44,399 nucleotides of DNA. Source: Paludibacteraceae bacterium. Lineage in GTDB: Bacteria > Bacteroidota > Bacteroidia > Bacteroidales > Paludibacteraceae. Positions 1 through 44,399 of the stretch are shown here, one piece after another. Position 1 is the first letter of the stretch; the number at the start of each line of letters is the position of its first letter. The notes below the pieces were generated by a model that saw nothing but the letters and a program-made list of their open reading frames with translations, ran no database searches and was not told the origin of the DNA. The translations under genes were made by a program, and so were the position numbers. The stretch covers positions 1 to 44,399 of the forward strand of contig JAFUEI010000045.1 in NCBI GenBank assembly GCA_017464025.1, given 5' to 3'.

Positions 1-21
1 ATATCTCGTCATCCTGATTTT

Positions 22-36
22 GCGGATATAATCCGC
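22..36. repeat. Short inverted repeat after the permease gene
   Basis: GCGGAT-ATA-ATCCGC forms a perfect 6-bp stem with a 3-nt loop, 3 nt beyond the stop codon of the RND permease on the minus strand. No T-run follows on that strand, so it is not a textbook Rho-independent terminator. It may be a weak terminator or a 3'-end stabilising hairpin. Nothing else is seen in bases 1-39. Confidence 0.4.
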
Positions 37-39
37 TCC

Positions 40-3000
40 TTACACTTTTTCCCCCGTCTGTTCGCGGCGGCGGTTGTATTCGGCGATGTTCTCCAGTTCC
101 TGTTGGATGAGCGGGTCGTCGGAGGGTTTGAACTCTTTGATGGGCTTCACTTTCTCCTGCAGGCCTTGGAAGATGACGAAGAGGGCGGGCACGATGAAGA
201 GGAGGGCGAGTGTACCGACCAGCTCACCACCGACGGCCCCGGCGCCGATGGTGCGGTTGCCGTTGGCCCCGACGCCTGTGGCGAACATCAGCGGGAGCAT
301 GCCGAAGACCATCGTGAGGGCGGTCATCAGGATAGGGCGCATACGCATTTTGGCAGCAAAGAAGGCACTCTGCTTGAGCGACATGCCTGCCATGCGGCAC
401 TGCGTGGCGTACTCGGTGAGCAGGATGGCCGTCTTCGAGAGCAGACCAATCAGCATAATCAGACCGACCTGCAGGTAGATGTTGTTCTCCAAGCCGAACA
501 GCCGCGCGAACAGGAACGACCCCATCAGTCCGAAGGGCACGGAGAGGATGACGGCAAACGGGATGAAGAACGACTCATAGAGCGCCGCCATGACGAGGTA
601 GATGAAAACGATGCAGATGATGAAGATGACGGCCGTGTTGCCCGAGCCAGTCTGCTCCTCCTCACGGGTGATGCCCGAGTAGTCGATGCCGTAGCCGCGC
701 GGCAGGGTCTCGGCTGCCACCTCTTTGATAGCGTTGATGGCCTCGCCCGACGAACAGCCCGGCATCATGTTGCCGTTCACGCCGATGGACGTGTAGAGGT
801 TGAAGCGGTTGAGTACCAGCGGGTCGTACACCTTCGTGAGGGTGATGAACTGGCTGATAGGGGCCATCTGACCACTGTGCAGACGGACGAATACATTCTG
901 CAGCGAAGCCTCGTCGTGCACGTACTCCGGCGACGCCTGAATCATCACACGATACACCTTTGTGAAGCGGTTGAAGTTGGAGGCGTAGATGCCGCCGTAG
1001 TAGCCACCAAGTGTGGACAGCACTTCCGCGGGAGAGATGCCTGCGCGTTTGCATTTGGCGGCATCCACATCCACTACATATTGCGGGTAGTCAATATTGT
1101 AGCTTGAATAGGCCGCCGCTATCTCGGGCCTTGCCCGCAGGGCGTTCAGGAAGTTCTGTGTCACCTCGAACAGTTCGCGCACGCCGTGGCCCGTCTTGTC
1201 CTGCACGTGAAACTCGAATCCGCCGCCCGTGCCGTAGCCCGGTATCATGCCCGGCGCCAGCACGAACACGTTAGCCTCGTGGATATGTGCCGTGGCGCCG
1301 TAGATCTTGCCCATTACGGCTTTGTTGTCCTGTCCGCGGTCTTTGCGCTCGTCCCACGGCCGCAGTTTGACGATGAGCATGCCCATGTTGTTGCCCGTGC
1401 CGGAGATGATGCCTTCGCCTGCCACCGTGTTCACGCGCTCCACCTCGGGGATACTCCTTACGCATGAGTCGATTTGCTGCATGATGTGTGCCGTCTGCTT
1501 GACGCCGCTGCCGGTAGGGGTGCTCACGTCCACCATCAGGATGCCCGTGTCCTCGTCCGGCACCAGCCCCGTCTTCGTGGTCTGCAGGAAGAATACCAAC
1601 AGGGCCACTGCCACACCGATACTGCTCCACACCAGCCATTTGCGGCGGATGAAGAACATCGCTGCGCCGGTGTAGTGTTTCATCAGCGCGTTATACGACG
1701 TGTTGTAGGCTTTCCGCACGCGCTGTGCCACCTTGCTGCCCTCGCCCTCTTCGGGGTTGGGCTTCATCATGATAGCGCACAGCGCCGGACTGAGCGTCAG
1801 GGCGGAGACGAACGATATGCCGACCGCCACGGCCATTGTCAGACCGAACTCGGTGTAGAACACACCCGTCGTGCCGCCCATGAACGACACGGGGATGAAC
1901 ACCGCCATGAAGACGAGTGTCGTGGTGAACAACGCCGCTGTCAGACCGCCCATAGCGTCCACTGAGGCCTTGTAGGCTGACTTGTAGCCCGCATCGAAAC
2001 GGGCCTGCACCGCCTCCACCACCACAATCGAGTTGTCCACCACCGTACCGATAACGAGCACCAGTGCAAATAGTGTCAATAGGTTGAGTGTGAATCCTGC
2101 TACCTTGATGAAGGCGAATGTGCCTATCAGCGACACGATAATTCCTATCGTCGGAACCATCGTGGCACGGAAGTCTTGCAGGAAGAAATACACCACCAGC
2201 ACTACCAACACCACGGCGAGCAGCAGCGAGATAACCACGTTCCGGATGGAGGCAAACAAGAAGTCGTTGGCGTTCTCCAAGGTTACCAGCTCCAGGTCCT
2301 CCGGCAGGTTCTCCTGCACCTGTGCGAACAGCTTGTCGATGTCGCGGTTGATTTGGGTGGCGTTGGACCCCGCCGTCTGGAACACCAGGTTGCCGATGCC
2401 GGGTGCGCCGTCCTGCAGGCCCGAGTAGTTGTAGTTGTTGATACCCAGCGTCAGGGTTGCGATGTCTTTCAGCCGGAGCACTTCGCCTGTGGGCAGGGTG
2501 GTGATGACCATCTCGCCGAATTCCTCCTCCGTTACGCGCCGCCCGCGGTATTTCATCGAGTACTGGAACGTCTGGTCGAAGTTTTCGCCGAACGAACCTG
2601 TCGGCATCTCTATGTTCTGCTCGCCCAGCAGCGCGGCGATGTCTGACGGCACCAGTCCGTATTGCGCCATCTTGCTTGGGTTGAGCCAGATACGCATTGC
2701 GTAGTCGCCGCCCATCACTACCACTGTGCCTACGCCTTGGATGCGCAGCATCTCGGGCTTGATGTTGATATTGATGTAGTTGGCGATGAACTCCTCGTCG
2801 TAGGTGCCGTGCGGGCTATACAAGGCGAAGGTACGCAGCATCGACGGCTGTTTCTTATAGGTCGTCACGCCTATCTGGTTCACCTCCGCGGGCAGCAAGC
2901 CGGTAGCCTGCGCGACACGGTTTTGCACATTGACCTGTGCCATGTCGGCATTCGTTCCCTGACGGAAATAGATGCTTATTTGTGCCGACCCGGAGTTGCT

Positions 3001-3249
3001 GGCAGTCGAGGTCATGTACATCATGTTCTCCACGCCATTGATAGCCTCCTCCAGCGGTGCCACCACCGACTTCTGTATGGCGTCGGCGCTCGCACCCGGG
3101 TATTGCGCCATCACCACCACCGTAGGCGGAGCGATATCGGGGAACTTCTCAATAGGCAATGTCGTGAGCGAGATAATGCCTAACAATACGATAAACACGG
3201 AAATTACGATAGACAGCACCGGTCTGTCAATAAAAGTCTTTACGTTCAT
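40..3249 (-). CDS. RND efflux transporter permease (HAE1/AcrB-like)
   Basis: Inner-membrane proton-driven drug/metabolite exporter of the RND superfamily, 1069 residues, the usual length. The protein opens with the typical first transmembrane segment after MNVKTFIDRP, shows two large periplasmic loops and two groups of membrane helices, and has the family signatures GGTTGVFYTEFG and GLLSKTAILLTEYA (the lysine of the proton relay). I start it at the ATG at 3249; the frame stays open for 30 more codons upstream, but that stretch is low-complexity leader RNA and is not homologous to RND N-termini. In the helix-4 relay motif the usual Asp-Asp pair reads Asp405-Asn406. Its adaptor and outer-membrane channel partners lie 2.6 kb away at 8329-5889. 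It is transcribed from its own promoter (3483-3514) through an attenuator-like leader. Substrate cannot be told from sequence. Confidence 0.95.
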   Translation of the reverse strand: MNVKTFIDRPVLSIVISVFIVLLGIISLTTLPIEKFPDIAPPTVVVMAQYPGASADAIQKSVVAPLEEAINGVENMMYMTSTASNSGSAQISIYFRQGTNADMAQVNVQNRVAQATGLLPAEVNQIGVTTYKKQPSMLRTFALYSPHGTYDEEFIANYININIKPEMLRIQGVGTVVVMGGDYAMRIWLNPSKMAQYGLVPSDIAALLGEQNIEMPTGSFGENFDQTFQYSMKYRGRRVTEEEFGEMVITTLPTGEVLRLKDIATLTLGINNYNYSGLQDGAPGIGNLVFQTAGSNATQINRDIDKLFAQVQENLPEDLELVTLENANDFLFASIRNVVISLLLAVVLVVLVVYFFLQDFRATMVPTIGIIVSLIGTFAFIKVAGFTLNLLTLFALVLVIGTVVDNSIVVVEAVQARFDAGYKSAYKASVDAMGGLTAALFTTTLVFMAVFIPVSFMGGTTGVFYTEFGLTMAVAVGISFVSALTLSPALCAIMMKPNPEEGEGSKVAQRVRKAYNTSYNALMKHYTGAAMFFIRRKWLVWSSIGVAVALLVFFLQTTKTGLVPDEDTGILMVDVSTPTGSGVKQTAHIMQQIDSCVRSIPEVERVNTVAGEGIISGTGNNMGMLIVKLRPWDERKDRGQDNKAVMGKIYGATAHIHEANVFVLAPGMIPGYGTGGGFEFHVQDKTGHGVRELFEVTQNFLNALRARPEIAAAYSSYNIDYPQYVVDVDAAKCKRAGISPAEVLSTLGGYYGGIYASNFNRFTKVYRVMIQASPEYVHDEASLQNVFVRLHSGQMAPISQFITLTKVYDPLVLNRFNLYTSIGVNGNMMPGCSSGEAINAIKEVAAETLPRGYGIDYSGITREEEQTGSGNTAVIFIICIVFIYLVMAALYESFFIPFAVILSVPFGLMGSFLFARLFGLENNIYLQVGLIMLIGLLSKTAILLTEYATQCRMAGMSLKQSAFFAAKMRMRPILMTALTMVFGMLPLMFATGVGANGNRTIGAGAVGGELVGTLALLFIVPALFVIFQGLQEKVKPIKEFKPSDDPLIQQELENIAEYNRRREQTGEKV

Positions 3250-3339
3250 TATATGGTTGTTTGGTTTGTTTGCTTTTGCGGGCGGGGCTCCGGCTTGTCC
3301 TGTATTCCAGCAACTCAGGCTTATCCTGCTCTTCCGCAC

Positions 3340-3375
3340 AAAAAAAGCACCCTATACATAAATGTAAAGGATGCT
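3340..3375 (-). terminator. Attenuator terminator in the permease leader (copy A)
   Basis: Read on the minus strand: AGCATCC, TT, TACA, TTTA loop, TGTA, TA, GGGTGCT, then seven T. This is an intrinsic terminator placed 90 nt before the permease start codon, inside its 5' leader. The same two-part stem, with one compensated pair change, is at 8379-8413 before the adaptor gene. Its position between promoter and gene implies transcription attenuation rather than simple 3'-end formation. Confidence 0.8.
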
Positions 3376-3395
3376 GTACATGTCCGCTTTGTCCG

Positions 3396-3455
3396 TCAGC
3401 TGACGGGTCTGCGACTATTGTCTTGAACAACGAACTCCAATAAAGCAGGAGTCAT
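3396..3455 (-). CDS. Putative leader peptide of the permease leader (copy A), 19 aa
   Basis: ATG at 3455 opens MTPALLEFVVQDNSRRPVS and stops with TGA at 3396, 21 nt before the terminator stem. The first 28 nt of the coding region are identical to the leader upstream of the adaptor gene (8352-8474); the frames then part because copy A has one extra T. The start codon lies in a small hairpin, GGAG-ATGA-CTCC. The stop is inside a perfect 14-nt palindrome, CCGTCAGCTGACGG (3393-3406), that copy B lacks. A regulatory leader peptide is inferred from position and conservation; translation is not proven. Confidence 0.55.
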   Translation of the reverse strand: MTPALLEFVVQDNSRRPVS

Positions 3456-3467
3456 CTCCAGACACCT
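3411..3467 (-). repeat. Conserved leader block, copy A
   Basis: A 57-nt block that recurs at 8431-8486 with a single one-base indel as the only difference. Both copies are on the same strand, between a promoter and an intrinsic terminator, upstream of the two separate transcription units of one efflux pump. The flanks are much less alike, so the block itself seems to be under constraint or was recently converted between copies. Confidence 0.85.
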
Positions 3468-3482
3468 TTTGGTAAAACGGTG

Positions 3483-3514
3483 CAAAAGTACTGCTTTTTC
3501 CTGACATGGGCAAG
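3483..3514 (-). promoter_or_regulatory. Promoter of the RND permease unit
   Basis: Minus-strand TACTTTTG (3490-3483) fits the Bacteroides -7 consensus TAnnTTTG. A CTTG at 3514-3511, 20 nt upstream, is a one-mismatch -33 box. The start site would be near 3479, giving a 5' leader of about 230 nt that contains the leader peptide and terminator. Confidence 0.65.
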
Positions 3515-3653
3515 CAAAATCGAACAGAGTTTTGCCTGTACAGCCCTGTGTTTCGCCGGCACTGCTTGCGGCTCCGCGCCGTGATGACGGTTCTCTTGGA
3601 GCAAGGTCGGCTGTCCGGGCACAGGCTTCGGTGAGGGCTTCTTTTGGGGCTTG

Positions 3654-3684
3654 TTGTACATGTCAGAAATATATCGTACCTTTG
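3654..3684 (+). promoter_or_regulatory. Promoter of the small membrane-protein gene
   Basis: TACCTTTG at 3677-3684 is a perfect Bacteroides -7 box, with GTTG at 3654-3657 about 19 nt upstream. An ATG follows only 4 nt after the box (3689), so the transcript may be leaderless or nearly so. The promoter is divergent from the permease promoter. Confidence 0.6.
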
Positions 3685-3688
3685 CACT

Positions 3689-4048
3689 ATGTTTTCGTTC
3701 TGCAGAAAATACGTGATGCCGATGCTCCTGCTGATGCCGGTGCTGTTCGCCATAGCGCTGACTATAGACGAGTATAACGACCACCGTCGGGCGACGGAAG
3801 GCCTGCGTGTGGAAGTTTGCGCAGAGATAGAGGCGGTGGACTTGGAGTGGGACGGGAACGGGACGGACAACGGCGACGGACAGCTGATGCAGAGCGTGGC
3901 ACTGCAGCCGGAAAATGTGCCGGCCGGTACCGCCAGCCAGTCTGCCGGACAAAACGCGGCCCTCATGTCGGACGCTATGCGGCGAGGTCTGGTGCACCAC
4001 TATGCTCCCCTCAGAAACACACATAACATACACTATATACTGATATGA
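3689..4048 (+). CDS. Hypothetical small membrane-anchored protein
   Basis: I do not recognise this protein. From the ATG at 3689 it is 119 residues; an alternative start at 3716 gives 110. It has one N-terminal hydrophobic segment (MPMLLLMPVLFAIALTI) followed by a polar, Asp/Gly/Gln-rich tail with no cysteine motif. Support for a real gene: a consensus promoter directly upstream, a strong hairpin with a T-run directly downstream (4053-4086), and a position before the Na/phosphate symporter on the same strand. Against: antisense frames are also long here because of high G+C, and no family is apparent. It may be a small regulator or accessory of the transporter, or simply non-coding. Confidence 0.4.
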   Translation: MFSFCRKYVMPMLLLMPVLFAIALTIDEYNDHRRATEGLRVEVCAEIEAVDLEWDGNGTDNGDGQLMQSVALQPENVPAGTASQSAGQNAALMSDAMRRGLVHHYAPLRNTHNIHYILI

Positions 4049-4052
4049 CTGC

Positions 4053-4086
4053 ATGGTATAGACCCCGACGGGTTTATACCATTTTT
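4053..4086 (+). terminator. Strong hairpin with T-run between the small gene and the symporter
   Basis: Thirteen-base arms ATGGTATAGACCC and GGGTTTATACCAT (one G-T pair) enclose a 4-nt CGAC loop and are followed by TTTT. It starts 4 nt after the small gene's stop and ends 16 nt before the symporter ATG. I see no promoter in those 16 nt, so either the symporter is expressed only by read-through or the hairpin acts as a regulatory switch in its 5' region. Confidence 0.7.
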
Positions 4087-4102
4087 ATAACCCAATAACA
4101 CT

Positions 4103-5809
4103 ATGACACTTCTGTTACAGATTATCACGCTCATCGGTTCCGTAGCGATGCTCATGTACGGCATGAAGGTGATGAGTGAGGGCCTGCAGAAAATGGCAGG
4201 CAGCCGCCTGAGCAACGTGCTCGGGACAATGACCACCAACCGTTTTACAGGCGTACTGACCGGCACTTTCATTACGGCGGCCGTGCAGTCGTCCACAGCT
4301 ACAACGGTGATGACCGTGAGCTTCGTTTCGGCGGGCATCCTTTCGCTTGCGCAAGCCATCTCGGTCATTATGGGTGCCAACATAGGCACCACCTTCACGG
4401 CATGGATTATGGTGCTCGGCGGCGGCTCGTTCGACCTCAGACTGGTGGTATATACCACCATCGTGCTTGCCGTGGCGCTCATCTATACCAAGCGCAACGC
4501 CAACCTGGGCGACTTCCTCATCGGTCTGTCGCTGATGCTGCTCGGCCTGACGACGCTGAAGCTCAACGCCACCGAGATGCACCTCGACCAGCTGGCTCCC
4601 GTGCGCAACTTCTTCGTGGCGACTTCCAGCTGGGGCTACGGCAGCTATTTCCTTTATCTGTTAGTAGGTGGCATCCTGACCTTTGCCGTACAGTCGTCGG
4701 CAGCCATCATGGCTATCACTATGACGCTCTGCTCGACCCACGTGCTGCCTATTGATATGGGCATAGCGCTTGTATTAGGCGAGAACATCGGCACCACCAT
4801 CACGTCGAACGTGGTGGCGCTCTCCGCATCGGTGCAGGCTCGCCGTGCCGCCCTGGCACACCTGGTGTTCAACTTGTTCGGCGTCATCTGGGTGCTGTGT
4901 GTGTTCCGCTGGTTTGTGGGCGGCGTGTGCAACCTATGGGGTGTGGACTTCACGCCTGGTCTGCCGAGCGATGTGTCGCCCGACAAACTGAATGCCGTAC
5001 TGGCCACCTTCCATACTACCTTCAACGTCACCAACACCCTCATCCTGATATGGTTTGTTCCGCTGTTGGAGCGTCTTGTCACGTTTATCATCCCATCGAA
5101 GCCCGAGCAGAAAGATACCGACAGCCAGTTGCGCTTCATCTCCGGCGGTCTCATGTCAACCTCCGAGCTCTCAATCCTGCAGGCATGGAAAGAGGTGCAT
5201 GTCTTTGGTGTCCGCACCCAGCGCATGGTGGGCATGATTCACGACCTCTACCGTGAGCAGGACGATGCGCAGTTCACGGCCATATTCTCCCGTATAGAGA
5301 AATATGAGGGCATCTGCGACCGCATGGAGTATGAGATTGCACAGTATCTCAACCAGGTGGCCGACGGCCGTCTCTCCGACAACTCGAAGCACGAGGTGCA
5401 CAAGATGCTGCGTATCGTGGGTGAGCTGGAGTCGGTGGGTGATGCCAACTACAACCTCTCTCGCTATATCCGTCACAAGCACGACAATCATCTTGCCTAT
5501 ACCGAGTATCAGGACAAGAATGTTGAGATGATGCTTTATCTCGTGAGCGGGGCGGAGACCAAGATGGTGGAGGCGCTGGAACGCGGGCATATCACCGAGG
5601 ACGAGTTCCTTGAGATGACCAACATGGAGAACGAAATCAACAATTTCCGCGACGAACTGAAGACGCAGAACATGCAGCATATCACCGACAAGGAGTACGA
5701 CTATTCCACCGGCGTGAACTATATGGATATCATCCTTGAGATGGAGAAGATGGGCGACTACATTATCAACGTGGAAGAGGCCATCTACGAGCACAAGCAC
5801 GACAAGTAA
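4103..5809 (+). CDS. Na+/phosphate symporter family protein (PNaS) with PhoU-like C-terminal domain
   Basis: Inner-membrane sodium-coupled phosphate carrier family (NptA/Na_Pi_cotrans), 568 residues. The two inverted QSS repeats typical of the family are visible: QSSTATTVMTVSFV near residue 69 and QSSAAIMAITM near residue 197, each followed by a G-[AE]-N-I-G-T-T motif (GANIGTTFTAW and GENIGTTITSN). About eight hydrophobic segments fill the first 330 residues. The last 200 residues are soluble and helical, with the ELESVGDANYNLSRYI pattern of PhoU-like domains. Some bacterial members may work in phosphate efflux or control rather than uptake. The gene lies between the two halves of an RND pump on the opposite strand and ends at a bidirectional terminator. 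Confidence 0.93.
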   Translation: MTLLLQIITLIGSVAMLMYGMKVMSEGLQKMAGSRLSNVLGTMTTNRFTGVLTGTFITAAVQSSTATTVMTVSFVSAGILSLAQAISVIMGANIGTTFTAWIMVLGGGSFDLRLVVYTTIVLAVALIYTKRNANLGDFLIGLSLMLLGLTTLKLNATEMHLDQLAPVRNFFVATSSWGYGSYFLYLLVGGILTFAVQSSAAIMAITMTLCSTHVLPIDMGIALVLGENIGTTITSNVVALSASVQARRAALAHLVFNLFGVIWVLCVFRWFVGGVCNLWGVDFTPGLPSDVSPDKLNAVLATFHTTFNVTNTLILIWFVPLLERLVTFIIPSKPEQKDTDSQLRFISGGLMSTSELSILQAWKEVHVFGVRTQRMVGMIHDLYREQDDAQFTAIFSRIEKYEGICDRMEYEIAQYLNQVADGRLSDNSKHEVHKMLRIVGELESVGDANYNLSRYIRHKHDNHLAYTEYQDKNVEMMLYLVSGAETKMVEALERGHITEDEFLEMTNMENEINNFRDELKTQNMQHITDKEYDYSTGVNYMDIILEMEKMGDYIINVEEAIYEHKHDK

Positions 5810-5830
5810 GCCCAAGGGAAGCCGTCTGCA

Positions 5831-5870
5831 AAAAGCAACGGGAGACGCAAGCGCGTCTCCCGTTGCTTTT
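5831..5870. terminator. Bidirectional terminator between symporter and channel genes
   Basis: A perfect 18-bp stem (AAAAGCAACGGGAGACGC and its complement) with an AAGC loop. The A/T-ends give a T-run in both directions, serving the convergent symporter (plus) and outer-membrane channel (minus) genes. Confidence 0.9.
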
Positions 5871-5888
5871 GGTTGTTCCGGCTGGTTC

Positions 5889-7223
5889 TTACTTCACGCC
5901 TCCGCCGAGCGCTTGGTAAAGCTTCACTACGCCTTGCGCTTCGTCTAACCAGTCCTCCAGCTGCGAGGTCTGTGCGTCAAGCAATGCCTGTTGGGCATAA
6001 ATGACCTCCAGATAGGTTGTAGATCCGTTGTTCATCAGCGAGCGTGTTTTGTCCATAGCCCGGGTGAGGGCTTCTACCTGTTGCGTGTGCTGTTCGCGCT
6101 TGAGGCGGGCTGTTTGGCATTGCAGCAAGGCATCGTTCACCTCGCTGCCCGCCTTCAGCATCTGCTGCTCAAACTGCAGCAAGGCCTGTTCGTATTGCGC
6201 TTTTGAGATATCATAGTTGGCCTTGATGCCGCCGTGAGCGAAGATGGGTTGCACCAACGATCCGACGAGCGAGGGCACGAAAGCCCCCACGAAGGCGGCC
6301 GAGGCATCGATGCGGATGGATGGGAAGAACATGGAGCGGGCATGTTGCACGCCGTAGAAGTACTGCTCCAGATTATGCTCTGCCTGCCGCACATCCGGAC
6401 GGTTGCTGAGCAGTTGTGCCGACACGCCTACCTGCAACTCTTCCGGCAGTACCTGCGCCTGCATGGTGCCGCGCGCAATGGGTTGCGGCGGTTGCTTGAG
6501 CAGCAGACACAGTCCGTTCTCCACGTTGCGGATGCCCTCTTGCAAGTCCAGCACGCCGGCCTGTATGGCATAGCAGGTGGCCTGCGTCTGACTTACGCTC
6601 ACCTCGTTCATCATACCCGCCTCTTTCATCAGGTCCATCACACGCACTGTCTCCTGCCATTTGCGGGCGGTGGAGTCGGTAACGAGCAACAGTTGGTCCA
6701 TCATCAGCAGCTGGAAATACAGCGATGCCACGGTAGCCACTATCTGCGTCTGTGCCGCCTCGCGGATGTCCTGCGTCATGAGCAGGGACGCTCCGGCCTT
6801 GCGCTTTTGGTTGACCAGTTTGCCGAAGAGGTCAATCTCCCAGTCCATGGCCACGGGAATGGCATAGCCCCAGCCTTTCGCCGTCTCCGATATGTTGTAG
6901 CCGCCTTTCGGCGCAAACGTGAAACCGGGTACGAAGGCCAGTTTGGAGGCCTGGTAGCCAGCTTCCGCCTGACGTACGGCATATTCTAACGAGCGGAGGT
7001 CGCTGTTGCGTTCCAAGGCCGTTCCTATCAGAACTTGCAATTGCGGGTCGGTGAAGATCTCTTTGTAGGAGAGCGAGGCCAGCGTTGCGGAGTCGGTATT
7101 TTCTGTCACGCCGGTGCCGTACAGTCCTTCGCCTTTTATCTGTTCCGGACGGGAGTATTTGCCGTACAGCCCGCAGGAAGAGAGCATGGCGCCGAGGACC
7201 AATATATATACTATCCGTTTCAT
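5889..7223 (-). CDS. Outer-membrane efflux channel lipoprotein (TolC/OprM-NodT family)
   Basis: Outer-membrane exit duct of a tripartite efflux pump, 444 residues. The start MKRIVYILVLGAMLSSCGLYG is a lipoprotein signal with lipobox LSSC. The protein then has two similar helical OEP repeats; NSDLRSLEYAVRQAEAGYQASK in the first and RPDVRQAEHNLEQ in the second are the family's coiled-coil entry motifs. It lies 23 nt downstream of the adaptor gene, so the two are co-transcribed. The matching permease is not next in the operon but 2.6 kb away at 40-3249 under a duplicate leader. Confidence 0.93.
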   Translation of the reverse strand: MKRIVYILVLGAMLSSCGLYGKYSRPEQIKGEGLYGTGVTENTDSATLASLSYKEIFTDPQLQVLIGTALERNSDLRSLEYAVRQAEAGYQASKLAFVPGFTFAPKGGYNISETAKGWGYAIPVAMDWEIDLFGKLVNQKRKAGASLLMTQDIREAAQTQIVATVASLYFQLLMMDQLLLVTDSTARKWQETVRVMDLMKEAGMMNEVSVSQTQATCYAIQAGVLDLQEGIRNVENGLCLLLKQPPQPIARGTMQAQVLPEELQVGVSAQLLSNRPDVRQAEHNLEQYFYGVQHARSMFFPSIRIDASAAFVGAFVPSLVGSLVQPIFAHGGIKANYDISKAQYEQALLQFEQQMLKAGSEVNDALLQCQTARLKREQHTQQVEALTRAMDKTRSLMNNGSTTYLEVIYAQQALLDAQTSQLEDWLDEAQGVVKLYQALGGGVK

Positions 7224-7246
7224 TGTATAGTGTCTTGTCGTTTGTC

Positions 7247-8329
7247 TTATTCCACTTCCTCTCCATCACGTACCAGTCCTGCCCCTTCGGCGATGATGCG
7301 CTCGCCGGCTGTGAGGCCGCTGCTGACGATGTACTGCTTGCCGTCCGGCATGGCTTCCACTTGAATCAGGGTGGCAACCGCCTTGCCGTCAATGACGCGA
7401 TAGCAGAAAGTCTTGTTCTGAATCTCATAGGTGGCCGTCTGCGGTATGACGATGACGTTTTCCCTTGTCTCGGGGAGAACCACGTTGCATGAACCGCCTG
7501 ACAGCAGCAGCCGGTCGGGGTTGGGGAATACGGCACGCACGCTGACCGCCCCCGTTTGCTTGTCAATGATGCCGCTGATGCTCTCAATGCGCCCTTTGCA
7601 ATTGTAGGCGCTGCCGTCCGCCAGTTGCAAACTCAGGTCAGGCAACTCGTTGATGGCTTTGCCGATGCTTCCGTACTGTCGTACTAATGCGAGCATCTGC
7701 GCCTCTGTCATGGAGAAATACACGTACATCTCGCTGTTGTCGCTCACCGTCGTCAAGGGCTCCGGCATCTGCGGCGACACAAGCGAGCCTACGCGGAACG
7801 GCAGACGCCCCACCACGCCGTTGCAGGGCGCTTTCACCGTGCAGTAGCTCAGGTTCTGGCGTGCGTTGGTCACGCTGGCTTCAGCCTGTGCCAGACCGGC
7901 GCGCGCCGTGAGCAACTGGTTCTCCGCCACGCGCAGGTCGTACTCTGATATTACTTTCTCTTCGTACAGCTTCTGCTTTGAGGAGTAGGTCAGCTCGTTG
8001 GTCTTCACGGCTGCTTGGGCAGCCTCCACGTTTGCTTCCGCTACACGCAACGCGGCTTCGAAGTTCACGCGGTCGATTTCAAACAGCGGTTGGTTCAGTT
8101 TCACCTGCTGCCCTTCCGACACGCACAACTTGGTAAGGAAGCCCCCCACCTGCGGCAGAATCATGATGTCCTGCTTGCCCTGTATGGCCGCACTGTAGCG
8201 GGCGGACAGACTGACGGCGGACGGTGTGGCACTTATGATGTTGCGTTCCGCTTGTGGATGGTTCTCGGGCTGTTTGTGGCAGCCGCAGCAGAGCAGCACG
8301 GCCGCCAGAATAATGGTAATCTTTTTCAT
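7247..8329 (-). CDS. RND efflux periplasmic adaptor lipoprotein (AcrA/HlyD family)
   Basis: Membrane-fusion protein that links permease and outer-membrane channel, 360 residues. The signal peptide MKKITIILAAVLLCCGC ends in a lipobox with Cys17. The order then fits the family: a beta-barrel entry and biotinyl-lipoyl half (QVGGFLTKLCVSEGQQVKLNQPLFEID), a coiled-coil hairpin rich in Ala/Gln/Glu (about residues 90-145), the second lipoyl half (VKAPCNGVVGRLPFRVGSLV), then barrel and membrane-proximal domains. It is the first gene of the adaptor-channel unit, expressed from the promoter at 8518-8549 through the copy B attenuator leader. Confidence 0.95.
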   Translation of the reverse strand: MKKITIILAAVLLCCGCHKQPENHPQAERNIISATPSAVSLSARYSAAIQGKQDIMILPQVGGFLTKLCVSEGQQVKLNQPLFEIDRVNFEAALRVAEANVEAAQAAVKTNELTYSSKQKLYEEKVISEYDLRVAENQLLTARAGLAQAEASVTNARQNLSYCTVKAPCNGVVGRLPFRVGSLVSPQMPEPLTTVSDNSEMYVYFSMTEAQMLALVRQYGSIGKAINELPDLSLQLADGSAYNCKGRIESISGIIDKQTGAVSVRAVFPNPDRLLLSGGSCNVVLPETRENVIVIPQTATYEIQNKTFCYRVIDGKAVATLIQVEAMPDGKQYIVSSGLTAGERIIAEGAGLVRDGEEVE

Positions 8330-8351
8330 ATATTTGTTATTGTTCTGTTCT

Positions 8352-8474
8352 CTATTCTCTAATCATGCGGTCTCGCACAAAAAAAGCAACCGATACATAC
8401 TGTAAAGGTTGCTGTACATGTTCGCGCAGGGCGACTATTGTCTTGACAACGAACTCCAATAAAGCAGGAGTCAT
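8352..8474 (-). CDS. Putative leader peptide of the adaptor leader (copy B), 40 aa
   Basis: ATG at 8474 opens MTPALLEFVVKTIVALREHV and the frame runs on to 8352, straight through the terminator hairpin at 8379-8413. The first ten residues equal those of copy A; a one-base deletion then shifts the frame. Because the frame spans the terminator, a translating ribosome would physically prevent the hairpin from forming, a layout suited to translation-coupled attenuation of pump expression. Translation is not shown. Confidence 0.5.
   Translation of the reverse strand: MTPALLEFVVKTIVALREHVQQPLQYVSVAFFVRDRMIRE
8379..8413 (-). terminator. Attenuator terminator in the adaptor leader (copy B)
   Basis: Minus strand: AGCAACC, TT, TACA, GTA loop, TGTA, TC, GGTTGCT, then seven T. 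The outer stem differs from copy A at one pair (A-T here, T-G there), so pairing is kept; the inner TACA/TGTA stem is identical. It lies 50 nt before the adaptor start codon. Confidence 0.85.
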
Positions 8475-8486
8475 CTCCAGACACCT
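8431..8486 (-). repeat. Conserved leader block, copy B
   Basis: The 56-nt partner of 3411-3467, lacking one base. It contains the leader-peptide start and the alternating GGAG / CTCC / GGAG segments, which can form two mutually exclusive small hairpins around the start codon. Confidence 0.85.
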
Positions 8487-8517
8487 TCTGTTTCCGGCTT
8501 TTCCTAAAAAGCGGGTG

Positions 8518-8549
8518 CAAAGGTAGTGCTTTTTTTCGGAACGGGCAAA
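8518..8549 (-). promoter_or_regulatory. Promoter of the adaptor-channel unit
   Basis: Minus-strand TACCTTTG (8525-8518) and TTTG (8549-8546) separated by 20 nt: a full Bacteroides promoter. The expected 5' leader is about 185 nt and holds the leader peptide and terminator. Confidence 0.8.
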
Positions 8550-8641
8550 CAGGAAAAATACTTCACGGGGCAAACACATCGTATATGATACTGACAGATT
8601 GCTGTCTTTCTCTGCGGCCGTCCTACAAAAAATCAGGAGGG

Positions 8642-8673
8642 CTTGCACTTGTCAGCAAAAAGCAGTACTTTTG
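8642..8673 (+). promoter_or_regulatory. Promoter of the DUF4421 gene
   Basis: TACTTTTG at 8666-8673 with CTTG at 8642-8645, 20 nt apart. The 5' UTR to the ATG at 8770 is about 90 nt. Divergent from the adaptor promoter. Confidence 0.6.
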
Positions 8674-8769
8674 TGGAAACAATCGGACGGGCAGAACAGA
8701 AGTCAAGAGCTAATAGCCGCCATCCGTAGCCGACCTGCTGCATTTGCCCGACCATCGACTTCCGGATTT

Positions 8770-9987
8770 ATGAACAGAACAAAAATATATCTTCTCCTTT
8801 TTCTGACGATTTCTTGTCTGTGCTCCCATGCAGAGCCCAGCAAGGGACTGCTGTTCTTCTACCGGAGCGGCAACTGGGTGGATAATTACTTGCGCAGAGG
8901 TATTGACACTACATATATCGACCTGCCGGAACACAGCTGGCGGCTCGCCTACACCAACGCGATGGTGGGCGTCAACTCCAACCTGACTTCCACCTCCGAT
9001 GTAGCCGGACACGGTACGATGAACTTCAGCCTTCTCAACAAGACGACGCCCAGCGTGGACTTGGGTTTCTATGCCGCCTACCGCGGCTTCGGTTTCGGCT
9101 ACAGCTGGGATGCGCTGCATGCATACGCGCAACGGCTCAGTTTCTCGCTCGGCAGTAAGTTCATCGGTATCGATTTCGGCATCCATACCAGCACCAATAT
9201 CAACACGTCGCTTCTCATCGGGGACTGGGCACTGAACGATTTCTCCAAGAACGAGATTATCATCACCAACGCCAGTTTCAACCTCTGGTACGCACTCAAT
9301 GCCGCCCACTATTCCCATCAAGCCGCCGTCAAGCAATCGTATATCCAGAAGAAGACCGCCGGTTCGCTTCTGCTCCACCTCTCCTACCTCTCCAGTCAGG
9401 TGGCGCTGTCCGATACCATGAAGGTGCCAGAAGTGGACATGCCCCTCCTGCCGGCACTGATGTCCGACCTGACGGCTGTCCGCACCAGGCAGATAGCTGT
9501 CGGCCTCGGCTACGGCATCAATTACACGCCTAATCACGGCAAGGTTCTTCTCCATGCCTCAGCAGCCGCCATGCTGGTCACCTATTCCGTCAATCTCGTC
9601 TCGTTCTATCTGCCGGACAGCATTGCCAACGGCCTGCCCGGCGAGCCGATGTACAACCTCCAACCGTCGTTCCCCGTCCATGTGTCCGGCAACATGCGCG
9701 CCGCCGTGAGCTGGGAAATCAACAAATGGGTGCATCTCAACGTCTGGGCGACGGCGGAGAATATCCGCTTCCGCTCCAAGACAACCGCCAACTACAACAT
9801 CATCTCTCTTGAGAACTGGGACTGGAAAGTGCAAGCCTCCGTAGGTATTCGTCTCGGGGCGGGAAAAGACAGGGTGCAACGGGCATTGGGAGTTTCCGGC
9901 GTGAAGAGCGGAGCGGGAGGGGAAACCGGCAAAAAAAGCCGATTCCCCAAATGGCTGACCGACTTCTTCTGGAGTCCGAAAAACTAA
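8770..9987 (+). CDS. DUF4421-like outer-membrane beta-barrel protein
   Basis: Secreted protein of 405 residues beginning MNRTKIYLLLFLTISCLCSHA, a type I signal peptide. The mature part starts with the DUF4421-like pattern NWVDNYLRRGIDTTYIDLPE and then shows alternating aromatic/polar beta strands (FGFGYSWDALHAYAQ, FSLGSKFIGIDFGI, KVQASVGIRLG), as in an outer-membrane barrel. The family is common in Bacteroidetes and has no known function. I start it at the ATG at 8770 because it begins the signal peptide; the open frame reaches back to 8599, before the promoter. It stands alone, convergent with recG. Confidence 0.8.
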   Translation: MNRTKIYLLLFLTISCLCSHAEPSKGLLFFYRSGNWVDNYLRRGIDTTYIDLPEHSWRLAYTNAMVGVNSNLTSTSDVAGHGTMNFSLLNKTTPSVDLGFYAAYRGFGFGYSWDALHAYAQRLSFSLGSKFIGIDFGIHTSTNINTSLLIGDWALNDFSKNEIIITNASFNLWYALNAAHYSHQAAVKQSYIQKKTAGSLLLHLSYLSSQVALSDTMKVPEVDMPLLPALMSDLTAVRTRQIAVGLGYGINYTPNHGKVLLHASAAAMLVTYSVNLVSFYLPDSIANGLPGEPMYNLQPSFPVHVSGNMRAAVSWEINKWVHLNVWATAENIRFRSKTTANYNIISLENWDWKVQASVGIRLGAGKDRVQRALGVSGVKSGAGGETGKKSRFPKWLTDFFWSPKN

Positions 9988-10023
9988 AAGAGTACGCCGT
10001 TTGTGTTGTCCGCGCGGCACTTC

Positions 10024-12114
10024 TTACGAGATGGTGCTCCAGTCCACGGCGTGTTGCTTGAGACGGTGCAGCTGGTTGACAAGCAGGCTGTTCTTGCTCA
10101 TCTGCAGTTCGGGGTCTTCGTCTAATATGTCGGATGCGGCATGGCGTGCCAGTTCCAGCAGTTGTCCGTCGGTGGAGAGCGAGGCTATCTTCAGTTCGAA
10201 GGGCAGTCCCGACTGCTGGGTGCCTTCCAAGTCGCCCGGACCACGCAACTGCAAGTCGGCTTCTGCGATGCGGAAACCGTCGTTGGTGGCTACCATGATG
10301 TCCATGCGTTTGCGGGTGTCTTTGCTCAGCTCGGTTCTGGTCAGCAGGATGCAGTAGCTCTGTTCCGCTCCGCGGCCTACGCGCCCTCTGAGCTGGTGCA
10401 ACTGGCTCAAGCCGAACCGTTCGGCGTTTTCCACCACCATCACGCTCGCATTGGGTACGTTTACACCCACTTCGATCACCGTAGTGGCCACCAGTATCTG
10501 CGTCTCTCCGCGCGCAAAGCGCTGCATGTGTTCGTCTTTCTCTTTGGCTTTCATCTTGCCGTGCACCATGCTTACGCGGCAGTCGGGAAAGTGCTCCTGC
10601 ATGTAGCGGTAGCCGTTCTCAAGGTCCACAAGGTCGCTCTTCTTGTTCTCCTCTATGAGGGGATATACCACGTATATCTGCCTGCCTTGCTGTATCTGTT
10701 CGCGCAGGAAGCGGTTGATGCTGTCACGCCGCAACTGGGTGTAATGCAGGGTCTGGATGGGTTTGCGTCCGGGAGGCAGCTCGTCAATCACCGATACTGA
10801 CAGGTCGCCATATACCGTCATGGCGAGCGTACGCGGGATAGGGGTGGCTGTCATGACGAGTACATGCGGCGGATTGATGTTTTTGGTCCATAGCTTTGCA
10901 CGCTGTGCTACGCCGAAGCGGTGCTGTTCGTCCACAATCACCAAGCCGAGGTTGCCGAATTGCACCGTGTCTTCTATCAGCGCATGCGTGCCTATCAGAA
11001 TGTCAATCTGCCCTGCCATCAGGGCTTCGTGCAACGGTTCCCGTTGTTTTTTTGTGGTGCTGCCGGTCAGAAGGGCTATACGCACCCCGGTGCCTTCCAG
11101 CATGTGGCTGATGGTTTCCATGTGCTGGTTGGCCAGTATCTCTGTCGGGGCCATGATGCAGGTCTGGAAACCGTTGTCTTTGGCGAGCAAGGCCACCAGC
11201 AGCGCCACCAGCGTCTTGCCCGAGCCTACATCGCCTTGCAGCAGGCGGTTCATCTGCCGCCCCGACTTGAGGTCTGCCTGTATCTCTTTTACTACCCGCT
11301 TCTGTGCATTGGTCAGCGGGAAGGGCAGATGGTGGAAGTAGAAATCGTTGAAGGCGGTGCCCACACGCGGCATCAGGAAGCCGCCGGCCTGCTGTTCACG
11401 GCGCTTCACCTGCCTGAGTATCTGCAGCTGGATATAGAACAACTCCTCGAATTTCAGGCGCTCGCGTGCCTTTCGTAATGCGGCCTGGTCTTTTGGGAAA
11501 TGGATGTTGAGCAGGCTGTTGGTCAGGTCTGTCAGGTGATACTGCTCCCGCAAAGCCAGCGGCAGCGTGTCAGGAATGCCTTGCTTGAGGTCAGGCATCA
11601 GTGCAGCGATGATTTTCCGCATCGCTTTCGAGTTGAGCCAGCCGGCTTTCATCTCACCCGACGTGTTGTAGTGCGGCTCCAACCCTTTTCGCGTCTCCGG
11701 ATTTACTTTGCTCAGCAGTTCCAGTTCAGGGTGGACGATGTTGTACTGGTGGTTGTAGTACGACGGTTTGCCAAAGGCGATGTATTTCACGCCGCGCTGC
11801 AGTTTCAGGTACTGAATGCCTTTGAACCACACCAGTTCGATGCTGTCGTCACCGTCCGTAAATTCAGCGCTGAGACGTTGTCCCCGTCCGGCACCGATAA
11901 TGTGCCAGTCGCGCAGTTCGCCGATGATTTGCACGTAGGTCTCCGTGTCTTCTATCTCACGGATGCGGTAGAACCGGCTGCGGTCGATGTATTTGTAGGG
12001 GAATACGTACAGCAAGTCCAGTGCGGTCTGCACCTTCAGTTCCTTCTTCAGCATCCCGGCCCGTTTCGGACCGACCCCCGGAAGGTAGGTGATATCTCGT
12101 TGCGATAGTTCCAC
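10024..12114 (-). CDS. recG: ATP-dependent DNA helicase RecG
   Basis: Branch-migration helicase that remodels stalled forks and Holliday junctions; cytoplasmic, 696 residues, normal length. The wedge/OB domain fills the first 250 residues, starting at LPGVGPKRAGMLKKEL. Walker A GDVGSGKT is at 294-301, the DEQH box at 395-398, then TATPIPRT and the C-terminal helicase motifs HQLRGRVGRG and GLSQ. The start codon is GTG at 12114. It follows an esterase gene by 19 nt on the same strand and probably shares its transcript. Confidence 0.97.
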   Translation of the reverse strand: MELSQRDITYLPGVGPKRAGMLKKELKVQTALDLLYVFPYKYIDRSRFYRIREIEDTETYVQIIGELRDWHIIGAGRGQRLSAEFTDGDDSIELVWFKGIQYLKLQRGVKYIAFGKPSYYNHQYNIVHPELELLSKVNPETRKGLEPHYNTSGEMKAGWLNSKAMRKIIAALMPDLKQGIPDTLPLALREQYHLTDLTNSLLNIHFPKDQAALRKARERLKFEELFYIQLQILRQVKRREQQAGGFLMPRVGTAFNDFYFHHLPFPLTNAQKRVVKEIQADLKSGRQMNRLLQGDVGSGKTLVALLVALLAKDNGFQTCIMAPTEILANQHMETISHMLEGTGVRIALLTGSTTKKQREPLHEALMAGQIDILIGTHALIEDTVQFGNLGLVIVDEQHRFGVAQRAKLWTKNINPPHVLVMTATPIPRTLAMTVYGDLSVSVIDELPPGRKPIQTLHYTQLRRDSINRFLREQIQQGRQIYVVYPLIEENKKSDLVDLENGYRYMQEHFPDCRVSMVHGKMKAKEKDEHMQRFARGETQILVATTVIEVGVNVPNASVMVVENAERFGLSQLHQLRGRVGRGAEQSYCILLTRTELSKDTRKRMDIMVATNDGFRIAEADLQLRGPGDLEGTQQSGLPFELKIASLSTDGQLLELARHAASDILDEDPELQMSKNSLLVNQLHRLKQHAVDWSTIS

Positions 12115-12133
12115 CGGACAGATTTTGCGGACG

Positions 12134-13054
12134 TTACAGGTCTTTGCGGCGCTTGGGGCTGTATAGGTCCCGCACGGTCATCTTGCTGAAGGCCGACGGC
12201 CGTATGCTGTCGTTGCGGGTTGTGATGTCGGTGTGCATCGGGCGGGCTTCGCTCACGTATTGCTCCACAAACAGGTTCAACTCATCCGTAGTCATCGGGC
12301 CGCCGACGCTGATCTCATGACCGAGGCCGGTGTAGCGGTAGATGCAATACGGCAGGTTGTATTTCTCAAAGCGTTTGGCCAAGGCGTCTGCCCCGTAGAG
12401 TCCTTTGCTGAAGAACTCTATCTGTTTGTATGTCACGATGCGGTCGGCTGTGCCGTGAAAGAGCAGGGTGGGGGCGGGATGCGTCAGGGTCCATTTCACC
12501 TTCCCGTCCCGCGAATACACGGCTCCGCTGTATGCCACCACGCCCGCAGGGCGCCAGCCCGTAGGCAGAGCGGCAGCGCAGGGCAGACCGTTGCAGCGGG
12601 CATAGTCGGTCATAAGGGCAGTGATGGCACCTGCCGAAGAACCCTCTAAGATAATCTTCTGCGGGTCGATACCCAACTCTGTGGCATGGTCCACTATCCA
12701 CTTCACAGCTGCTGCACAATCCTCTGCGGCTATATAGAACGCGTTCTCCAAGGCACTGAGGTTGGTGAGACCGACATCCTTCACGCCGCGCAGACCGAGG
12801 CGGTAGTCTATCGCTATGGCCGTATAGCCTTCCTCAGCCAGACGGCGGCAATAGTCGGCATCCCATTTCGTCTGCCGCGAACCGTTCACGAAGCCGCCGC
12901 CGAAGATGTGAACCACCGTATAGCCGTTCCCCGCGGCAGGAGTATATACGTCTAAATACAAGGTGCTGTCCCGCTCCACAAAGGCATAGGTCTGCCGGGC
13001 GGACAGCCGGCATGCACACACCGCTGCCAGAATAAGTATAACAATCTTTCTCAT
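12134..13054 (-). CDS. Secreted alpha/beta-hydrolase (esterase/lipase-like)
   Basis: 306-residue exported hydrolase. The signal peptide is MRKIVILILAAVCACRLSARQ. The oxyanion loop HIFGGGF is at 49-55, the nucleophile elbow GSSAG at 138-142 (Ser140), the acid is likely in HGTADRIV (Asp204), and the histidine in GLGHEIS. This is the carboxylesterase / BD-FAE-like layout; the substrate is unknown. I use the ATG at 13054 because it opens the signal peptide. A perfect TACCTTTG box ends 4 nt before it, so its own transcript could be leaderless; it may also be read from the upstream gene 41 nt away. Confidence 0.85.
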   Translation of the reverse strand: MRKIVILILAAVCACRLSARQTYAFVERDSTLYLDVYTPAAGNGYTVVHIFGGGFVNGSRQTKWDADYCRRLAEEGYTAIAIDYRLGLRGVKDVGLTNLSALENAFYIAAEDCAAAVKWIVDHATELGIDPQKIILEGSSAGAITALMTDYARCNGLPCAAALPTGWRPAGVVAYSGAVYSRDGKVKWTLTHPAPTLLFHGTADRIVTYKQIEFFSKGLYGADALAKRFEKYNLPYCIYRYTGLGHEISVGGPMTTDELNLFVEQYVSEARPMHTDITTRNDSIRPSAFSKMTVRDLYSPKRRKDL

Positions 13055-13058
13055 AGGG

Positions 13059-13066
13059 CAAAGGTA
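13059..13066 (-). promoter_or_regulatory. -7 box directly before the esterase start codon
   Basis: TACCTTTG on the minus strand, 4 nt from the ATG, with a weak TTTC 19 nt upstream as -33 box. If active, transcription would start at about the A of the ATG. Only the -7 box is strong. Confidence 0.45.
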
Positions 13067-13095
13067 TCTCTGAAGGGTACTTCCGGAAACTTTTC

Positions 13096-14454
13096 CTACC
13101 TCAATGCCTGATAGGTGACGTTGTGCATCAGCGTCTTGGGGTTGAAGCCAGAGAGGTTGGGCATGTTGTTGACGTACATCAGCACAATCAGTTTCTCCTT
13201 CGGGTCGATGATGTAGTCGCTGCCGAACATGCCCCCCCACCGCATTGACCCTTCGCTGACGATGGTGTTGTGTGCATTCTCGGGGGTGAACACGTCCCAT
13301 GCCATGCCGAAGCCTATCTCGCCCCGCATGCTGCCGGTGCCGTTCTTTTGCATCATCTCCAGAGTCTTGCGCCCGATGATGCGCTTCTCGTTGAAAGTAC
13401 CGCCGTTCAGTATCATCTGGCAGAACTTAGCATAGTCTTCTATAGTGCCGCACAAGCCTGCCGAGGGTGAGCAGAAGGTGCCTGCTCCCGCGTATGGAAA
13501 GGTCTGCAGCATCTCGTTGTCTGACAAGCACAGACTGCCGCGCGGAGCCCCCTGATAGGCTGTGCCGTGGGGCAGGGTGCTTACTTCGCGGTCATCGGCG
13601 TTCTGCTTGTAGCTGTAGAGTTTTACGATGCGGTCCTGCTTGTCGGCCGGCACGTGGAAATAGGTGTCGTGCATGTCGCAGGGGTCCAGCACACGCTCTT
13701 TCAGGAAGCTGTAGAAGTCCTGACCCGACACAATCTCGGCGATGCGCCCGAGCACGTCTATATTATAGGAATACGTGAAGTCTTCTCCAGGGTCGTGCTT
13801 GAGCGGAACGGTGGCCATACGGCTCACATTCTGTGCCAGCGTAATGCTGTCTAACGTGTTGTGGCCGGCTACACCCTGCTGGCGCAGAATCTTGTCGAAC
13901 ACGCCATCGTAGCAGATGCCCGAGGTGTGGGTGATGAGGTGACGGAGGGTGATGTCGCGTTTGGCAGGACGGGTTGTGTAGGTGTCGTTCTTCGCGTTGT
14001 AGCTCACCAGCACCTGCGGGTTGGCAAACTCCGGCAGGTATTTCTTCACGGGCTCGTCCAACTGCACCTTCCCTTCTTCAAACAGCGTCATGAAGGCAAT
14101 GACCGATATGGCTTTCGTCTGCGAGGCGATACGGAAGATGTCATCTGTCCGGCAGGGGATGCCCGCTTCGCGGTCGCGCCAGCCGAAAGCGCGGTTGTGG
14201 ACAATGCGCCCGTTATGTACCACCATTGTCACGGCATGGGGCATCACGCCCAAATCGATATATCGCTGGAAGGCGGAGTCGATGAGCGGCAGGCGATCGG
14301 TGTAGAAGGCATCGCTTACGTCCGCCCCGCATGTGAGTTGCTGCGGAGCCTTTTCGGTTTCGGCGGCAGGCCGGTGGCTGCAGGCGGCGGGCAGCAGAAC
14401 AGCCGGCAGCAACAGAACAACCGGCAGCAACAGGGTATAATACTTGCTTTTCAT
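13096..14454 (-). CDS. Serine hydrolase lipoprotein, beta-lactamase/class C fold
   Basis: 452-residue periplasmic lipoprotein: a signal of two hydrophobic runs ends at lipobox LPAAC (Cys25). The serine beta-lactamase/esterase family (PF00144) is shown by SQTK at 111-114 (catalytic Ser and Lys), the YSYN tyrosine motif near 228-231, and a late segment HNTIVSEGSMRWGG in place of the KTG region. Members include D-Ala-D-Ala-type peptidases, esterases and beta-lactamase-like proteins, so no resistance role should be assumed. It is followed by the esterase and recG on the same strand. Confidence 0.88.
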   Translation of the reverse strand: MKSKYYTLLLPVVLLLPAVLLPAACSHRPAAETEKAPQQLTCGADVSDAFYTDRLPLIDSAFQRYIDLGVMPHAVTMVVHNGRIVHNRAFGWRDREAGIPCRTDDIFRIASQTKAISVIAFMTLFEEGKVQLDEPVKKYLPEFANPQVLVSYNAKNDTYTTRPAKRDITLRHLITHTSGICYDGVFDKILRQQGVAGHNTLDSITLAQNVSRMATVPLKHDPGEDFTYSYNIDVLGRIAEIVSGQDFYSFLKERVLDPCDMHDTYFHVPADKQDRIVKLYSYKQNADDREVSTLPHGTAYQGAPRGSLCLSDNEMLQTFPYAGAGTFCSPSAGLCGTIEDYAKFCQMILNGGTFNEKRIIGRKTLEMMQKNGTGSMRGEIGFGMAWDVFTPENAHNTIVSEGSMRWGGMFGSDYIIDPKEKLIVLMYVNNMPNLSGFNPKTLMHNVTYQALR

Positions 14455-14477
14455 CTTGGTTTTCTCATCAGATTATT

Positions 14478-14504
14478 GTCTATAGACCCTATGACTCTAT
14501 AGAC
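14478..14504. repeat. Perfect 9-bp inverted repeat upstream of the serine hydrolase
   Basis: GTCTATAGA and TCTATAGAC are separated by 9 nt. It lies 24 nt before the serine-hydrolase start and downstream of the tonB terminator, in the position of a promoter/operator. No TAnnTTTG box is seen here; a repressor site or an RNA hairpin is possible. Confidence 0.5.
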
Positions 14505-14517
14505 ACGCTGTCAACTT

Positions 14518-14552
14518 AAAAAAAGAGGAGACATAGCGTGCTATGCCTCCTC
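14518..14552 (-). terminator. Rho-independent terminator of tonB
   Basis: On the minus strand, arms GAGGAGGCATAGC and GCTATGTCTCCTC (one mismatch) are followed by seven T. It starts 16 nt after the tonB stop codon. Confidence 0.9.
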
Positions 14553-14568
14553 CTGTTTGCTTTGCTGA

Positions 14569-15249
14569 TTATTGCAGTTTGAAGTTCACGGGCACGGTGT
14601 ACTTCACACGCACCGCCTTGCCGCGCTGCTTGCCGGGTTTCCATTTCGGCATCGACTTGATAACGCGCACGGCCTCTTTGTCAAGCGATGCATCGCCGCC
14701 TGAGCGCACCACTTCCACGTCAACAATCGAACCGTCCTTGTTCACCACGAACTGGCAGATTACACGGCCTTGGATACCGTTCTCCTGCGCAATCACGGGG
14801 TATTTCACGTTCTCGCTCAAGTATTTGAAGAGGGCGGCCTGACCGCCGGGGAACTCGGGCATCGTCTCTACAACCACGAATACCACTTCCTCTTCCTCCT
14901 CTACGGGCTTTACTTCCTCTACGGGAGGAGCTATCACCACTTCTTCTTTCGTCTCTTCCGATGTGATTTCCACATGCTGCGTCTCCACGTTGTCTTCTAC
15001 CACGTTCAGCACTTCCACTTCCTGCACTGGTGGGGGTGGGGGCGGAGGAGTTACATCCTGCGAGGTTTGCTGGATTTCAATTTCGTCCTCAATGAGGAAG
15101 TCGGTGTCGGTGATCTCATACTTGGTCACCTCTTTCTCTGTCCATTCAAGGGCAACATAGCAGATGCTGAGCACAAGCACAAAACCCATCAGCAGATAGG
15201 TCAGCTTCTTGTCCTCCAAGCTTGCCTTTTGTGACTTCTTGATTTGCAT
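14569..15249 (-). CDS. tonB: TonB energy-transducing protein
   Basis: Carries inner-membrane proton-motive force to TonB-dependent outer-membrane receptors (SusC-like in this phylum). 226 residues: a cytoplasmic basic start, one membrane segment (LTYLLMGFVLVLSICYVAL), a periplasmic linker with a seven-proline run and then Glu/Val-rich sequence, and the C-terminal TonB domain with the Bacteroidetes pattern MPEFPGGQAALFKYLSENVKYP, VNKDGSIVDVEVVRSG and MPKWKPGKQRGKAVRVKYTVPVNF. It is monocistronic, with its own promoter (15326-15356) and terminator. Confidence 0.95.
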   Translation of the reverse strand: MQIKKSQKASLEDKKLTYLLMGFVLVLSICYVALEWTEKEVTKYEITDTDFLIEDEIEIQQTSQDVTPPPPPPPVQEVEVLNVVEDNVETQHVEITSEETKEEVVIAPPVEEVKPVEEEEEVVFVVVETMPEFPGGQAALFKYLSENVKYPVIAQENGIQGRVICQFVVNKDGSIVDVEVVRSGGDASLDKEAVRVIKSMPKWKPGKQRGKAVRVKYTVPVNFKLQ

Positions 15250-15325
15250 ATTCTTAATGGTATTATGTTATGGCGTATGAAAAGGCTCTGCGCCTCAGCG
15301 CCCTCTCGGAGCGCATTTCACGGTA

Positions 15326-15356
15326 CAAATTTACGCATTATTTTCGACTCTGCAAA
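15326..15356 (-). promoter_or_regulatory. Promoter of tonB
   Basis: Minus-strand TAAATTTG (15333-15326) and TTTG (15356-15353) with a 19-nt spacer: a full-match Bacteroides promoter, about 75 nt before the start codon. Confidence 0.8.
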
Positions 15357-15394
15357 CCGTAGGGGCTATTTTTTTGGAAAAAAACAGTTGTCCC

Positions 15395-15425
15395 TTTAGC
15401 AAGTCGGGGAAAATACCTACCTTTG
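15395..15425 (+). promoter_or_regulatory. Promoter of the flippase gene
   Basis: TACCTTTG at 15418-15425 with TTTA at 15395-15398, spacer 19 nt. The ATG at 15437 is 11 nt after the box, so the leader is very short. Confidence 0.65.
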
Positions 15426-15436
15426 CAATCCATAGT

Positions 15437-16711
15437 ATGAAGCAGTCGTTAAGGAACATATTGCGGGGCGAGCTGGTACGCAATTCTGCCAAACTACTCT
15501 CGGCCAACGTGGCGGCCCAGGCCATCGGTCTGCTGGTCTATCCGCTGCTCACCCGCCTCTTCTCCCAGGCCGATTTCGGACTGCTTTCGCTCTTCCTCAG
15601 TATCGGTGGCGTGCTTGTTATCCTCTCTACGGCTGACTATCAGTTTGCAGTCCCGCTGCCCGAAAACGACAAGCAGGCAAAGGGTGTGTTTCAGACCGGC
15701 CTGGCGGTACTGCTGGCTGTCACGGCTTTCGAATGTCTGCTGTTACCTTTTTCCCAACCAATTGCCAATGCGCTCCATGCTCCCGATCTGGCCCGTTATC
15801 TGTGGCTGTTGCCGCTCTATGCGGCCGCCCTTGGCGGTTGGCAGCTGTTCAACTATTGGTTCACACGCCATCGGCAGTTCGGTCTCGTTTCTGCCTATCA
15901 GGTGGCTTTGCCCCTCCTCGCTGCCGGATTGAAACTCTTGTCGGGTGTGATGCACGTGCCCGCCGGCCTCATCTATTCTACGGTTGTTGCATCCCTTGTA
16001 GCCCTGCTGCTTCCTCTGTTCGTCGCAAAACCCGAAGTCAAGCCCCGTCTCCTGCCCTTCGATAGGCAGAACCTGCTGCTCAGCGCCCGCCGCTATGCCA
16101 ACTTCCCGCTCTATTCGCTTCCCCGCTCGCTGCTCAATGCCGTGAATGGAAATCTGGCGATATGGATGATAGTGCCGGTATTCGGACTTTCGGTGAACGG
16201 CTGTTGGGCAATGGCGATGACGCTGGCATTTACGCCGATAGGTATAGTCATGAACTCGCTCTATCAGGTCTTTTTCCCGCGTTATGCCATGCACGTGCAG
16301 CAAAAGCGGGCCGTCTTGCCCCGTTTCCGCCGCTGGGCCCTGCTGGTGCTGTGCGCCGTGGTGCCCTGCTTTGTCGTTCTCGCTTTCCTACTCCCCTGGC
16401 TGGTGAGGCTGCTGCTTGGCGAAGGTTGGGAACTGACAGCCGATATGATTCGCCTCTTCCTGCCTTGGTTCGCTTTGCTGGCGGTGATACTCCCATGGGA
16501 GTTCCTGCCCGATGTGTTCGGACAGCAGAAATATAATCTTTATCTGGAAGGCTTAAAGTTCTTGCTCCGTGTCGCCGCTCTGGCGGTCGGCATCCGGCAA
16601 AAAGATATCATGCTGCTCACGCTGCTCTATAGCGCTGCCGGCTGTCTGTCGGCGCTCATTCAGTGGGGGTGGTATGGTCACCTGCTGCGGCGCTACGAAC
16701 ACAACCGCTAA
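15437..16711 (+). CDS. Wzx-like polysaccharide flippase (MATE/MOP superfamily)
   Basis: Multi-pass inner-membrane protein, 424 residues with about twelve hydrophobic segments. The start MKQSLRNILRGELVRNSAKLLSANVAAQAIGLLVYPLLTRLFSQADFG carries the PST/Wzx signature (an ANVxxQxxxLLxxPLLTRLxSxxxFG pattern). Such proteins move undecaprenyl-linked oligosaccharides or lipid II-like molecules across the membrane. I start it at the ATG at 15437 just after the promoter; an earlier ATG at 15374 is upstream of the -7 box. It converges, with a 13-nt gap, on an operon of FemAB-like, CotH-like and AsnB-like genes, suggesting a shared surface-polymer job (inference). Confidence 0.88.
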   Translation: MKQSLRNILRGELVRNSAKLLSANVAAQAIGLLVYPLLTRLFSQADFGLLSLFLSIGGVLVILSTADYQFAVPLPENDKQAKGVFQTGLAVLLAVTAFECLLLPFSQPIANALHAPDLARYLWLLPLYAAALGGWQLFNYWFTRHRQFGLVSAYQVALPLLAAGLKLLSGVMHVPAGLIYSTVVASLVALLLPLFVAKPEVKPRLLPFDRQNLLLSARRYANFPLYSLPRSLLNAVNGNLAIWMIVPVFGLSVNGCWAMAMTLAFTPIGIVMNSLYQVFFPRYAMHVQQKRAVLPRFRRWALLVLCAVVPCFVVLAFLLPWLVRLLLGEGWELTADMIRLFLPWFALLAVILPWEFLPDVFGQQKYNLYLEGLKFLLRVAALAVGIRQKDIMLLTLLYSAAGCLSALIQWGWYGHLLRRYEHNR

Positions 16712-16724
16712 TTCCCCTTTCCCG

Positions 16725-18467
16725 TCATAGAAGTTTCCTGTCTTGCAGCGTACCAACGGCTGCCAATACGCTTAGTGCCTGCATCCGTCCTTGCCAGCTG
16801 TCTTGCCGATAGACCTGTCTCACGCGTTTTTGCAGTTGCGGTTCGCTGTCCAACAGACCGATATGCCCGTTGTAATAGGTGTCAATATACGCGGCTAACG
16901 ACGGATTCTCCTGCAGCCACCGCATAGTCGGGTTCATGGCAATCTGTCCGTCTTCGTTGTTGAAGTCGTACAGATGCATGCGGCGCGACAAGCTTTGCAC
17001 CACTCGTTTTCCCAAGTCGCGCAGGGCGATATGCCGGTGCGCAATGTAGATTTCGCTGGGGCGCTGTCCGATTGTCTTTCCGTTGTGCGGCCATCGTGCG
17101 GCTTCCGGATAGCACCGTTTCACCCAACGGTCGTACAGCCGATAGTTGAACCGGTGCTGCTCGGGAATGGAGAGTACGTATTCCAGGAAGTCGGTATCCA
17201 AATAGGGCGAACAGGTCTCTGTTACGTTCTGCAGCCATAGCGTTACGGCAGGCTGGTAGCAGTTGAAACTTCTGGTGTACAGATAATATATGTTACGACT
17301 CTCATACCGTGTCAGATAATCGGTCGGCATCAGCAAGCGGTGCTCAGGGAAAACGGGCTGTAGGGCGCATTCGCTCCACCGGTAGCCTTTCCGTTCGCGG
17401 TCGATAGGCGAACTCACGATGTCGTCCCCGCCTACGCCTGTCGGCATCACCCCTGCGGTTTCTGTGTGCAGTTCCATGGTCGCATACTGCATCTCCGCTG
17501 CTCCCGCGTAATAGACCTGCTGGTCAGTGGCTCGTACGGCGGCGTCAATGTTTTTCAGGAAATCGCCGCCGTCCAGGGCCTTGTAATACCATGGCAGACC
17601 CAAGTGTCCGGCAATGGAGGCAGGAACCCTGTGGTCGGCAAAATCCTGCGGTGCATACGTGTAGGTCTCTATCGGTTCTTCACTCATGTCATGGGCCACC
17701 CATGTCAGCATGCGGGAATCCAGTCCTCCGCTCAGCGGAAACAGGTTGCGAAGCCCGTATTGCTTGTTCTTGCGCACAATCCGCCCGACGGCCTGCCGGA
17801 ACAGCCGGTCCAGTTCCGTCACCTCTTCATCCTCTGTCCGCTGCCGGTAGTGGTTGGCAAAGCGGTGGTAGCGTCTCACTTCCAACCGTTTCCCTTGAAG
17901 GCGCAAATACTCGCCCGCCTGCAGACGCCTGATGCCGCTTACCACGGTCTGCTCCGTTGGGGAAAAACCGAAACTCAGCAGATTGTACAGTCCGGCTCTG
18001 TCCCATCCCTTGTCTGATGTTTGGCCGGCAAGGTCTTGCAGCGAAGAGCTGACGCGGATATTCTCGCCCTCCTCTGTGTAGAACAAGAGCTTGCTCCCCT
18101 GCTGGTCGGTATATATGATACACACATCTTGCCGTTTGTCGTATAGCAGACCGCAGAACGAGCCCCGCAGGCGTTTCAGGAAAGTCTCGCCGTATTGCTC
18201 GTAGAGCGTCCGAAACAAATCCGTGCCTGTCTCTACGGCATATTCCGCTTGCAGTTCGTCCAGATTCAGTATTACGCCTTCGGTGGCGATGAAGTACTGC
18301 TCCGTGTCTGCAAACAACTTGTCGTTCATGAACTTGCACAGTGTGTGCTGGCGCACAAACAGTCTGTCGCCGCTCCACTCGCGCATCAGAGTCCCCGTTG
18401 TCTGGCGGGGTTGCCGGCTACGCATCTGCCGGGCATCGGGTCCGTATGTAACAGAGAAACCGTACAT
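16725..18467 (-). CDS. Asparagine-synthetase-like protein without the catalytic N-terminal Cys
   Basis: 580 residues. The C-terminal PP-loop ATP pyrophosphatase domain has SGGLDS at 246-251 and the later YLDTDFLEYVLSIPEQHRFN segment of the AsnB family. The N-terminal half keeps the glutaminase-like fold (YGETFLKRLRGSFCGLLYD, YTDQQGSKLLFY) but starts MYGFSV, so the Cys2 nucleophile needed to release ammonia from glutamine is absent. Such proteins occur in surface-polysaccharide and natural-product clusters, where they may form amide bonds with a free amine or use ammonia directly. It is the last gene of a tight operon, 5 nt after the CotH-like gene. Start ATG 18467 is chosen to follow that stop codon; the open frame continues upstream inside cotH. 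Confidence 0.82.
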   Translation of the reverse strand: MYGFSVTYGPDARQMRSRQPRQTTGTLMREWSGDRLFVRQHTLCKFMNDKLFADTEQYFIATEGVILNLDELQAEYAVETGTDLFRTLYEQYGETFLKRLRGSFCGLLYDKRQDVCIIYTDQQGSKLLFYTEEGENIRVSSSLQDLAGQTSDKGWDRAGLYNLLSFGFSPTEQTVVSGIRRLQAGEYLRLQGKRLEVRRYHRFANHYRQRTEDEEVTELDRLFRQAVGRIVRKNKQYGLRNLFPLSGGLDSRMLTWVAHDMSEEPIETYTYAPQDFADHRVPASIAGHLGLPWYYKALDGGDFLKNIDAAVRATDQQVYYAGAAEMQYATMELHTETAGVMPTGVGGDDIVSSPIDRERKGYRWSECALQPVFPEHRLLMPTDYLTRYESRNIYYLYTRSFNCYQPAVTLWLQNVTETCSPYLDTDFLEYVLSIPEQHRFNYRLYDRWVKRCYPEAARWPHNGKTIGQRPSEIYIAHRHIALRDLGKRVVQSLSRRMHLYDFNNEDGQIAMNPTMRWLQENPSLAAYIDTYYNGHIGLLDSEPQLQKRVRQVYRQDSWQGRMQALSVLAAVGTLQDRKLL

Positions 18468-18472
18468 CGTCT

Positions 18473-19993
18473 TTATAGCGCTCTCAAGGCGCGCCTCTTT
18501 CTGTCCAACCACCGGCCGGCCCTTGTCAGCGGGCTGATATGCAGACCAGCCCGCTCGGTCTGCGTGAAACAAACTTTCTCCGGCAGACGCTCGCCTGTCG
18601 CTTCCAGCACCCAATAGTCTCCTATATGGCGGTAGTCTTGCGCAATAGGCAGTGTGGTCTCTTCGCCTGCAGGCACCCACAGCATCACCTCTTTGTTGTC
18701 AGGATGCACAGTGTCCTTGCGGTCGAAGCAAAGATAAATACAAACCATCGGGCTGGCCTCTTCCACCAAACGGTCAAAGTAGGCCATGCGCCGCTCGGCA
18801 TAGTCTTTCAAGCGTGCCGTCGCTTCGCTGTAACGACGGCTCCGCACATTCTCAGGATACAGCCTCCTGTCACGCTCCGCTGCGTTAGTTATGCGCTCTG
18901 CCTCTTGCAGGCAGCTGTCAAGAGTCTGCCGCATGGCTTCCCGTATGCAGTCGCAATAGGCCTTTTTCGCACATTCCCTGAAGTCCTCATGCTGCCACAA
19001 GTAATAGTACAACCCCTTCTGTGCACTCTCCTTTGTCCGTCGCGGTGATGCCGCCCACAGCACTTCCGCGGCCTTGCAGGCGGCCGGTGAACGGGGGTTG
19101 TTCAGCGACAGGTCGGTGTCCCAAAGCGGACCCGCACCGATGCGCTCCTCGCCGGATGTTGTACGGCAGGTCAGATACACGCTGCCCGCACCGGCATCCT
19201 GATTGCCTGTCACCTCTTGCGCCGCATACTGGACGGCCAACTCCCCGATGTCCGCTATGTCAGCATAATACGTGCCCGTTTCAGGGTCTGTGCCGTCCGC
19301 CTGCATAACGGCCGACTCAAAGAGGTTGTATATCCGCTCTATCCGCTCCCGCTCCGCTTGGCTGTACCCTTTGCCTTCTTTCAAACTGACGCTTGTCCCT
19401 TGCCGGGATACAAAGGTCGCATCATCCTCATAGCCGCTGATGTAGAGTATGGCTCCCTTCCCTGTGCATGTCTCTGTCGGACGCGTGGTCAGCAGATACA
19501 ATCCCTTGTATTGGTTGTTTACGTAAAGCGACGCGTAGGCATAGTCCGCGCCGCCTAAGCCGCATCGCTGCGACAACTGCAACCCGACGGCATTGCGTAT
19601 GAAACTTTCGTCAAAGGCGTTGGCAAGCAGGATATAGCGGCTTGACGCACGCATCCCCGGCAGCGTGATGGTGTCGTGCAATCTCAGGCTGTATGGTTTC
19701 TTCCGCTCCTGCCACGTACTGTTTCCCCGTCCTTTCAGTTGCAGGGCCTCGTCGGCATACAGCGTGTCCCCTCGTCCCGTGAGGAGCACGGTCGCTGGCC
19801 GGCTTTTGTAGGAACGGTCCTCCTGGTGTTGTGCCCATGCCGCCTCGTTCATCCTGAACTCGATGCGCAGAATCGTGTCCTCGTCAGAAGGCAATGGCTC
19901 CCTGGGCGTGTCGCGGCAGGCCGCCATCCACCACAAGGGTAATGACACGGCAAGCAGGCGGCAGTATCGTCTTATGCTTGCTGCCTGTGCCAT
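18473..19993 (-). CDS. CotH-like kinase lipoprotein
   Basis: 506 residues. Probable lipoprotein signal ending WWMAAC (Cys26). CotH spore-coat-type kinase family motifs: LKGRGNSTW at 86-94, KKPYSLRL, then VTGNQDAGAGSVYL (Asp266) and the metal-binding WDTDLSL (Asp292, Asp294). Known CotH kinases phosphorylate Ser/Thr of secreted proteins; here a lipid anchor puts the kinase in the periplasm or at the cell surface, where its ATP source is unclear. The start at 19993 overlaps the end of the upstream FemAB-like gene by 22 nt, indicating translational coupling. An in-frame ATG at 20062 is less likely as it precedes the signal peptide with a charged tail. Confidence 0.82.
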   Translation of the reverse strand: MAQAASIRRYCRLLAVSLPLWWMAACRDTPREPLPSDEDTILRIEFRMNEAAWAQHQEDRSYKSRPATVLLTGRGDTLYADEALQLKGRGNSTWQERKKPYSLRLHDTITLPGMRASSRYILLANAFDESFIRNAVGLQLSQRCGLGGADYAYASLYVNNQYKGLYLLTTRPTETCTGKGAILYISGYEDDATFVSRQGTSVSLKEGKGYSQAERERIERIYNLFESAVMQADGTDPETGTYYADIADIGELAVQYAAQEVTGNQDAGAGSVYLTCRTTSGEERIGAGPLWDTDLSLNNPRSPAACKAAEVLWAASPRRTKESAQKGLYYYLWQHEDFRECAKKAYCDCIREAMRQTLDSCLQEAERITNAAERDRRLYPENVRSRRYSEATARLKDYAERRMAYFDRLVEEASPMVCIYLCFDRKDTVHPDNKEVMLWVPAGEETTLPIAQDYRHIGDYWVLEATGERLPEKVCFTQTERAGLHISPLTRAGRWLDRKRRALRAL

Positions 19994-20934
19994 ACATACT
20001 TCTTTATAAAATACATGCCGAGTGCTGTCCCGCGGTATCTGTACGCGCTCCATTCGCCGCACAGGGCCGTCAGGGTCCCGCGTATGCCGTTCTTGAATTG
20101 GTAAACGGCATTGGTGGAGTGGGCCGAAGCGCCCATCTTCTCCATGTCAAACACCCGCACACCCGCTTCCTGCAGCGTCTCCAACAGCTGGCGGTACATC
20201 TCGAAACCGGCATACAGCCCGTCCGCCTTTGCTCCGTTGGCTGCATAAATCAGGCCGGCTTCCTCTCCGCGAAGGTGTATCAGGATAGTCGCTATGCGCT
20301 CCTTGTCGCTTGTCTCGAGAAAATACAGCCGGAAGCGCTTGTCGGCAAGCAGCATCGCTAACGATGCCGAATCTGCAGGGACCCGCAGGTGCTTGCGTCG
20401 CCCCATCTCTTCGTACAGTCGGACAAAGTCGGCGCAGTCGTCCTGTGTCGGATTTCCCGTGTCGGTCAGCTTCAGACCGGCCGATGCCGTTTTCTTCAGG
20501 TGGCGCCGCCAGTTCTCGTCATACGAAACGGGTTGCTGCAGGTCGATAAGTTTGGTCAGCTCATACGAGAACGACCCCACCGGCCGTAGGTAGCCGGCCT
20601 GACGCATCCCCACCTCGCAGGCGGCGCTGTATGGGCGGCGGCTGTTCACTTCCACAATCTGGCACCCCTGCCGGCGCAGGTCCTCATAGAACTGCTTGTA
20701 GGTCGAGGCCTTCGTCTCTTTATGGCGCAGACATTCGGTGTCAACCATCAGCATACTGAGCCCCCCGAATCGTTTCACGTGTGCGGCACAGCCGATGTTC
20801 TCGTCTAAGAAATAGCGTACACGCTCCTCCCTGCCTCCGCTCTGCATCCTTATCCAGCCTTCCGACTGGCTGAACGGAACGTCGGCCCACGTCCGCACGC
20901 TTTCGTAGAATATCTCTCTGCTTACTTCTTCCAT
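19972..20934 (-). CDS. FemAB/GNAT-like acyl- or aminoacyl-transferase (2 of 3)
   Basis: 320 residues, cytoplasmic, no signal. It has the BioF2/FemAB-like layout of two GNAT halves; the second half is clearest, with GRRKHLRVPADS, IATILIHLRGEEAGLIYAANGAKADGLYAGFEMYRQLLE and a C-terminal FKNGIRGTLTALCGEWSAY. Relatives transfer acyl or aminoacyl groups to peptidoglycan precursors or exopolysaccharide sugars. Start ATG 20934 overlaps the upstream gene's end by 13 nt; its own 3' end overlaps the CotH-like start by 22 nt. Substrate unknown. Confidence 0.75.
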   Translation of the reverse strand: MEEVSREIFYESVRTWADVPFSQSEGWIRMQSGGREERVRYFLDENIGCAAHVKRFGGLSMLMVDTECLRHKETKASTYKQFYEDLRRQGCQIVEVNSRRPYSAACEVGMRQAGYLRPVGSFSYELTKLIDLQQPVSYDENWRRHLKKTASAGLKLTDTGNPTQDDCADFVRLYEEMGRRKHLRVPADSASLAMLLADKRFRLYFLETSDKERIATILIHLRGEEAGLIYAANGAKADGLYAGFEMYRQLLETLQEAGVRVFDMEKMGASAHSTNAVYQFKNGIRGTLTALCGEWSAYRYRGTALGMYFIKKYVWHRQQA

Positions 20935-21881
20935 GCCTTCCACAAAGCTATCGGTTTGCTGTATCTGCTCAGTTGGAAATAGGGGGTGGGCACGGCCCCG
21001 TACTGGCGGAAACTGTTCTCCACGCCCTCTATCATGCTCCCCTCGAAGTCCCAGGCCCGCGTGGTGCGGCTCACGCGCTTCATCGCTTCCCACACCACTA
21101 AGGTGGAGGCTCCGCTGGAGCGGTGTGCGGGGTGGATGGCCGAGACGAGCTCCCATGCACTCTGCTCGTTCCATACGGCGAACACGGCGGCATGGGTTTC
21201 TCCTGCGGCATCACGTGCGCGGGCTATCATGCCTTGCCCGCGTGCGCGGCTTGTGTCCACCGCGGAGCGTACTAACGCGCGGCTGAGCACATCCTTTGTG
21301 CCGCGGCCGGCCAACTGCAGGCATTGCAGGTCGTACAACTCGTCGGCCGTCATGCTGTAGTCCACGGTCAGACCGGCTTCTTGCGCCTTGTGTATCTGCT
21401 TCTGCTTGGCGTAGTCGAAGTGGTCGAAGACCTGCTGCATGTCGCTCAGGTCTTCTATCCGGTAGGTGTAGTGTGTCTCCTGGCTGTAGCCGGCCCAGTA
21501 GAAAGGCAGCCAGTTGGTGTACTTCGGTGAGCAGCGCACTTCGAAGAAGCTCAGCCTGAGAGCCTTCAACTGCTGCAGCAACTCGTTCTGCAGGCGTTTT
21601 TCGCGGCTCAGACGCTCCGACATACTCTCCCCCTCTGCGTCTTTTATCCATACGCCCGTATATTGCGTCAGTTGCGGGGTCATGGCATAGCGCATTCCCC
21701 ATTTGTTGCCGTACAGAAAGGGCAGGGCAGCTTCCGGCCGGCCGTGCTTGCCACAGGCCAACAGCACGTCCCACTGCTTGCCGTCGGGCTGTGTCACGGC
21801 GTCCAACCACCACGGCTGCAGAAACAGCGGCACCTCTTCGGTCTGCCGGCAGAAGGATAGGTATTGCTCTTTCGGTGTCAT
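20922..21881 (-). CDS. FemAB/GNAT-like acyl- or aminoacyl-transferase (1 of 3)
   Basis: 319 residues, cytoplasmic. Opens MTPKEQYLSFC followed by LFLQPWWLDAV, a motif shared with the divergent gene at 23008-23949. The C-terminal half has HAAVFAVWNEQSAWELVSA, STLVVWEAMK and the WDFEGSMIEGVENSFRQYGA signature of BioF2-like acetyltransferases. It is the second gene of the operon, 26 nt after aroC, and overlaps the next gene. It may modify a sugar or peptide carrier in the cytoplasm before flipping (inference from the nearby flippase). Confidence 0.78.
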   Translation of the reverse strand: MTPKEQYLSFCRQTEEVPLFLQPWWLDAVTQPDGKQWDVLLACGKHGRPEAALPFLYGNKWGMRYAMTPQLTQYTGVWIKDAEGESMSERLSREKRLQNELLQQLKALRLSFFEVRCSPKYTNWLPFYWAGYSQETHYTYRIEDLSDMQQVFDHFDYAKQKQIHKAQEAGLTVDYSMTADELYDLQCLQLAGRGTKDVLSRALVRSAVDTSRARGQGMIARARDAAGETHAAVFAVWNEQSAWELVSAIHPAHRSSGASTLVVWEAMKRVSRTTRAWDFEGSMIEGVENSFRQYGAVPTPYFQLSRYSKPIALWKAWKK

Positions 21882-21907
21882 GCTTCAGGATGAATAGTCA
21901 GGATGTG

Positions 21908-22912
21908 TCAGTTGGGGGAGCCTGCCCGCTGCAGCATCATCAGGTCGGCCACGGCTAAGGCCGTCATGGCTTCCACCACTGCGGGCGCTCTCAGCGCCAC
22001 GCATACGTCGTGCCGGCCGTGTATGCGGATGCTTGTGCGGCTGCCGTCGGTGCATAGGGCTTCTTGCGGAAGGCTGATGCTGGGGGTAGGCTTGAACACG
22101 CATCGGAAGGTGAAGTTGTTTCCGTCGCTGATGCCGCCCAACGCTCCGCCCGACTGCGGGTTCAGTTCGCTGCCGCGCCGGCTGCGTCCCTCGAAGCCGC
22201 TGCCGTAGTCAAATCCCTTGCAGGCGTTGATGCTCATCACGGCACAGGCTATGCGTGCCTGCAGTTTGTCAAACAAAGGCTCTCCCGTACCGGCGGGCAG
22301 TCCGCTCACGGTGCAGCCTACGATGCCTCCTATAGAGTCGCCGGCCGTCTGCACCTCGCGTATGAGTGTCCTGATGCGCTCCGGCTCCGTCTCGCCGCCT
22401 GCTTCCAGCACGCGGGCGCTTATCTTCACGCCCTGCATCTCCAGCCATTGGGCGGCTATAGTACCGGCCACTACGCGGGCAGCCGTCTCGCGGGCCGAGG
22501 CTCTTCCGCCGCCGCGAGGGTCGCGCACGCCGTATTTGGCCTGATAGGTCAGGTCGGCATGTCCGGGGCGGAATACGTCCTGCAAGGCGGCATAGTCCTC
22601 CGGCCGGCTGTCGCGGTTGCGGATGATAAAAGCGATAGGGGTTCCCAAGCTCACGCCATCCCACAGCCCCGAAAGAAATTCCACTTCGTCAGGCTCTTTG
22701 CAGGCGCGCTGCGACATGGCAAGACCGTTTTCGTATTCTTCCGCGGGGAAGCCCGCCGGCAGTAGCCTGCCTGCTCTTCGGGCAAGGGCGTGCCTGATAC
22801 GCTCCTTGTCCACCCGCAGGCCGGCAGGCAACCCGTCGAGCACGCCGCCTACGGCAACGCCGTGCGACTCGCCGAAGCTTGTGAAACGCAATATCCGCCC
22901 GATAGTGTTCAT
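21908..22912 (-). CDS. aroC: Chorismate synthase
   Basis: Last step of the shikimate pathway: 5-enolpyruvylshikimate 3-phosphate to chorismate, using reduced FMN. 334 residues, a little short of the usual ~360. Motifs: RFTSFGESHG near the start, GQRACKEP-like and RNRDSRPEDY segments, DPRGGGRASARETAARV, and GSGFEGRSRRGSE. I start at the ATG at 22912, 17 nt after the -7 box; the frame continues upstream through the promoter. It heads a five-gene operon whose other members are of the FemAB/CotH/AsnB-like set, so an essential biosynthetic gene shares a transcript with accessory genes. Confidence 0.95.
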   Translation of the reverse strand: MNTIGRILRFTSFGESHGVAVGGVLDGLPAGLRVDKERIRHALARRAGRLLPAGFPAEEYENGLAMSQRACKEPDEVEFLSGLWDGVSLGTPIAFIIRNRDSRPEDYAALQDVFRPGHADLTYQAKYGVRDPRGGGRASARETAARVVAGTIAAQWLEMQGVKISARVLEAGGETEPERIRTLIREVQTAGDSIGGIVGCTVSGLPAGTGEPLFDKLQARIACAVMSINACKGFDYGSGFEGRSRRGSELNPQSGGALGGISDGNNFTFRCVFKPTPSISLPQEALCTDGSRTSIRIHGRHDVCVALRAPAVVEAMTALAVADLMMLQRAGSPN

Positions 22913-22929
22913 CGTCTGGTAGTAGCGCA

Positions 22930-22961
22930 CAAAGGTAGCGCTTTTAATCCATATTTGCAAA
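22930..22961 (-). promoter_or_regulatory. Promoter of the aroC-FemAB-CotH-AsnB-like operon
   Basis: Minus-strand TACCTTTG (22937-22930) and TTTG (22961-22958), 20 nt apart. Its -33 box is one half of the palindrome TTTGCAAA (22954-22961), the other half of which is the -33 box of the divergent gene. Confidence 0.85.
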
Positions 22962-22985
22962 TTCCGCGGAAAAGCCCTACCTTTG
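22954..22985 (+). promoter_or_regulatory. Promoter of the divergent FemAB-like gene
   Basis: TTTG at 22954-22957 and TACCTTTG at 22978-22985, also 20 nt apart: an exact mirror of the aroC promoter. The two -33 boxes abut, so two polymerases could hardly bind at once. Confidence 0.85.
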
Positions 22986-23007
22986 CAACACCGTAACAGA
23001 AAATACC

Positions 23008-23949
23008 ATGACCAACAAAGAACGCTATCTGCAATTTGCGGCGGGCCGCGCCGACCTGCCGCTCTGGCTTCGTCCCTGGTGGCTTGATGCCGTCTCCGCA
23101 GGGCGACGCTGGGATGTTCTTCTCATCACCGACGGTGCAGACAACTTGCAGGCGGTGATGCCTTACACGGCCGGCAAGCGCCTCTTCATGACCTATGTCA
23201 GCCAGCCTCTCCTTACCGGCTGGCAGGGGGCATGGATATTGCCTGAAGTGCAAGACAGCGTGGAGACCATGCACCATGTAGCCGAGGAGCTCAGCCGCCA
23301 GTTGCAGGAACTGGGCATTGCTTATTATACGCAGGCCTATCGTCCTGACTCTCTGCTGCCTGCTTTGCTCAAGCCTCTTGGTTTCGGTCTGAAAGAGCGG
23401 CGTGTACTCACGGTGGACACCTCCCGTCCGTTAGACTCCCTGTTGGCGGCTTTTGCCAAGGGCAAGCGGGAAGAGTTGCAGCAGGCGCTCACGCTGACTG
23501 TGAGCCGCGAGATGAATCCGGAGGACTTCTGGCGCTTCTGCCAGCAGGCCAACGATACGGGCGGCAGCCGGTTGGCCTGTACGCGCGAATTTTTTCTGGT
23601 CATCTATCAGAAAGCCATGCGTGAAGGTTGTGGCGAGATGCTCCGTGCGGTCGATGCGGAGGGGCATACCCTTTCGGCCGTCTTCTTGCTCCGGGACAGT
23701 GAGGCGCTGTATTACTGGCTGCCTGTCAGCCTGCCTCGTACGCGCGACAACGGTGCCGCTTCGCTGTTGGTGTGGGAGGCTGTCAAGCTGGCTCGTCAGC
23801 TCGACCTGCCGCTTGATTTCTGTCATCCCGCCTCGCGTCGGATGGCGGCGGGGTTGCGTCGTTACGGTGCAAAGCAAACAGCGCAATACATTGTATCGCG
23901 CTGCTACAAACCGTTCTTCCGTTTTCTCCGCCTCTTCGGGCGTCTGTGA
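23008..23949 (+). CDS. FemAB/GNAT-like transferase (3 of 3), divergent paralogue
   Basis: 313 residues, cytoplasmic. Paralogous to 20922-21881: both open with a short M-x-x-K-x-x-Y-L-x-F head followed by L[FW]L[QR]PWWLDAV, share AS[LT]LVVWEA[MV]K-like and RYGA endings, and end in a basic, aromatic tail (CYKPFFRFLRLFGRL). In place of the DFEGSM signature it has DFCHPASRRMAAGL, so its active site may differ or be lost. It is expressed divergently from the aroC operon with a 22-nt leader, which argues that it works with that operon. Confidence 0.75.
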   Translation: MTNKERYLQFAAGRADLPLWLRPWWLDAVSAGRRWDVLLITDGADNLQAVMPYTAGKRLFMTYVSQPLLTGWQGAWILPEVQDSVETMHHVAEELSRQLQELGIAYYTQAYRPDSLLPALLKPLGFGLKERRVLTVDTSRPLDSLLAAFAKGKREELQQALTLTVSREMNPEDFWRFCQQANDTGGSRLACTREFFLVIYQKAMREGCGEMLRAVDAEGHTLSAVFLLRDSEALYYWLPVSLPRTRDNGAASLLVWEAVKLARQLDLPLDFCHPASRRMAAGLRRYGAKQTAQYIVSRCYKPFFRFLRLFGRL

Positions 23950-23962
23950 CGTTTCTGTCACT

Positions 23963-24046
23963 TGTAGAGACACATGCTGACGCGTCTCTCACACAAGATT
24001 CTGAGATAGGCATTTCGTGAGAGCCATTTGGTCAAATGGCTCTACA
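23963..24046. repeat. Paired inverted hairpin elements (REP/MITE-like)
   Basis: Two hairpins lie head to head. The first reads TGTAGAG...CTCTCAC (23963-23992); the second, in opposite orientation, reads GTGAGAG...CTCTACA (24017-24046) and has an 11-bp perfect core AGAGCCATTTG-GT-CAAATGGCTCT (24020-24043). Their outer ends match when one is inverted. They fill the gap between the convergent FemAB-like and DUF4861 genes. The rest of 23950-24176 shows nothing recognisable. Confidence 0.6.
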
Positions 24047-24176
24047 GATGTGTGTGGATATGAAGGATGCTTAGGCGGGGCGAATGGTCGGGGTGGGCAA
24101 GACGGGGGAGTACAGTGGGAGCGTGATAGTGACAGGGATATCCTGCATAACGTCTCTATGCGTTGTTTTTGGGGTG

Positions 24177-25328
24177 TCAGTTGTCGGCGGTGGTGACTTG
24201 GAGCGGTTGGCGGATGTGCCGGGCGGTGGCGGCGGTGGCACTGAACCAGTCGGCGTCGGCGGGATAGTGCCATTGGCTCCATCCTCCTCCGAAGTAATAG
24301 GTGAGCGTGTCGTCTGCCTTGTAGGGAGCCAGCGAGAGCAGGTGGCGGTCTTGTATGAGGACCTCTTGTGCATCAGGCATGACGACGGCGGCATAACTTC
24401 GCCCTTGTCGGATGCCTGCATCGCTGACAGCCTCTTCGGCATAGGCAATCCATGTGCCATTCTCGGCATAGGAGATGTTGTCGGTCGTTTCGTGGAGGAA
24501 GATGCCAGCGGCGAGTCGGAAGGTGTCGGGGAGCGTTTTTTCGCCGTCAGGGGCGATGGCAGCATCGTCAAACCACACAACGTCGGCCTTGTTGAGTTGT
24601 GCTCCGGCATCGGCGGTGACGGTGAGGGAGTGGTCGGGATAGGTGAGCCGGAAGACGACGCGCAGGGGCCCTTGGTCAATAACCTCCCAGTCTGTATAGT
24701 GGTTGCCGACCCTGAGTTGTGCATCCGCATAGGGTGCGATGCCTCCGCAGCCGAGCGTATGGGCGACCTTGTAGCAGTCGAGACCCTTTCCCCAATTGAT
24801 GTGGTAGGGCAGTTGGAGACGTAGGTCGCGGTAGTAGAACGAGTCCACCACCAATTCGTCAGTACATTTGAGCCATAGATCCACGCCGTTGCTCGGGTTC
24901 TCGTCGGCGAGTGCGGGCCCATACATACGGTAGGCGGCGCGGTCGTTTTCCCAAGCGAAGTCGTCTTTCCGCTCGGGGACATAGCGTGCGCTCACGCGCG
25001 GCGTGACGTGGGCGGGTCTGCCTTTTCGCCAGACGTAGCGCTGTTGCATTCCACCGCGTATGTCGGCCACTTGGAATATGACCGACTGGGGCTCCTCTCC
25101 GCCGTAATACATCACCTGAAAGGGCACCTTGCAGCCTGTCTCGTCGTAAAGGGCGTAGCGGTCTGCGTTGTCGGCTGTCAGGCGGAGGGCGCCGGCGCTT
25201 ACTTCGGCCATGTCGGCATAACGCTCGTCGAGGGAGGGGTTAGTGACGATGAGAGTGGTCTGCGGGGTGCATCCGCCGAGCAGGAGTGTGAGCAGGGCAG
25301 CCGTGCATAGGGATGAATAGCGGTTCAT
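24177..25328 (-). CDS. DUF4861-family lipoprotein of the pectin/uronate set
   Basis: 383 residues. Lipoprotein signal MNRYSSLCTAALLTLLLGGC (Cys20). The body fits the DUF4861 family: MYYGGEEPQSVIFQVADIRGG, a YERKDD-like RYVPERKDDFAWENDRAAYRMYGPAL segment, DCYKVAHTLGCGGIAPY, and a final TYYFGGGWSQW. The family lies next to uronate-degrading enzymes in Bacteroidetes and resembles galactose-mutarotase-like folds; the activity is not established. It is the last gene of the run after KduI and KduD, 29 nt after kduD. Confidence 0.82.
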   Translation of the reverse strand: MNRYSSLCTAALLTLLLGGCTPQTTLIVTNPSLDERYADMAEVSAGALRLTADNADRYALYDETGCKVPFQVMYYGGEEPQSVIFQVADIRGGMQQRYVWRKGRPAHVTPRVSARYVPERKDDFAWENDRAAYRMYGPALADENPSNGVDLWLKCTDELVVDSFYYRDLRLQLPYHINWGKGLDCYKVAHTLGCGGIAPYADAQLRVGNHYTDWEVIDQGPLRVVFRLTYPDHSLTVTADAGAQLNKADVVWFDDAAIAPDGEKTLPDTFRLAAGIFLHETTDNISYAENGTWIAYAEEAVSDAGIRQGRSYAAVVMPDAQEVLIQDRHLLSLAPYKADDTLTYYFGGGWSQWHYPADADWFSATAATARHIRQPLQVTTADN

Positions 25329-25357
25329 AGGTTGCTATGGTGCTGTATGGTTGATTG

Positions 25358-26164
25358 TCATTTGGGTTGCTTGCCGATATAGGCGAGAATGCCTCCATCC
25401 ACGTAGAGTATATGGCCGTTGACGGCATCGGAGGCGCGTGAAGCGAGGAATACGGCGGGTCCTCCGAGCTCGTCGGGGTCGAGCCATCGTCCTGCAGGCG
25501 TCTTGGCGCAGATGAAAGCGTCGAAGGGGTGTTTTGCTCCGTCGGGTTGCGTCTCGCGGAGGGGTGCGGTCTGCGGTGTGGCGATATAGCCGGGCCCCAG
25601 ACCGTTGCATTGGATGTTGTATTCCCCGTATTCGGAGCAGATGTTTTTGGTCAGCATCTTCAGCCCTCCCTTGGCGGCGGCATAGGCGCTGACGGTCTCG
25701 CGTCCTAACTCCGACATCATGGAGCAGATATTGATAATCTTTCCTTCGCGTCGCTGCATCATCTCGGGCAACACGGCGGCGCTGACGATGTAGGGGGCCA
25801 CCAGGTCGATGTCTATGACTTGCTGAAACTCTTGCCGCGACATCTCGTGCATGGGTATGCGCTTGATGATGCCGGCGTTGTTGACGAGGATGTGTATGGG
25901 CCCGACCTCCCGATGGATGGTCTCCACGAGTTGCTTCACAGCCTTCTCGTCTGTGACGTCGCAGACGTAGCCGTGCACATTGCGTATGCCGAGAGCGTGG
26001 TAGTCGTTGACGGCTTTGTCGATGGCTTCCCGGCTGCGGGCGTTGAAGATGATGTTGTCGGCTCCGGCCTGTGCAAAGGCTTTGGCAATAGCGAAACCGA
26101 TGCCGTAGCATGCGCCGGTGACCCAGGCATTCCTGCCCTGAAGAGAGAATAATGAATTGTTCAT
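25358..26164 (-). CDS. kduD: SDR dehydrogenase, KduD/gluconate 5-dehydrogenase type
   Basis: Cytoplasmic NAD(P)-dependent short-chain dehydrogenase, 268 residues. The nucleotide-binding TGACYGIG is near residue 16, NNAG at about 91, catalytic Ser in ICSMMSE and YAAAK at the active site. Directly next to kduI it is best read as 2-dehydro-3-deoxy-D-gluconate 5-dehydrogenase, which interconverts 3-deoxy-D-glycero-2,5-hexodiulosonate and KDG; gluconate 5-dehydrogenase is the common alternative label. The gap to kduI is 10 nt. Confidence 0.88.
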   Translation of the reverse strand: MNNSLFSLQGRNAWVTGACYGIGFAIAKAFAQAGADNIIFNARSREAIDKAVNDYHALGIRNVHGYVCDVTDEKAVKQLVETIHREVGPIHILVNNAGIIKRIPMHEMSRQEFQQVIDIDLVAPYIVSAAVLPEMMQRREGKIINICSMMSELGRETVSAYAAAKGGLKMLTKNICSEYGEYNIQCNGLGPGYIATPQTAPLRETQPDGAKHPFDAFICAKTPAGRWLDPDELGGPAVFLASRASDAVNGHILYVDGGILAYIGKQPK

Positions 26165-26174
26165 GGCGGTGTTG

Positions 26175-27020
26175 TTATCTGATGTCTGTTATTGCGCTGA
26201 AGTCCTGATCGCCATAGTCGAGATTCTCGCCGGCCATTCCCCAGATGAAGGTGTAGTTGTGTGTGGCGGCTGCGGAGTGGATGGACCATTCGGGGGAGAG
26301 CACAGCCTGGTCGCCGCGCATCCAGATATGGCGTGTTTCGTTCATCTCGCCCATGAAGTGGCAGATAGCCTGGTCTTCGGGGATGTCGAAATAGAAATAG
26401 GCCTCCATACGGCGGCTGTGGACGTGTGCGGGCATCGTGTTCCATACGGAGCCGGGAGCGAGCTCGGTCATGCCCATCTGCAGCTGGCAGGTGGGGAGCA
26501 CTTGGTTCACAATCATCTTGTTGATGTCTCGTTCGTTGGACATCTCCAGACTTCCCATGTGCGCCACGACGGCATCGGCCTTTGTGATTTTCTTGTCGGG
26601 ATAGGCGGTGTGGGCTGTTGCGGAAAGGAAATAGAACTTGGCGGGTTGTCGGCTGTCGAGGCTGCGGAAGGTGACATTCCGCTCTCCGCGTCCGATGTAG
26701 AGTGCTTCCTTGAAGTCGAGCTCATAGTGCTTGCCGTCCACGCTCACGATACCTTTGCCTTGCCCCACGTTGTAGATGCCCATTTCGCGTCGTGTCAGGA
26801 AGCAGGGCGCCTTGAGGGGGTCGATGCTCTGGAGGGGCAGCTCTTCGAGCACGGGCATGGCGCCGCCGACGACCATGCGGTCGTACATAGAATAGACCAT
26901 GTTCACTTCGTCGGCGGTGAACAGTTTCTCTATCAGGAAGTCGCGCCTGAGCCGCGCGGTATCATACAGTTTCGCATCTTCGGGATGCGCCGCATAGCGG
27001 ATTTCGTAGTTTGTCTTCAT
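26175..27020 (-). CDS. kduI: 5-dehydro-4-deoxy-D-glucuronate isomerase
   Basis: Isomerises the 4-deoxy-5-keto uronate formed from unsaturated galacturonate in pectin breakdown. Cupin fold, 281 residues, the usual size. The zinc site is visible as His199-x-His201 and Glu206 in [11 protein letters not shown], with His248 as the fourth ligand. I use the ATG at 27020; the frame continues upstream to 27128 within the preceding gene. Upstream is an outer-membrane barrel gene (50-nt gap), downstream kduD. Confidence 0.95.
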
Positions 27021-27070
27021 ATCTTGTCGGTTGAATTTTATGTGATAGGTATGTTGTTGTTTGCGTTTTA

Positions 27071-27739
27071 TTAGCGTGTCTGCCCGGCTTCCGGCCGCTG
27101 CTTCTCCTGTTTGAATTCCCAGAGCCAAGCCAGTTTCAGGGAGAGTGTCATGGTGTTGGAGTTGTCGAAGACATCGGCCTTTGCGTTGTTAAACAGCGTC
27201 CCCAGGCCGTATGCGAAGCGTGCTTCCAGCTGCCAGCAGCCTGCCACCGACCGGCCATACATGCCGGCTCCGCCTGCTGCTCCCCAGTAAAAGCGGTTGT
27301 CGGCGTGGGCATATTGCCGTGCATCCTCCTCCGGTCGGTTGTGCTCTGCGGAATACACGAGCGCGCCTATCTCGGGGCCGATGTTGATATATCCGCGGAA
27401 GCGCTTGCCGAAGTAGATATGTGCGAGGAAGGGCGTCTCTATGTAGTGCAGGTCTCTTGTGTAGCCTGTCTCAGTCTCGTGCCATCCGCGTTCCATCCAG
27501 TTGAGTTCCACCTGCAGACCGCAGTATTTGTGGCCGTTGTAGCGGAAAACGAGTCCGGCTGTAGCGCCCAAATGCGGATTCAGAGCCGACTGTGTGATGC
27601 GTGGTGAGAAGTGCATCATGGAAGCAGTCACGCCACCCTGCACCCCCAATTGATATTCGGGGCTGTCGAGTCGCGGCTGTGCTATTGCAGGCGCGAGCAT
27701 GCAGAGCAGGGCTACTATGGCAGCAATCTTTCTGTTCAT
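27071..27739 (-). CDS. PorT-like outer-membrane beta-barrel protein
   Basis: 222 residues, signal peptide [21 protein letters not shown]. The mature protein is a small barrel of the outer-membrane beta-barrel / PorT family: [18 protein letters not shown], a [30 protein letters not shown] segment typical of this family, and a C-terminal LKLAWLWEF. Its start codon overlaps the stop of the LysM gene (ATGA, 27736-27739), so the two are coupled and may work together at the envelope. No uronate role is evident from sequence. Confidence 0.82.
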
Positions 27740-29412
27740 TTCTCAAGGAGGCGGAGTGCCGTGTTTTCGTATCCACCTTGGGGATTCGGCCTCAGGAAGC
27801 GTATGTCGGACTGCAGGCCCTCCCATTGCGTGCGGGTGATTCGCTCTTCCGCATCCATGTCGGGATCTTGTTGCAGCATGCGTATCAACCAGCATGTCAG
27901 GTCGTAGCCCAGCAGGTCGTAGCGCGGGGCCTTGTTTTGCAGTTCATGCCCGAACCAGCGCTTGTAGGCGGCGCTGTAGGCTAACAGCCGGAGGTCGAAG
28001 GGCTTTGTCGGGTTGAAGACCGAGGTGTAGAGTTGTTTTACGGGTATCTGCTCTTTCTGCCAGGCGTAGTGTGAGAAGAGCTCCACGCCGTCGCTGTGAC
28101 TCAACTCTTCGATGCGTGGCATGAGGGGTTGGATGCCGGAGTATTTTTCGGTGTTGAATAGCAGTATGTTGCGCCGCTCAGGCACGAGGGCGGCCTTTAC
28201 GGAATCGTTCATCAGCCGTTCCATGGTGGTCTGTGTGATGCTGAATCCTTGTGCGGCGAGGGTCTGTTTGAGCAGTCGCACCGATGTGGGTGCAGTGTTG
28301 TCTTCGTCGTCGAAGCAGACGAAGTTGACCTGCTCTTTCTCTGCGGCGAGGGCGTTGCATACGGCTTCGGCCTCTTGTTGTTCGGAGGGGTTGAACTGCA
28401 GGAGCCAGGGGTTACGCTGCAGGTCGCTCACCTTCTGCGTAAACGGCACGAGTACAGGCACATGGTTTTCGTAGCAGAATGCGGATGCAATGCTTACCTG
28501 TGAGGGGTAGGCGGGGCCGATGACGGCATCCATATTCTGCATCTCGGGCAGAGCCAACTGCTGGCGGATGTGGATGTCGGCCTTCTCGGTGTCGAAGGTG
28601 TAGAGTTCGAAGGTCTGCCCTCGCTCTTGGGCCTCATATACGGCCAGGAGTGCTCCTTCGTAGAACTCCAGGAAACGGTCGGAGTTGGCATCGCGTTTGA
28701 CGCTGTTGGCCATCAGCGGCAGGAGGAAGGCGATGCGGATGGGCAATTCTCTGAGCTGTGTATCCGGCTGTGTGATGGCGGTGCTGCTGCCGGCAGGAAG
28801 TGCGGTATCGGCCACTGCCGTGTCGGGCTTTGCCGCTTCCGGCGTGGTGTTGAGGATTACGGGCACCAGCTTCAGCGGCTGCATCACCGTTGTGTCTTTC
28901 TGTGGTGCTGCCGGCGGTGTTGTGCTCTCAGGCTTGGGTGTTGTGCTCTCAGGCTTGGGTGTCGTGCTCTCGGCTTGCGGCGTTGTGACTTCGGCCTTTT
29001 CTTCCCGTGGTATCAGCAGCCGGCTGCCGATGGCCATACGTTTCGATGTTTCGGGGTTGAGCTCCTGGATGCGGGCGATGCGCACACCGTAGCGTTTGCT
29101 CAGGCCATAGAGGGTCTCTTTGGGTTGGAGCTCATGGATGATGTATTTCGACGAGTCGGTCGGCTCGATGCATGGGATGAGAATCACCTGCCCGAGTTTC
29201 AAACCGGAAGTCTGCAGCGCGGGATTGTATTTTACGATGTCTTCCTGGCTGACGCCGAAGTTCTTGCTGATGCGGTAGAGCCCTTCGCTTTTTTGTACGG
29301 GGTAGCGGTAGAATACCTGTCCTTTTATGGTGTCGGTCGGGTAGGGCATCTTTTGTGCCCAGATGCCTGCGGGGCAAAGGGCAATCAGTATGACAATCAG
29401 TGCTTTCTTCAT
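27736..29412 (-). CDS. Secreted protein: two LysM domains plus periplasmic-binding-protein-like domain
   Basis: 558 residues, signal peptide ending IWAQ. LysM1 about 36-81 (YPVQKSEGLYRISKNFGV) and LysM2 about 91-136 (IIHELQPKETLYGLSKRYGV) bind glycan. A Thr/Pro/Glu linker with a three-copy repeat follows. From about 220 on, the protein resembles type 1 periplasmic-binding folds (LPIRIAFLLPLMAN, FLEFYEGALLAVYEAQERG, DAVIGPAYPSQVSIASAFCYENHVPVLVPFTQKV). It is not next to an ABC transporter, so it likely senses or scaffolds at peptidoglycan rather than importing. It follows the GH105-CE8 gene by 1 nt and overlaps the barrel gene by 4 nt. Confidence 0.85.
   Translation of the reverse strand: MKKALIVILIALCPAGIWAQKMPYPTDTIKGQVFYRYPVQKSEGLYRISKNFGVSQEDIVKYNPALQTSGLKLGQVILIPCIEPTDSSKYIIHELQPKETLYGLSKRYGVRIARIQELNPETSKRMAIGSRLLIPREEKAEVTTPQAESTTPKPESTTPKPESTTPPAAPQKDTTVMQPLKLVPVILNTTPEAAKPDTAVADTALPAGSSTAITQPDTQLRELPIRIAFLLPLMANSVKRDANSDRFLEFYEGALLAVYEAQERGQTFELYTFDTEKADIHIRQQLALPEMQNMDAVIGPAYPSQVSIASAFCYENHVPVLVPFTQKVSDLQRNPWLLQFNPSEQQEAEAVCNALAAEKEQVNFVCFDDEDNTAPTSVRLLKQTLAAQGFSITQTTMERLMNDSVKAALVPERRNILLFNTEKYSGIQPLMPRIEELSHSDGVELFSHYAWQKEQIPVKQLYTSVFNPTKPFDLRLLAYSAAYKRWFGHELQNKAPRYDLLGYDLTCWLIRMLQQDPDMDAEERITRTQWEGLQSDIRFLRPNPQGGYENTALRLLEK
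28920..28982 (-). repeat. 21-nt tandem repeat in the LysM-protein linker
   Basis: Three 21-nt units, the first two identical and the third degenerate, encode a PKPESTT heptad repeat. Length may vary among strains through slippage without shifting the frame. Confidence 0.8.
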
Positions 29413-29413
29413 A

Positions 29414-31534
29414 TTATTTCCTTCTGTAATAGGTTCTTGTCTGTTCGGGATTCCAGCCGTCGTTGCCGGCCAGCAGTTGCTGCGGAGTGCAGCCGGCGGC
29501 TTCTTCGGCGGTCAGGCGTCGTGCCCATTCGACGCGTGCTTCGGTGCTGCTGCCTGCCCCCGTGTTGGCGTATTCGGCATAGAAGGCGGTGTGGTGCGCC
29601 TCGGGTTTATGCCAGTCGTGCCAGCCTTCGGGTCGTATGTGGGCACCCATGCGGCAGCCGATGAAAACGGTCTGTGCATACAGTCTCCACGGTCGGCCCA
29701 ACCAAACCTGCGTCACACCTTCGGCGGCCGTGAGTGAGCAACCGAGGAAGGTGTAGCCCGAAGCTTGTCCTTGCGGTGTGGCTGCGGCGGTGATGTATGA
29801 GTCGGCTTTGCTGTGTATTGTGCAGTTCTTGAACACGGCGGTGGCCCATCCGAAGATGAAGTCAGTCGTGCCCTCGATATAGCAGTCTTTGTAGTACTGC
29901 CGGCTACCCTCCTCGTAGGTGAAGAGTGTATCCTGGTTGCCTATCAGTCGGCATCGGCGAAACACCACCCGGTCGCCGCTCACGTGGGCTGCCACGGCTT
30001 GGCCGACAGCCTTTCCGGCGCCTGCATCGTTCTGTATCGTCAGATTCTCCACATACAGGTCATCGGCTTCCGTATAGAGTGTGGCGCTGCCGGAGGTGCC
30101 TAAGGTCTCGTCAGGAAATAGCGGTGAGGGCATCTTGGCGTAGTTGCCCCATGTCAGGCGGGTTGTTGCGGCGTCGTCGCCGATAAGCGAGAGGAGCTGT
30201 TTGCTGGCGGGTATAATCAGTTTTTCGCGGTAGGTGCCTTGGCAGATGCGTATTACGGTGCGTTGCTTGCGGTAGTCGGGCACAGCGTTTACGGCCTCCT
30301 GCAGGGTGCGGTAGTCGCCGCTCCCGTCTTGTGCCACAACGATATCGGCCTGGCTGCGATTCAGTTCCAGTGCGGCCATGATGAGCGGGCCGATACCTTT
30401 GGGGTCATCGTCGCGTATGGGCTCGCTGATGTAGTATTCATAGCTTCCGTTGCGATAGGGTTTGCCGCCCAAGCCAGCCACAGCGCAGCATTGTGTCAGC
30501 GAGAGGGTGCCGTCAGTGTTCTCGCGCAGCACGGTCTGTGTCATACCGCGGAATGTCTGCCGTGCGTAGGTCAGGTAGCGCGCGTCAAGCCACCCTCGGC
30601 GGGCGCTTTTTGCGAAGGCGTAGCAAAACATGGCCGAAGAGGTGCTTTCCAGATAGTTGCCTTTGCGCTTGGGAAAGACCGTCATCTGATACCACATGCC
30701 GGTCTTGCGGTCGCGGTAGCGCATCAGACTTTTGCTTACGCGCTGTAGGATGGCTATGAGCCGATGGCGCTGCGGGTGGTCTTCGGGCATGAGGTCAAGC
30801 ACATCCGTCAGGGCCATAACATACCAGCCTAAAGAGCGGCTCCAGAAGTGGGGTGAGCAACCTGTCAGCGAGTCGGCCCACTGCTGCTCGCGGCTCTCGT
30901 CCCAGCCGTGGTAGTTGAGCCCTGTCTTGCGGTCGATGGTGTGTTTGTCCACGGTCAGAAACTGCAACGCGATGTCGTCGAAGAGTTCCGGCTCGCCGTT
31001 CTCGACGGCATAGCGTGCGTAGAAAGGCTCGCCCATATACAGGCCATCCAACCACATCTGGTGCGGATATATCTTCTTGTGCCAGAAGCCTCCTTCGCTT
31101 GTGCGGGGCTGTGTGCGCAGTTGCTCTCGCAGGATATTGACGGCCTGCAGGTATTCGGGCTTCGGATTCAGCTCATTCAGCGTGTAGAGGAAGTTGCCGC
31201 CGGTCACGTGGTCGATGTTGTAGTTGCTCTGCTTATAGACGCGTATAGTGCCGTCGGGCTGGATGAAGTAGTCGGCAAAGGCCTGCACATATTGCAGTAT
31301 GGCAGAGTCTTCGGTCTCTTTATACACCTGCAGCATCGCATTGGCAATGATGCCCTGTGTGTAGTCCCACTTGGGTTTTTTCACAAAGTCCGATTGCCAT
31401 AGTTCGGGATTGTGGGCCATTTGTGAAGCGGCCAGCCGTTTTGCGTAGCCGAGGTAGTCCTGCTTCTGCAAAGGCTTGGCTTGGCAGGTAAGGACAGAGA
31501 GGAAGAGTATCGGTAGCAATATCAGTCGTTTCAT
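29414..31534 (-). CDS. Fused GH105 unsaturated uronyl hydrolase and CE8 pectin methylesterase
   Basis: 706 residues, signal peptide MKRLILLPILFLSVLTCQA. Residues ~25-390 are a GH105/GH88 (alpha/alpha)6 enzyme that removes unsaturated uronic acid from pectin or rhamnogalacturonan fragments; the motif MWLDGLYMGEPFYARYA carries the likely catalytic Asp163. Residues ~394-700 are a right-handed beta-helix CE8 pectin methylesterase: catalytic GNQDTLF (Asp535), GTTDFIFG (Asp558) and WLGRPW (Arg614). The fusion couples demethylation and trimming of pectic oligomers, probably in the periplasm. The start at 31534 overlaps the gldG stop (ATGA). No SusC/SusD pair is in the window. Confidence 0.93.
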   Translation of the reverse strand: MKRLILLPILFLSVLTCQAKPLQKQDYLGYAKRLAASQMAHNPELWQSDFVKKPKWDYTQGIIANAMLQVYKETEDSAILQYVQAFADYFIQPDGTIRVYKQSNYNIDHVTGGNFLYTLNELNPKPEYLQAVNILREQLRTQPRTSEGGFWHKKIYPHQMWLDGLYMGEPFYARYAVENGEPELFDDIALQFLTVDKHTIDRKTGLNYHGWDESREQQWADSLTGCSPHFWSRSLGWYVMALTDVLDLMPEDHPQRHRLIAILQRVSKSLMRYRDRKTGMWYQMTVFPKRKGNYLESTSSAMFCYAFAKSARRGWLDARYLTYARQTFRGMTQTVLRENTDGTLSLTQCCAVAGLGGKPYRNGSYEYYISEPIRDDDPKGIGPLIMAALELNRSQADIVVAQDGSGDYRTLQEAVNAVPDYRKQRTVIRICQGTYREKLIIPASKQLLSLIGDDAATTRLTWGNYAKMPSPLFPDETLGTSGSATLYTEADDLYVENLTIQNDAGAGKAVGQAVAAHVSGDRVVFRRCRLIGNQDTLFTYEEGSRQYYKDCYIEGTTDFIFGWATAVFKNCTIHSKADSYITAAATPQGQASGYTFLGCSLTAAEGVTQVWLGRPWRLYAQTVFIGCRMGAHIRPEGWHDWHKPEAHHTAFYAEYANTGAGSSTEARVEWARRLTAEEAAGCTPQQLLAGNDGWNPEQTRTYYRRK

Positions 31535-33159
31535 AAGGTATAGCGTTTGCGTCGGATGAATAATACGGCAAAGGCCGTGAGACCTAACAGAAGCAAGGGA
31601 ATAAGCGTACTGCAGACACAATACAGGGTGAGTCGTTCTGTCATACGCTTGTCGTTGAGCAGACGGAGCGGCATCGTCTTCCGGCGAAGGTCAAGCAACC
31701 CGTTTTCGTCGGTCAGCCACAGCAGGGCGTTCACTATGAAGTCGCGGTTGCCAAACTGCATGCGGCTGTAGCGATCGTAGCCAGCAGGCAGCGGCTGGCC
31801 CTGTTGCAGCTCGTTGCGCGGAATACTTCCTGCTGCGACCACCACTTGCCGTGTTGGCACTGACGACTGCTTGATGTCGCCTTGATGTTTAGTCTGCGCC
31901 GGCACCATCCGATGGGTGAATAAAGAGGGGAAGACACCTTCCAAGGCTACTGCCACAGGGATATGCGCCAGCGTGAAACGGCTGAGGTCCGCTTTCAGGT
32001 CGCCGAGGTTCACTTCGGCAGGGGCGGCGATGATGTGCGAAGCATCGCTGGTGGCCAACAGCACCGTTTTTCCGATATTGTCGTCTTCGCCTACAAAGTC
32101 TATGTCAGAGGAAAACGGAGCACTTACTTGCGTCAGGTTGCGCGTAACGGGCGACTCGCTGTTGGTCAGCAGCAGCGGGTTGTAGTACCACGGCATCGGC
32201 TGCCACTGCGGCCGCTCGGGGTCACGGCTTACATCCACCGGCACGGGAAGGCACTGGCGGTCTTGCACGATATGCGGATTGATACGCACGCCGTAGCGGA
32301 AGAGCATATCAGTCAGGTGCAAATCAAGAGGCAGCACAGGCGTGAATCCCTCTTCCGATAGCACTTCTGCAGAGAAACGCACGCCGTTGAGACACCATAG
32401 TAGTTTGCCTCCCTGCATCAGATACTGGTCAAGTACAAACTTGTCGTGTTCGCTGAACGGCAGTTGGGGGTCGGCTATCACCACGGCCGCAAAGTCGTCC
32501 AAACAAGCGGCATCGGGCGTGATGGAGCCCCTGTAGATGTCAGCATGGCGGGCAATGGCCTTCTCAATGTCGGCCATATTCTGCTCCGGCAATTCGCCGT
32601 GCCCTTCCAGGAAGGCAATCCGTGGCCGTTGCTCCGTTGTCAGTTCGTGCAACGCTTCGGTCATTGCATATTCCAGCCCTTCTACGGAACTATTCAGGTT
32701 TTCGGCTCCCGATGCGCCGCGCCTGTTTTGTAGCAGGCTCACCCATATACCGCTGTTGCCATACTGCAGATGGGCGTACGGATACACTAAGGTCTGCATC
32801 TGTCTGCCCTGCCGGTCGGTTTCGTACACGGCTGTCGGAGCGAGGCCTTGAGCCGCCAATTGTTGCTGGAGTGCCTGCTGCTCGTTGTCCGTCAGACGGG
32901 CAGGATTGACCACCTGACACCTTATCGGGCCATACACGGCCATCTCAGCCAGTAGTTCGCGCGTGCTGCGTTGCAGGCGCAGGAAGCCGCTGTTCAGGCC
33001 GCCCGCCAAGTAGAGGGTCGCTTCCACCGGCTGCGTCGTCCCGCGCAGCATGGCCTTCGTGGTTTCCGACAGCGAGTAACGCTTGTCTTCCGTCAGATCA
33101 ATGCGGAAGAAGAACCATTGTGCCAGCACATTGGCCAGCACAACAGCACATAGGGTCAA
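31531..33159 (-). CDS. gldG: GldG-like ABC-transporter-associated membrane protein
   Basis: 542 residues: one N-terminal helix, a periplasmic ABC_transp_aux-like body (FRIDLTEDKRYSLSE, RPRIAFLEGHGELPEQNM, VVIADPQLPFSEHDKFVLDQYLMQGGKLLW), then a C-terminal helix. GldG and GldF/GldA form a putative ABC transporter linked to gliding and the type IX system, but homologues are widespread in non-gliding Bacteroidales. No gldF permease gene is adjacent. There is no ATG: the start shown is TTG at 33159, but the frame is open upstream and ATT at 33180 would add KTRHFI before the membrane helix, a better topology signal. Followed by the pectinase gene with a 4-nt overlap. Confidence 0.83.
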   Translation of the reverse strand: MTLCAVVLANVLAQWFFFRIDLTEDKRYSLSETTKAMLRGTTQPVEATLYLAGGLNSGFLRLQRSTRELLAEMAVYGPIRCQVVNPARLTDNEQQALQQQLAAQGLAPTAVYETDRQGRQMQTLVYPYAHLQYGNSGIWVSLLQNRRGASGAENLNSSVEGLEYAMTEALHELTTEQRPRIAFLEGHGELPEQNMADIEKAIARHADIYRGSITPDAACLDDFAAVVIADPQLPFSEHDKFVLDQYLMQGGKLLWCLNGVRFSAEVLSEEGFTPVLPLDLHLTDMLFRYGVRINPHIVQDRQCLPVPVDVSRDPERPQWQPMPWYYNPLLLTNSESPVTRNLTQVSAPFSSDIDFVGEDDNIGKTVLLATSDASHIIAAPAEVNLGDLKADLSRFTLAHIPVAVALEGVFPSLFTHRMVPAQTKHQGDIKQSSVPTRQVVVAAGSIPRNELQQGQPLPAGYDRYSRMQFGNRDFIVNALLWLTDENGLLDLRRKTMPLRLLNDKRMTERLTLYCVCSTLIPLLLLGLTAFAVLFIRRKRYTL

Positions 33160-33182
33160 TATGAAATGACGGGTCTTAATGA

Positions 33183-35198
33183 CTATTCTTCTGCTTTGAG
33201 AGCGTTCAGCACGTCTTCATTCACGCTGACAGGATACTTGGCGCGTAGCTGCTTCACCCATTCCTTCTCTAACCAGTCCTGATAGGCGGAAGTCACCTTG
33301 CCGCGTTCATCGGTGTATTCCTCGGGGTTCTTCAGTTTTTTGCCGATGCAAAATACGATAGGCAGCGCCTCATCCGGCGTGTACTCGGCTTTCTTCACCT
33401 TCAGGCCGTATTTGTCCACCGCCTTGTTGTCGCCGGCTTTCCACAGGCCGCGCTCTGCACGTACGTACTTCACGGAGTCGAGATTCAGACGATGGTCGAT
33501 ATATGACCCTACGGAGTCGGGGTTGGCTGTCGTGATAATCTGCTTGGCGGCTTTCTGCAGAGCATTGTCTTTGCAATACACCACGTAGCCCTTGTAGCGG
33601 GGTTCGCTCCATGTATAGTCTTTCTGATGCTCTTTGAAGAACGCTTTCAGGCCGGCCGTGTCCTGCGAGGCCTTGTCCCAAACTTCTTTGAGCGACACCT
33701 CAAACAGCAGAATGCCGTCGTGGTATTCCTGCATCAGGTGGCGCAACTCGGGGTATTTGTTCTCCAGGTTGGCATCCTCTTCCTGACGCAGGCAACTTTC
33801 GGTCCAGAGGTTGTATTTCTCTTCCACTTGAGCTTCGGGCTGCTGTTTCTGGCTGAAGGGGTTCTTCCTGATATAGGCGGCAAGGTCGGCAAGAGTGCCA
33901 GTCTTGCCTGCATAACGGATGATGGTGCCCTCTAATTGTCCGGCTTCGCTCAAGAAGGCCGAGTCGCCGATGCCGCCGTAGCGGGCTGCCAATTGGCAGA
34001 GCGGCTCCAAAGCGGCCTTGTCTTCGCTGAAAGCGTATTCTTGTTTCAGTTTGTTGAGAAAACCTTCGCTGACGAGTTGGCGATATTCCGAACGCATAAC
34101 GTTCTTGCGCACTTCCTCGTGTATCTCGGCAAGGTCGGCTGTGCCGCGCGAGCCTTCATAGCGGATGATGTGCCAGCCGTAAGCCGAGCGCACAGGTTCT
34201 GACAACTCTCCGTCTTCGGTCAGACTGAAAGCTGCATCTTCAAACTCGGGGACCATCTGCCCTTTGCCGAACCAGCCGAGGTCGCCGCCACGCATGGCGC
34301 TACCGCGGTCGTCACTATTGCTCATGGCTAATTCCGCAAAGTCGGCGCCACTCTTGGCGATGACGTATAACGAATCAATCTGTTGCTTGGCTATAAGGGC
34401 AAGGCTGTCGTTGCCGCGCGGTGTCATCTTCATAAGATGGCGGGCGTGCACTTCGCGGTGCGGAGTCTCTTCTTCCACCTTCAGGATGTGGAAGCCGAAT
34501 GGAGTGCGCACAACACCGCTCACTTCGCCGACAGCCGTGCTGTAGGCCGCTTCCTCAAAGGGGAAGACAAAGCGGAAGGGGCGCACCCAACCGATGCGGC
34601 CCTGATTGTCGGCTGCACTGGGGTCTTCCGACATCTCTACGGCTACTTCGTTGAAGTCCTCCTGCTTTCCGGGCAGCACCTTGGCGCGCTTGCCCTTGCC
34701 TTGTATCACGGGAACTCCTGTTGTCACACGCAGCAACGCGCGGTCAATCTTCTCACGGGCAGCCGCCTCTTCTTCGGCGGTGGCGTTCTCCGGACAGCGC
34801 ACCGCAATATGACTCACCCTGCGGTCGTTCAGCATGCGCCCGTAGGCTTTCTGTATCACAGCCTCCTCGCTGGCGGGGTCGCTCATGTATTTCGGAATGG
34901 CCTGACGGCGGTAGCCTTCAAGCTCCTTGCGGAACGAGGCGGTAGTGTCGATACCCTGCGCTTTGGCTTCTGCCACTTTCAGTTTGAAGTTGATGAACAA
35001 ACTCAGATACTCGTCGATGGTCTTGTGATCAACCAGAGTCTCGTTGTTGTTTTTTTGGTAAATGTACATGAATTCCCCTACGGTGGAGGGTTCGCCGTTT
35101 ACGGTCAGCAGAACGGCGTTCTCATCGGGAGCCGCCTGAAGAGCGGTGGCAGCGGAAGCCGCAATCAGTGCGGCTGCGAAAAGAATCTTTCGTTTCAT
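33183..35198 (-). CDS. Periplasmic peptidyl-prolyl isomerase, two parvulin domains (SurA/PpiC type)
   Basis: 671 residues, signal peptide [22 protein letters not shown]. An N-terminal chaperone-like region includes the [21 protein letters not shown] start common in Bacteroidetes. Two PpiC domains follow, one ending [11 protein letters not shown]...[13 protein letters not shown] (about 200-245) and one with [23 protein letters not shown]...[12 protein letters not shown] (about 320-380), then a C-terminal extension. It folds outer-membrane proteins. It is first in the long run toward the pectin genes, with a 23-nt gap to the gldG start. I use the ATG at 35198; the open frame extends past the promoter. 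Confidence 0.9.
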
Positions 35199-35267
35199 AT
35201 CTGTTGAATGTTTTTCTTCTGTCGGATGCATGGCGGCGGTCGGTTGGCAGCCGCGCATATTTGGGCG

Positions 35268-35275
35268 CAAAGTTA
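35268..35275 (-). promoter_or_regulatory. -7 box of the PPIase gene
   Basis: TAACTTTG on the minus strand (35275-35268) matches TAnnTTTG. The -33 region is weak, a TTTA-like stretch near 35295-35298. The leader to the ATG at 35198 is about 65 nt. Confidence 0.55.
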
Positions 35276-35348
35276 CAAAAATTATTCCGAATGATAAAAC
35301 ACGAAATATGAGGTGGTGCACCGACCGTTGTCTCCATCTTCTCTTCTG

Positions 35349-35406
35349 CTGCCAAAATGGCAGTATTCCCTCTTTTGGCAAGGCTTTTGCCTTTACATCG
35401 GCAAAA
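35349..35406 (+). promoter_or_regulatory. Two inverted repeats upstream of grpE-dnaJ
   Basis: CTGCCA-AAA-TGGCAG (35349-35363) and TTTTGCC-8 nt-GGCAAAA (35385-35406) lie within 71 nt of the grpE start, with a further TTTTGGCA between them. No TAnnTTTG box and no CIRCE element (TTAGCACTC) is present. They may be operator or heat-shock control sites; this is inference from symmetry and position. Confidence 0.4.
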
Positions 35407-35419
35407 AACAGACAAAACC

Positions 35420-36025
35420 ATGTCAAAGCATAAACACCACAACATGACAGATACAGAAAACAAAGAACCGCAGGCGTTTGAGCAGCAGGAAACCGCAGCA
35501 GAAACGGTTGCCCCCGAAACGCAGGATTCTTCCGCAGCGGAGGTTGAGGCCGAAACAACCGGAGGTGAAGCTCCTTCAGAACTGGAGCAACTGCGTGAGA
35601 AGTGTGCCGATTTGGCAGACCGCAACCTGCGGATGATGGCGGAGTTCGATAACTATCGCCGCCGCACCAACAAGGAGAAACTCGACCTCATAAAGACGGC
35701 TGGCGAAGGCATCTTCCGTGATATGCTTCCGCTCATTGACGACTTCGAGCGTGCCCGTCAAGCGATGCAACAGACCAGCGACATACAGTCACTCCGGGAA
35801 GGGATAGACCTTATTTACAACAAGTTTGTGGCCTTTCTCGAAAAGAACGATGTGCATGCCATCCTTACGGAAAACGCCGATTTCAATACGGAGTATCATG
35901 AGGCGGTGACCACCTTCCCCGCACCTTCCGAAGAACTGAAGGGTAAGGTGATTGACTGTACGCAGCGTGGCTACACGCTCGGTGATAAGGTGATACGCTA
36001 TGCAAAAGTGGTTGTAGGAGAATAA
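35420..36025 (+). CDS. grpE: Nucleotide exchange factor GrpE
   Basis: Releases ADP from DnaK in the Hsp70 cycle; cytoplasmic. 201 residues from ATG 35420; ATG 35444 (193 residues) is an alternative. An acidic Gln/Glu-rich head precedes the long coiled coil ([34 protein letters not shown]) and the beta domain with [43 protein letters not shown], the classic GrpE C-terminus. It is 4 nt upstream of dnaJ. The dnaK gene is not in this window. Confidence 0.96.
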
Positions 36026-36029
36026 GATT

Positions 36030-37199
36030 ATGGCAGAGAAACGCGATTATTACGAAGTCCTCGAGGTGCCCAAGACGGCTACAGCCGAGGAGATAAAGAA
36101 GGCTTATCGCAAGAAAGCCATCCAGTATCATCCTGACAAGAACCCGGGTAACAAAGAGGCTGAGGAAAAATTCAAGGAAGCGGCAGAGGCTTATGAAGTT
36201 CTTTCTGACCCGCAGAAGCGTCAGCGTTACGACCAGTTCGGTTTTGCCGGAGTAGGCGGGGCCGGAGGCTATGGTGGCGGTCAGGGTATGTCAATGGAAG
36301 ACATCTTCTCCCGCTTCGGTGATGTATGGGCAGGCTCCGGGCTGAGCGACATCTTCGAGCAGATGGGTTTTGGTTTTGGCGGCGGTTCGTCCAGAGGAGG
36401 GCGGCGTGTACGCCGGGGCAGCGACCTGCGCGTAAAGGTCAAACTCACCCTCGAAGAAATCGCTACAGGTGTAGAAAAGAAGATAAAGGTCAAGAAACTC
36501 GTTCCCTGTCCCCATTGCCACGGAACAGGTTCCGAAGACGGAAAAACCGAGACTTGCCCCTCCTGCCATGGCACGGGTCGTACCGTTCGTACGCAGCGTG
36601 GCATCTTCGGCATGATGCAGGTTCAGGAAGCTTGCCCCACATGCGGTGGCGAAGGACAAATCGTCAAAAATAAATGCCATGACTGCGACGGACAAGGCGT
36701 GAAACGCGATGAGGAGATTATCTCTATCACTATCCCCGCCGGCATGATGGACGGTATGCAACTCACCGTTCAAGGCAAGGGCAATGCCGCCCCGCGCGGA
36801 GGTGTCCCCGGTGACCTGCTGGTACTCATCGAAGAAGAGCCGCATGCCGAACTGGTGCGCGACGAGGGGGATCTCATCTACAACCTGCTACTCTCCGTTC
36901 CTACCGCCACATTGGGCGGACAGGTGGAGATTCCTACGCTTACGGGTAAGGTGAAGGTTCCTGTCGCTCCCGGTACACAGCCCGGCAAAGTGCTCCGTCT
37001 GCGTGGCAAAGGACTGCCGGTTATCGACCAATACGGACGCCAATACGCCACAGGTGACCTGCTCATCAATATAGGTGTCTATATTCCCGAGCAATTGTCA
37101 AAAGACGAAAAGAAGATGATGGAACAGTTCGCCGAGAGCCCCAACAGCCGTCCGGGTGCTGCAGATAAGAAAAACTTCTTCAAGAACCTGTTCAAATAA
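36030..37199 (+). CDS. dnaJ: Chaperone DnaJ (type I Hsp40)
   Basis: Stimulates DnaK ATPase and presents unfolded protein. 389 residues with all type I parts: a J domain with [19 protein letters not shown] (HPD), a Gly/Phe-rich region ([14 protein letters not shown]...), four zinc CxxCxGxG repeats ([32 protein letters not shown]), and the substrate-binding C-terminal domain ending LFK. Translationally close to grpE (4-nt gap), hence one operon. Confidence 0.98.
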
Positions 37200-37233
37200 T
37201 CCTTCTTTATAGAAGACTTTTAGAGAGGAACGC

Positions 37234-37284
37234 AATATCCCGCACGTGCCATCGGAATTATATCGTCGGCAGGTGTGGGATATT
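37234..37284. terminator. Hairpin between dnaJ and the VTC-operon 3' end
   Basis: AATATCCCGCAC (37234-37245) and GTGTGGGATATT (37273-37284) pair over 12 bp with one G-T; the stem continues inward as TGCC/GGCA. It is 35 nt past dnaJ and 3 nt past the DUF1294 stop on the opposite strand, so it probably ends both convergent transcripts. The T-run is weak. Confidence 0.6.
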
Positions 37285-37287
37285 TCT

Positions 37288-37572
37288 TTACCGGCATAGC
37301 ATCCATAGCAACATGCCGCCGGCAGAAGCCTGGAGGAGAAGGATAATCGGCACAAGCAACCGAAAGCGCAGATGTAGCGTCTTGTGGCGGAACAACTCCA
37401 TGCCAATTAGGGCGCCGATGCTTCCTCCTATGGCAGCCAGCCCCAAGAGGACGCTTTCTGGAATCCGCCAGCGTGCATGTAGGGCTTTCCATTTGTCAAT
37501 GCCAAAGGCGGAAAAGGCTGTCAAATTGATGACAGCAAGATAAACGGTAGCTGTAAGTAGAACAATGCTCAT
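37288..37572 (-). CDS. DUF1294-family small membrane protein
   Basis: 94 residues with three hydrophobic segments. Family signature FSAFGIDKWKALHARWRIPESVLLGLAAIGGSIGALIGMELFRHKT. DUF1294 proteins are small membrane proteins of unknown function, sometimes fused to cold-shock domains. ATG at 37572 is preferred over GTG at 37584, which would overlap the DUF2490 gene. Last gene of the six-gene operon; whether it has a role with the others is uncertain. Confidence 0.85.
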   Translation of the reverse strand: MSIVLLTATVYLAVINLTAFSAFGIDKWKALHARWRIPESVLLGLAAIGGSIGALIGMELFRHKTLHLRFRLLVPIILLLQASAGGMLLWMLCR

Positions 37573-37577
37573 ACGGC

Positions 37578-38438
37578 TTACCACCCGAACTCATAGTTGA
37601 CACCGATGGCGTGCTGGAAGGAGGTTTCTTCGGTAAGCAGAATGGTTTGCTTATTCGGTTTCACGTTCACGTCACGGTCGTAGCCGTAGTTGAAGCGGTA
37701 GTAGAAATTAAGTGCGTTGCGCTTGTCAAGTTTCCATGTCACACCGAGTGCTGTTCGGACGCGGCGTATATACTGATGACCTTGGTTTGTCGGGTTGTTG
37801 TCTTTGTATTTCTGTTGTAGTTCGTTAGCATTGAGCGTATTGACTAATTCTACCCACAGATAGGGTTTCAGCGGTTTGGACATGGAGGAGTATTGCACTT
37901 CTACCTTGGAGCGGAGATACCAGTCGGCCCGATTGTGCTCATACAGGTTTTCTGCCGTGTAGAGGTCTATATCTCCCATCCGCACCTCACACAGCGCCCG
38001 CTCGCGTAACGAGAAGCGCCAACGCCCCGCTTTGACGGCACCCGTGACGCTGAAGAAGGCGCGATGACGCATCCATTTGTTCACATCCGCCCAGTCTTTG
38101 TTTCCCATTATCTTGAGCGTATAACCTGCATCTACCTTGAAGTATTTGACTGGCGCGTAGGCGAACGAAAGTGTGGTGTATGACTTGTTGAACGATGCGC
38201 CGCTAAGGCTGTTGTACACATCAAAACGCAGGTCTTCGGCAGCGTGAAGGCGGATGCCGTTGTTAAATTTCTTGGTAAAGTCAGCTCCGGCACGTAGCTG
38301 CACACTGTGTTCTGTTGTTTGGTCGGTAGAACTAAAGTCCCAAGCCAATGCGGGCATACAAATAACCTGCAGCACCGCCAAGACAGCGAGGCACAGATAG
38401 CGGACTGCAAACAGTGAGGTGAATGTGTTGGAATTCAT
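37578..38438 (-). CDS. DUF2490-family outer-membrane beta-barrel protein
   Basis: 286 residues, signal peptide ending MPALAW. The mature part is rich in alternating beta strands with aromatic girdles: HSVQLRAGADFTKKF, LRFDVYNSLSGASFNKSYTTLSFAYAPVKYFKVDAGYTLK, RWRFSLRERALCEV, ending HAIGVNYEFGW with a terminal aromatic residue. DUF2490 members are predicted outer-membrane barrels of unknown function. It overlaps the DUF4956 gene by one base (TAATG), so translation is coupled, which ties an outer-membrane barrel to the inner-membrane and polymerase genes upstream. Confidence 0.83.
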   Translation of the reverse strand: MNSNTFTSLFAVRYLCLAVLAVLQVICMPALAWDFSSTDQTTEHSVQLRAGADFTKKFNNGIRLHAAEDLRFDVYNSLSGASFNKSYTTLSFAYAPVKYFKVDAGYTLKIMGNKDWADVNKWMRHRAFFSVTGAVKAGRWRFSLRERALCEVRMGDIDLYTAENLYEHNRADWYLRSKVEVQYSSMSKPLKPYLWVELVNTLNANELQQKYKDNNPTNQGHQYIRRVRTALGVTWKLDKRNALNFYYRFNYGYDRDVNVKPNKQTILLTEETSFQHAIGVNYEFGW

Positions 38439-39187
38439 TATTTGAACTTGGTTATCATGTCAATACTATTGTGTTCTCCTTTCTTTACAGGATATGTCAC
38501 CTTTATATAAGCTACATCACGCAGGAAATCGACGTGCCCTATCTCAATGCCGGTCACTTTCACGCCGATGCGCTTCTCCAAGTCTGCAATCAGTTCCTCA
38601 CGCTTCTCCGGCACAATGTTCTCTATCTTCTCATACAGCACTATCTTCGTCGATTCGTGCTTGCGGTCAAGCCAGAGTTCAAAACCTCCAGTGAGGACGA
38701 TAAACATCAGATTGGCAAAGAGCAGTTGGTACCAAGCCAGACCGTCAGCCTTTAGCGATAAGGAGTTAATCACCGAGAGGGCGATAATGATGAACAGATA
38801 GGTCATCTCGCGGATAGGCACTGTCTCCGTGCGGTAGCGTATCATGCCGAAGATGGCAAACAAACCGAGCACAAAGCCGGTCTGGATGTCCAGAATCTGC
38901 ATCAGCCAAAGCAAGAGGAACATCGCACTGGAGAAAAGCATGAAGGTAGTGTAATAGTCGCGACGGCGGCTGATCCGGTAATAGATGCAATAGACTATCA
39001 CCCAGGTGATAAGAAAGTTGAAGATGAACATGAGCGGTAGTGTGACCACACTCTCAGGAATGTTGAGAAAGTCTGCAAGGCTGTTCATCAAATAGGAAAT
39101 ACTGTCACTTTTCCCGTATTGGGCGGCAATAGCCGGATCCACGTCAAGAAATTCGAGCGTGGGATTGTTGAGGTCAACTTGGGTCAT
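38438..39187 (-). CDS. DUF4956-family polytopic membrane protein
   Basis: 249 residues. About five membrane segments (near 48-70, 82-98, 103-116, 128-142, 150-168) with the conserved FAIFGMIRYRTETVPIREMTYLF motif, then a soluble cytoplasmic domain (EKIENIVPEKREELIADLEKRIGVKVTGIEIGHVDFLRDVAYIKV). DUF4956 proteins are known to sit beside VTC-domain polymerases and often CotH kinases; function is unproven. By position it could be the membrane conduit for the polymer made by the VTC protein, much as small transmembrane subunits serve the eukaryotic VTC complex (inference). Confidence 0.88.
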   Translation of the reverse strand: MTQVDLNNPTLEFLDVDPAIAAQYGKSDSISYLMNSLADFLNIPESVVTLPLMFIFNFLITWVIVYCIYYRISRRRDYYTTFMLFSSAMFLLLWLMQILDIQTGFVLGLFAIFGMIRYRTETVPIREMTYLFIIIALSVINSLSLKADGLAWYQLLFANLMFIVLTGGFELWLDRKHESTKIVLYEKIENIVPEKREELIADLEKRIGVKVTGIEIGHVDFLRDVAYIKVTYPVKKGEHNSIDMITKFK

Positions 39188-39265
39188 GAGATATGTTGGT
39201 TTTAGTTATATCAGTGGTATGAAACAATGCGTTTCATTTTTCCTAAGAAGTCAAGGGGAGTTTTT

Positions 39266-40066
39266 TTATTCCTCAGCAAGCATCTTCTCTATCAAGCGTA
39301 TCTTCTTCTTGAAGCGGTTGCGTTTGATGTCGGGTGACGTCAGCGCTGTGCCGATGCAGTATTTGCTTATCTTGAAGGGGTGAATCCGTTCGGAGAGCAT
39401 GATATGCGTCATAGGGGAGGGCACGTTGCCATCGCGTTTGAGTTCGATGATGACAAGGTGGGGGAAGGTAAATGAGCTGTTGTTGCGAAGGTTGTCCCAA
39501 CTCAGGTTGAGGTCAATCGTCAGTCGCTCCGTCTTTTGTTTGTTTACAAGCGTGATGCGCTGAAACGCTGTGCGTAAAGCCGGAGTTATCTCCTCCCATG
39601 TGTAGCGGCTCTTGTCGGCAATAAACTCCTTGATGGTCACTTCTTTTTTTGTCCCGTCTTTCTTTTTTAGAAAAGATCGGATATCCGGCGTGAGAGCAAA
39701 GCCTGGAACGGTGATGCGTTTTTTCTTGGTGCGGCCTTTGTTGTTCTTGCGCTTTATCTCAAGGAAGGTGAGGTCAGAATCCACATATTGCCTCACACGT
39801 ATCTTCTGCCGTACAAGTTGGCGGTCGTGATGCCGCACATACATGTCGAGCGTTTCGGTATCATAATAGATGGTATCGTAAGTGGCTATCCGTTTTCCGT
39901 CAATCTCCTGCGCGAAATAGTCGCTCTGAGCCTTCTGCAAAATGGCGGGAAGTACGCCTATTGGAACCGCAAACTTGGTGTCGATTCGGTTCATCAGTTT
40001 CACGCTCTCCATCTCTTGCAGGCTGATGGGAGCAAACGTTTGCAAGATAGCGGCAATTCCCTTCAT
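39266..40066 (-). CDS. VTC-domain polyphosphate polymerase
   Basis: 266 residues, cytoplasmic, triphosphate-tunnel fold as in the catalytic domain of yeast Vtc4, which makes polyphosphate from ATP. Tunnel residues can be placed: Arg27 and Lys31 in MNRIDTKF, the RQKIRVRQY strand (Arg86-Lys88-Arg90-Arg92), FLEIKRK (Glu103, Lys105, Lys107), Arg170 and Arg181, IIELKRDG (Glu208, Lys210) and the late FKISKYCIG lysines. All basic and acidic strands seem intact, so activity is likely. It lacks SPX and transmembrane parts; the adjacent DUF4956 gene may supply the membrane part. Gaps: 38 nt to the upstream gene, 78 nt to DUF4956. Confidence 0.92.
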   Translation of the reverse strand: MKGIAAILQTFAPISLQEMESVKLMNRIDTKFAVPIGVLPAILQKAQSDYFAQEIDGKRIATYDTIYYDTETLDMYVRHHDRQLVRQKIRVRQYVDSDLTFLEIKRKNNKGRTKKKRITVPGFALTPDIRSFLKKKDGTKKEVTIKEFIADKSRYTWEEITPALRTAFQRITLVNKQKTERLTIDLNLSWDNLRNNSSFTFPHLVIIELKRDGNVPSPMTHIMLSERIHPFKISKYCIGTALTSPDIKRNRFKKKIRLIEKMLAEE

Positions 40067-40104
40067 ACAAATATAACCAGAAACGCTTAAATTCTTAAGG
40101 CCTT

Positions 40105-40530
40105 TTAGTCATTGAAGATATATTCAAACACCTTGATGGTATAGAGTTTGCCGTTTGGAAGATAGTTGTACTGCTTCGCCTTTGTGCCGTCCTCGTTCCA
40201 TTCGTATTTGCGGATACGCACAGGCTTGTTGCGGTCGTTATAAACCACTTCCTTGATGACACGTCCTGTCGTATCGTCATATTCGTAGGTGACACGTTGC
40301 CGCTGGCCATAAGTGGCATACTCAATCTCTTCTATCTTTCTGCCTTCCGAGTCATATACATTGACGTGGTCTAACCAACGTGTCTTGGTGCTCTGGTCGG
40401 TGTTCCATTCCTTCACGGTCAGATTCTTGCGCTTAGCGCGCTTCGCCAATGTTTCCGGCGAGACGCTCACTTGTGCCATGCCGGCCATTGCCAACCATAG
40501 TATGCTGAGAAATACAATACTGCGTTTCAT
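40105..40530 (-). CDS. Small secreted protein with YD-like repeats
   Basis: 141 residues, signal peptide MKRSIVFLSILWLAMAGMAQ. The mature part has about four short beta repeats of the toxin-less YD/RHS kind: VYDSEGRKIEEIEY, YEYDDTTGRVIKEVVY, YEWNEDGTKAKQYNY, LPNGKLYTIKVFEY. Similar small Bacteroides periplasmic proteins are of unknown function. Second gene of the VTC operon, 56 nt after the solenoid lipoprotein gene. It could bind or guide the polymer, but no direct evidence exists. Confidence 0.75.
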   Translation of the reverse strand: MKRSIVFLSILWLAMAGMAQVSVSPETLAKRAKRKNLTVKEWNTDQSTKTRWLDHVNVYDSEGRKIEEIEYATYGQRQRVTYEYDDTTGRVIKEVVYNDRNKPVRIRKYEWNEDGTKAKQYNYLPNGKLYTIKVFEYIFND

Positions 40531-40586
40531 GTTGCTGTCATTATAGATTCTATGGATTCTGTTAACTCAATAGATTTCTGTTTCTT

Positions 40587-42353
40587 TCACCATCCGCGGC
40601 CACCGCCCATGCCATTATTGCCGCCACTATACGAACTGAGCGACACATTGCTGCCGCCGCTGACATTAACGTCGGTATAGCCCATATTGTTCCAAATGGC
40701 AGTGCCGTTGGTGGTGCTGACACCTGACAGCAAGGTTGGCGTGGCGGAGGTGCTGACTACGATGCCCGAACCGGCACTCGAGGGTGTCTTGAAAGCAAGT
40801 ACTGCCGAACCTCCGTTGGAAAGACCATACCATGTGTTTTGGCTCCATGAATTGGCAGAGTAGCAGCTCTGAGTCAAACTTGAGCCGGACTCCAATCCTC
40901 CTAATGCAACAAGTGTTCCGCCGCTCACGTACAATTTGTAGCCTCCTTCTGTATTCGCATCAATGCCGACTTCCGGCGAAGATGCTCCGATAGCATATAC
41001 GGTGCCGCCTTTGATGTAGCAGTTGCCATTGGCGTCAATACCGTCGTTGCCGGTAGAGTAAGCGCATATATATCCACCCGATATATTCATATCACTGCCG
41101 GAGTTGATAGCATCATCCGACGATTGGGAATAGATGGTTCCGCCCGTGATGGTCAGTTTGGCTTTGCTTTCGATGCCTTCAGGAGCAGAAGCATTCTGCC
41201 CGCCACCCATGTTGCCGGGACCACCCGTGTTGCCTCCGCCTCCTTGATTACCGGGACCGCCCTGACCGCCACCGCCCCAGCCGGGAGCAAAGGCTGCGCT
41301 ACTGCCACTCGAACAGATGACGGTGATAGTGCCACCGCTGATAGTCATATTACCTACCGATTTGATGCCTTTTGCATCTGAGCCAGAGGTGCTGACTTTG
41401 ATGGTGCCGTTTGTTATCTGCACCTCGCCTAATTTGGCGAGAATACCTTTCCCGTCGTCACCGGTAGTGGTCACACTAACGGTTCCCCCGCTGATGACAA
41501 TATTGCCTGCTGCCGATTTGATGCCTTTGTCCTCCGATTGGATACTGATATCGCCACCGGAAATCTGTATGTTGCTATATGCGAGTATCCCCTTGTCCCC
41601 CGCCTTCGTTATCTTGATTGTTCCGCCGCTGACGATGATAGAACTGGTGTCACACTGGATGCCGTCGCCCGCTGCACTTACGCTGAGCGAACCGCCATTG
41701 ATGATGATGCCGTCGTTGGTGTGCATACCGTCAGAAGCATTGGCGGTAAGACTGAGCGTGCCTTCGCGCAAACGGATATAGTCGTCCGATGCCAAAGCAT
41801 GCTTGCAGTTGCCTGTCACATTGAGCGATCCCGAACCGGTGAAGATGAGTTGCCCTTCAGAGAAGAATGCCGCTTTTCTGTCCTCTGTAGAAGACGAATA
41901 CGTGCTGCCGTCCGTGAGTGTATTAGTTCCTGTTAGCACTACGTAGCACGATTTGCTGCATTGGTTGTTGATGGCAGGACCATCACCGCATGTCAGTGTC
42001 AAATCGTTTAACGAGAGTTTCAGTTTGTAGTCGCTGTAGAGCGTCAGTTGTCCCGTACCGCTGCCGCTTACGGCATACTCCACATGCTTGATGGTGGAGG
42101 TAAGAGCCACATAACCGTCTTTGTTGGTGGCTGTAATACCGTCAGGTAATGTGCCAATGGTGGCGGAAGAACCATTCCACACAATGCTTACCGTGCTGTC
42201 CCATGTCTCGTTCTCTACAAAATCACTACTATCGTCACCCGTGTTGACGCTCGTGTCGGTCGAACCTGTGTTGTTGGTCGGCTCAACAGTTGTATTGCAG
42301 GCACTCAGCAAACCCAGTGCCGTGATACCCCAAATTATACATGCCTTCTTCAT
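40587..42353 (-). CDS. Beta-solenoid surface lipoprotein (carbohydrate-binding-like, DUF4353 type)
   Basis: 588 residues from ATG 42353. Lipoprotein signal MKKACIIWGITALGLLSAC (Cys19). The body is a long right-handed beta-helix of ISGG-x-(I/V)-x-(I/V) repeats (IIVSGGTIKITKAGDKGI, ISGGDISIQSEDKGI, MTISGGTITVICSSG), each turn ending DGI/KGI. A Gly/Pro/Asn-rich break at about residues 355-390 and a GMGGGRGW tail interrupt it. Similar proteins occur next to CotH and VTC genes in other bacteria. It leads the six-gene operon and, being probably surface-exposed, may hold or display the operon's product. The base composition of the glycine stretch is repetitive and prone to replication slippage. Confidence 0.85.
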   Translation of the reverse strand: MKKACIIWGITALGLLSACNTTVEPTNNTGSTDTSVNTGDDSSDFVENETWDSTVSIVWNGSSATIGTLPDGITATNKDGYVALTSTIKHVEYAVSGSGTGQLTLYSDYKLKLSLNDLTLTCGDGPAINNQCSKSCYVVLTGTNTLTDGSTYSSSTEDRKAAFFSEGQLIFTGSGSLNVTGNCKHALASDDYIRLREGTLSLTANASDGMHTNDGIIINGGSLSVSAAGDGIQCDTSSIIVSGGTIKITKAGDKGILAYSNIQISGGDISIQSEDKGIKSAAGNIVISGGTVSVTTTGDDGKGILAKLGEVQITNGTIKVSTSGSDAKGIKSVGNMTISGGTITVICSSGSSAAFAPGWGGGGQGGPGNQGGGGNTGGPGNMGGGQNASAPEGIESKAKLTITGGTIYSQSSDDAINSGSDMNISGGYICAYSTGNDGIDANGNCYIKGGTVYAIGASSPEVGIDANTEGGYKLYVSGGTLVALGGLESGSSLTQSCYSANSWSQNTWYGLSNGGSAVLAFKTPSSAGSGIVVSTSATPTLLSGVSTTNGTAIWNNMGYTDVNVSGGSNVSLSSYSGGNNGMGGGRGW

Positions 42354-42556
42354 ATGTATCATTGATTATAAGATACTATTATACATTATACATACATAAA
42401 TTATGCCAAAATGCCGTTCCTATGGTTTTATGACCGGTGGTATCCGGCCTCTGGCCTGCCTGTCCCGGAGGCAGAAGCGGCTGCCGCTGCCATTAGCTGT
42501 ATGCCCTTGATACAGACGTACTCCTTGTCATCTTTTTATTTTGGCCGAATAGACTG

Positions 42557-42588
42557 CAAAATTACGTATAATTCGGCTTTCTGCCAAC
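42557..42588 (-). promoter_or_regulatory. Promoter of the VTC operon
   Basis: Minus-strand TAATTTTG (42564-42557) with GTTG (42588-42585), 20-nt spacer. The 5' UTR of about 200 nt holds a G+C-rich, fold-prone stretch (around 42445-42495) and a 12-codon ORF (42531-42493, MTRSTSVSRAYS) that might be a leader; no known riboswitch is recognised. Confidence 0.65.
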
Positions 42589-42638
42589 TCTTTGCACCTT
42601 TGCGCCAATAAAAAAACGACAATGTGCTTATTCTTGTT

Positions 42639-42668
42639 AAAAGAGATGCCGCTTTGTGCGGCATCTCT
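42639..42668 (-). terminator. Terminator of the hexuronate transporter gene
   Basis: AGAGATGCCGC and GCGGCATCTCT (11 bp) enclose a 5-nt loop; four T follow on the minus strand. Lies 72 nt after the transporter's stop codon and 50 nt before the VTC-operon promoter. In the 378 bases from 42363 to 42740 only this terminator, that promoter and the long UTR are seen. Confidence 0.85.
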
Positions 42669-42740
42669 CAAGAAACTCTGTAAACTCCTATCCTATAAGT
42701 GGGAGCTTGTCTGGAAAATAACTCTTATCCTTGTCAGAGT

Positions 42741-44198
42741 TTAATCCTCAATAGGTTTGTGCTTGGGAACAAGAAGTTTCATCACGCTCCAGCCAATCAG
42801 GTAGGCAACGGCACAAACGCAGAAAACAATCATGTAACCTGCAGGTTTTCCGGAGAAGCCCATAAAGGCAAACGCCTCGCCTTGTGAGGCGGCATAGTCG
42901 AACAGCACGCCCGACCCCTTATTGATAAGGAACGAACCTACACCTCCTGCCATGGCGCCGATGCCCGTAATGGTGGCAATGGCATACTTCGGAAACATGT
43001 CACCCGTAGTGGAGAAGATGTTGGCCGACCAGCTCTGGTGAGCGGCTCCCACAATACCGATGATGATGGCTACAGCCCACGGACCGAACTTGCCGCCGAG
43101 AGGCTGTGCAAACAAGGCCAAAATGGGGAAGAATGCGAAAATCAGCATGGCCAGCATACGGCCGGAGTAGGGCTCCATGCCTTTCTTCTCCACGAATATC
43201 TTAGGCAGATAGCCGCCAAACAACGATACCACGGTTACAATGGCATACAGCGTGAATATCAGTGCAATGCCTTGCGGGTCACTCGCTTTGATGCCGAACT
43301 GGTCCTGGAAGTAAGCCGGTGCCCAGAACAGGAAGAACCACCATACGCCGTCGGTCATGAACTTGCCAAAGGCAAACGACCACGTCTGCCGGTAGGTGAA
43401 GGCCTTGAGGAAACTCATCTGTTTCTCCTCTTTGCTTTCTGCCTTAGGCTTCTGGCCTTCTGCGTCCTCATCCTGATTGATGTAAGCCAATTCAGCCTCG
43501 TTCACATGCTTGCTCTCCATCGGTTTGTCATAGACAAAAATCCAGATAGCCGCCCATACGAAGCCTAACGCACCGATGATGATGAACGCCCACTCCCAGC
43601 CCATGGACTTAGCCAGCAATGGAATAGTAGCCGGAGCTGCCAACGCACCGACCGATGCACCTGCGTTGAAGATAGAGGTAGCGAAAGCGCGGTCTTTCTT
43701 CGGGAAATACTCAGCCGTTACCTTGATAGCGGCAGGGAAGTTACCCGCCTCACCCAGTCCGAGTACCATACGGCAGGCGAGGAACAGCCACACGCTGACC
43801 ATCGCCACGGACGAAGCAAGGGCACTACCGGCTTCCACCGCACGCATGGCAGCTACGCTGTCCACACCGCTTACAAACCAAGTGGTAGCAATACCGCAGC
43901 CGGCGTGCATTACGGCACCCAACGACCATACGCAGATAGCAATCAGGTAGCCTTTCTTTGTGCCCATCCAGTCGATGAACTTACCGGCGAAAAGGCAGAA
44001 GATGGCATACGCAATAGAGAACACACCGGTGATGGTTCCGTAGTCGGAGTCGGTCCAGTGAAACTCAGGCTGAATAAACTCTTTGAAGGTCAACGACAGA
44101 ACCTGACGGTCCATGTAGTTAACCGTGGTGGCGAAGAAAAGCATCGCACACATGACCCAACGCCAGTTGGTCATGACAGCTTTTTTAACGTCATTCAT
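42741..44198 (-). CDS. exuT: MFS hexuronate transporter (ExuT-like, ACS family)
   Basis: Inner-membrane symporter for galacturonate/glucuronate, 485 residues, twelve membrane segments. Family signs: NWRWVMCAMLFFATTVNYMDRQVLSL at the start, FAGKFIDWMGTKKGYLIAICVWSLGAVMH, RMVLGLGEAGNFPAAIKVTAEYFPKKDRAFATSIFNAGASVGALAAP (the ACS pattern), and a charged cytoplasmic loop after helix 6 that includes ESKEEKQMSFLKAFTYRQTW. It lies 27 nt downstream of the KDPG aldolase gene, so uptake and the final catabolic step are co-transcribed, about 16 kb from kduI/kduD. Confidence 0.92.
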   Translation of the reverse strand: MNDVKKAVMTNWRWVMCAMLFFATTVNYMDRQVLSLTFKEFIQPEFHWTDSDYGTITGVFSIAYAIFCLFAGKFIDWMGTKKGYLIAICVWSLGAVMHAGCGIATTWFVSGVDSVAAMRAVEAGSALASSVAMVSVWLFLACRMVLGLGEAGNFPAAIKVTAEYFPKKDRAFATSIFNAGASVGALAAPATIPLLAKSMGWEWAFIIIGALGFVWAAIWIFVYDKPMESKHVNEAELAYINQDEDAEGQKPKAESKEEKQMSFLKAFTYRQTWSFAFGKFMTDGVWWFFLFWAPAYFQDQFGIKASDPQGIALIFTLYAIVTVVSLFGGYLPKIFVEKKGMEPYSGRMLAMLIFAFFPILALFAQPLGGKFGPWAVAIIIGIVGAAHQSWSANIFSTTGDMFPKYAIATITGIGAMAGGVGSFLINKGSGVLFDYAASQGEAFAFMGFSGKPAGYMIVFCVCAVAYLIGWSVMKLLVPKHKPIED

Positions 44199-44225
44199 GG
44201 ATATTCATTATTAATTAATTATTTA

Positions 44226-44399
44226 TTACTTGCGGCAAGCCGCGATTATCTCGAAGCACTCTTTGCACTTAGCGGTTACGTAAGCCCAGTCGCCGGCTTT
44301 CACCTTGTCGCTCGGGAAGAGCTTGCTTCCCATGCCTACGCAGTAAACACCTGCGGCGAACCATTTCTCCAGATTCTCTTTCTCGGGAGCCACACCGCC
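44226..44399 (-). CDS. eda: KDPG/KHG aldolase, C-terminal end (partial)
   Basis: The reading frame enters from the window edge and ends with TAA at 44226. The visible 57 residues include GGVAPEKENLEKWFAAGVYCVGMGSKLFPS, the phosphate-binding C-terminal part of 2-keto-3-deoxy-6-phosphogluconate aldolase, then ...CKECFEIIAACRK. This enzyme splits KDPG into pyruvate and glyceraldehyde 3-phosphate, closing the uronate route begun by KduI/KduD. The start lies outside the window. Confidence 0.88.
   Translation of the reverse strand, partial: GGVAPEKENLEKWFAAGVYCVGMGSKLFPSDKVKAGDWAYVTAKCKECFEIIAACRK

Follow-up and report, generated by a model that had tools for sequence, protein, structure and literature searches.

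The two halves of a split RND efflux pump in the window (the whole stretch of DNA analysed, 44,399 nt) are each preceded by a copy of the same leader, here called class A, in which a conserved hairpin block is followed by an intrinsic terminator, and we hold with moderate confidence that this leader is a cis-acting transcription attenuator of the pump, its two near-identical copies giving both transcription units one control. As judged from sequence comparison, the twin leader is probably a genuine on/off switch, though a rare one. Within the window's own assembly (89.44% complete) blastn recovered these two copies only.

Both units lie on the minus strand (Table 1). Unit 1 consists of a promoter, the leader and the gene for the RND permease, and unit 2 of a promoter, the leader and the genes for the membrane-fusion protein (MFP) and the outer-membrane efflux protein (OMF); the permease gene is cut off from MFP-OMF by a plus-strand Na/Pi cotransporter gene, and each part has its own leader. 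The split pump with its second leader copy looks like a derived state, because the pump forms one unsplit MFP-OMF-RND run in the relatives G623 and G674, and the simplest account would be that the leader was copied at the time of the operon split. The cotransporter gene has an upstream region with a TACCTTTGCA promoter at 3677 (+), an ORF that ends at 4048, and a T-tailed hairpin of 13 pairs at 4053-4082, directly before the gene start at 4103; this element (3677-4102, plus strand) is possibly another attenuator or a simple terminator, and the hairpin scan behind it found 7 sites compared with 5.3 in shuffles.

Table 1. Coordinates of the leader elements and pump genes in the window, and of the class B leaders of related pumps.
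Feature	Position	Strand	Basis or remark
Promoter -7 element, unit 1, TACTTTTG / TACTTTTGCA	3481..3490	-	exact match to TANNTTTGCA
Promoter -7 element, unit 2, TACCTTTG / TACCTTTGCA	8516..8525	-	promoter pattern scan
Conserved block 1, unit 1, AGGTGNNTRGAGRTGACTYCTGCTTTATWGRAGTT	3433..3470	-	alignment A1; R1 model matches
Conserved block 1, unit 2	8452..8489	-	alignment; R1 model matches
Hairpin H1 in block 1, unit 1; 6 pairs including one G-U, 9-nt loop UGCUUUAUU	3433..3453	-	CUCC:GGAG core in predicted fold
Hairpin H1 in block 1, unit 2	8452..8472	-	CUCC:GGAG core in predicted fold
Leader ORF, unit 1, 19 aa, MTPALLEFVVQDNSRRPVS	3396..3455	-	only about the first 5 codons common to the 4 copies
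Leader ORF, unit 2, 40 aa, extends through terminator	8352..8474	-	
Conserved block 2, unit 1: GGACATGTACAG flank and intrinsic terminator (3340-3375)	3337..3385	-	
Conserved block 2, unit 2: GAACATGTACAG flank and intrinsic terminator (8379-8413)	8376..8423	-	
RND inner-membrane permease, AcrB-type, 1069 aa	40..3249	-	PF00873 E 4.4e-280; RND permease models
Na/Pi cotransporter gene, between pump units, outside leader	4103..5809	+	PF02690
Outer-membrane efflux protein (OMF), gene 2 of unit 2	5889..7223	-	PF02321
Membrane-fusion protein (MFP), gene 1 of unit 2	7247..8329	-	PF16576; TIGR01730
Class B leaders before orthologous pump	L126:1003-1075, L049:7763-7835, L048:10560-10632		

The first-pass annotation had described a TAnnTTTG promoter, a shared block and an intrinsic terminator before the first gene of each unit, and all of these are present on the minus strand. 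The promoter pattern TANNTTTGCA occurs 7 times in the window, where 1.13 matches would be expected. Positions 3427-3466 and 8446-8485 share an identical 40-nt core; no such match arose in 100 shuffles, and the core has no further match within the window. The near-identical block, first put at 56/57 nt, is indeed duplicated and differs by a single 1-nt indel, its measured length from AAGGTG to AGTCGC being 58 and 57 nt in the two copies. The linker between this block and the second shared stretch (ACATGTACAG plus terminator) is 18 nt longer in unit 1 than in unit 2. The terminators of units 1 and 2 reach -14.1 and -12.3 kcal/mol with 7 U, and their stems (AGCAUCC/GGGUGCU and AGCAACC/GGUUGCU) differ, as had been noticed at first sight, by a U-G to A-U change that keeps the pairing; a generic terminator scan reports neither of them because it allows loops of 3-8 nt only. 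A third leader match at 10687-10708 (22 nt, E 0.06), inside a recG-like gene, is at chance level and was rejected.

A covariance model of block 1 (R1), built from the two window copies and those of the relatives G622 and G138, matched strongly (68-74 bits) in three genomes, the same ones whether 178 genus genomes or 358 family genomes were searched. The class A carriers are thus the window genome with two copies and G138 and G622 with one each (four copies, three species), and every strong match lies before this pump, the single copies directly before a related, orthologous, unsplit MFP-RND operon. The first-pass annotation had named an absence of copies before efflux genes in other genomes as grounds for dropping the idea, and two other species have the leader before the orthologous pump operon; its expectation of many copies across Bacteroidales was not borne out, since the leader occurs in 3/358 family genomes and, with up to 3 mismatches allowed, in its own genome only among 393 order genomes. 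At the thresholds used, 7/178 genus genomes pass E 0.05 and 4/358 family genomes pass E 0.002. Weaker R1 matches (22-30 bits) in five other genomes (G684, G724, G604, G659, G051) never precede a pump; in four of the five they lie within or antisense to an ORF, and the one in G604 is intergenic past a gene end, spans no more than the 5' half and lacks the H1 hairpin, so that all were rejected. A probe of ACATGTACAG followed after 15-45 nt by TTTTTTTGTG (U-run) matched three times in 151 genus genomes, always before this pump, with 0 matches for the reversed control; the probe would miss G138, which reads ACACGTACAG. An exact pattern scan covering 84,980 species, each represented by a single genome, found four stretches, in the relative G138 (SIG114, SUXC01000003.1), Methanoregula, Fictibacillus and Chitinophaga, with a pattern that fixed both stem arms and could therefore not find G622; viral contigs and plasmids yielded 0 matches each. 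In 200 family genomes blastn returned the own genome, G138 and, in G015 and G064, short stretches of 22 and 29 nt that both overlap long ORFs and were rejected. Separately, a CCC-UGUUUAU-GGG hairpin lies soon after the promoter of related pumps of another family, f109, upstream of the MFP gene (L120, L121, L100); its loop is class A-like, but neither block 2 nor a terminator was seen, and we treat it as a lead only.

The conservation pattern within block 1 bears on the nature of the sensor. The loop UGCUUUAUW and the flank AGGUG are invariant among the four copies. The sole change in the H1 stem, C-G to U-A in G622, keeps the pairing and alters two amino acids of the overlapping ORF (P to S, E to K), in an alignment of only four sequences whose H1 pair count is reached by 115/500 shuffles. 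None of codons 1-7 differs at its third position among the four copies (codon 8 varies), although the fourfold-degenerate sites of the RND gene are saturated, their identity to the window being 37.2% for G138 and 44.3% for G622 (RND protein identity 57.0% and 56.2%). This constraint at the RNA rather than the peptide level, together with the fixed loop and the once-compensated stem, speaks for a metabolite-binding riboswitch or a protein-binding antiterminator, in which the block 1 hairpin is a binding site and the ORF is incidental. Such an element overlaps the attenuator that we favour, the sensor being what differs, and we consider it somewhat unlikely: the start codon is preserved through an A-to-G change, the block is short for an aptamer, and Rfam gave 0 window matches at the gathering threshold. 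The best sub-threshold bacterial Rfam matches were PyrG_leader (21.1 of 65), PyrR (20 of 54) and Fluoride (12.3 and 11.8 of 34), none of which recurs in the G622 and G138 leaders at E up to 2; a fluoride riboswitch, sub-threshold in both window copies and absent from the relatives, was rejected.

A classical leader-peptide attenuator, in which the MTPALLEFVV... peptide is read out and a ribosome stalling within it frees an antiterminator, appears improbable. It would account for the start codon being kept in 4/4 copies (ATG three times, GTG once) and for the common residues M/V-T-(P/S)-A-L, and control of this kind is described for a multidrug transporter, bmrCD, in passages of PMC4191407. However, the ORFs are 19 (MTPALLEFVVQDNSRRPVS, unit 1), 40 (unit 2), 20 (MTSALLKFTPQRIKDRFAER, G622) and 5 aa long, the last being VTPAL-stop in G138, where TAG stands in place of the TTG of the others, and the stop codon falls before or beyond the terminator depending on the copy. 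The invariant third positions and the paired stem change with its two altered amino acids also stand against a peptide that is read out. In the window itself the residues MTPALLEFVV are present in both copies, as first annotated, but the frames diverge after codon 10 (19 vs 40 aa), and the duplication therefore does not extend to the whole peptide. Across the carriers conservation of the peptide ends at codon 5-6, so that a conserved leader peptide of the bmrB kind was not found among the four copies. We infer selection on the RNA itself, the start codon being retained, and the probable sensor is an RNA hairpin surrounding a very short ORF, because of the frame shift, the VTPAL-stop copy, the invariant third positions and the compensatory stem change that alters both amino acids. 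A 'leader peptide' recognised from a single genome can thus disappear on comparison, with the RNA persisting.

Candidate helices for a switch between block 1 and block 2 were examined, and none held up against a control. With the leader folded up to the 5' arm of the terminator, an AGGU:ACCU helix has a pair probability of 0.98 in unit 2, about 0.005 in unit 1, 0.13 in G622 and 0.06-0.08 in G138. AAGG:CCUU (UAGG:CCUA in G622) is the only 4-pair inter-block helix that is kept in 4/4 copies with a double change, and it fails its control, 16% of column shuffles matching it; the antiterminators AGG:CCU and GUGU:GUAC likewise did not pass the column-shuffle control and were rejected. The leader of unit 1 folds with z -2.93 relative to shuffles and that of unit 2 with z -1.40, the latter no better than shuffles.

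In the transcription attenuator that we favour, RNA polymerase would start at the TAnnTTTG promoter and transcribe the 5' sensor, that is, block 1 with AGGUG, the start codon and the six-pair hairpin with its fixed loop, with the intrinsic terminator in block 2 as its default stopping point. Read-through into the pump genes would follow from an inducing event at block 1, and the duplicated leader would place both the separated permease gene and the MFP-OMF unit under shared control. The inducing event may, tentatively, be the arrival of a ribosome on the initial five or six codons, M-T-(P/S)-A-L; these are located within the hairpin, and their occupation would open it. A ligand or protein binding the hairpin is nearly as likely. 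Of the attenuator originally proposed for the pump, an attenuator-like leader on both halves is supported, and a leader peptide MTPALLEFVV is not.

Both blocks are kept in the four copies of the three species, and each of the six pairs of class A leaders scores above 300/300 shuffles. In the block 1 alignment 28 of 52 columns are invariant, all of them in columns 4-38, and the linker varies in sequence and length, GTACAG standing 58 to 227 nt past the start codon. Terminators (-10 to -19 kcal/mol, 5-7 U) were found in 4/4 class A leaders, no farther than 250 nt from the gene start, and in 2/80 other MFP upstream regions (250 nt; 23 other genus pumps and 57 from the order). The 80 do not include four genus orthologues that lack class A, which were scored separately: a terminator is absent in G674, G623 and G111, and G593 has one upstream of its -7 element. 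RNAalifold found no consensus pairs in block 2, in a MAFFT alignment that had the stems out of register. The leaders have two features of an intrinsic-terminator attenuator, a terminator between promoter and first gene and a conserved upstream sensor domain. That there is no regulation at all, an ordinary promoter-proximal terminator and 5' region having been copied along with the promoter in a gene rearrangement, would suit the near identity of the two copies, which may be young, but is quite improbable when both blocks, and not the linkers, are kept in two distant single-copy relatives and terminators are so rare before other pumps. A trans-acting small RNA, with the two copies raising its dose and the pump expressed by read-through only, would fit the conserved hairpin loop and strong terminator but is very improbable, as the strong R1 matches lie directly before this pump only, in 3/178 genus genomes.

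Orthologous pumps of three other genomes (G674, G593 and G623) carry a different hairpin leader, class B, with the loop GUGAAUCURYAAGA (GTGAATCTRYAAGA). Its stems change, with 1/5 pairs broken in G674, and no terminator follows the hairpin; a class B model (R2) matched these three and no other of the 178 genus genomes (E up to 0.02). A single family comprising both classes is not supported: for every A-B pair, 42/300 shuffles or more score as high, and neither model finds the other class. The orthologous MFP (at least 48% identity) is present in nine genus genomes, the broken gene of G622 included (L046:6680-7781, two overlapping frames, either an assembly error or decay). In G594 and G633 the region upstream of the pump is cut by contig ends, and where the upstream DNA is complete (seven genomes) the leader is class A in three, class B in three and neither in one (G111). 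The window's permease clusters with those of the class B carriers G623 and G593 in the RND tree (98/97), apart from the class A carriers G138 and G622 (100/100). A single class B clade is rejected (RND p-AU 0.015, MFP p-AU 0.0001) and the leader type requires at least two changes, both with G594 excluded for lack of a leader call; with G594 included the rejection is stronger but less apt. The class B group tested was picked after viewing a tree, the MFP of G622 entered as its first piece only, and pump parts recombine, the neighbours of G593's MFP in the trees differing from those of its RND. Leader type is at odds with the pump trees, and these comparisons support an exchange of leaders, short of proof because of the group choice, the recombination and the partial G622 sequence.

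The operon itself is a mosaic, with the gene orders RND-MFP-OMF, MFP-RND-OMF and MFP-OMF-RND and OMF identities of 38-88% (L047, L049, L050, L051, L132). The gene upstream of the pump encodes a DUF4421 protein in the window, a glycosyltransferase in G138, an ABC protein in G622, an ATPase in G593 and a PAP2 protein in G623. An AraC-type (HTH_18) regulator lies upstream of the pump in G111 (no leader; L051:9861-10751) and G674 (class B; L126:87-851). On this side no regulator was found at the three class A pumps, nor at the class B pumps of G593 and G623, and its absence is therefore not special to class A. It is possible, though we regard it as doubtful, that an undescribed class A RNA sensor controls the RND pump, is exchanged with an undescribed class B leader and was copied onto the second half at the operon split, the leaders being portable modules that follow pump parts.

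If the leader works as proposed, these bacteria may sense a cue by RNA and turn on a tripartite efflux pump in response, and the doubled leader on a split operon would be a natural example of co-regulation kept after rearrangement. Among the matches listed in the open-licence PMC literature, none concerned a conserved RNA attenuator before a Bacteroidales RND pump. The RND pump BVU_1673-1675 of Phocaeicola vulgatus is likewise a Bacteroidales RND pump with induced expression, its transcript rising up to 39.88-fold with dicumarol according to passages of PMC12694919; there, however, deletion of the adjoining putative regulator BVU_1672 abolished the induced protection, and the word 'leader' is absent from the text. 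In Bacteroides thetaiotaomicron, transcripts with long 5' UTRs contain sORFs 'reminiscent of leader peptides', in the wording of a passage of PMC7366714. A close parallel in arrangement is bmrB-bmrCD of Bacillus subtilis, a ribosome-mediated transcriptional attenuator, in which the operon of a multidrug transporter is likewise preceded by a leader with a small ORF and an intrinsic terminator. As the passages of PMC4191407 on this system describe it, bmrCD is an ABC exporter of a Firmicute, bmrB must be translated, its coding region contains the terminator and three alternative stem-loops are formed, whereas in the window leader the peptide is not conserved, the antiterminator is a candidate only and two copies serve one pump. 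Attenuators are further described as able to 'hop' between genes, hisS switching its sensing systems, in the corresponding passages of PMC2965389, and the change of leader type on orthologous pump genes is of the same kind; the transporter passages of that paper concern ABC transporters, and its main text contains neither 'efflux' nor 'Bacteroid'. Attenuation of drug transporters and leaders that move or switch are thus known, and to these the class A leader, as a putative attenuator, is an added member.
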